A stretch of 39,120 nucleotides of DNA from an uncultured Azospirillum sp. (GTDB lineage: Bacteria; Pseudomonadota; Alphaproteobacteria; RF32; CAG-239). Location of the stretch: positions 1 to 39,120 of the forward strand of contig CAMOQT010000004.1 of NCBI GenBank assembly GCA_946623145.1, written 5' to 3'. The notes below the pieces were generated by a model that was not told the DNA's origin, ran no database searches, and saw only the letters and a list, made by a program, of their open reading frames with translations. Made by a program: the position numbers and the translations under genes. Positions 1-39,120 of this stretch are shown in pieces. Each line of letters begins with the position of its first letter. The stretch's first letter is position 1.

Positions 1-55
1 GACGAAAGTCGACGGATTTACAGTCCGTTGCATTTGACCGCTCTGCCACCCCTCC
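1..55 (-). tRNA. tRNA-Tyr (GTA anticodon), 5' portion only, truncated by window edge
   Basis: Reverse complement reads GGAGGGGTGGCAGAGCGGTCAAATGCAACGGACTGTAAATCCGTCGACTTTCGTC: acceptor 5' strand, D-arm, and anticodon stem ACGGA-CTGTAAA-TCCGT with GTA anticodon. Confidence 0.88.
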
Positions 56-192
56 ATAAAGAAGAGTTCCATTTCATTAGTCGCTTTTTGCAAATAAACG
101 TATTTTTGCGCCTTTGTCAACACCTTTTTTAGATATTTCTTAATTTATTCAAGTTATCCTCAGATTTAACAGATATTTCGAGGAATATACAA

Positions 193-1077
193 ATGTCATC
201 CTTATTTATTACAGAATCGAGCAATCCGGACACTACAAATATTGACTTAATGAGCCCGCTCGAAATTGCTCAAATTATCAATCAAGAAGATATGAAAATT
301 GCGCAAGCCATTCATAAAATTTTACCGCAAGTAGCAAAAGCCATTGAGCTTGTCTCCAGTGCTTTTTTAAAAAGCGGACGTTTAGCTTATTTTGGAGCGG
401 GGACAAGTGGTCGTCTTGGAATTTTAGATGCTTCAGAAATGCCCCCTACTTTCGGTGTTTCTTCAGAAATGATACAAGGCTTTATTGCTGGTGGCGAACA
501 AGCTCTCCGCCATGCTGTAGAGAATGCTGAAGACAAGGAAGAATTCGCCTTACAAGATTTGCAAAAATTCCAACCGACAGATAAAGATATTATTGTTGCT
601 ATCTCTGCTAACGGACAACCTGAATATTGTTTAACCGCACTGAAAGAAGCAAAAAAAATCGGATGCACCACAATTGCTATCAGTTCAAATCCAGAAGCTA
701 AAATTGCCCAATATGCTGATGTTTTTATCAATCCTATTGTTGGTCCTGAAGTCATTACAGGTTCTTCTCGTATGAAATCAGGAACAGCACAAAAAATGAT
801 TCTCAATATGATTTCTACAGGAGCTATGATCAGAATCGGAAAAACATATAAAAATTATATGATTGATTTACAACAAACAAATAAAAAACTTGTTGAACGC
901 GGTATTCGCTTTATTACCGAAATCTGCCATATATCTCCATCTGAAGCACAGTATTTTCTGGAAGCCAGCGATCATCATGTTAAAACTGCTTGCGTTATGG
1001 CTATAAAAAAGTGTACAAAAGAAGAAGCGGAAAACTTACTTGCTCAACATAACGGTATTTTACGAAAGGTTATATAG
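193..1077 (+). CDS. murQ: N-acetylmuramic acid 6-phosphate etherase
   Basis: 294 aa; SIS-domain protein with AYFGAGTSGRLGILDASEMPPTFG and GPEVITGSSRMKSGTAQKMILNMIST, hallmark MurQ segments. Confidence 0.95.
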   Translation: MSSLFITESSNPDTTNIDLMSPLEIAQIINQEDMKIAQAIHKILPQVAKAIELVSSAFLKSGRLAYFGAGTSGRLGILDASEMPPTFGVSSEMIQGFIAGGEQALRHAVENAEDKEEFALQDLQKFQPTDKDIIVAISANGQPEYCLTALKEAKKIGCTTIAISSNPEAKIAQYADVFINPIVGPEVITGSSRMKSGTAQKMILNMISTGAMIRIGKTYKNYMIDLQQTNKKLVERGIRFITEICHISPSEAQYFLEASDHHVKTACVMAIKKCTKEEAENLLAQHNGILRKVI

Positions 1078-1848
1078 ATGGCAAAATTTAATCATTCGGC
1101 ACCCTCCTCTTCTAAAGCTTCGGCTTTACTCCTTTACGGAAGGCATCCGGTGACTGCTGCAATTCATAATTCACGACGCAAAATTTCTGTTCTTTATGCA
1201 ACTAAAGAAACAGCCGACGAACTAAAAAAAATATGCCTTGAAGCAAAACGAGATACTCATCTTATTAAAATTATAGAAAGAAAAGAAATTGATAAACTTC
1301 TTCCTGCAGATGCTGTTCATCAAGGTTTTGTTGCTGCCGTCAAAGAATTAGAAACATATAGTTTAGAAGATATTTGCGCCTTAGCAGATACAAAACAGGA
1401 TTGTCATCTTTTAATTTTAGATCAAGTAACCGATCCTCAAAATATCGGTGCCATTATTCGTTCTTGTGTTGCTTTTGATACTTTAGCTCTTATTGTTCAG
1501 GATAAAAATTCTCCAACAGAATCTGGTGCTATGGCTAAAGCTTCTGCAGGAATGATTGAACAGCTACCGGTTGTTCGAGTTACAAATTTATCACGTGCCG
1601 CTGAAATTCTTAAAGCTTCAGGTTTTTGGATTATCGGAATGGACGGATACGCCACAACAACGATTGATAAAATTAATAAATCCGGAAAAACAGCAATTAT
1701 TATGGGAAGTGAAGGCAAAGGTATGCGTAGATTAGTTGAAGAATCATGCGATACAACCGTTCGTCTTCCTATTTCTGAAAAGGTAGAAAGTTTGAATGTT
1801 GCGACAGCTGCCGCGATTACTTTATATGAACTTAACAAACGGTCATAA
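1078..1848 (+). CDS. rlmB: 23S rRNA (guanosine-2'-O-)-methyltransferase RlmB-like (SpoU/TrmH family)
   Basis: 256 aa; N-terminal substrate-binding region (LLYGRHPVTAAI) and SPOUT motifs LDQVTDPQNIGAIIRS, IIMGSEGKGMRRL, LPISEKVESLNVATAAAITLYE. Confidence 0.9.
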   Translation: MAKFNHSAPSSSKASALLLYGRHPVTAAIHNSRRKISVLYATKETADELKKICLEAKRDTHLIKIIERKEIDKLLPADAVHQGFVAAVKELETYSLEDICALADTKQDCHLLILDQVTDPQNIGAIIRSCVAFDTLALIVQDKNSPTESGAMAKASAGMIEQLPVVRVTNLSRAAEILKASGFWIIGMDGYATTTIDKINKSGKTAIIMGSEGKGMRRLVEESCDTTVRLPISEKVESLNVATAAAITLYELNKRS

Positions 1849-1851
1849 AAT

Positions 1852-2583
1852 ATGAAACCATTACTCAAAGTAGACTCTTTATATAAACAATTCGCCGGTA
1901 TTTGTGCCGTCGATTTGGTTTCTTTTGAAGCAAAAAAAGGTGAAGTTATCGCCCTCTTAGGTCCAAATGGTGCCGGAAAATCCACTTTGATGAATATGAT
2001 TGCCGGTCTTTTGACACCTAGCGGAGGACAGATTGAAATTAACGGATATTCGCTTCAAGATAATCCGGAAAAAGCTAAACAATCTCTTGGTTTTTTGGCT
2101 GAAGGAGCACCTTTATATAGTGATATGAGTGTTTGTGCTTTTTTGGATTATATGGCAGATTTAAAGGGATTAAATAAATCTCAAAAACAAGTTCGCTTAA
2201 ATGAAGTTAAAGAAATGGCACAAATTGGTGAAGTTTGGCAGATGAAAATAGAAACTTTATCTAAAGGATACCAGCGTCGTGTCGGCTTTGCACAGAGCCT
2301 ACTTTCTGATCCGGAAATTTTATTGTTAGATGAGCCGACAGATGGTCTTGATCCTAACCAAAAAGAACATATTCGAAAACTGATTAAACATCTCAGCAAA
2401 AATAAAACTATCTTGATTTCAACGCATCTTTTAGATGATGTTGCTGAAATGTGTAATCGCATTTTACTAATGTCACACGGACAAATTATTACTGATGGTT
2501 CTTTAGACGAAACTCTCATTAAGGCTAAAGCGCTTTCTTTAGAAACCGCTTTTCGCAAATTAACAGGAGGCAGTCATGTCTAA
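1852..2583 (+). CDS. ABC transporter ATP-binding protein (GldA-like)
   Basis: 243 aa; Walker A GPNGAGKST, signature-region LSKGYQRRVGFAQSLL, Walker B ILLLDEPTDGLDP, H-loop STHLL. Confidence 0.93.
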   Translation: MKPLLKVDSLYKQFAGICAVDLVSFEAKKGEVIALLGPNGAGKSTLMNMIAGLLTPSGGQIEINGYSLQDNPEKAKQSLGFLAEGAPLYSDMSVCAFLDYMADLKGLNKSQKQVRLNEVKEMAQIGEVWQMKIETLSKGYQRRVGFAQSLLSDPEILLLDEPTDGLDPNQKEHIRKLIKHLSKNKTILISTHLLDDVAEMCNRILLMSHGQIITDGSLDETLIKAKALSLETAFRKLTGGSHV

Positions 2584-5500
2584 ATTATGGTCTGTTGTTA
2601 AAAATGAATTATATCGTTATTTTATCTCTCCCCTAGCCTATGTTTATTTGCTGGCTTTTCTTTTTCTGAATGCTTCTTTTACTCTTTATTTAGGGCATTT
2701 TTTAGAGCGTGGTGAAGCTTGTTTAGATATTATGTTTTCTTTTATGCCATGGATTTTTCTTATCTTCATTTCCGGTATTTCAATGCGATTATGGGCTGAA
2801 GAATTTAAAACCAAAACCATTATGCAGTTATTGTCCTTACCTATTTCTTCCTCGGTGTTGGTTTGGGGTAAATTCTGCGCTGCTTGGATATTTTGCACAA
2901 TCGGTTTACTTCTGACATTTCCGTTTGTTATTACCGTTAATATTTTAGGATATCCGGATAACGGGGTAATTGCCGCCGGTTATTTGAGTTGTTTTTTACT
3001 TTCCGGGGCTATGATTGCTGTAGCCCAAACCATGTCGGCCATTACTAAAAATCAAGTTATTGCTCTCGTTTTATCAGTCATTCTCAACTTACTATTCTTT
3101 TTAAGTGGTATTGAGTATGTTCTTGGATTTTTCAGAACTTTTTTACCGTTTGAATTAGTTGAAAGTATTGCCAATTTAAGCTTTTTAACAAACTTTAATG
3201 ACCTCTGTCAGGGACAAATCGGCGCTTACAGTATTCTGTTTTTTATCAGCGTTATTTGTATCTTTAATTTTATTACCAATATGCTTGTTCGCTTTAAAAC
3301 TTCTGAGACAACATCTTGGTATAAATTATCATTTCTATTACCTCTTATCTTTTTGTGGTTCGGATTTATCGGTTTTAATTTCTTGACGCAAAACATATTA
3401 CAAACGACTTATGCTGATGTGACTCAGGATAAACGTTTTACTTTATCTGATTCTGCCAAAAAGATTTTATCTTCTATTCAAGAACCGATAACTGTTAAAA
3501 TTTATTATTCCAATATTCTTTCTCAGCGAAATCCTTTATTCCGCAGAGCCGTTAATCGTCTTTCCGTTTTAATGAAAGCATACCATCAACAAGCCGGTGA
3601 TAAATTAACTTATCGATTTTATCATCCCGAATTTCTTGATGGGATAGAAGATATGGCGCTTTATGATCATATCACCCCTATTCCGCTTCCTGATCTTAAT
3701 CAGAATGCCTTTTTCGGGCTATCATTTGTTGATGAAGGCGGACGGCAAAAAAATATTCCTTTTGTTGCTATTGAAAATATAGATAAGCTCGGCACGGATA
3801 TTTTGCAAAATATCTATGAACTATCTCTCAAGAAAAAAACTGTCGGTATTATTACTTCTCTTCCTATTTTTGGTTTAGATATGGGAGACAGCTCTGTCAG
3901 TTCGCATTGGCAACTTATAGATGAAATCAAAAAACTTTATCAGATTAAACCTATTGCCAATGCTCAAGATTTGAAAGATATCGATGTCTTATTATTAATT
4001 CATCCTCAAGATTTATCTCAAGAATTAACGACAGCTATTACTCATTATACGCTTCATGGTGGAAAAATTCTTATTTTAGCTGACTTAGCACCGGAAGCAC
4101 AACGCATTTATTCTCCCGTTAATCAAAGACTAACTCCGAGTAATTTTAATGGTCTAAATACATTGTGGGGATTTGACTTTAACCCAGATGTCGTTATTGC
4201 AGATTTGGATAATTCAATCACCGTTAATACGGGATCAAAAAAACGCGCTTCTTTCGCTCAAGATGTTATTCAATTTACTGTTGATGGAAAAGGAATCAAT
4301 CGTACTCAAAATGAAACAAAATATTTATCTCAATTTTTGTTTGCTTCCACGACACCTATTACCCCGTTACCCAACCATTCTTCAACCTTTATTCCATTAC
4401 TGACAACGTCTGTTAATTCTGCTTTATTGCCTTCAGCTGTAGTTTATGAAAATATCAATCCGGTTGATATTTTACCTCAGTTTAAATCTGATAATCTACG
4501 TAAAATCATTGCCGCCAAAATTATTAGTAATAATAAAAACAAACCTTTTGAAGTTATTGTTATCGGAGACACGGATTTTGCTTATGATGATTTTTGGAGC
4601 AATGCTAAATTTATTGATGATCTCAAATATTTGGTTTTCATAAACGACAATATCAACTTTGTAATGAATGCTCTGGACAGTTTAACAGGCCAAACATCCT
4701 TAATCGAATTACGGCATATTCAAAATACAACGGCTAAATTCGATACTTGGGAAAAATTGCGTAAACAAAATGCGCTTATTGTTTCAGCCAAAGAACGTGA
4801 TATTTTAGCTTATATCAACGAGCTTAAATTTAAACTCAATGATTTATGGCAAAAGAAAAATTTTGAAGAACGTCAAAAGTTTTCTGATGACGAATTGACA
4901 ATTATTGCTGATTACAGAAAAACATTGACTTCTCTTAAGCAACAGCTTGCTGATTTGCGTTTTCGTCAAAATAAAAATATTGATTTTAAAAAAGGAATGG
5001 TCGTTTTCTTCACTCTTTATGCTATTCCTCTGATTTTAATAATCTTCTTATGTATCTACACATTTCTACACAGGCAAAAGGCTAAATATAAAATCAAGAA
5101 TGAATTTCATTTAACCCGCTGTTTTGTTCTCAATTCAGGTATTTGCCTTATTCTATTTATTTCCGGATTACTTTTGGTTTTAAGCGGAAATGAGGTTATG
5201 AATGATTTTGAAAATCGTCCGGTTTTCCCTGAATGGAAGACACAACTTAATCAAATTCAAGAAATCAAATTAAGCCAAGGCGGAAGAACACTTACTTTCT
5301 ATAAACAAGATGGTCTCTGGAAAATTAAAAATTTTGAAAACTATCCTGTCTATCAGCGCAGAATTGCCAATTTATTGGCTGTCTTATCCAATGCCCGTTA
5401 TTTAGAACGCAAGAGTGCCCGTGCCGAATATCTTCCTAAATTCGGTTTAGATATTTCTCACGCAACACAATTAACTTTGATTGATGGCGAGGGGCGCCCG

Positions 5501-5998
5501 ATTTTAGATTTTAATATCGGTAAATATGATCAAAAAATCGGTCGTGGCGGTCGTGGTGCTTTCTTAAAATTTACAAACCGTTTTCAAGTTTGGCTGATTG
5601 ATGCAGACTTTATCAGTTTGTCTCCGGACTGGAGAGAATGGACTTTGAATACGGCTCTTAATCCTCGTTTCGGTCGGTTAAAAGATACGGATAAAATTAA
5701 GGATAAAGATATTCAAGTTCTCTTAGTTAAAGAACTGCAAAATACTCCTCTTCTAATTAGCGATATTAAAGAAGATTCTGTTGAAGCCGTTTATAGCCTA
5801 ACTTTAGTCTTTGAAAATGATGATGAGCTAACTATGTATTTTGAAAAAAGTCAAAATAAGTATTTCATCCGTTATACTTTCGGTAAGACAGAAGGTGATT
5901 ACTTAAGATTATTTGCTGATTATGCTAAAAATCAGCGTTATGAAGTCCCTGAAAAAAATATGGAGAATTTAAATAATGTCTTCAACTTATTTAACTAA
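2576..5998 (+). CDS. Fused ABC-2 permease / GldG-like / DUF4340-like protein
   Basis: 1140 aa. N-terminal polytopic ABC-2 permease (GldF-like), central GldG-like domain (ILSSIQEPITVKIYYS; LTTAITHYTLHGGKILILADL), then TM helices and a C-terminal DUF4340-like region (LSQGGRTLTFYKQDGLWKI...). Overlaps the upstream ATPase gene by 8 nt. Confidence 0.82.
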   Translation: MSKLWSVVKNELYRYFISPLAYVYLLAFLFLNASFTLYLGHFLERGEACLDIMFSFMPWIFLIFISGISMRLWAEEFKTKTIMQLLSLPISSSVLVWGKFCAAWIFCTIGLLLTFPFVITVNILGYPDNGVIAAGYLSCFLLSGAMIAVAQTMSAITKNQVIALVLSVILNLLFFLSGIEYVLGFFRTFLPFELVESIANLSFLTNFNDLCQGQIGAYSILFFISVICIFNFITNMLVRFKTSETTSWYKLSFLLPLIFLWFGFIGFNFLTQNILQTTYADVTQDKRFTLSDSAKKILSSIQEPITVKIYYSNILSQRNPLFRRAVNRLSVLMKAYHQQAGDKLTYRFYHPEFLDGIEDMALYDHITPIPLPDLNQNAFFGLSFVDEGGRQKNIPFVAIENIDKLGTDILQNIYELSLKKKTVGIITSLPIFGLDMGDSSVSSHWQLIDEIKKLYQIKPIANAQDLKDIDVLLLIHPQDLSQELTTAITHYTLHGGKILILADLAPEAQRIYSPVNQRLTPSNFNGLNTLWGFDFNPDVVIADLDNSITVNTGSKKRASFAQDVIQFTVDGKGINRTQNETKYLSQFLFASTTPITPLPNHSSTFIPLLTTSVNSALLPSAVVYENINPVDILPQFKSDNLRKIIAAKIISNNKNKPFEVIVIGDTDFAYDDFWSNAKFIDDLKYLVFINDNINFVMNALDSLTGQTSLIELRHIQNTTAKFDTWEKLRKQNALIVSAKERDILAYINELKFKLNDLWQKKNFEERQKFSDDELTIIADYRKTLTSLKQQLADLRFRQNKNIDFKKGMVVFFTLYAIPLILIIFLCIYTFLHRQKAKYKIKNEFHLTRCFVLNSGICLILFISGLLLVLSGNEVMNDFENRPVFPEWKTQLNQIQEIKLSQGGRTLTFYKQDGLWKIKNFENYPVYQRRIANLLAVLSNARYLERKSARAEYLPKFGLDISHATQLTLIDGEGRPILDFNIGKYDQKIGRGGRGAFLKFTNRFQVWLIDADFISLSPDWREWTLNTALNPRFGRLKDTDKIKDKDIQVLLVKELQNTPLLISDIKEDSVEAVYSLTLVFENDDELTMYFEKSQNKYFIRYTFGKTEGDYLRLFADYAKNQRYEVPEKNMENLNNVFNLFN

Positions 5999-6899
5999 AG
6001 AGGTCTCTGATCGTCTTAAACATCGTGCTGCTGTTGCGAGTATTTCTTTAGCTGTTCTGTTAAGCGGGTTAAAATTGTTTGCGACTATTGCTTCTGGTTC
6101 GTTAGCTGTTTTTTCGTCAATGATTGATAGTGTGTCTGATGTGCTTGGTTCTGCGATAACGTTCGTCGCAATCAAATATTCGACACGACCAGCCACGGAT
6201 CATCACCGCTACGGATATGGAAAAGCTGAAGCTGTCAGTGCGCTTATACAAGCATTCTTTGTTGCAGGTTCCGGATTGTTCGTTTTATATGATGCGTTTA
6301 TGCGCTTTTTTCATCCGCGTGTTTTAGATGAAACCCCTCTGGCTATTGTTATTATGATTTTCAGCCTGATTACTACTCTGATCTTAATTGCCTATCAAAA
6401 ACACGTTGCCAAACTGACACAATCTCAAGCCATTAACGCCGATAGTGCACACTATGTTGTAGATATTCTGACAAATGCTTCAATTATTCTCAGTCTGACG
6501 ATTGTTAAATTTTTTGAGATTTATTGGTTTGATACATTGACGGCTTTGGTTATTGCTGTTTATCTTTTATTTAATGCTTACCAGCTTGTTGTTGAGGCTT
6601 TTGACGTTTTATTGGATCGTGAATTAAGCGATGATATTCGGAAAAATATCAATGATATCATTTCCAGCCATGATTTTGTTAAAGGCTTTCATGATGTCAG
6701 AACACACAGTCTAGGTAATGAGTATATGATAGAAATTCACTTGGAGCTCGATGGGAGATTAAGTTTATTTGAGGCGCATCAGCTGTCTGATCAAGTCGAA
6801 GCTGCTATTATTAAAGCGTACCCAAATGCCCAGGTAATCATTCACCAAGATCCTTCCGGTGTGGCAGAAGAAAGATTGGATGAAAGATTGAAAAGGTAA
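5976..6899 (+). CDS. Cation diffusion facilitator family transporter (FieF-like)
   Basis: 307 aa; SGSLAVFSSMIDSVSDVLGSAITF and HHRYGYGKAEAVSALIQ, DSAHYVVDILTNASIILS, C-terminal cytoplasmic domain (HDVRTHSLGNEYMIEIHLELDG). Confidence 0.92.
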   Translation: MSSTYLTKEVSDRLKHRAAVASISLAVLLSGLKLFATIASGSLAVFSSMIDSVSDVLGSAITFVAIKYSTRPATDHHRYGYGKAEAVSALIQAFFVAGSGLFVLYDAFMRFFHPRVLDETPLAIVIMIFSLITTLILIAYQKHVAKLTQSQAINADSAHYVVDILTNASIILSLTIVKFFEIYWFDTLTALVIAVYLLFNAYQLVVEAFDVLLDRELSDDIRKNINDIISSHDFVKGFHDVRTHSLGNEYMIEIHLELDGRLSLFEAHQLSDQVEAAIIKAYPNAQVIIHQDPSGVAEERLDERLKR

Positions 6900-6900
6900 T

Positions 6901-7572
6901 TTATATCCCTAAAATTTCTTTGGCTTCATTTTTCAGTTTTGCAACAAAGTCTTTCATACCGGTTTGGCGGACACGTTTCATTCTCTCACCTGAGATAATA
7001 CGTTGAATCTTTTTAACGGTATCATCTAACTCTGCATTGACAACGATATAATCAAATTCATCGCAATGGCTTAATTTTTCAAGCACGAGTTTCATTCTTT
7101 TTTCAATGACTTCTTTGCTATCTGTTCCGCGATTAACTAAGCGTTCGTAAAGTTCTTTAATTGATGGAGGCAAGAGATAAATGGTAACCACATCATCCGG
7201 TGCTTTTTGACGCATTTGGCGCGCTCCTTCCCAATCCATATCAAACAACACATCTTGTCCGACGTTGATAAAACTATCGACCTCTGAACGTAATGTGCCA
7301 TAACGGCTACCGTATTGGGAATCGACATATTCATAAAATGCGTCTTGTTTTAAGAGTTCATCATACTTTTCATTACTGATAAAATAATAATCAACACCTT
7401 CAACTTCATTATGACGCGGAGCGCGTGTCGTGACAGAAACGGAGAATTTGATGTTTTTATCTTCATCCAAAAGTCTTTTAGCAATTGTCCCTTTTCCCGT
7501 ACCTGATGGACCTTCAATAATAAACATTGCTCCTTTACGCTCACGACGCAGTTTATCAATAATCTGGTTCAT
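6901..7572 (-). CDS. gmk: Guanylate kinase
   Basis: 223 aa; IIEGPSGTGKGTIAKRLL, VSVTTRAPRHNEVEGVDYYFIS, YGSRYGTLRSEVD. Confidence 0.95.
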   Translation of the reverse strand: MNQIIDKLRRERKGAMFIIEGPSGTGKGTIAKRLLDEDKNIKFSVSVTTRAPRHNEVEGVDYYFISNEKYDELLKQDAFYEYVDSQYGSRYGTLRSEVDSFINVGQDVLFDMDWEGARQMRQKAPDDVVTIYLLPPSIKELYERLVNRGTDSKEVIEKRMKLVLEKLSHCDEFDYIVVNAELDDTVKKIQRIISGERMKRVRQTGMKDFVAKLKNEAKEILGI

Positions 7573-7646
7573 AGGTTTGCCCTCCGTCTTGTTTTCTCTC
7601 TATAATGGTATAATATATAAAGAAATTATCAAAAGGAAAAGTTAAA

Positions 7647-8414
7647 ATGATAAAAAATACAAATATTTTAATTACCGGTGCAACCTCAGGAATCGGTGAA
7701 GCTTTAGCGCTTTATTATGCGGAACATGGTGCAACGAATCTTTTTATCTGTGGAAGAAATAAAGAAAGATTAGCTGATGTTAAACAACGTTGTGAAGAAA
7801 AAGGCACAAAAGTATATGCTGATATTATGGATGTGACAGACAGCGAATCTATGCGCAAATGGATTAAAAAATCAAATCAAACAGCTCCTTTGAATATTGT
7901 CATTGCCAATGCAGGTGTTTCAACCGGAGAAGAAACAGAATCTAATGTTCGCAATACCATACAAACTAACGTTTGCGGTGTCGTTAATACAGCTCTTCCG
8001 ACAATCGAGGTTTTTAACAATCGTTCTTCAATTAATACACATGACAAACATTTGGTTTTAATTGCTTCAATCGCCGGTTATCATGGACTGGCTACTGCTC
8101 CCTCTTACAGTGCCAGCAAAGCCTTCGTTAAAGCATGGGGAGAAGCATTGCATCTCTCTTTACGTGAAAAGCGTATTAAGGTTTCTGTCGTCTGTCCCGG
8201 TTTTGTCCGTTCACGAATTACAGATAAAAATACATGTCCGATGCCATTTTTTATGGAGGCGCCGCAAGCAGCCAAAATTATTGCTAAAGGAGTTGAGAAA
8301 AATAAAGGGATTATCGCTTTTCCATGGCCACTCAGATTTTCAGCTTGGTTATTAAGTTGTCTACCGAATGCATTAAGTGATTTAATTTACGGAAAACTTC
8401 CGCATAAAGTTTAG
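7647..8414 (+). CDS. SDR family NAD(P)-dependent oxidoreductase
   Basis: 255 aa; TGATSGIGEALA, NAGVSTGE, YSASKAFVKAWGEAL (YxxxK). Confidence 0.93.
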   Translation: MIKNTNILITGATSGIGEALALYYAEHGATNLFICGRNKERLADVKQRCEEKGTKVYADIMDVTDSESMRKWIKKSNQTAPLNIVIANAGVSTGEETESNVRNTIQTNVCGVVNTALPTIEVFNNRSSINTHDKHLVLIASIAGYHGLATAPSYSASKAFVKAWGEALHLSLREKRIKVSVVCPGFVRSRITDKNTCPMPFFMEAPQAAKIIAKGVEKNKGIIAFPWPLRFSAWLLSCLPNALSDLIYGKLPHKV

Positions 8415-9667
8415 GAACGTTTTTCTAATCTTGCTAATCGCCATAAAAGCAACAACCCAGGCAGTCCCATAAAAACTGTCAGGATAAAGAATATTTCCCA
8501 ATTGACGCTCGCTGCTAACCAACCACTGGTTGAAGCAAAAATATCTCGAGATAAGGTCATTAAAGAAGACAACAAAGCATATTGTGTTGCTGTATATTTT
8601 TTATTGCATAAAGAGGATAAATACGCCACAAAAGCAATGGTTGCCATTCCGGCAGCAATATTGTCAAACGCAATCGTTGTGCAAAGCATAGCAAATTGTT
8701 TTCCAATTTGTGCTTGAAAAACATAAATTAAATTAGTAATACTTTGCAAAATACCGCAGAAAAATAAGCCCTTAAACATTCCGAGTTTATTCATTACAAT
8801 GCCGCCAACGAAACCACCCGCAATAGTGGCAACCATACCATAAATCTTTGAAGCTGCGGCAATTTGGCTTTTGGAGAATCCTAAATCATCATAAAAAACA
8901 TAAGCCATTTGTCCCATATAGGCATCGCTCATACGATAAAAGAAAATAAAGGCTAAAATTGTGATACAATATGGTCTTTTTAGAAAGTCCGCCAATGGTT
9001 CTACAACTGCAGTTTTCAAGAAATCAGAAACGTTTTTATATGTCGTTTTAAATTTCTTATCAGGCTCTTTAATGCAAAAAACAGTTGTCATTCCGATAAA
9101 GGCACCCAAAGCCATAATTTGATAAACATGATTCCAACTCATCACATCGCTTAAAAATAGGGCTCCTGCACCGGAAAAAATCATTCCCAAACGATAGCCT
9201 AAGGTGAACACTGCGACCCCTGCTGCTTGCTCATCTTCTTCAAAAACATCTATGCGATAAGCATCTAAAACTATATCTTGCGTACCTGAAGAAAAGACAA
9301 CAATAACCGCAAAAATAATCAATAGCGTTAAACCGCTCTGTATATTCACAGTAGACATTCCCATAATCCCCAAAAACAGCATTATCTGGGATAGTAATGC
9401 CCAACTGCGACGTTGTCCTAAACGAGATAAAAACGGAAGTTTTACTCTATCAACAAACGGTGCCCATGCCCATTTGAAACTAAATGGCGTTTTAATTAGA
9501 GATAAAGCGCCGATTGTTACCAATGCAACACCGCTGTCCTTAAGCCATAAGGTTAAAGTACTGACAACCAATGCGAGAGGAAATCCGCTTGAAAAACCAA
9601 ATGATAACATTGTCACCATCCGGCGATCTTGATAAATCTTTAGAGCCTGACAAAGTGATTGAAACAT
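8411..9667 (-). CDS. MFS transporter, AmpG-like (putative muropeptide permease)
   Basis: 418 aa; about 12 predicted TMs; MLSFGFSSGFPLALVVSTLTLWLKDSGVALVTIG, TQDIVLDAYRIDVFEEDEQAAGVAVFTLGYRLG typical of AmpG-like permeases. Confidence 0.85.
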   Translation of the reverse strand: MFQSLCQALKIYQDRRMVTMLSFGFSSGFPLALVVSTLTLWLKDSGVALVTIGALSLIKTPFSFKWAWAPFVDRVKLPFLSRLGQRRSWALLSQIMLFLGIMGMSTVNIQSGLTLLIIFAVIVVFSSGTQDIVLDAYRIDVFEEDEQAAGVAVFTLGYRLGMIFSGAGALFLSDVMSWNHVYQIMALGAFIGMTTVFCIKEPDKKFKTTYKNVSDFLKTAVVEPLADFLKRPYCITILAFIFFYRMSDAYMGQMAYVFYDDLGFSKSQIAAASKIYGMVATIAGGFVGGIVMNKLGMFKGLFFCGILQSITNLIYVFQAQIGKQFAMLCTTIAFDNIAAGMATIAFVAYLSSLCNKKYTATQYALLSSLMTLSRDIFASTSGWLAASVNWEIFFILTVFMGLPGLLLLWRLARLEKRS

Positions 9668-9688
9668 TCGTTCTTCCTTACAAAGAGT

Positions 9689-11062
9689 TTATATTTTTTT
9701 CCAAGTTGTTCCTTGTGGAGTATCCTCTAAAATAATACCCTGCTCTTTTAATTCATTACGAATCGCATCAGCCGTTGCCCAATCTTTATTTTTCTTTGCT
9801 TCAAGACGGGTCTGAATTTTAGCTTCAATTTCAGAGACATTATCGTCATCGCCCTTAAACCAAACTTCAGGATTTTGGAATAATAATCCTAACATATAAG
9901 CATCTGCTAATAATTGAGATTTCCATTTCTTTTTCTCATTATCATCTTCTGCTTTATTCAGATTATTGACGTCTTCATGCAAGAACGTTAAAGCTAACGG
10001 TGTATTCAAATCATCACATAAAGCTTCAATCAGTCCCGAAGAAGGTTCAACTCTTTCTTTGACAATTTCTTTATTTTTCAATAAGGAATTATAGAATTTA
10101 TCAAGTGTTGCTTTAGCATTTGATAATCCTTCAAAGGTAAAATTGAACGGCTGATGATAGTGTGCGGTTAAAAATAATAAGCGCAAAGCTTCTGCCGGTG
10201 CTTTTTCCAAAACCTCATCAAGCGTATAAAAATTACCTAATGATTTTGACATTTTAACACCATCAACCATCAACATTCCGGCATGAACCCAATATCTTGC
10301 AAATTTAGAATTCGGGAAAGCACACATAGATTGTGCACACTCATTTTCATGGTGCGGAAAAATTAAATCATTACCACCGCCATGAATATCAAAATCAGTT
10401 CCGAGCAATTGTGAACTCATTGCCGTGCATTCCAAATGCCACCCCGGACGCCCGTATCCCCATGGACTATCCCAACCGGGTTGATCAGCATCGGAGGGTT
10501 TCCATAAAATAAAATCTGCCGGATTTTTCTTATAATCCGCCACATCAATTCTGGCACCGGCAAGCATTTCTTTCATTGAACGACCGGATAAACTTCCATA
10601 TCCCGGCATTGAATCAACTGAAAATAGAACATGCCCTTCTGCCTCATAAGCATGGCCATTTTCAAGAAGCTTTTTGACGATTTCTATCATCTCTTGGATA
10701 TAATCTGTTGCGCGAGGGCGTGCATTTGGTTCCAGATTACCAAGTTTTTTCATATCGGCAATATACCAATTATAAGTTTCTTCGGTAATTTCACGAATAG
10801 GTTTTCCCGTCTCTTTATGTTTATTCAAAATCTTATCATCAACATCTGTAATATTGGATACATAAGTGACATGATCTTTTCCATAAACATAACACAAAAG
10901 ACGGTATAAAACATCATAAGATACGGGTGTTTTACCATTTCCTAAATGAGCACGATCATAAACCGTCGGACCACAGACATACATTCTGACATTATTTTCA
11001 TCTAATGGCATAAATTTGTCTTTACGTCTGGTTAACGTATTGCTCAAATATATATCATGCAT
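9689..11062 (-). CDS. cysS: Cysteinyl-tRNA synthetase
   Basis: 457 aa; MYVCGPTVYDRAHLGNGKTPVSYDVLYRLL, GGGNDLIFPHHENECAQS, KMSKSLGNF. Confidence 0.95.
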   Translation of the reverse strand: MHDIYLSNTLTRRKDKFMPLDENNVRMYVCGPTVYDRAHLGNGKTPVSYDVLYRLLCYVYGKDHVTYVSNITDVDDKILNKHKETGKPIREITEETYNWYIADMKKLGNLEPNARPRATDYIQEMIEIVKKLLENGHAYEAEGHVLFSVDSMPGYGSLSGRSMKEMLAGARIDVADYKKNPADFILWKPSDADQPGWDSPWGYGRPGWHLECTAMSSQLLGTDFDIHGGGNDLIFPHHENECAQSMCAFPNSKFARYWVHAGMLMVDGVKMSKSLGNFYTLDEVLEKAPAEALRLLFLTAHYHQPFNFTFEGLSNAKATLDKFYNSLLKNKEIVKERVEPSSGLIEALCDDLNTPLALTFLHEDVNNLNKAEDDNEKKKWKSQLLADAYMLGLLFQNPEVWFKGDDDNVSEIEAKIQTRLEAKKNKDWATADAIRNELKEQGIILEDTPQGTTWKKI

Positions 11063-11079
11063 TGTGATCCTCTCTATAA

Positions 11080-12402
11080 TTATGCGGCTTCACCTTTAAG
11101 GCGCTTAAAGGCTTTTTCACGGCCAATCAATGGTAGCAATAATTTTAATTCCGGTCCGTTATCTAAAGCTGTTAATGCTTTACGAATAGGGTGGAATAAT
11201 TCTTTTCCTTTTTTACCGCTCTTGGTTTTAACTTCATTCATCCATTGATTAAATGTTTCTTCTGTCCAAGGCTCTTGAGGCAAAACATCGGCAGCTTCAT
11301 TGGTTAAAGAAGCATCTTCAAGTATCGGCTTAACATTTTGATTACAAATTTTTTCCCAAACATGAATATCTTCAACAGTTGTCAGGTTTGCTTTAACAAC
11401 ATTCCAGAATTCTTCTTTGACATTCACACGAGATTTAACATTTTCATACGGCATACCATGAATTAAACGTGTATTGAAATGTTTTAACTCTTCCTCATCG
11501 AATTTTGGCTGAGCGCGTCCGATTTTTGAAAAATCCAACGTATTTGCCAAACTCTCTAAATCATAAAACGGCTCTATAGCTTCTGATGTTCCCAATTTTG
11601 CTAAGAATGAACTGATAGCCATCGCCTCAACACCTTCTGCGCGCAAATCGCTAACTCCAAGAGAACCAAGACGTTTTGACAATTTTCCTTCTTTACCTGT
11701 TAATAACGGCAAATGTGCAAATGTCGGGCATTGTCCGCCCAGAGCCTCAAACATTTGAACCTGTGAAGCGGTATTGGTCACATGGTCTTCACCACGAACA
11801 ATATGAGTAATACCAAAATCAAAATCATCAATAACTGATGGCAAATGATATAAAAAGCTTCCGTCTTCGCGGATAATAATCGGATCGCTTAAATTCTCGG
11901 CTTCATATTTAACTTCACCGCGAACCATATCCTGCCACTTAATTTCTCCCGGCAACAATTTAAAACGATAGTGCGGTTTACGCCCTTCTGCCTCAAAACG
12001 AGCGATATCTTCTGCTGTATATGTTAAAGCTTGTCTGTCATAAATCGGAGGTAAGCCTTTTGACATTAAACGTTTACGTTTAAACTCTAATTCTTCCGGC
12101 GTTTCGTAACAAGCATAAATCCGGCCTTCCGCCTTAAGTTTTTCAGTTACTTCGTTATAGCGCTCAAAACGTGCTGACTGGCGAGCTTCCTCACTCCATG
12201 TCAATCCCAGCCAAACCAAATTATCACGGATAACATCTTCATATTCTTTTTTAGAGCGAACTTTATCCGTATCATCTATACGGAGCATAAATTCTCCACC
12301 TAACTTTTTTGCCCACAACCAATTAAACAATGCTGTACGAGTATTGCCGATATGCATAAAGCCTGTCGGACTCGGGGCAAATCTAACTTTGATTTTACTC
12401 AT
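11080..12402 (-). CDS. gltX: Glutamyl-tRNA synthetase
   Basis: 440 aa; RFAPSPTGFMHIGNTRTALFNWL, IVRGEDHVTNTASQ, KLSKRLG. Confidence 0.94.
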   Translation of the reverse strand: MSKIKVRFAPSPTGFMHIGNTRTALFNWLWAKKLGGEFMLRIDDTDKVRSKKEYEDVIRDNLVWLGLTWSEEARQSARFERYNEVTEKLKAEGRIYACYETPEELEFKRKRLMSKGLPPIYDRQALTYTAEDIARFEAEGRKPHYRFKLLPGEIKWQDMVRGEVKYEAENLSDPIIIREDGSFLYHLPSVIDDFDFGITHIVRGEDHVTNTASQVQMFEALGGQCPTFAHLPLLTGKEGKLSKRLGSLGVSDLRAEGVEAMAISSFLAKLGTSEAIEPFYDLESLANTLDFSKIGRAQPKFDEEELKHFNTRLIHGMPYENVKSRVNVKEEFWNVVKANLTTVEDIHVWEKICNQNVKPILEDASLTNEAADVLPQEPWTEETFNQWMNEVKTKSGKKGKELFHPIRKALTALDNGPELKLLLPLIGREKAFKRLKGEAA

Positions 12403-12478
12403 GTCAAAATTCCACTTTATTTTTATTTAAACTAAAGCAGATAATATAAACTTTATATTATAAATTCAAGGAGTTTTT

Positions 12479-13150
12479 TTAGTATTCTGCCTGGTGAAGC
12501 TTTTCTTCAACCGTACGCTCTGCTGCTTCGGTAATATCTCTTAAATCTTCCATAAACCATTCAATATCATCATCATTTTTAGCAATCATTTCATAAAAAC
12601 GACTACGATATGACAGAATCAAGCTGCTTTCACCTAATTTCAAATCAATAATTTTTATAGTATTATTCTGTTGACGAAGATGAAAATCAATAAAGATATC
12701 CGCAATAGGGTTTTGTTCATTTACTCTTTCTTTGTCGAGATGAATCTTGATTCTAACGACCGTTTTTCTATCATCAGGAATAATTTTAACTACTTCAAAA
12801 TCAATCTTATTACTATCAAAATCAAGAGGAAAACCCTTATAAATACTCAAAGCATAACGTTTAAATAAATCACGATAGGCTGTTTGCTGATCAGTCGACA
12901 TTTGTCGCCAATAGCGCCCCATAACAAATTTTGAAACATAGTCAAAATCAATATACGCCACCATCATCTCATCTAGTTCTGCATATTTTTTAGCAATATC
13001 TGTTTCACCAAAGGTTGTCAGAAGTTGCTGACCTTTTTCTTCCACCCATTTTCTAGCTTCTGCTCCATTGAGAGGCTCGGCACATAGTGTATGGCTGGAA
13101 AAAAAACAAAATAAAAATATGATAACTCGTAAAAAAAGATTACTTTTCAT
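12479..13150 (-). CDS. MlaC/Ttg2D-like phospholipid-binding ABC transporter substrate-binding protein
   Basis: 223 aa; signal peptide, then DFDYVSKFVMGRYWRQMSTDQQTAYRDLFKRYALSIY and LGESSLILSYRSRFYEMIAKNDDDIEWFMEDLRD, characteristic of MlaC. Confidence 0.85.
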   Translation of the reverse strand: MKSNLFLRVIIFLFCFFSSHTLCAEPLNGAEARKWVEEKGQQLLTTFGETDIAKKYAELDEMMVAYIDFDYVSKFVMGRYWRQMSTDQQTAYRDLFKRYALSIYKGFPLDFDSNKIDFEVVKIIPDDRKTVVRIKIHLDKERVNEQNPIADIFIDFHLRQQNNTIKIIDLKLGESSLILSYRSRFYEMIAKNDDDIEWFMEDLRDITEAAERTVEEKLHQAEY

Positions 13151-13205
13151 GAAGATATACCTTATAGTTTATTTTAGAATATTATATACTACATTGGTTA
13201 ATAAA

Positions 13206-14222
13206 ATGAAACTGAATTTTTTATTTTACTCTGTTTTATGCGGTTGTCTTGCTTTTACTTCACTTTCAGAAGCAGCGGATACCGGAGTTTCTAATATTCA
13301 GAATCGCGGAACTGTTTATTGCGGAACCAATCGTAATCATCATGATTTAGCATACAAAGATCCTAATGATAATACTTGGCGTGGTTTTGATGCTGCTCTT
13401 TGTCGTGCTTTTGCTGCTGCTCTTTTAGGTAATAAAGAGCGTTTTGAGATGAAGCCTCTGCGTATTGATGATGCGCCAAATTCTTTGAAAACCGGTGTAA
13501 TTGATTTTATGTTTGGAGAATTTCCATTGCCGGCACAAACTGAAATTCTTTCCAATGCCATGAATGTCGATATTTTATACTATGAAAAAGTTATGCTTCT
13601 TGCTCATAAAATAGAAGGAGCAACATCTTTAGAAGCTTATAAAGATAATAAAATTTGTCTTGTTCGCTCTTCAATCGATACTTATTATCTTAATAATTTT
13701 AATTACCAATATAAACTTGACCTTAAACCGCTTTATTTTTCGACACGTGATAAAGCTACAGAGGCTTTTTACTTGAATCGTTGCGTTTTACTTCCTGGTT
13801 CATCTAATGAATTAAAGACCATTTTAAATACAAAATTTAAGGGAAAAGATTATGTTGAACTTCTTCCTGAAGTTATTGGCTTACGCCCTGTTTATTTGAT
13901 GGTTGATAAATCTTCTCCCAACCTTGCCGTTACAGCAAAATGGATTATTAATGCTTTACGTTTAGCTGAAAATTATGACATCAACAGTAATAATCTGCCA
14001 ATGATGTTGAGTGATAAAGATCCTTCTGTTCAAAATTTACTCGGGAATCAAACAGAGCTTTGGGATAAATTTAAAATTTTCCCAACATGGATGCGTAAAT
14101 TTATTTCTGAAGAGGGAAATTACGGAGAGATGTATCAACGTTACCTAGGACCGGGAACTGCTTTAGATTTGGATATTATGGAATCGGAACGTGGCCTAGC
14201 TATGCCTAAACCGTTTATTTAA
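13206..14222 (+). CDS. Amino-acid ABC transporter periplasmic binding protein, AapJ-like
   Basis: Start placed at ATG 13206 (MKLNFLFYSVLCG... signal peptide) inside the longer ORF 13068..14222; RGTVYCGTNRNHHDLAYKDPNDNTWRGFDAALCRAFAAALLG and SSPNLAVTAKWIINALRLAENY, LLG-type C-terminus. Confidence 0.8.
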   Translation: MKLNFLFYSVLCGCLAFTSLSEAADTGVSNIQNRGTVYCGTNRNHHDLAYKDPNDNTWRGFDAALCRAFAAALLGNKERFEMKPLRIDDAPNSLKTGVIDFMFGEFPLPAQTEILSNAMNVDILYYEKVMLLAHKIEGATSLEAYKDNKICLVRSSIDTYYLNNFNYQYKLDLKPLYFSTRDKATEAFYLNRCVLLPGSSNELKTILNTKFKGKDYVELLPEVIGLRPVYLMVDKSSPNLAVTAKWIINALRLAENYDINSNNLPMMLSDKDPSVQNLLGNQTELWDKFKIFPTWMRKFISEEGNYGEMYQRYLGPGTALDLDIMESERGLAMPKPFI

Positions 14223-14911
14223 AAATGTTTTTTAATAAATTTTTCTGCTTCAATTAAGCCATCTTCCGTTATACGGTGTTGACCGCCGTTAACTGTATAC
14301 GTTTCAACATCGCAACCTAAATGTTTCAAATGCTCTTGGCTATATGACAAGACACCATAACGAACGAGATTATCTTCATTTCCATGTATCAGTAAAAAAG
14401 GAGGCGTTTGATGTTTATGTTTTTCAAAATAATCCGGAGTTGCTAAAATACCGCTGAAACTAATACACCCACCTATTTTTTCCGGATAGTGTAATGCTGT
14501 ATATATTGCTAGCATTGCTCCTTGTGAAAATCCGCATAAGAATAAATCTTTTGCTTCTAATTGATATTCATTCAGGCACAAATCTATATAATCTGATAAA
14601 TAATGATAGCTTTCTTCATATCCTTTTGTCATACTGGCGTAAATATCGGTACATTCTTGTAATGTCGGTACAAATTTTCTTGCATCTTCCGGATCAAAAC
14701 GATGCATTGAAAACCATTGTCGTTTACGTTCATATATTTCACAATCAAGGGGGGCTTCAGGAAGATGAATTGCCACATTCTGCATATCATTTAAAAAAGG
14801 GACAATGCGATTATTCAGACTTTCACAATTATCAATGTAGCCATGCAAAAAAATTATCAATTTTTTGGCAAATCCTTTCACATGAACAATTTCTTCATTA
14901 ATCGCTGTCAT
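14219..14911 (-). CDS. Alpha/beta hydrolase, phospholipase/carboxylesterase family
   Basis: 230 aa; LIIFLHGYIDNCESL, LFLCGFSQGAMLAIYTALHYPEKIGGCISFSG (GFSQG nucleophile elbow), HGNEDNLVRY, C-terminal GGQH. Confidence 0.88.
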   Translation of the reverse strand: MTAINEEIVHVKGFAKKLIIFLHGYIDNCESLNNRIVPFLNDMQNVAIHLPEAPLDCEIYERKRQWFSMHRFDPEDARKFVPTLQECTDIYASMTKGYEESYHYLSDYIDLCLNEYQLEAKDLFLCGFSQGAMLAIYTALHYPEKIGGCISFSGILATPDYFEKHKHQTPPFLLIHGNEDNLVRYGVLSYSQEHLKHLGCDVETYTVNGGQHRITEDGLIEAEKFIKKHF

Positions 14912-15042
14912 CGCCTTATCCGATTAATTATTAAACTCGTGTTTAACTTAAAAAAAATGTCTTAAAATACATTTAATTTTATTTACTTTGAGCGAATTAA
15001 TTTATACACTCTTATGTAAATTTAAAGAAGTACGGAGTTGTT

Positions 15043-15699
15043 ATGAGATTACTGAAAAAACTGATTAAAATTAAAGGGATTGATAATCAGTTAGTTTCCG
15101 CCAAAAGTAAGACCAATATGCTTTATAAGCGTAGTCCTATTGAAATTAAGGGAAATAACAATTTAGTTAATATTGATGAACACAATCAAATATACAAGTT
15201 TCATCTGATTATCAATGGCGATAATAATCAAGTTACTGTTGATCGTAATCTGAATGGCATTCTTAAGCTGATTATCAATGGCAATAATTGTCGAGTTCAT
15301 ATCGGAAAAGATTGTGTGTTCAGAGGCTGTGAAATGGGTGTTTTTGAGAATAACAGTATCTTAGAATTCGGTGATGATTGTATAGCTGCCAGAGACTCTA
15401 GAATATATGCTTCTGATTTTCACACTATTTATGATATAGACACTAAACGTCCACTTAACCAAGGAACCCACATTCATATCGGCAAACATATTTGGATTGG
15501 CGAAGGGGCTATGATTCTTAAAAATCACTCTATTGCCGATAATATTATGATTGCAGCGCGCTCTGTTGTTACAAAAGATTTAACCCAAAGTAATGCTATT
15601 TATGCCGGAAACCCTGCAACTTTGAAAAAAACGAACGTTAACTGGGACTATCGTCAATATGATGAATATTTGGCTGACTTAGAAGCTCAATCTCTTTAA
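15043..15699 (+). CDS. Left-handed beta-helix (hexapeptide-repeat) acyltransferase
   Basis: 218 aa; repeated I-N-G-(D/N)-N units, then IGKHIWIGEGAMILKNHSIADNIMIAARSVVTKDLTQSNAIYAGNPATLKK, the typical maltose/colanic acid acetyltransferase-like C-terminal pattern. Confidence 0.85.
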   Translation: MRLLKKLIKIKGIDNQLVSAKSKTNMLYKRSPIEIKGNNNLVNIDEHNQIYKFHLIINGDNNQVTVDRNLNGILKLIINGNNCRVHIGKDCVFRGCEMGVFENNSILEFGDDCIAARDSRIYASDFHTIYDIDTKRPLNQGTHIHIGKHIWIGEGAMILKNHSIADNIMIAARSVVTKDLTQSNAIYAGNPATLKKTNVNWDYRQYDEYLADLEAQSL

Positions 15700-16175
15700 T
15701 TAAGTTTTGTTTCTAATTCAAGCACAGCTTGTTCCGGTGTTAAAACCGACAAATCTATTTTTTCTTTATTATTTAATAACAAACAATTATTTCCCGTATA
15801 TAAACAATATGGCGTTGTAAAATATTTTCCATACGTTAAAGAATCATCAATTTGAACATCTATATTGTGGCTACGACAATAGTCTGCTTTTGCCGTATTC
15901 CATAGTTTTTCATCAATTTGGAAATGTCCCGCACCTTGGCATGAAACCAATCCTTTGGCTTGATAAAAATCGAAAATCGTAAACAAAACTTTGTATTTTA
16001 TTTTTGCTTTTTTCAAGTCCTTTTTGACTGTACTCTTAGGACCGCCAGTTAAAATATAAACACGATGTCCTCTTTTGCTTAAAGCATCACAAAATCTTTG
16101 AAAATAAGATAAATTTTTATTAATAACACCATGAAAGTCTAAGCCGATTTTTAATATGCGGCGATTTCTATTCAT
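15696..16175 (-). CDS. HAD-like protein (variant motif I DFHGV)
   Basis: ATG at 16175 with GGA-rich upstream sequence; the longer ORF start at 16187 is TTG. IGLDFHGVINKNLSYFQRFCDALSKRGHRVYILTGGPK...QIDDSLTYGKYF resembles HAD motifs I, II and IV. Confidence 0.6.
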   Translation of the reverse strand: MNRNRRILKIGLDFHGVINKNLSYFQRFCDALSKRGHRVYILTGGPKSTVKKDLKKAKIKYKVLFTIFDFYQAKGLVSCQGAGHFQIDEKLWNTAKADYCRSHNIDVQIDDSLTYGKYFTTPYCLYTGNNCLLLNNKEKIDLSVLTPEQAVLELETKLN

Positions 16176-19100
16176 CTGTTTTTCCAAATAATGATGATAT
16201 TGTCTCTTTCAACGAATTCGGGCTTAATGCTGACAATGGATTAATTTGGATACTGGCATCACTACTGTCACCTGAAATATAATAATCAGCAGCAAAAACT
16301 GTTCCATCTTTTCCTGCTAATAAATTACCAACAACAGGAATACGCCCTAAAATCATATTTAAGCTATATGCCGGGGCTACTTGCCCTCGAATATCTAACT
16401 CATCAAAGCGTCGATCATATGTTCCGTTTGCCGTAATTCCGATAACATCACCGAAAGCTTTTGCTTTTTTGAGCATTAATTGTTTACGACGATATTCAAA
16501 AGGTGCATCCAAATGAGAAAACGCTATTCCGCTTCCTGTCAAGAGATCTAACATTCCACGAAAAGAGGCAACCGTTAAAAATTTCGCGGCTAGCGGTGTA
16601 TTATGAATATTAAAATTACGTATTTTTGCATGTCCGACTAAAGCTTTATCTTTATTTCGACGAGCCTCAATTTTCAAATTTCCACTTTCCATGTTATCAT
16701 AAATTCGTAATACCTTCATTGTTGCGCCGGCATCATTACTGTCTACAGATAAATAAAATTCGTTATTCGGACGAGGAACATAATCAAATTTCAACATTGA
16801 ATTCTTACCTGTATTATAATTACCGATAATATGGATCTCTTTAATCCCGATACCATTTACCAATTTTGCATTTCCGGCAAAGTTTGTTACAGCGATATAC
16901 GGATTTGTCCATAAATGATTCACAGCTATAAAGATATCTGCATCTATCGTTTTTTCAAGTTCATCATCGTCATCTTCCTGTACTTTGGCTGACGTTTTCT
17001 TATCTGTTTTTTTATTTTCATCTTCTGTCCTATCAAAAAACGGAGATAAATCGTAGCTTTGTCCGGAAATATTGATTTTTGCTTTCATTTTCGGTTCATA
17101 TGCTAAATCTATTTTTGCTTTTGCGTTTGTTTTGAGACCTCGAATATTCTGGATATCAATAACATTTACTCGACCTTTATTATCAATTCCCAGTTTTCCA
17201 TTTAATGACATATTTTCGTTTGATAACATCAGATCAGTCACAGACTTTAGTTTGTCATCTTCTATTTTAATATTTGCAGAGACTTCTCCTTTGGCTTTTT
17301 CTGTTTTTTTAAATCCTAAAAATGAAAAATCAATATTTGCAGGTTTCAAATTTCCTTTTATTTTAACGTCTGTTTGATGATCATTAAAAATTGTTATTTC
17401 CGCATTCATATCAGCATATCCGCTTATATATGGGGGATTTAATACGCTAATATCCAATCCTAATTTCTTTTTTAATTCATCATCAAATTTAAAACCTACA
17501 TTATAACGGCTTCGATATTCTTTTGCTAAAAAGTTCTCTGTCCATACCAGTTTTATAGGAATACTGTCCAGCTTTGCATCACCATTAACTTTTAACCCTT
17601 TATTTGTGACTGATAATTTTAAAGCTTCAGCTGTAATATCTTTTCCTTTCATCACATTTTTCATTGCAAAATCAGATATATCAGATTCAACATCCACATG
17701 AACTTCTGCCGGTGTTAAATTTTGCTTCATTTCAAATTTTAAACCAAGTTTTGTCTTTGCATTTCCCGAAATAGCATCTGGTTTTAAGCCCATTTCAGAT
17801 GTATATTCCAGAGGCTTATGATCTATAACCATTAAAGCATCATGAATGCTTGATTCCATTTCTAAGCTGATATCTGCAAAATTATCTTCTTTATCCAAAT
17901 CATATAAATCGACATACCCACCGGTTAATTTGACACCATCAGATTCTCCCTCTTTTGCCGTTATTTTTATATTGTGTTTACTAAAAACAGCTTGACCTTT
18001 AATATTTGTAATTTTTGGCATTCCGGTTAAATAATCAATACTAACGCCTTCTACACTTCCTTTTCCGGTTAAATTACTTAGCCCAAATTGTTTTGTTTTT
18101 TTATCTATAGCAAAATCAAAAATAAATTCGGCATCATATATTGTTCCATCATGCATACTATCATTACACCAATTCCATCCGGGTTCTGCAATATATTTAG
18201 GCCAATATGTATATAGTTTATCAACCTCAAGACTATCTACTGATGCCTTTAGCCGTACTTTTAAATCTTTGAGAGATTGCGCCAAGAAATAATTTTTAAA
18301 TCCACTAATATCTAAACTTAAAGATGCTTTTTGCTGTCCTAAATCAAAAGCTGCATCCTTAATAGAAATTTTATCAATGCCTCCAGAAATATCACCTTCT
18401 AACAGAAAAGAATCTACATTGTATTGACTATCTTTCTTCTTATCAAAAATAATATTTCCCTGACCGCCTTCAAATTGAAACTTAATCTCATCAAATGCCA
18501 TATCGGCCAATTTCTCAATATCATTTCGATTAGCTAAAACATTGTCAAGATTAATCAATGTTTCTATACGCCCACTTACAGGTAAATTGACCTGATACAT
18601 CTCTTGTAGAGGATGTTTTCCCAAAATTGCTTCTGTCATATCATCCAATAAAAGATCTGAAAAATAAAAATCTAAAGCTAATTTTTTTTGCAAGGTTCTA
18701 TATTCGGCTTCTATGCCTATTGATGTTAAACTGTTTTCTAGATTAACTAACGCATTGATATCTGTTGAAATATTTAAGAAATTTCTCTCAAAACTGTAAT
18801 TTAAGTCTGAGAAGCTCCATTTTCGCCCTAAATCAACTTCATGAAATTCCAATTCACCATTTTTAATTTTAATAGAATTAATATAACTCTCTATGTAACT
18901 ATGTTCGCTATCGGTAAAGCGTTCCATAAATTCTTCCAATATTCCTGAATAATAATCCAGTTTCTTTTTACCTATTTCATTTTCTTCTGCTTTTTCAATA
19001 CCGTAGTTACTAAAAATATAAACCATCGGTGTTTCTACCGTTATTGAACTCGGTGCGATGACACCTCTTATCAAAGCTTTTAAACTGAAAGAAACTGTTG

Positions 19101-19395
19101 TTTTAGGAGCTTTGATATTAATACTTTCATCATTCCTTTTGTAACTTATATCCCGTGCCACAATCTTTATTGGCTGTAAAGATCGTACCAATTCAATAGA
19201 AACAGATCCAATTTCTATTTCAGCTTCTGATGAATCTTGATCCAATGCCTGCATAATATATGGTTTTAAAAACGGAACTTCTATCGGTCCTCTATACAAT
19301 TGCCATATAAAAAGGAGGACGCATCCTAAAAAAGCAACGCCTAAATAATCTAAAACTTTCTGAAAAATATATGTTCTAGTAGATACTTTTTTCAT
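16168..19395 (-). CDS. AsmA/YhdP-like large envelope protein (DUF3971-like region plus AsmA-like C-terminus)
   Basis: 1075 aa; single N-terminal TM anchor, long beta-rich body, C-terminus AKAFGDVIGITANGTYDRRFDELDIRGQVAPAYSLNMILGRIPVVGNLLAGKDGTVFAADYYISGDSSDASIQINPLSALSPN. Confidence 0.78.
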   Translation of the reverse strand: MKKVSTRTYIFQKVLDYLGVAFLGCVLLFIWQLYRGPIEVPFLKPYIMQALDQDSSEAEIEIGSVSIELVRSLQPIKIVARDISYKRNDESINIKAPKTTVSFSLKALIRGVIAPSSITVETPMVYIFSNYGIEKAEENEIGKKKLDYYSGILEEFMERFTDSEHSYIESYINSIKIKNGELEFHEVDLGRKWSFSDLNYSFERNFLNISTDINALVNLENSLTSIGIEAEYRTLQKKLALDFYFSDLLLDDMTEAILGKHPLQEMYQVNLPVSGRIETLINLDNVLANRNDIEKLADMAFDEIKFQFEGGQGNIIFDKKKDSQYNVDSFLLEGDISGGIDKISIKDAAFDLGQQKASLSLDISGFKNYFLAQSLKDLKVRLKASVDSLEVDKLYTYWPKYIAEPGWNWCNDSMHDGTIYDAEFIFDFAIDKKTKQFGLSNLTGKGSVEGVSIDYLTGMPKITNIKGQAVFSKHNIKITAKEGESDGVKLTGGYVDLYDLDKEDNFADISLEMESSIHDALMVIDHKPLEYTSEMGLKPDAISGNAKTKLGLKFEMKQNLTPAEVHVDVESDISDFAMKNVMKGKDITAEALKLSVTNKGLKVNGDAKLDSIPIKLVWTENFLAKEYRSRYNVGFKFDDELKKKLGLDISVLNPPYISGYADMNAEITIFNDHQTDVKIKGNLKPANIDFSFLGFKKTEKAKGEVSANIKIEDDKLKSVTDLMLSNENMSLNGKLGIDNKGRVNVIDIQNIRGLKTNAKAKIDLAYEPKMKAKINISGQSYDLSPFFDRTEDENKKTDKKTSAKVQEDDDDELEKTIDADIFIAVNHLWTNPYIAVTNFAGNAKLVNGIGIKEIHIIGNYNTGKNSMLKFDYVPRPNNEFYLSVDSNDAGATMKVLRIYDNMESGNLKIEARRNKDKALVGHAKIRNFNIHNTPLAAKFLTVASFRGMLDLLTGSGIAFSHLDAPFEYRRKQLMLKKAKAFGDVIGITANGTYDRRFDELDIRGQVAPAYSLNMILGRIPVVGNLLAGKDGTVFAADYYISGDSSDASIQINPLSALSPNSLKETISSLFGKTDE

Positions 19396-20215
19396 TCATT
19401 TCCATCCAGTTTAGAACATCTAAATCATTACGAAAATTAAACAAATTTCCATGTTTTCCATTCTTATAGATAATCATTTTTTTAGGACTTGAGGCTTGTT
19501 CATACAAAATTTTAGCTAATTCAACCGGAACTGTTTTATCCTCTGAAGCTCCCATTATGAATATCGGACTTTTAACTTGTTTAATTATTTCTATATTGTC
19601 ATATTTATCACGAATTAAAAGTTTTAAAGGTAAATAAGGAACTCTTTTTTGAGCTGTATGAGCCAAACTATCAAACGGAACTTCTAAAATTACTCCGGCA
19701 AAATTTCCGTTTTTCTGTAGCTGAACCGCGGTATTGAGCGCCATATGAGATCCAAGAGACATCCCATACAAATAAATATCCGAATTTTTATAACCGTGTT
19801 TATTTAAAAATTGGATTGCAGCTATAGCATCGGCTTCTAAATTTTTTTGATTTATTTTACCTTTTAATCCGCCAAATCCTCTATATTCAGCCATAAAAGT
19901 TCCATATCCGTCATATGCAAAAGCTTTCATTTTATGGTAAAATTCTTCTAAATTAGCAGCGTTTCCATGAAAAAAGACAATCATTTTCTTCCCGGGATTC
20001 TGCAAAGTTGCCCATGCTAATAAAGGTGTTCCATCTTCTGATTTATATTCTACTGCTCTGGCCGGATAATCATATTCATTTGCATGTTTTATATCTGATT
20101 TTTGAGATGACGGATTATAGAAATACCATTGTGGCATAACCATAACGGATAAACAAACCAAAACATAAATACCTATAATAGCAAGGCATCCCCATTTAAG
20201 AATTTTTTTCGTCAT
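19376..20215 (-). CDS. Alpha/beta hydrolase (BEM46/ABHD13-like)
   Basis: 279 aa; N-terminal TM, MIVFFHGNAANLEEF, YRGFGGLKG, IYLYGMSLGSHMALNTA (GMSLG), ILEVPFDSLAHTAQKRVPYLP, GASEDKTVPVELA. Confidence 0.88.
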   Translation of the reverse strand: MTKKILKWGCLAIIGIYVLVCLSVMVMPQWYFYNPSSQKSDIKHANEYDYPARAVEYKSEDGTPLLAWATLQNPGKKMIVFFHGNAANLEEFYHKMKAFAYDGYGTFMAEYRGFGGLKGKINQKNLEADAIAAIQFLNKHGYKNSDIYLYGMSLGSHMALNTAVQLQKNGNFAGVILEVPFDSLAHTAQKRVPYLPLKLLIRDKYDNIEIIKQVKSPIFIMGASEDKTVPVELAKILYEQASSPKKMIIYKNGKHGNLFNFRNDLDVLNWMEMNEKSIY

Positions 20216-21312
20216 TTCCTACCCTTTCTGCTAATGCTGCCGCTAAAAATATATCAATGTCACCATCTAAGACACCTTTAGTGTCTGATGTTTCTGCTTC
20301 CGTTCGCAAATCTTTTACCATTTTATATGGTTGAAGCACATAAGAACGAATCTGATTTCCCCATCCGTTATCCCCTTGCGCTAAACGCTGATTTTGTGCT
20401 GCGGCCTCTCTTTTTTGTAATTCAATTTCGTATAAGCGAGCTTTTAACATTTTCCAAGCACTTTCACGGTTTTGAAACTGAGAGCGCTGTGTTTGACATG
20501 AAACTACAATACCTGTCGGTATATGCGTAATTCTTACTGCCGAATCTGTCTTATTAATATGCTGTCCGCCTGCTCCCGAGGCTCTATACGTATCAATACG
20601 ACAATCGGCTTCATTAATATCAATTTGGATCTCATCATCAATAACCGGATAAACACCCACAGAAGCAAAACTCGTATGCCTTCTGGCATTGCTGTCAAAA
20701 GGCGATATTCTTACCAAACGATGAACACCGCTTTCACTCTTTAACCAACCATAAGCATTATGACCATTAATTCTGATTGTTGCTGATTTTAATCCGGCAA
20801 CATCACCTTCTGTTTCTTCTATATACTCAACTTTATAATGATGTCTTTCTGCCCATCTGGAATACATTCGCAACAACATTTCAGCCCAGTCTTGAGCCTC
20901 CGTGCCACCGCTACCGGAATGCACCTCTAAAAAGGCATCATTAGCATCAACTTCTCCTGACAGTAGAGCTTCTAATTCTCCGTGATGTGTTTCTTCAGCC
21001 AAAGCTTCAAGTTGTTTCCAACTTTCATTCAGCAACATTTCATCATTATCAGCTTCTGCCATTTCGCAGAGTTCCAATAAATCCGTTAAACTGTTTTCTT
21101 GTGATTTATATGTATTTAATTTTTCTTCTAAAAGATTTTTTTCCGTCGTTAATTTTTGGGCTTGAACGGCATCATTCCACAAATTGGGATCGGCTGTAAG
21201 CGCATTCAATTCATCTAAACGAATGATTGCATTATCGTAGTCAAAGAGACCTCCGAATTAATTGCAAAGATTGTTTGATTTTATCCGCCAATGTTATAAT
21301 TTCAGCTTTCAT
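20196..21312 (-). CDS. prfB: Peptide chain release factor 2, with programmed +1 frameshift
   Basis: Main ORF 20196..21209 carries GSGGTEAQDWAEMLLRMY and RASGAGGQHINKTDSAVRITHIPTGI (GGQ). Upstream ATG at 21312 opens MKAEIITLADKIKQSLQLIRRSL then UGA (21243..21241). A +1 shift continues DYDNAIIRLDELNALTADPNLWND in frame with the main ORF. Confidence 0.93.
21241..21254 (-). promoter_or_regulatory. prfB programmed +1 ribosomal frameshift site (internal SD + CUU UGA C)
   Basis: Reverse strand reads GGAGG-TCT-CTT-TGA-C: SD-like GGAGG (21254..21250), slippery CTT (21246..21244), TGA (21243..21241) followed by C. Confidence 0.93.
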
Positions 21313-21321
21313 ATTTATTCC

Positions 21322-23754
21322 TTAATATTGTGTTCCTATTTGAATTTCTTCATCTTCTATCGGTTCGCTATCAATACTTTCTTCATTACCGATAACGCGC
21401 TGACGACTGTTAAAGTCAAAATCAGGTTTTAAGGCCTCAAAAATAACTTCAGAATCACTCGGAGACGCTGGTTTACCTGTTTTATGATTAATTCTGACCA
21501 ATTTGATTCCTTCCGGAATACGGAAAGCCTCATCAGGTGTATTTTTAAGAGCTTGTTCCATAATACCGTAAAAAATAGGCAACGCAACAGAAGCACCTGT
21601 TTCAACTTTTCCAAGCGTTCTCGGTTCATCAAACCCAACATAAGTTCCAACGACCAAATCCGATGAAAAGCCGATAAACCAACCGTCTTTATTATCATTT
21701 GTCGTTCCTGTTTTTCCTGCCAAATGGCGATTTAGCGCTCTCAGTCTGGCTCCGGTTCCGCGAATAGCAACACCTTCAAGAATTGATGTCATTTGATATG
21801 CGCTCATAGGATCGACAATTTGTGCTCTGGTATCTTGTAAAACCGGTGCAGCCTGATTTTCCCACTTTTCTGCATTACAGTTTTCACAAATACGTGTATC
21901 TTTCTTAAAAATGGTTTTACCATTACGATCTTGAATTTTCTCTATAAAATAAGGTGTTACTTTTTTACCGCCATTAACAAAAATAGCATATGCACTCACC
22001 ATATTAATCAGTTTCGTATCTCCTGCCCCTAAAGACATCGAAAGTAGTTCCGGTAAATTATCATTTATACCGACACGCCTTGCCATTTCTGCAACTTTAT
22101 CCATACCAACATCTTGAGCCAAACGAACAGTCATCAGATTACGAGATTTCTCTATTCCTTCACGTAATGTCATTAACCCATAAAATTTCTTTGAATAGTT
22201 TTCAGGTTTCCAACGTTTTAAGCCTACTCCTTGATCTAAAACGAATGGCGCATCCAAAATCAAATCTGTCGGAGAATAACCGTTTTCTAAAGCTGACAGA
22301 TAAACAAACGGCTTAAAAGCGGAACCAGTCTGACGCATTGCTTGGGTCGCTCTGTTGAATTGAGATATTTGAAAAGAATAACCTCCGACAACAGCTAAAA
22401 CTTTACCGGTATAAGGATCTAAAATCACAACTCCGCCTTCAACATTCGGAATTTGTCTCAGTTCATAACTATCTGCCGCCAATTTTTTAGTTTCAATTGT
22501 TTTTTGATCTACCGGTTCAACCCAAACGACATCTCCCGGATTAATAACTTCTGAAGTTGTCTTTGGAGGATTACCTATTCTTTGGTCTTCTAATGTTTTT
22601 TTCGCCCAAGATAGCAAGCTGAATGGTATAATACCTTTTTTATTATCTATAGTAATAATTTTTGCGCCTTCATTACTAACTTCCGTTACAGCAGCCAGGA
22701 TCCATGTATCATCAGCGCCAGGTGGTGGTGTTAATTTTTTAAGTTCAGCAGCAATATCTTCTTTCAACTCTATAGTTGTGATAGCTCCACGCCATCCGTG
22801 GCGACGATCATAATTTTGAATTTCTTTATGGAATACCTGAGTGGCAATACTTTGTAAACGAGGATTTAATGTTGTTCTTACCAATAAACCGCCTTCATAT
22901 AAAGCATCATCACCATATTCAGAACTGATTTCTCGACGCACTTCTTCACTAAAATATTGAGCATCTCTAACAATATTAGGATTGCGATCAATAACCGTTA
23001 ACGGTTTTTCTTTTGCTATCTTTGCTTCTTCTTTTGTAACATAGCCATCTTCAAGCATACGATCAATAACCCAATTACGACGACCAATCGCAGCTTCGTA
23101 CTTTGTTTTAGGATTATAATTATTCGGCCCCTTCGGCAATGCCGCCAAATAAGCAACTTCTTCTATTTGTAAATCATTCAATGATTTACCAAAATAATTT
23201 AATGCCGCAGCGGCAACACCGTAAGAACGATTACCTAGATAAATTTCATTTAAATAAAGTTCTAAAATATGATCTTTGCTGAATGCTTGTTCTATTCTGG
23301 TTGCTAAAATTGCTTCTTTAATTTTACGAATATACGACAATTCTGAACTTAATAAAAAGTTCTTAGCCACTTGTTGTGTGATTGTTGAAGCACCTGCCGG
23401 ACGTTTTCCCGTCCCTATATTTTTTAGATTTCCGATTATTGCTCTGGTAATACCTAAAAAATCGACACCGGCATGATTATAAAAATGCTTATCTTCTGCA
23501 GCGATAAATGCATTTTTTACACGTTCAGGTATTTTATCAATAGGAACAAAGAAACGTTTTTCTGCCGCATATTCCATTAACGGCCGTCCATCTGATGCAT
23601 ATAGGCGTGTCGTTACCGGTGGCTCATATTTTGCTAATTTACTATAATCCGGTAAATCAACAGAGAATTGCCAAAACGTTACAATTATCAGAACTATTCC
23701 TATAACCGCAAAGAAAAATAATGCGCTCAACATAGAGGACAGCGTTTTAAACAT
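21322..23754 (-). CDS. mrcA: Penicillin-binding protein 1A (bifunctional transglycosylase/transpeptidase)
   Basis: 810 aa; FIAAEDKHFYNHAGVD, GASTITQQVAKNFLL, SxxK in RQTGSAFKPF, KTGTT in LAGKTGTTNDNKDGWFIGF. Confidence 0.94.
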   Translation of the reverse strand: MFKTLSSMLSALFFFAVIGIVLIIVTFWQFSVDLPDYSKLAKYEPPVTTRLYASDGRPLMEYAAEKRFFVPIDKIPERVKNAFIAAEDKHFYNHAGVDFLGITRAIIGNLKNIGTGKRPAGASTITQQVAKNFLLSSELSYIRKIKEAILATRIEQAFSKDHILELYLNEIYLGNRSYGVAAAALNYFGKSLNDLQIEEVAYLAALPKGPNNYNPKTKYEAAIGRRNWVIDRMLEDGYVTKEEAKIAKEKPLTVIDRNPNIVRDAQYFSEEVRREISSEYGDDALYEGGLLVRTTLNPRLQSIATQVFHKEIQNYDRRHGWRGAITTIELKEDIAAELKKLTPPPGADDTWILAAVTEVSNEGAKIITIDNKKGIIPFSLLSWAKKTLEDQRIGNPPKTTSEVINPGDVVWVEPVDQKTIETKKLAADSYELRQIPNVEGGVVILDPYTGKVLAVVGGYSFQISQFNRATQAMRQTGSAFKPFVYLSALENGYSPTDLILDAPFVLDQGVGLKRWKPENYSKKFYGLMTLREGIEKSRNLMTVRLAQDVGMDKVAEMARRVGINDNLPELLSMSLGAGDTKLINMVSAYAIFVNGGKKVTPYFIEKIQDRNGKTIFKKDTRICENCNAEKWENQAAPVLQDTRAQIVDPMSAYQMTSILEGVAIRGTGARLRALNRHLAGKTGTTNDNKDGWFIGFSSDLVVGTYVGFDEPRTLGKVETGASVALPIFYGIMEQALKNTPDEAFRIPEGIKLVRINHKTGKPASPSDSEVIFEALKPDFDFNSRQRVIGNEESIDSEPIEDEEIQIGTQY

Positions 23755-23838
23755 CAGAAATCCTATTATAAACTTAATTTCAAATTTGAATTTTAATCTA
23801 TAACAATTTGTAAAAAATGCAATTAAAATTTATGCTTA

Positions 23839-25122
23839 TTAGAAAACCGAAGCATGATACATATTATCAAAATATTTACGAATGGCTTTACTGGTCGATT
23901 CAGCCAATTTTTTACGATACGATGTTTGTTTCAATTGTCTTTCTTCTGTACGATTGGATAAATACCCCATTTCCAGAAGAACAGATGGTACATCCGGTGC
24001 TTTCAATACTGCGAATCCGGCAAATCGATGTGTATTATCCACTAATTTGACTGATTTACGCATTTCTTGAACCATAAAACTTGCAAATTCAGAAGATCTA
24101 TTCATCGTCTCTCGTTGTGCTAAATTAATTAAAATATCGGAAACTTCTTTAGAATGTTCTAATAAATTCAGACCTCCGATGACATCTGCTTTATTTTCAC
24201 GTTCAGCCAATGCTTCTGCTTCTTTATCTGATGCTGTCTCAGACAATGTATATACGGACAAACCTGTAGCTTTGCGGTTGACCGCACTGTCCGCGTGGAT
24301 TGACATAAACAAATCTGCATTATATTTTCGTGCTATTTTTACCCTATCTCTTAAAGGAATAAAAATATCTGTATTCCTTGTCAAATAAACAGTATAACGC
24401 CCTTCTTTATCTAAAATCGCTTTTAACTCTTTTGCCATTGCCAATGTTATATGTTTTTCGTATACACCGGAGTACCCGATAGCTCCCGGATCTTTTCCTC
24501 CATGCCCCGGATCTAATACTATGATTTTTTTGGATTTCGACGGTGTATTGGCTGTCACTTTGCTTTTATTTTTCGTACTTAGCTCCTTATCCGTATTATT
24601 AAAGGCATGGCGGCTTCCAATATGAGAATTAAATTCTTTTTCTGTTGCCGATTTAACATCTATAACAAATCTCCACCCTAAATTACTCTGCGGCGCTAAC
24701 ATAAAAGCTTTTTTTATAATAACGGGTTTTTGCAAATCTAAGGCAATGCGTTTAGAATCCGAATCAATCGAACCAATTCGAATTTTAGAAATCAAATGAT
24801 TTTTATCTTTAAAATTCTCAACTTTTTCTGAAACTGAGATATTATATGCATCAATAACTAAACGGCGTGGCTCATTCAACAAAAAAGCTTTATAATTAAA
24901 TTTGGCATCGGCATCAAACACCAAACGAAAACCATCGCTTCCCTGACCCATTCTTAAATCTTTTACAGTAGCAGCATCCCCCTCAGAGGCAAATAAAAAG
25001 CACGACAAAAATATGAGCATTCCTTTTTTTAAGAACGCATTACAAAATATTCTGCTTAAAACAGTCATTATTTTTTGTTTGCATATTTCCATATTTTTAC
25101 TATAAAGCATACTTCTTACCAA
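23839..25122 (-). CDS. N-acetylmuramoyl-L-alanine amidase (AMIN domain + Amidase_3)
   Basis: 427 aa; AMIN-like VKDLRMGQGSDGFRLVFDADAKFNYKAFLLNEPRRLVIDAYN; catalytic VLDPGHGGKDPGAIGYSGVYEKHITL, SIHADSA, VPSVLLEMGYLSNRTEE. ATG at 25068 (MTVLSRIF...) is an alternative start. Confidence 0.93.
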   Translation of the reverse strand: MVRSMLYSKNMEICKQKIMTVLSRIFCNAFLKKGMLIFLSCFLFASEGDAATVKDLRMGQGSDGFRLVFDADAKFNYKAFLLNEPRRLVIDAYNISVSEKVENFKDKNHLISKIRIGSIDSDSKRIALDLQKPVIIKKAFMLAPQSNLGWRFVIDVKSATEKEFNSHIGSRHAFNNTDKELSTKNKSKVTANTPSKSKKIIVLDPGHGGKDPGAIGYSGVYEKHITLAMAKELKAILDKEGRYTVYLTRNTDIFIPLRDRVKIARKYNADLFMSIHADSAVNRKATGLSVYTLSETASDKEAEALAERENKADVIGGLNLLEHSKEVSDILINLAQRETMNRSSEFASFMVQEMRKSVKLVDNTHRFAGFAVLKAPDVPSVLLEMGYLSNRTEERQLKQTSYRKKLAESTSKAIRKYFDNMYHASVF

Positions 25123-25268
25123 GAGGTTAAAAAGAAAATCTGTGAGAGATAAAATTTATTATTGTGTTTTAAATCAAATTGTATATGCTTGTAGGCAATT
25201 GGATACTTTTAAATGTACCGACGCCAAACCAAAAGATGAAAAAATGTTTAATTGTGTTTGGATGTTGG

Positions 25269-25540
25269 TATCGCCATCTCTTCATAGCGATAAGGTGTGC
25301 TGTATTCAAGAGGATATGGAAATTTACTGAACGGTTTTATTCCCCGTACAAAAATAATAAACACGAATGAACGTACGGGCTTGATTATTAGAGGAGTTGC
25401 TCCTCATCAATAAAAGTACTTGGGCTGATTTATGATAAAAAAATAAAAGCAGCTTGATAATTTTAAAGAATATAACTCCGTTCGGTGCGGTATAGTTTAA
25501 CCAAAGTTCATCTTTGGTATTATTAAGTTTGGAGTTATTT
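25269..25540 (+). promoter_or_regulatory. Candidate structured 5' leader of rne
   Basis: Inverted repeats in the non-coding gap upstream of rne: TATCGC/GCGATA (25269-25274/25287-25292), CCCGTAC/GTACGGG (25343-25349/25373-25379), GAGGAG-TTG-CTCCTC (25391-25405), CCAAAG-TTCAT-CTTTGG (25501-25517), and ATAACTCC/GGAGTTAT (25472-25479/25531-25538), the last overlapping the rne SD. Confidence 0.55.
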
Positions 25541-27922
25541 ATGACCAAAAGAATGTTAATTGATGACACTCAGCCTGAAGAGACCCGTGTCGTTATTGTT
25601 AATGGTAATAAAGTTGAAGATGTAGAATTTGAATCCAGTTTCAGAAAACAAATTAAAGGAAATATCTATTTAGCTAAAGTTATGAGAATCGAACCGTCTT
25701 TACAAGCTGCTTTTGTAGATTACGGTGGTAATAAGCATGGTTTTCTTGCTTTTGGAGAAATTCATCCCGACTATTATCATGTTTCAGACGAAACCATGGC
25801 TGAAATCGAAAAAGAAGTTGATGAGGCTATTGAAGCTAAAAAACAATATCTTAAAGATAAAGAATTGGAAAGAGAACGGCATCGTGAAGAAAAAGCTAAA
25901 GAACGTGCCAGAATAGAAGAAGAAAAAAGATTAGCTATAGAACAAGCCGCGGCTTCTCTCGATCAAGCTGCAGAAATTGAGCAACCTAAAGAATCTGAAC
26001 AACCGTCTTCTGAATCGTCTGTATCTGATGAAAATTCAGTTACAACGGAAGATCTTGCTCTTGCTGAAGATGATGAAAAACATAAACGCAAAAAAAGAAT
26101 TTTGAAAAAAAGAATTAAGAAACAACAAGAACAAAAACAAGCTGAAGTTACCGTTGTCGATACTGAAGAGAAAACTAAAGAAAATATAACCGTTATGGCT
26201 GCTGAAACAGCTGAAGCGGAAGCTATTCGTGAAGATGTTTCAATGAATGATGCTGAAGATGAAAATGACGGTATTGATGATGACGATGATGATAGTGAGT
26301 ATGATTTTGAGTTACAACGCAAATTGATGAAATTGCGTAAACTTTTCCATAGAAGTACTATCCAAGATGTTATTAAAGAAGGACAAATACTTCTTGTTCA
26401 AGTTGTTAAAGAAGAGCGTGGCAATAAAGGGGCAGCCCTTACAACTTATTTGTCGCTTGCTGGCCGTTATTGCGTTTTGATGCCAAATCGTATTAAAAGT
26501 GGTGGTGTATCTCGTAAAATCACCAACATTGCAGATCGTAAACGCTTAAAAAATATTATCCATGAACTGCCGATCAGTAGCGACATGTCTATGATTGTCC
26601 GTACAGCTGGTGAAGATAAAACAAAAGCTGATATTATCAGAGATTATAATTACCTTATCCGCAGTTGGAATCAAATTCGTTTGTCAGCTCTTAAAAACAA
26701 AGCACCTTATATGATTTACGAAGAAGGTAATTTGATTAAACGTGCTTTACGAGATATGTTCACAAAGGATATTTCGGAAATTATTGTTGATGGTGATGAT
26801 GCTTATCGTGAAGCTCGTGAATTTACTAAAATTTTATCTCCTTATAATTTAAAAAAGCTAAAAGCAAACAAAAAAGGAGATTTGCCTATTTTCCAACGTT
26901 TCCAAGTAGAAACACAACTCGACAAATTGCATGACACCAACGTTCAACTTGAATCCGGCGGTTATTTGGTTATTAATCCGACAGAAGCCCTGGTTTCAAT
27001 TGATGTTAACTCCGGTCGTGCTACTAAAGAAAAAGATTTAGAAGAAACTGCTCTTAAAACAAATTTGGAAGCGGCAGATGAAATTGCAAAACAGCTGAGA
27101 ATGAGAAATCTTGCCGGTTTAGTTGTTGTTGATTTTATCGATATGGATGATCCTAAAAACAATATTGCCGTTGAAAAACGCATGAAGGAAGCCATGAAAT
27201 CAGATCGTGCACGCGTTCAAATTGCTAAAATGAGTATTTTTGGCTTATTGGAAATTTCTCGTCAAAGAATGCACTCTTCTTTCTTTGAAAGTAATTACCA
27301 AGTTTGTCCTTATTGCCAAGGAAAAGGATTGGTTAGAACTATGGAATCCAGTGCCGTAATGGTTTTACGTGCAATTGAGGAGGAAGGTTTGCGTTTCCGG
27401 TCATCTCAAATCTCCGTCTTTGTTCCAAGCGATATTGCCATTTTCTTACTTAATCATAAACGGCAAAAGTTAAGCGAAATGGAAATGCAGTATAATCTAC
27501 AAATCATCATCAGCGCTGATGATTCCATTAAAAATGTTTCAGATTATCGTATTGAAAGAATTAAAGCTCTCAAACAACCATCTGAACAGCCCAAACCAGC
27601 TATTCAGGAAATAGAAGCTGATGAACCTGGTATTCCGGCAAATGATGTTTCTGATGAGGCAGAGGAATCTTTTACTGAAGATAGCGAGAAATCTAATCGT
27701 TTTAATAAACGATATAAAGATCGTCGTAATCATCGTAATTATAATCGCGATTATAAAAAGCGGAATCGCAGTAAAACAGAAGAAGAACAACCTTCAACTG
27801 CAAATAATGAAGCTGTTATCTTGTATAACAGTCATGAAGATATTACATCATCTCCTGTTCAAGAACAACAGGCTGAACCTAAAGGAAAAACAACTTGGTG
27901 GAAAAAATTAATCAAAAGCTAA
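25541..27922 (+). CDS. rne: Ribonuclease E/G family endoribonuclease
   Basis: Start placed at ATG 25541 behind GGAGTT (ORF track start 25514 lies in the leader). MTKRMLIDDTQPEETRVVIVNGNKVEDVEFE, AFVDYGGNKHGFLAF, LVINPTEALVSIDVNSGRAT, VVVDFIDMDDPKNN, zinc-link CPYCQGKG, basic/acidic C-terminal tail. Confidence 0.94.
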   Translation: MTKRMLIDDTQPEETRVVIVNGNKVEDVEFESSFRKQIKGNIYLAKVMRIEPSLQAAFVDYGGNKHGFLAFGEIHPDYYHVSDETMAEIEKEVDEAIEAKKQYLKDKELERERHREEKAKERARIEEEKRLAIEQAAASLDQAAEIEQPKESEQPSSESSVSDENSVTTEDLALAEDDEKHKRKKRILKKRIKKQQEQKQAEVTVVDTEEKTKENITVMAAETAEAEAIREDVSMNDAEDENDGIDDDDDDSEYDFELQRKLMKLRKLFHRSTIQDVIKEGQILLVQVVKEERGNKGAALTTYLSLAGRYCVLMPNRIKSGGVSRKITNIADRKRLKNIIHELPISSDMSMIVRTAGEDKTKADIIRDYNYLIRSWNQIRLSALKNKAPYMIYEEGNLIKRALRDMFTKDISEIIVDGDDAYREAREFTKILSPYNLKKLKANKKGDLPIFQRFQVETQLDKLHDTNVQLESGGYLVINPTEALVSIDVNSGRATKEKDLEETALKTNLEAADEIAKQLRMRNLAGLVVVDFIDMDDPKNNIAVEKRMKEAMKSDRARVQIAKMSIFGLLEISRQRMHSSFFESNYQVCPYCQGKGLVRTMESSAVMVLRAIEEEGLRFRSSQISVFVPSDIAIFLLNHKRQKLSEMEMQYNLQIIISADDSIKNVSDYRIERIKALKQPSEQPKPAIQEIEADEPGIPANDVSDEAEESFTEDSEKSNRFNKRYKDRRNHRNYNRDYKKRNRSKTEEEQPSTANNEAVILYNSHEDITSSPVQEQQAEPKGKTTWWKKLIKS

Positions 27923-29262
27923 ACAGGTTATTTTTTAGTTGTTTTAAAATAATCCCGCTTTTAACAGCGGGATTAATCTTATTTTTTTCTGATTTTGCAC
28001 AAGCATCTGCCGTCATTATTTCTGATGAAGAAACAGAGAGTTATTTGCAAAATTTATTACAACCGATTTATTCTGCTGCCGGAGTTTCATTTAATCGTAA
28101 TAAAATTTTCATTCTGAGTGATAATTCTCTTAATGCTTTTGTTAGTGATGGAAATGATTTATTTATTCATTCCGAAACAATCCTGCAAGCAAAAAGTGAT
28201 GATGAGATACGTGGTGTTTTAGCGCATGAAGTTGGGCATATACAAGGCGGACATATTCTTCGACATAAGCTCAGAATACAGGAAATGCAAAATCTCAGTT
28301 TAGCCTCTATGGTTGCTGCTGTTGCTCTTGGGACTGCATCCGGTAGAGGTGATGTTGCTGCTGCTATTGCTCTAGGCTCTCACAGCTCTTTATTAAATCA
28401 GTCTCTATCTTACCAAATCCAAGAGGAACGTAGTGCAGATGAAGCCGCCGTTTCTTTATTAAAAAAGACACATCATTCTCCCAAAGGTTTGCTTGAATTT
28501 ATGAAGAAAATTCAAACCCAAAATAAATTACAAGGTATTCAGGAAAATCCCTATTTCCGTACACACCCAATGTCTGCCGAGCGTTTAGCATTTTTACAAC
28601 AAGCGGTTACTCAATCTTCTTATCCCCCCGAAAAAAGTAAAAGTAATGCCCTAAAACGGATCCAAGCGAAACTTTATGCTTTTATTAAAACACCTCAGCA
28701 AACGGCTTATAAATATCCTATTTCTGATACATCTATTGAGGCTTATTATGCGCGCGCAATTGCTGCTTTTAAAAGTTTAAATTTTAATAAAGCTTTACGA
28801 TTAACTGAACATTTAATGCAACAGGATTCCAACAATCCCCATTTTCATGAACTTAAAGGACAAATCCTTTTTGAAGCAGGAAGGATCAAAGAATCTCAAA
28901 AAGAATTTTTACGAGCTATTCAAATATTTCCTAAATCTGCTTTATTTAAAATTGATGCGGCGCAAGCAACTCTTGAATTATCACCCTCGGCGAAAGAATT
29001 ACAATCTACTATTATTCACTTACAGCAAGTTCTAACCTCCAGACCAAGTTCAATTGCGTGGTTATTATTAGCTAAAGCATATCATCTTGCCGGAAAAGAT
29101 ACTGATGCTAAGTATGCCTCGGCACAATATAGTTTGCACACAGGTGATATAGACTTAGCTCAGAAACAAGCTGAAGATGCACAGAAAAACTGTACTCAAC
29201 CTCAATTGCGTTTGAAAATTGAAGATTTATTAAACCTCATTAAAGATATAAAGAAGTCTTAA
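27895..29262 (+). CDS. M48 family metalloprotease with C-terminal TPR-like repeats (BepA/YfgC-like)
   Basis: 455 aa; signal peptide (LTAGLILFFSDFAQASA), HEVGHIQGGH (HExxH), ERSADEAAV, TPR-like region. Start codon is TTG (27895) or GTG (27898), overlapping the rne 3' end. Confidence 0.87.
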   Translation: MVEKINQKLNRLFFSCFKIIPLLTAGLILFFSDFAQASAVIISDEETESYLQNLLQPIYSAAGVSFNRNKIFILSDNSLNAFVSDGNDLFIHSETILQAKSDDEIRGVLAHEVGHIQGGHILRHKLRIQEMQNLSLASMVAAVALGTASGRGDVAAAIALGSHSSLLNQSLSYQIQEERSADEAAVSLLKKTHHSPKGLLEFMKKIQTQNKLQGIQENPYFRTHPMSAERLAFLQQAVTQSSYPPEKSKSNALKRIQAKLYAFIKTPQQTAYKYPISDTSIEAYYARAIAAFKSLNFNKALRLTEHLMQQDSNNPHFHELKGQILFEAGRIKESQKEFLRAIQIFPKSALFKIDAAQATLELSPSAKELQSTIIHLQQVLTSRPSSIAWLLLAKAYHLAGKDTDAKYASAQYSLHTGDIDLAQKQAEDAQKNCTQPQLRLKIEDLLNLIKDIKKS

Positions 29263-29272
29263 AAATTTTACC

Positions 29273-30172
29273 TTAATTTTTGAAATACTGATGAGGGCGT
29301 TGTAATTTAGGCATTTCATTTGGTATTGTATTTTTATTTTGGATTTTCTTCATTGTCTCATTGCTGACTTTTGCCTGATAGAGACAAGGAATTCCAGGAA
29401 CCGCATTATAATATTCGTCCAAACCGGCAACTTCTTCATGCATACCTATATATAGGAATCCGGCAGGAACCTGATATGACTGTATTTTCTTGACGATTTG
29501 TTTTTGCATTTCAGCTGAAAAATAATGCAAGACGTAACGGCAAAAAACAATATCAAAAGGCTCAATATTAGATAAATTATCCAATAAATTATAGCGAAGA
29601 AATTTTATATTGTTTGCTATCTCAGGATTAATCATCCAACCGTTATTTTCTTTATGAAAATATTTAACAATACGGCGAATATTCATTCCCATTTGTACTT
29701 CAAGGGTATTATATATACCTCTTTGAGCCTTGGTTATAGCTTGAGTTGAAATATCTGTTCCTAAAATATTGATATTCCAATCTCCTGTTGCCACTAAATT
29801 ATCAGCAAGACTCATACCTATAGAATATGTCTCCTGTCCGGTTGCACACCCTAAGCTCCATATTCTTAATTTTTTACTGCGACGATTAACTTCTCTGATT
29901 CTTGGTAAAATCAATTGTTCAAACGAACGAAATACCGAATAGTCTCTAAAGAAACTGGTATCGGAAATAGTTAAAGCTTCTATAACCTGCCATAGAAGAG
30001 ACTTTTGTCCTCTTTTCAAATCCTGTATCAACTCATCAGAGCTACTATACCCTTTTTCGCAAACAAAATTGTATATTTTATTATCTATTAAAAAATAACT
30101 TTCAGCAGATAAATCCCATCCTGCATATTTTTTTAATAACTGAACAATATAATCAAAATCGCTTTTTTTCAT
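29273..30172 (-). CDS. cheR: CheR-type protein-glutamate O-methyltransferase
   Basis: 299 aa; LRIWSLGCATGQETYSIGMSLAD, INILGTDISTQAITKAQRGIYNTLEV, FDIVFCRYVLHYFSAEMQ. Confidence 0.9.
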   Translation of the reverse strand: MKKSDFDYIVQLLKKYAGWDLSAESYFLIDNKIYNFVCEKGYSSSDELIQDLKRGQKSLLWQVIEALTISDTSFFRDYSVFRSFEQLILPRIREVNRRSKKLRIWSLGCATGQETYSIGMSLADNLVATGDWNINILGTDISTQAITKAQRGIYNTLEVQMGMNIRRIVKYFHKENNGWMINPEIANNIKFLRYNLLDNLSNIEPFDIVFCRYVLHYFSAEMQKQIVKKIQSYQVPAGFLYIGMHEEVAGLDEYYNAVPGIPCLYQAKVSNETMKKIQNKNTIPNEMPKLQRPHQYFKN

Positions 30173-30181
30173 TTAAAAACC

Positions 30182-30565
30182 TCACAGCAATCCTAAAATT
30201 GTTAATTTTGAGGATATAATATCTTCATCAAAGGGTTTTATAATATAATCATCGGCACCGCCATTAATCGCTAATTCAATTCTATCCATATCAGAGCTGG
30301 AAGAGCAGAATATAACTTTTGGGGCTTTACTTATTTTCATTTCTCTAATTTTATATAAAACATCTATCCCATCTAAAACAGGTAAACTCCAGTCCATAAT
30401 AATCAGATCCGGTTCTTTAAGTTGCGTTAATTCGACAACCTCTTCACCATCCTCTGCTTCCATAACGGAAAAGCCCAAATTTGATATAATTTTCGATAAC
30501 AATAAACGAATAATTTTCGAATCATCTGCTATTAAACAGCTTGCCATTGCCTTGCCTTTATCCAA
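30182..30565 (-). CDS. CheY-like single-domain response regulator
   Basis: 127 aa; LIADDSKIIR, phospho-acceptor LIIMDWSLPVLDG, K in DYIIKPFDE. Alternative start ATG 30547. Confidence 0.92.
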   Translation of the reverse strand: MDKGKAMASCLIADDSKIIRLLLSKIISNLGFSVMEAEDGEEVVELTQLKEPDLIIMDWSLPVLDGIDVLYKIREMKISKAPKVIFCSSSSDMDRIELAINGGADDYIIKPFDEDIISSKLTILGLL

Positions 30566-31157
30566 TTATCAATCCAAACGTATTTTCTTCAATCATATTT
30601 ATTTTTTTAACATTATTCAATATATTTTGCAAATAAACAACAGGTGCATATTGTGCCTGATTTTCGAAAGCACTTCCTTGCAAAATATTTTTGATATTTT
30701 TAATTTTCTCTTCTGAAGCCGGAAAATCATTATGAATAATTGCAGCCAAACGGGAATCGACTTCTCTGACTTCAATATGGCCTCCTCTTACCAGAACATC
30801 TGCTAAAATCATAATAACCAATAAAGCTATACGGGTATAAGCAGTTGTATGAAGTTCTAAATCCAATGTTATCGGATATGAGGCATTCCCTATTGTTTCC
30901 AAATAAGCTTTAGCTGTTTCCTCAACCATATTTATATCATTCAAATTACTATTGGACAGACCAAATGCCATTCTAAAAAATTTTAGTCTTGATGTAAGAA
31001 CTTTTGAACTCACTTTTAAAATAGAACGAATATCGTCAATAAAATCCATATCCCCTTCTTCTAAAAGCTCTACAGCATTTGCTACCGCCCCGATATTTCC
31101 TATAACATCATGACTAATTCGGGTACAAACAAGTTCTGTAATATTATCTTCTTGCAT
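30558..31157 (-). CDS. chpT: ChpT-like histidine phosphotransferase
   Basis: 199 aa; DHp-like ELVCTRISHDVIGNIGAVANAVELLEEG; typical ChpT size and order; overlaps the cheY-like gene by 8 nt. Confidence 0.75.
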   Translation of the reverse strand: MQEDNITELVCTRISHDVIGNIGAVANAVELLEEGDMDFIDDIRSILKVSSKVLTSRLKFFRMAFGLSNSNLNDINMVEETAKAYLETIGNASYPITLDLELHTTAYTRIALLVIMILADVLVRGGHIEVREVDSRLAAIIHNDFPASEEKIKNIKNILQGSAFENQAQYAPVVYLQNILNNVKKINMIEENTFGLIIG

Positions 31158-31167
31158 TCATTTTATC

Positions 31168-32184
31168 CTAAAAATTATAAAGTCCGGTATTCATAAATCG
31201 CCTATCTTCTCGAGACATTCTTGTATAATCCAGGTCTCTTAGAGTCGGATCTTCCAAACGTAATTTTCCTGTTCCGGCTTGCAGATAAGGTTTATTACCA
31301 CCTAATCCCCAAATAACATTTTCTTTATTATCAGGGACACCATACTTTTGATTAATTCTTTTCCAAAAGTCATATACTTTTATATTCCGTAAATAGAATT
31401 CTTTTTGAGAATTACCGCGGATATTCGTCAAAACATTACTTTTATAAGACAAATAATATGCTTTATTTTTTGTAAAATTACTTGTAAACCGAATTTCCAT
31501 ATCTTCTTGGGTATCATATTTGGAATAAAAAACTCTTTCTATAAACTGATGATTATCTTTTTTAGCCATTTGTGTTACGCAACTTGCTAATCTTTCATAT
31601 CCGACGACACCTTGTGCTCGACATTTTTCTTCATTTCGCCAACGAATAAAATTAGGAATATCTTGTTTTTCAACTGTCTTTTTATATCCGCGACGTGTTA
31701 ATGCTGCTTCAATTTGGGCAGGATTCATTCTCAGCATTGCCCCTGAAATATCAAAAACAGATGCATTTGAACGTTTAACAGCCATTGCTTTCTGGACTTT
31801 TTGCTTACTCTCTTCTTTTTTGCTGTTTATCATTTCTGAGAGCGTTTCACCTGCTGATTTAGCGGCTTTAATACCACCTTTTTCAATACTGGCAATTTTA
31901 TCGACAAGATTATCTCCGACAGATGGGGACACATCAATAATAGCATCATCCGCTTTACCCAAAGCTTCTGCATTATCTTTTATGTTATCTGTTAAAGAAG
32001 TTTCTTTTTTAACAACAACTTCAGGAGCCGGCTCAGAAGCAGACTCAGAAATCATTTCTGCAGGTAATTCTGATGGCGGCGGTGGCGGTGTCAAACCGAT
32101 AGCAGGCAAATCATCCTCTGCTTTGACAGCACTGCAGAACAATATCAGACTTAAAACGCTTATGATTAGTTTTATTTTTTTCAT
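31168..32184 (-). CDS. Uncharacterised secreted protein adjacent to chpT-cheY-cheR
   Basis: Start placed at ATG 32184 ([24 protein letters not shown], signal peptide); ORF track start is 32217. Proline-rich N-terminus (PPPPPSELP), acidic/coiled middle, conserved-looking C-terminal domain with two Cys (EEKCRAQG...RLASCVTQ). Confidence 0.7.
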
Positions 32185-32314
32185 TCTTAAAGAATCGCAA
32201 TTAGTAAACTTTGACATTATTATATTTGTTTTTATATCTAAAGCAAATATTAACCTCAGGTTATCAAGCTGTTTTATTATTTACTTTTTTACGAATCTGT
32301 TTATAAATAGGCTT

Positions 32315-33670
32315 ATGATGCAGAAAATTGTTCACATTATTGGGGCTGGACTGGCCGGATCTGAAGCTGCTTGGCAAATTGCCAAACGCGGTATACAGGT
32401 TATTATTCATGAAATGAAGCCTCTTAAGTATTCTGCAGCGCATAAAAATCAAAACTTTGCAGAATTAGTTTGCTCAAATTCTTTACGTTCTGATGATTTT
32501 GAGCATAATGCCGTCGGTTTAATGCACCAAGAAATGCGTCTTGCAGAATCTTTAATTATGCAATGTGCTGATGAAGCCAAAGTTCCTGCCGGTGGAGCAT
32601 TGGCTGTCGATAGAAATCTATTTTCAGAACTTGTCACGGCAAAACTTAAAAATCATTCTTTGATAACTACTATTAACGAAGAAATAACATGTCTTCCATC
32701 TCATTCTGATGAATTATATATTATTGCGACAGGTCCTTTAACCAGCGAAGGCTTATGCTCTTCTATTTTAGAAAAAATCGGAGGGCAGTCTTTTTCTTTT
32801 TATGATGCAATTGCTCCTGTTATCTATAAAGATAGTATAGATTTTACAAAAGCGTGGTTTCAGTCTCGCTATGATAAAGGTAATAAATATGATTATATCA
32901 ATTGTCCTTTGTCTCAAGAACAGTATTATTCTTTTGTTGAAGCTCTGTTAACAGCTGAAAAAGCTGAATTTCACGATTGGGAGCAGGTTCATTATTTTGA
33001 TGGCTGTCTGCCAATAGAAGTTATGGCCGAAAGAGGAAAGGAAACGCTTGTTTTCGGTCCTATGAAACCTGTTGGACTTACGAATCCTCATAGTTCTGTA
33101 AAACCTTATGCTGTTGTCCAATTAAGACAAGATAATAAAGAAGACACTTTGAGAAATATCGTCGGATTTCAAACTAAAATGAAATATGGTGCTCAAAAAC
33201 AGGTTTTTCAAATGATTCCCGGACTTGAAAATGCTGAATTTGCTCGTTTTGGCGGCATTCACAAAAATACTTTTATTAAATCACCTGTTTTACTTGATAA
33301 ATTTTTACGTTTGAAAGAACAACCTAACATCCGCTTTGCCGGGCAAATTACAGGGTGTGAAGGCTATATAGAAAGTGCGGCCGTCGGTTTGTTAGCGGGG
33401 TATTTTGCTGCTTGCGAAGCACTCTCGGTTGAGGCTGTTTTGCCTCCAAAGACAACAGCTTTCGGTTCTATGCTTACCCATATTACGGATGATACAAATA
33501 TTGAAAATTTCCAACCGATGAATATTAATTTTGGAATTTTTCCAACTATTCAAGGAGAAATTACGGCTAATGGAAAGTTCAAAAAGATTAAGGGTATGGA
33601 TAGAAAAACAGCTTACTGTCACCGTGCTTTAACCGATATTCAGCCTTGGTTGAAAGAAATTGCAACATGA
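32315..33670 (+). CDS. trmFO: Methylenetetrahydrofolate--tRNA-(uracil-5-)-methyltransferase TrmFO
   Basis: Start placed at ATG 32315 ([26 protein letters not shown]). [77 protein letters not shown] track N-terminal extension from 31820 is antisense to the upstream gene. Confidence 0.93.
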
Positions 33671-34500
33671 AAACACAATCTCAAGAAAATTTTCCCGTTG
33701 CCAGCCTTTTATTTCCTCGTGCTTACAGGGAAATCATTATACATTATTATAATTTTGCACGCTATTGCGATGATATCGCAGATAATTCAACATTGTCTCC
33801 TGAAGAGAAATTAAAACAATTACATCAAGCTGAACAAGCTTTATTCGGAAAAGAAAATTTAGCTTGTGCAGAGGTTCTACGCCATGATTTTCTCTCTGAA
33901 AAATTAGATTTTTCCCTAGTGACTGATTTATTAATTGCTTTTCGTCAAGATGCTCAAAATATCCCTTATAAAACATGGGCTCAGTTATTGGATTATTGTC
34001 GCTATTCTGCAGAGCCGGTCGGGCGCTTTATGCTGGCATTATTTAACGAAAATCCTTCCACTTATTTACCAGCGGCTGCTTTATGTTCTGTTTTGCAATT
34101 AACAAATCATATACAAGATTTACATCAAGATATAACTATACTAAATCGAATTTATCTTCCTGAAGAAATGTTGAGTAAATATAAGGTTTCTCAAAAATCT
34201 TTACAGGCTTCTGAGTGTTCAAAAAGCCTACACTCCTTATTAAATGATATATTAAAAAGATGCCGTGATTTATTAAAAGATGCCTGTATTTTACCGGCAA
34301 TTGTTAAAAGTCGTCGAATAAAAATATACCTTTCCATAATTTTATCGTTAACGGATATTTTAATAAATAAGTTATATAATGCAGATGTGTTAGCGGAGCA
34401 TATTACTCTTTCAAAATCTGACCGTATAAGGGCTATTATTAAAGGATTATGGCTTGCTTTAACGACAAAACATAAGACATTGACTAATCAAGGACTTTAA
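33667..34500 (+). CDS. hpnC: HpnC-like squalene/presqualene synthase family protein
   Basis: Start ATG 33667 overlaps the trmFO stop (ATGA). [51 protein letters not shown], second Asp-rich region [23 protein letters not shown]. Confidence 0.83.
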
Positions 34501-35331
34501 ATGAATAACATTGATTACATAGTAAAAAAATCCGGTTCTTCTTTCTTTTGGAGCATGCGTTTACTGCCTAAAGCAAAAAGGGGGGCTATGTATACTATTT
34601 ATGCATTCTGTCGTCATATTGATGACATTGTTGATGGTCCGATGCCTATGCAAGAAAAGCAGGATTTACTTAAAGCCTGGCGTGAAGAAATTGAAAATAT
34701 TTATAATAAAGTCCCAACAACAGATATTGGTCGCCGAATTTACAAAAATTGTATGCGCTTTCATCTCCCAAAGAGTGAATTTTTGAAACTTATTGATTCC
34801 ATTTCTATGGATGTTCCTCAACCCTTACAGGCTCCTAAAATGACTGACTTTCTAAAGTATTGCCGTGGTGTTGCCGGTGTTCCCGGAAATCTATCTTTAC
34901 GAATATTCGGCTGTCAAGATGAGCAACTTATTGAAGAATTAGCAACTTCTTTGGGAAATGCTTTACAAATCACAAATATTCTTCGAGACATTAAAGAAGA
35001 TGCACAATCAGATAGATTGTATATTCCGCAAGAATATTTAGAAAAAGCTGAAATTTCCAGTAAAAATCCTAATGAAGTTATTACGAATAAAAATTTATCC
35101 GTAGCACGGGAAGAATTAGCTAAAATGGCTGCTGAAGATTATGCTAAAGCTAGTCAAATTATTCCTTTTTTAGATAAAAAAGCGGCTCGTCCGGTTCGTG
35201 CTATTGCGGCTATTTATAAAAAATATTTTGATCTTATGCAAAATCGCGGTTGGGAAATTATCTCCCCCAAACCTAATATCAGTAAATTCAACAAATTTTC
35301 TTTAGCTTTGCGGGCATATTTTGGAAAATAA
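34501..35331 (+). CDS. hpnD: HpnD-like presqualene diphosphate synthase
   Basis: 276 aa; SSFFWSMRLLPKAKRGAMYTIYAFCRHIDDIVDG, YCRGVAGVPGNLSLRIFG, NALQITNILRDIKEDAQSDRLYIPQEYL. Confidence 0.9.
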   Translation: MNNIDYIVKKSGSSFFWSMRLLPKAKRGAMYTIYAFCRHIDDIVDGPMPMQEKQDLLKAWREEIENIYNKVPTTDIGRRIYKNCMRFHLPKSEFLKLIDSISMDVPQPLQAPKMTDFLKYCRGVAGVPGNLSLRIFGCQDEQLIEELATSLGNALQITNILRDIKEDAQSDRLYIPQEYLEKAEISSKNPNEVITNKNLSVAREELAKMAAEDYAKASQIIPFLDKKAARPVRAIAAIYKKYFDLMQNRGWEIISPKPNISKFNKFSLALRAYFGK

Positions 35332-36364
35332 TCGAACATATCATATTATCGGTGCCGGAATTGCAGGTTTATATACAGCAAAACTTTTGAAAGAGCAAGA
35401 TCCTCTTTCATCAATTATTGTTTATGAAGCGGCTGAAAAAATCGGTGGACGTTGCGGTAGTTTTTTTGATTCTGACCTAAATTGTCCTTGCGATAATGCA
35501 ACACATGTTATTTTAAGCTGTAACAAACGAGCAAAAAAATTACTAGGCTCAAAGCTTTTTACTCATAAAATTCGCTTTTGGAATTTTAATAAAAATTCTT
35601 TTATTCCTTCTTTTTTATGTTTACCGGAAATTAATTCTGCCGTTTTTAATACAAGACAACCGAATTGGCGTTCTTTTTTATTTGTCTTTTTCAGATTGTT
35701 TCCTTTTTTTAATTTACGAGCTTATTTTTCCACTGGTGATTTAGAGGAATCTTTGTGCGCTCCCCTTCTCTCTTATGTTGATGATATTCATTATAATTGT
35801 GTTTGGCAAAGTTTCAAAGCTGATGATAATCATATTTCTCAACTTATCTTTTCACACAAAACTATTTCTGTTGCCCCACAAGATATTATTGTTTCTGCCA
35901 TTGATAGTTATCATTATAACCATATTATGGGCGGTTTCGATTTTGATTACAACTCGATATGTAATATTATTTTCAGGACTAGTATGACTTTAACTCTTCC
36001 TGAAAATTTAAAAATGATCGGCTTAAAAAACGCCACTAGTCATTGGCTATTTTGCTCTTCTAATTATACGGCCGTTACAATCAGCCATTTGAATGATTCT
36101 GTTGATTCTCATTCTCTATGGAATGAAATTTGCCAAATACGTCATTATAATGCTGCTTTTTTGCCTGCTTATAAAATTATGACATATCCATTGGCAACTA
36201 TTTCACAAAATAAACACAACAATCAAATTCGACCAATTTCCTGCCGGACAGTTTATGATAATTTGTTTATTTGCGGAGATTGGACAATGAAAAACCAGCC
36301 ATGCTGCATTGAGACAGCTCTCAATTCAGCAGTTCGGCTGGCTAAAATTGTTTTTAAAAATTAA
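35321..36364 (+). CDS. hpnE: HpnE-like hydroxysqualene dehydroxylase (FAD-dependent)
   Basis: 347 aa, TTG start overlapping the hpnD stop; YHIIGAGIAGLYTAKLLKEQ...VYEAAEKIGGRCGSFFD, C-terminal LFICGDWTMKNQPCCIETALNSAVRLA; position after hpnC-hpnD. Confidence 0.8.
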   Translation: MENNRTYHIIGAGIAGLYTAKLLKEQDPLSSIIVYEAAEKIGGRCGSFFDSDLNCPCDNATHVILSCNKRAKKLLGSKLFTHKIRFWNFNKNSFIPSFLCLPEINSAVFNTRQPNWRSFLFVFFRLFPFFNLRAYFSTGDLEESLCAPLLSYVDDIHYNCVWQSFKADDNHISQLIFSHKTISVAPQDIIVSAIDSYHYNHIMGGFDFDYNSICNIIFRTSMTLTLPENLKMIGLKNATSHWLFCSSNYTAVTISHLNDSVDSHSLWNEICQIRHYNAAFLPAYKIMTYPLATISQNKHNNQIRPISCRTVYDNLFICGDWTMKNQPCCIETALNSAVRLAKIVFKN

Positions 36365-37251
36365 GCTGCAAAAAATTGACCTGCAACAATTTTATCATTA
36401 TGCGTTTTGAGCCAATTATATGCTTTTCCCATATGTCCGATATCTAATACACGATACCCTTGTTTATGTAAATCATACGCTAAAACTTTTGCTGTTGGTC
36501 CCAAAACCGCAATAATCAAACGGTCTTTAGGTAATTTTTCAGCTTCAGCTAAGATACGCTTATATTCTCTCCAAGCATGTTCTTTTGGACCGTAAATATA
36601 ACTGATTGATTTGGCATTATCATATATATCATAGGTGAATTTTTCGGTATCTTCACCTTTAATCACTGTGATATCTTTCCCTTCCCAAATTTGACGAACC
36701 AAATTATAATATTTTTCGGTATCGGCACGACACTCTGGAGTTGTGTGATCATCAACCTCAATCGAGTGGGCTGTCATACAAGTATCAATATAAGTTTTAT
36801 CAAAATCAAGCATTTCATAAATTTCTGCACGATGTTGCGCCATAAACCAACGCCAATATGCTCTAACTTGTTCATCAACATCATCTAATGTACCAAAACG
36901 ACGAGAAATACCAATCAGCATTCCCTCATCTTTTGTCATCAAAATTTCTTTTAGGCGGCGAGACAGTTCTTCATCATATTCTTGAAAACCTATTGCATTA
37001 CCTAAAATGAGGTTAAATTCTCCATCACCAAAACGAGCTACACTTTTATTTGTATCAAGAATAGCTTGAACACTCTCAAACTGGGTCATTACTTTTGGTA
37101 ATTTTAAAGAACGGATCTCATCTGCAATTTCATATTTTAAATTATCCAACATCATTGGAAATTTTTTAAATTCACGTACAGCTTTATGGTGGGTTTTTAA
37201 ATCAAATTTAAATAGCCGGATAATATTTTTTCCGAACATTTGTAGTCCCAT
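36361..37251 (-). CDS. GT-D fold / DUF1792-like putative glycosyltransferase
   Basis: Start placed at ATG 37251 (MGLQMFGKNIIRLF...), ORF track start 37338. SVARFGDGEFNLILG (GDGEF motif), TVIKGEDTEKFTYDIYDNAKSISYIYGPKEHAW, LIIAVLGPTAKVLAYDLHKQGYRVLDIGHM. Confidence 0.75.
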   Translation of the reverse strand: MGLQMFGKNIIRLFKFDLKTHHKAVREFKKFPMMLDNLKYEIADEIRSLKLPKVMTQFESVQAILDTNKSVARFGDGEFNLILGNAIGFQEYDEELSRRLKEILMTKDEGMLIGISRRFGTLDDVDEQVRAYWRWFMAQHRAEIYEMLDFDKTYIDTCMTAHSIEVDDHTTPECRADTEKYYNLVRQIWEGKDITVIKGEDTEKFTYDIYDNAKSISYIYGPKEHAWREYKRILAEAEKLPKDRLIIAVLGPTAKVLAYDLHKQGYRVLDIGHMGKAYNWLKTHNDKIVAGQFFAA

Positions 37252-37345
37252 AATATAAACTCCTAATAATGATTGACTTATATTGTTCAAATTATTACAC
37301 TTCGAATAACATTGCAACCTTTTAGTTTGAAAGCACACAAGTCCG

Positions 37346-38197
37346 ATGAAAATTTATGTTCATTTGCATCTGTTTTATACAGAAATGCTCGATGAAATGC
37401 TCTTCTATCTCTCAAACTTATCTTCAAATAGCCAGATTGAGTTTGATTTGTGTGTAACACTTTGTGAGCATAATAAAGATGTAGAAGCGAAAATCTATGC
37501 CTTTAAGGATAATGCTAAAATTCTAATTGTTCCCAATCGTGGATATGATATAGCTCCTTTTTTATTTGCTCTCAAACAAGTTGATTTATCTCAATATGAT
37601 TATTTAATTAAGCTTCACTCTAAACGTGACTTAAAGCAACCAGCTTATTTACCGTGTTGTCGCCTGATTGGATCTCAATGGCGACAAAAATTACTTGAAT
37701 TTATGGCAACGCCACAAAATTTACAAAAAACATTGTCTCGTTTTGAGAAAAAAACTAAGGCTGGAATGTTAACTGCTCCTGAGCTGATTATAAAAGCCAT
37801 TAAAGAAGACCGTCAAGCCATTTCTCGTGCAGAACAAATTATAAAAGATATGGGATTACATCTAAAAAACAAAAATTTTGTCGCCGGTACCATGTTTATT
37901 GCTCGCGCTTCACTTTTTATGCCTTTACAGAAACTTTCCTATACGGCAAATGATTTTGAAGAATTTGATCCGACGCATAGAGGTGGCTCTCTCGCACATG
38001 CTTTTGAACGAGTTTTGGGATTTATGGTTACGGCTCAAGGTTATAAAATTTCATCTTATTCTTCTTTTAATATCATATTTCCGATTAAGTCTTTTTTGTA
38101 TCGTTTTAAAAATTTTATTTTCTATAAACGTATTAATTCTAAAGGTATTTTGCATATCAAAATCTGTAAAATTCCCGTTTATTCAAAAAAAATATAA
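37346..38197 (+). CDS. RgpF-like (rhamnan synthesis protein F family) polysaccharide protein
   Basis: 283 aa; MKIYVHLHLFYTEMLDEMLFYL, VPNRGYDIAPFLFALKQVDLSQYDYLIKLHSKRD, FVAGTMFIARASLF. Confidence 0.78.
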   Translation: MKIYVHLHLFYTEMLDEMLFYLSNLSSNSQIEFDLCVTLCEHNKDVEAKIYAFKDNAKILIVPNRGYDIAPFLFALKQVDLSQYDYLIKLHSKRDLKQPAYLPCCRLIGSQWRQKLLEFMATPQNLQKTLSRFEKKTKAGMLTAPELIIKAIKEDRQAISRAEQIIKDMGLHLKNKNFVAGTMFIARASLFMPLQKLSYTANDFEEFDPTHRGGSLAHAFERVLGFMVTAQGYKISSYSSFNIIFPIKSFLYRFKNFIFYKRINSKGILHIKICKIPVYSKKI

Positions 38198-38231
38198 ATT
38201 ATTTATTTTTTTACTTGAAATTAATTTTTAG

Positions 38232-38261
38232 TTGTTATACATACCTACCCGTATGTATATA
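38232..38261 (+). promoter_or_regulatory. Putative TetR/AcrR-type operator within a sigma70-like promoter
   Basis: Perfect inverted repeat TATACATAC-CTACCC-GTATGTATA (38236-38244/38251-38259), between a possible -35 TTGTTA (38232-38237) and -10 TATATA (38256-38261, 18-nt spacer), just upstream of the tetR-family ATG at 38279. Confidence 0.75.
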
Positions 38262-38278
38262 TAATTGAAAGTTTCATT

Positions 38279-38899
38279 ATGGCACGCCGAACAAAAGAAG
38301 AAGCTGAACAGACACGAAAAGATATATTACAAGCCGCTTTAGATATGTTTTGCGAAAAGGGATACACTCGCACGACCCTTGATGATATTGCCAAAAGCAT
38401 TAACCTTACCAAAGGCGCCGTATATTGGTATTTTCGCAATAAGCCTGATATTTTGAAAGCTCTAATGCTTGAAGATTTTAAAAATACTCAGGCTAAACTT
38501 GACTCTTTTATGTCTTCTCCGCAGACTTTACCGGAGCTGAAACAGCACTTTATGTTTTTGGCAGAAATGGTTGATACGGATAATAATTTCAGAAAATTAC
38601 TCTATTTTTTGTTATTACAGATGGAATGGTCCACCGGACTGATTAATTCTTTTCAAGATGTGATTGAAGAATTAAGCAGACGTCCGAGGCAAACCATTGA
38701 AGATGCTTTAACTTCAGCACAAAATAGTGGACAGATTGTTTCAACTGTTGACGTTAAAGCGTTGGCGTGTACTATTCACGCTGTATGGCACGGTCTGGTC
38801 ATGAATAAACTGCAACACTTAAATAGTGTCAGTTTGAGGCAAACTGTCAATTATAGTTTTGACTTTTTTATTAATGCTATCATAAGCCGAAAGGATTAA
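38279..38899 (+). CDS. TetR/AcrR family transcriptional regulator
   Basis: 206 aa; ARRTKEEAEQTRKDILQAALDMFCEKGYTRTTLDDIAKSINLTKGAVYWYFRNKPDILKALM (AcrR/TtgR-type HTH). Confidence 0.95.
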   Translation: MARRTKEEAEQTRKDILQAALDMFCEKGYTRTTLDDIAKSINLTKGAVYWYFRNKPDILKALMLEDFKNTQAKLDSFMSSPQTLPELKQHFMFLAEMVDTDNNFRKLLYFLLLQMEWSTGLINSFQDVIEELSRRPRQTIEDALTSAQNSGQIVSTVDVKALACTIHAVWHGLVMNKLQHLNSVSLRQTVNYSFDFFINAIISRKD

Positions 38900-38903
38900 A
38901 ATA

Positions 38904-39120
38904 ATGGTTGTTGTCAAAAAAAGAACGATTATTAAAAACTTAGTCATCTTTCTTCTCTGCGGTGCTGCCGGTTGGTATTTGAAAGGGCGTTTAACCCCCC
39001 AATCCGCTATGATGGGAATGATGGGCGGAGGTACACCGTACGTTGTTACGGATAAAGCAACCCTCGAAAATGTTGCTCCACGTAAAGATTTTATCGGCCA
39101 TGTTGAAGCTATTAAAAGTG
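38904..39120 (+). CDS. RND efflux periplasmic adaptor (membrane fusion protein), 5' part only
   Basis: ATG 38904, open to the window end: MVVVKKRTIIKNLVIFLLCGAAGWYLKGRLTPQSAMMGMMGGGTPYVVTDKATLENVAPRKDFIGHVEAIKS; N-terminal anchor plus VxxxDFIGHVEAI typical of the HlyD/AcrA family. Confidence 0.75.
   Translation, partial: MVVVKKRTIIKNLVIFLLCGAAGWYLKGRLTPQSAMMGMMGGGTPYVVTDKATLENVAPRKDFIGHVEAIKS

Follow-up and report, generated by a model that had tools for sequence, protein, structure and literature searches.

A long rne leader with a conserved, probably switch-like Shine-Dalgarno arrangement in a family of uncultured alphaproteobacteria

In many bacteria, RNase E sets the pace at which RNA is turned over, and its control of its own synthesis has been well studied in Escherichia coli. 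The 361-nt 5' untranslated region (5' UTR) of E. coli rne mediates feedback by cleavage and decay of the mRNA (PMC10989929, PMC3997798). In Pseudomonadales, the rne-II motif (RF01756), a structured RNA of the rne 5' UTR, was found by comparative genomics (PMC2864571), and its processing has been reported in Pseudomonas aeruginosa (PMC8545117). Autoregulation of rne in Synechocystis involves cleavage of the 5' UTR, with a U-rich cleavage element and premature termination (PMC10989929).

The locus studied here lies in a 39,120-nt stretch of DNA, referred to below as the window, which is contig C4 of a draft genome of 1.23 Mb (G000). An open reading frame starting at ATG 25541 (25541-27922, + strand) encodes a 793-amino-acid endoribonuclease of the RNase E/G family. 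The product matches TIGR00757 in a profile search (E value of 3.7e-151, 503.8 bits), and the rne start MTKRMLIDDTQPEETRV is kept across relatives. A second, distant RNase E/G-like match in the same genome (contig C9, 19884-20903; 29% identity, open frame of about 399 amino acids) has counterparts in nearly all relatives and is probably a paralogue of the RNase G type. Neither the window nor the loci of 20 relatives matched any Rfam family, and searches of these sequences with rne5 (RF00040) and rne-II (RF01756) at gathering score gave no match. The segments of the rne leader that are discussed below are as follows.

25159-25187, + strand: predicted rne promoter, with -35 TTATTG at 25159-25164, a 17-nt spacer and -10 TATATG at 25182-25187.
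25215-25271, + strand: helix HA, GUACCGA (25215-25221) with UUGGUAU (25265-25271), enclosing CCAAAC/GUUUGG, the 3' arm of which is at 25256-25261.
25273-25300, + strand: hairpin HC, GCC-AUCUCUUC-AUAGC-GAUAAGGUG-UGC, with a nearly invariant apex UC-AUNNC-GA.
25325-25334, + strand: segment a, putative anti-anti-Shine-Dalgarno segment UACUGAACGG, family motif TTTTgCcGGa.gg, just 5' of H1.
25343-25379, + strand: hairpin H1, CCCGUAC (25343-25349) with GUACGGG (25373-25379), with an AAN-rich, G-poor loop.
25391-25405, + strand: hairpin P0, GAGGAG-UUG-CUCCUC, the hairpin itself being present and a role as partner of segment b unsupported in relatives.
25472-25487, + strand: segment b, comprising the anti-Shine-Dalgarno sequence AUAACUCC (25472-25479) and the overlapping CCGUUCGGUG (25478-25487), which pairs with the Shine-Dalgarno sequence or with a.
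25501-25517, + strand: hairpin P2, CCAAAG-UUCAU-CUUUGG, between the anti-Shine-Dalgarno and Shine-Dalgarno sequences.
25531-25538, + strand: segment c, the Shine-Dalgarno region GGAGUUAU, which pairs with 25472-25479.

It had been proposed from the window alone that a single anti-Shine-Dalgarno (anti-SD) segment in a long, transcribed rne leader alternates between two exclusive partners, the Shine-Dalgarno (SD) sequence and hairpin P0. The sequences on which this original prediction was built are all where it placed them: ATAACTCC at 25472-25479, AACTCC at 25474-25479, GGAGTTAT at 25531-25538, GGAGTT at 25393-25398, GAGGAG-TTG-CTCCTC at 25391-25405, CCAAAG-TTCAT-CTTTGG at 25501-25517, and ATG at 25541. 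In this genome alone, the two pairings are not clearly above chance. The longest helix between the anti-SD and SD regions was equalled or bettered in 74 of 1,000 dinucleotide shuffles, and that between the P0 region and the anti-SD was equalled in 570 of 1,000. The window by itself is thus indecisive, and the case stands or falls on the relatives. We therefore examined the region upstream of rne in about 140 species belonging to the same uncultured gut/rumen alphaproteobacterial family. A match was obtained in 142 of the 152 family genomes searched, and rne start regions were taken from most of these 142. With a few outgroups added, this gave 141 distinct upstream sequences, representing 15 family genera and 3 outgroups. 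Own and swapped b:c partners were compared in 125 species, and the a:b, promoter and competition tests were carried out with 85.

Motif discovery, performed without pairing information on 85 relatives, recovered a promoter-like motif upstream of the leader with the consensus TTGTTG-(17)-TATATT (13.9 to 14.6 nats per sequence; shuffles, 1.8). The motif has a -35/-10-like form in 78 of the 85. The predicted transcription start of rne in the window is near 25194, which corresponds to a 5' UTR of approximately 347 nt up to the ATG; across the family, the predicted length has a median of 369 nt (interquartile range, 357 to 383). With the conserved promoter at 25159-25187, segments a, b and c as well as the hairpins would all lie inside the predicted 5' UTR. 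A transcription start downstream of 25480, the case in which the original prediction would not hold, is disfavored by this promoter. An early idea that the promoter is situated at 25432-25461, leaving 25391 untranscribed, was dropped given the conserved upstream promoter.

Because the hairpin sequences vary too much, RNAalifold applied to MAFFT alignments of the whole leader recovered almost nothing; the same was true of the HC alignment until its structure was supplied by hand. When wide regions were given to RNAduplex, helices that have nothing to do with each other were merged, and shuffling species by species had too little power if the search regions were wide. In a 47-sequence alignment (A1), 85.9% of cells in the HC stem are paired, compared with at most 57% in slid controls, and covariation is 0.216 versus 0.148 in shuffled alignments. 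HA is a pair called by RNAalifold on the alignment of genera g01, g10 and g11 and is also present in folds of G000; its covariation was judged by eye. A hairpin equivalent to H1, with stem sequences that are unrelated across genera, was found in 43 of the 85 species (shuffles, 7.4). The AAN triplets in the H1 loop resemble an Hfq-type ARN site. A covariance model spanning HC to segment a (R1) gave strong hits in this family only; they lie at the rne leader, one in each genome, with the exception of G122, which has an equal hit on two contigs. The R1 matches include sequences outside its training set (G028, 8.5e-7; G131, 3.0e-5). In 385 genomes of the class, R1 gave no match outside the family at an E value of ≤0.01 except for a weak one in G306 (E value of 0.005). 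In G042, a member of another family (locus L224), TTGTTGTGAGTG and a CAACAATAAATAACTAAACAAT run located approximately 330 to 420 nt 5' of rne resemble the promoter and the AAN loop, and the R1 model has no match there.

With regard to the stem that would sequester the SD, the position of CTCC in relatives is sharply confined to -75 to -46 before the ATG. Among 125 species, b:c duplexes between own partners had a mean of -8.64 kcal/mol, compared with -7.45 kcal/mol (sd 0.18) when partners were swapped between species and -8.04 kcal/mol (sd 0.12) when they were swapped within genera. The signal was seen only in the interval from -78 to -42, and own and swapped partners did not differ in five other intervals of the leader. 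The anti-SD tracks the SD across genera, the pairs being CUCC/GGAG, ACCUC/GAGGU, AAACCC/GGGUUU and UAUUUUCC/GGAAAAUA. Taken alone, the flanks of CTCC/GGAG show weak covariation, with P = 0.03 over the whole set and no significance inside genera. These comparisons indicate that the b:c stem is maintained in evolution, and the anti-SD:SD pairing of the original prediction is borne out in this respect. Since segment a resembles an SD, some of the complementarity between b and c could have arisen as a side effect of a:b. A P2-equivalent hairpin of variable sequence is present by eye at the same place in most relatives. We also observed a second possible anti-SD, GAUAAUUUUAAA (25456-25467), which can form 12 bp (G-U included) with UUUGGAGUUAUU (25528-25539); this pairing is the one of lowest energy when folding is restricted to the final 85 nt of the leader plus 12 nt of coding sequence.

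The second partner of b supported by the relatives is segment a. UACUGAACGG (25325-25334) can form 10 bp (G-U allowed) with CCGUUCGGUG (25478-25487), and the a motif was itself recovered by motif discovery without pairing information. At the inner six positions, a and b occur in the compensatory sets GCCGGA/UCCGGC, GCUGGA/UCCAGC, ACUGAA/UUCAGU, GUCGGA/UCCGAU and GCCGAG/UUCGGU, with ACUGAA/UUCGGU in the window. When these six positions were anchored independently of pairing, the observed pairing exceeded that in all 2,000 swaps. Against shuffles, a:b had a mean z of -2.04, with P ≤ 0.05 in 61% of 85 species. The own-species duplex value was -13.23, compared with -9.59 (sd 0.29) after swapping (z of -12.8; z of -8.9 within genera), and windows shifted by at least 30 nt showed a slight effect at most (z from -2.4 to +0.8). 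In genus g03, the topology is retained with different sequences, such as GGGUUUAGAUAA paired with UUAUCAAAACCC, and as a group its own pairing is no better than swaps. The scheme fits poorly in genera g04 and g06 and in parts of g09, g10, g14 and g15. The g04 rne leader (for example, in G009, G057 and G067; loci L045, L198 and L150) is without the CUCC/a pattern and instead has a conserved hairpin, UAUCG...CGAUAAUUAUUAG, directly 5' of an AGGA-type SD. This hairpin is a distinct element that occupies the same position.

Covariation is much stronger for a:b than for b:c, and the flanks of P1 covary weakly. This could mean that a:b is a static long-range helix that closes a leader domain without any switch and contributes to stability or provides a platform for RNase E or Hfq, the complementarity of b to the SD then being a by-product of an SD-like a. 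We consider this unlikely, as b:c covaries independently, both in 125 species and within genera and only in the -78 to -42 interval, and as the segments that extend P1, AUAA in G000 and its congener G001 and AA in g07, fall outside the inner a:b helix.

Of 85 species, 99% have at least 2 nucleotides that belong to both the a:b and the b:c pairing, and folds constrained to one or the other differ in energy by a mean of only -0.35 kcal/mol, with 53% of the 85 species favoring a:b. For the window, the minimum-energy form (-92.1 versus -87.6 kcal/mol) includes a:b, with a mean pair probability of 0.73. An in silico cut between a and b, which removed the 5' sequence up to the H1 region, raised SD:b pairing from 0.26 to 0.48, with an increase in 48 and a decrease in 5 of 85 species (Wilcoxon P = 6e-10); in the window's own species, the same cut did not raise b:c pairing. 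The arrangement found is hence that of an anti-SD/anti-anti-SD switch, with a maintained SD:anti-SD pairing, a maintained competing partner a, and exclusive pairings of comparable stability. A layout in which b would pair with either a or c is well supported by sequence comparison, and the retention of both pairings in evolution suggests a built-in on/off switch for rne. The layout of the original prediction, one anti-SD with two exclusive partners in a long transcribed leader, thus stood, and its second partner did not: segment a lies approximately 66 nt upstream of hairpin P0, beyond the coordinates that had been considered.

On balance, we favor the view that the rne leader is a structured 5' UTR of approximately 350 nt with a three-strand translational switch, the likeliest trigger of which is RNase E. 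In the ON state, b (25472-25487) would pair with a (25325-25334) and the SD would be free; in the OFF state, b would pair with c (25531-25538) and the SD would be hidden. Because c is the last of the three segments to be transcribed, a:b would form first during transcription and permit translation. If the RNA between a and b were then cut or remodelled, b would be freed for c and rne translation would fall. The likeliest agent would be RNase E, with cuts in unpaired, A-rich stretches of this intervening RNA, such as the loop of H1, which would result in negative feedback as in E. coli, exerted via access to the SD. RNase E feedback is our best guess for the trigger. We put forward more tentatively, and with less than even confidence, that these rne leaders form a class of their own, specific to the family and not described before, with cleavage between the anti-anti-SD and the anti-SD serving to sense the activity of RNase E. 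If so, RNase E would turn off its translation through a switch in RNA structure, and not by mRNA decay alone.

The three-strand switch could also be left unchanged and be triggered by Hfq, with or without a small RNA, at the AAN-rich loop of H1. The distal face of Hfq binds ARN repeats, hairpins with an AAN loop are present in the 43 of 85 species mentioned above (7.4 in shuffles), and Hfq is encoded in 16 of 16 family genomes tested and 27 of 28 overall. AAN-rich loops are, however, also plausible substrates of RNase E, and the Hfq site is a prediction from sequence; we regard this trigger as distinctly unlikely. Transcription attenuation, in which read-through would depend on an intrinsic terminator located between segments a and b, is highly improbable. 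Hairpins with T-rich 3' tails do occur in 30 of the 85 species (shuffles, 5.0), but T-rich 5' flanks are equally common (28 of 85), and attenuation was rejected because an asymmetry between 3' and 5' T-tracts is absent in relatives; no terminator-like site was found on the + strand of the window leader. Finally, alternation of the anti-SD between the SD and hairpin P0, suggested by the identical GGAGTT at 25393-25398 in the window, is scarcely tenable and was rejected, as P0 shows no excess complementarity to b in the relatives (mean z of +0.20, significant in 1% of 85 species), 570 of 1,000 shuffles reach the same level in the window itself, and the pairing would require breaking a perfect 6-bp hairpin. 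The covariation that the original prediction called for was seen for anti-SD:SD pairing (125 species), and pairing of the anti-SD with the hairpin was not supported (85 species).

The three-strand switch provides a concrete model that can be tested on three short segments, in which mutation and compensation should shift expression predictably. A structured autoregulatory rne leader is a kind of element that is already known; the sequence family and the conserved layout are absent from Rfam, and in the open-access literature (subscription papers lay outside the search) we did not find this sequence family or an SD/anti-SD/anti-anti-SD layout for rne. Like rne5 (RF00040) of E. coli, the leader is a very long structured rne 5' UTR with a conserved stem-loop and a plausible role in RNase E feedback. 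In E. coli, RNase E binds the stem-loop and the mRNA is cleaved and decays, whereas here there is a conserved SD:anti-SD:anti-anti-SD arrangement. The leader resembles rne-II in being a structured RNA in the rne 5' UTR and differs from it in clade and in having no match to its model. In Synechocystis, a U-rich element and termination are involved, and the part of the report that covers rne describes no SD switch. As in anti-SD/anti-anti-SD switches, which include translational riboswitches and some regulated leaders, one segment has two exclusive partners, one of which is the SD; unlike translational riboswitches, the leader is without an identified ligand or aptamer, and it controls rne. A leader of length similar to that of E. 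coli, with a different layout that is backed by covariation, suggests that self-control of rne has evolved more than once.
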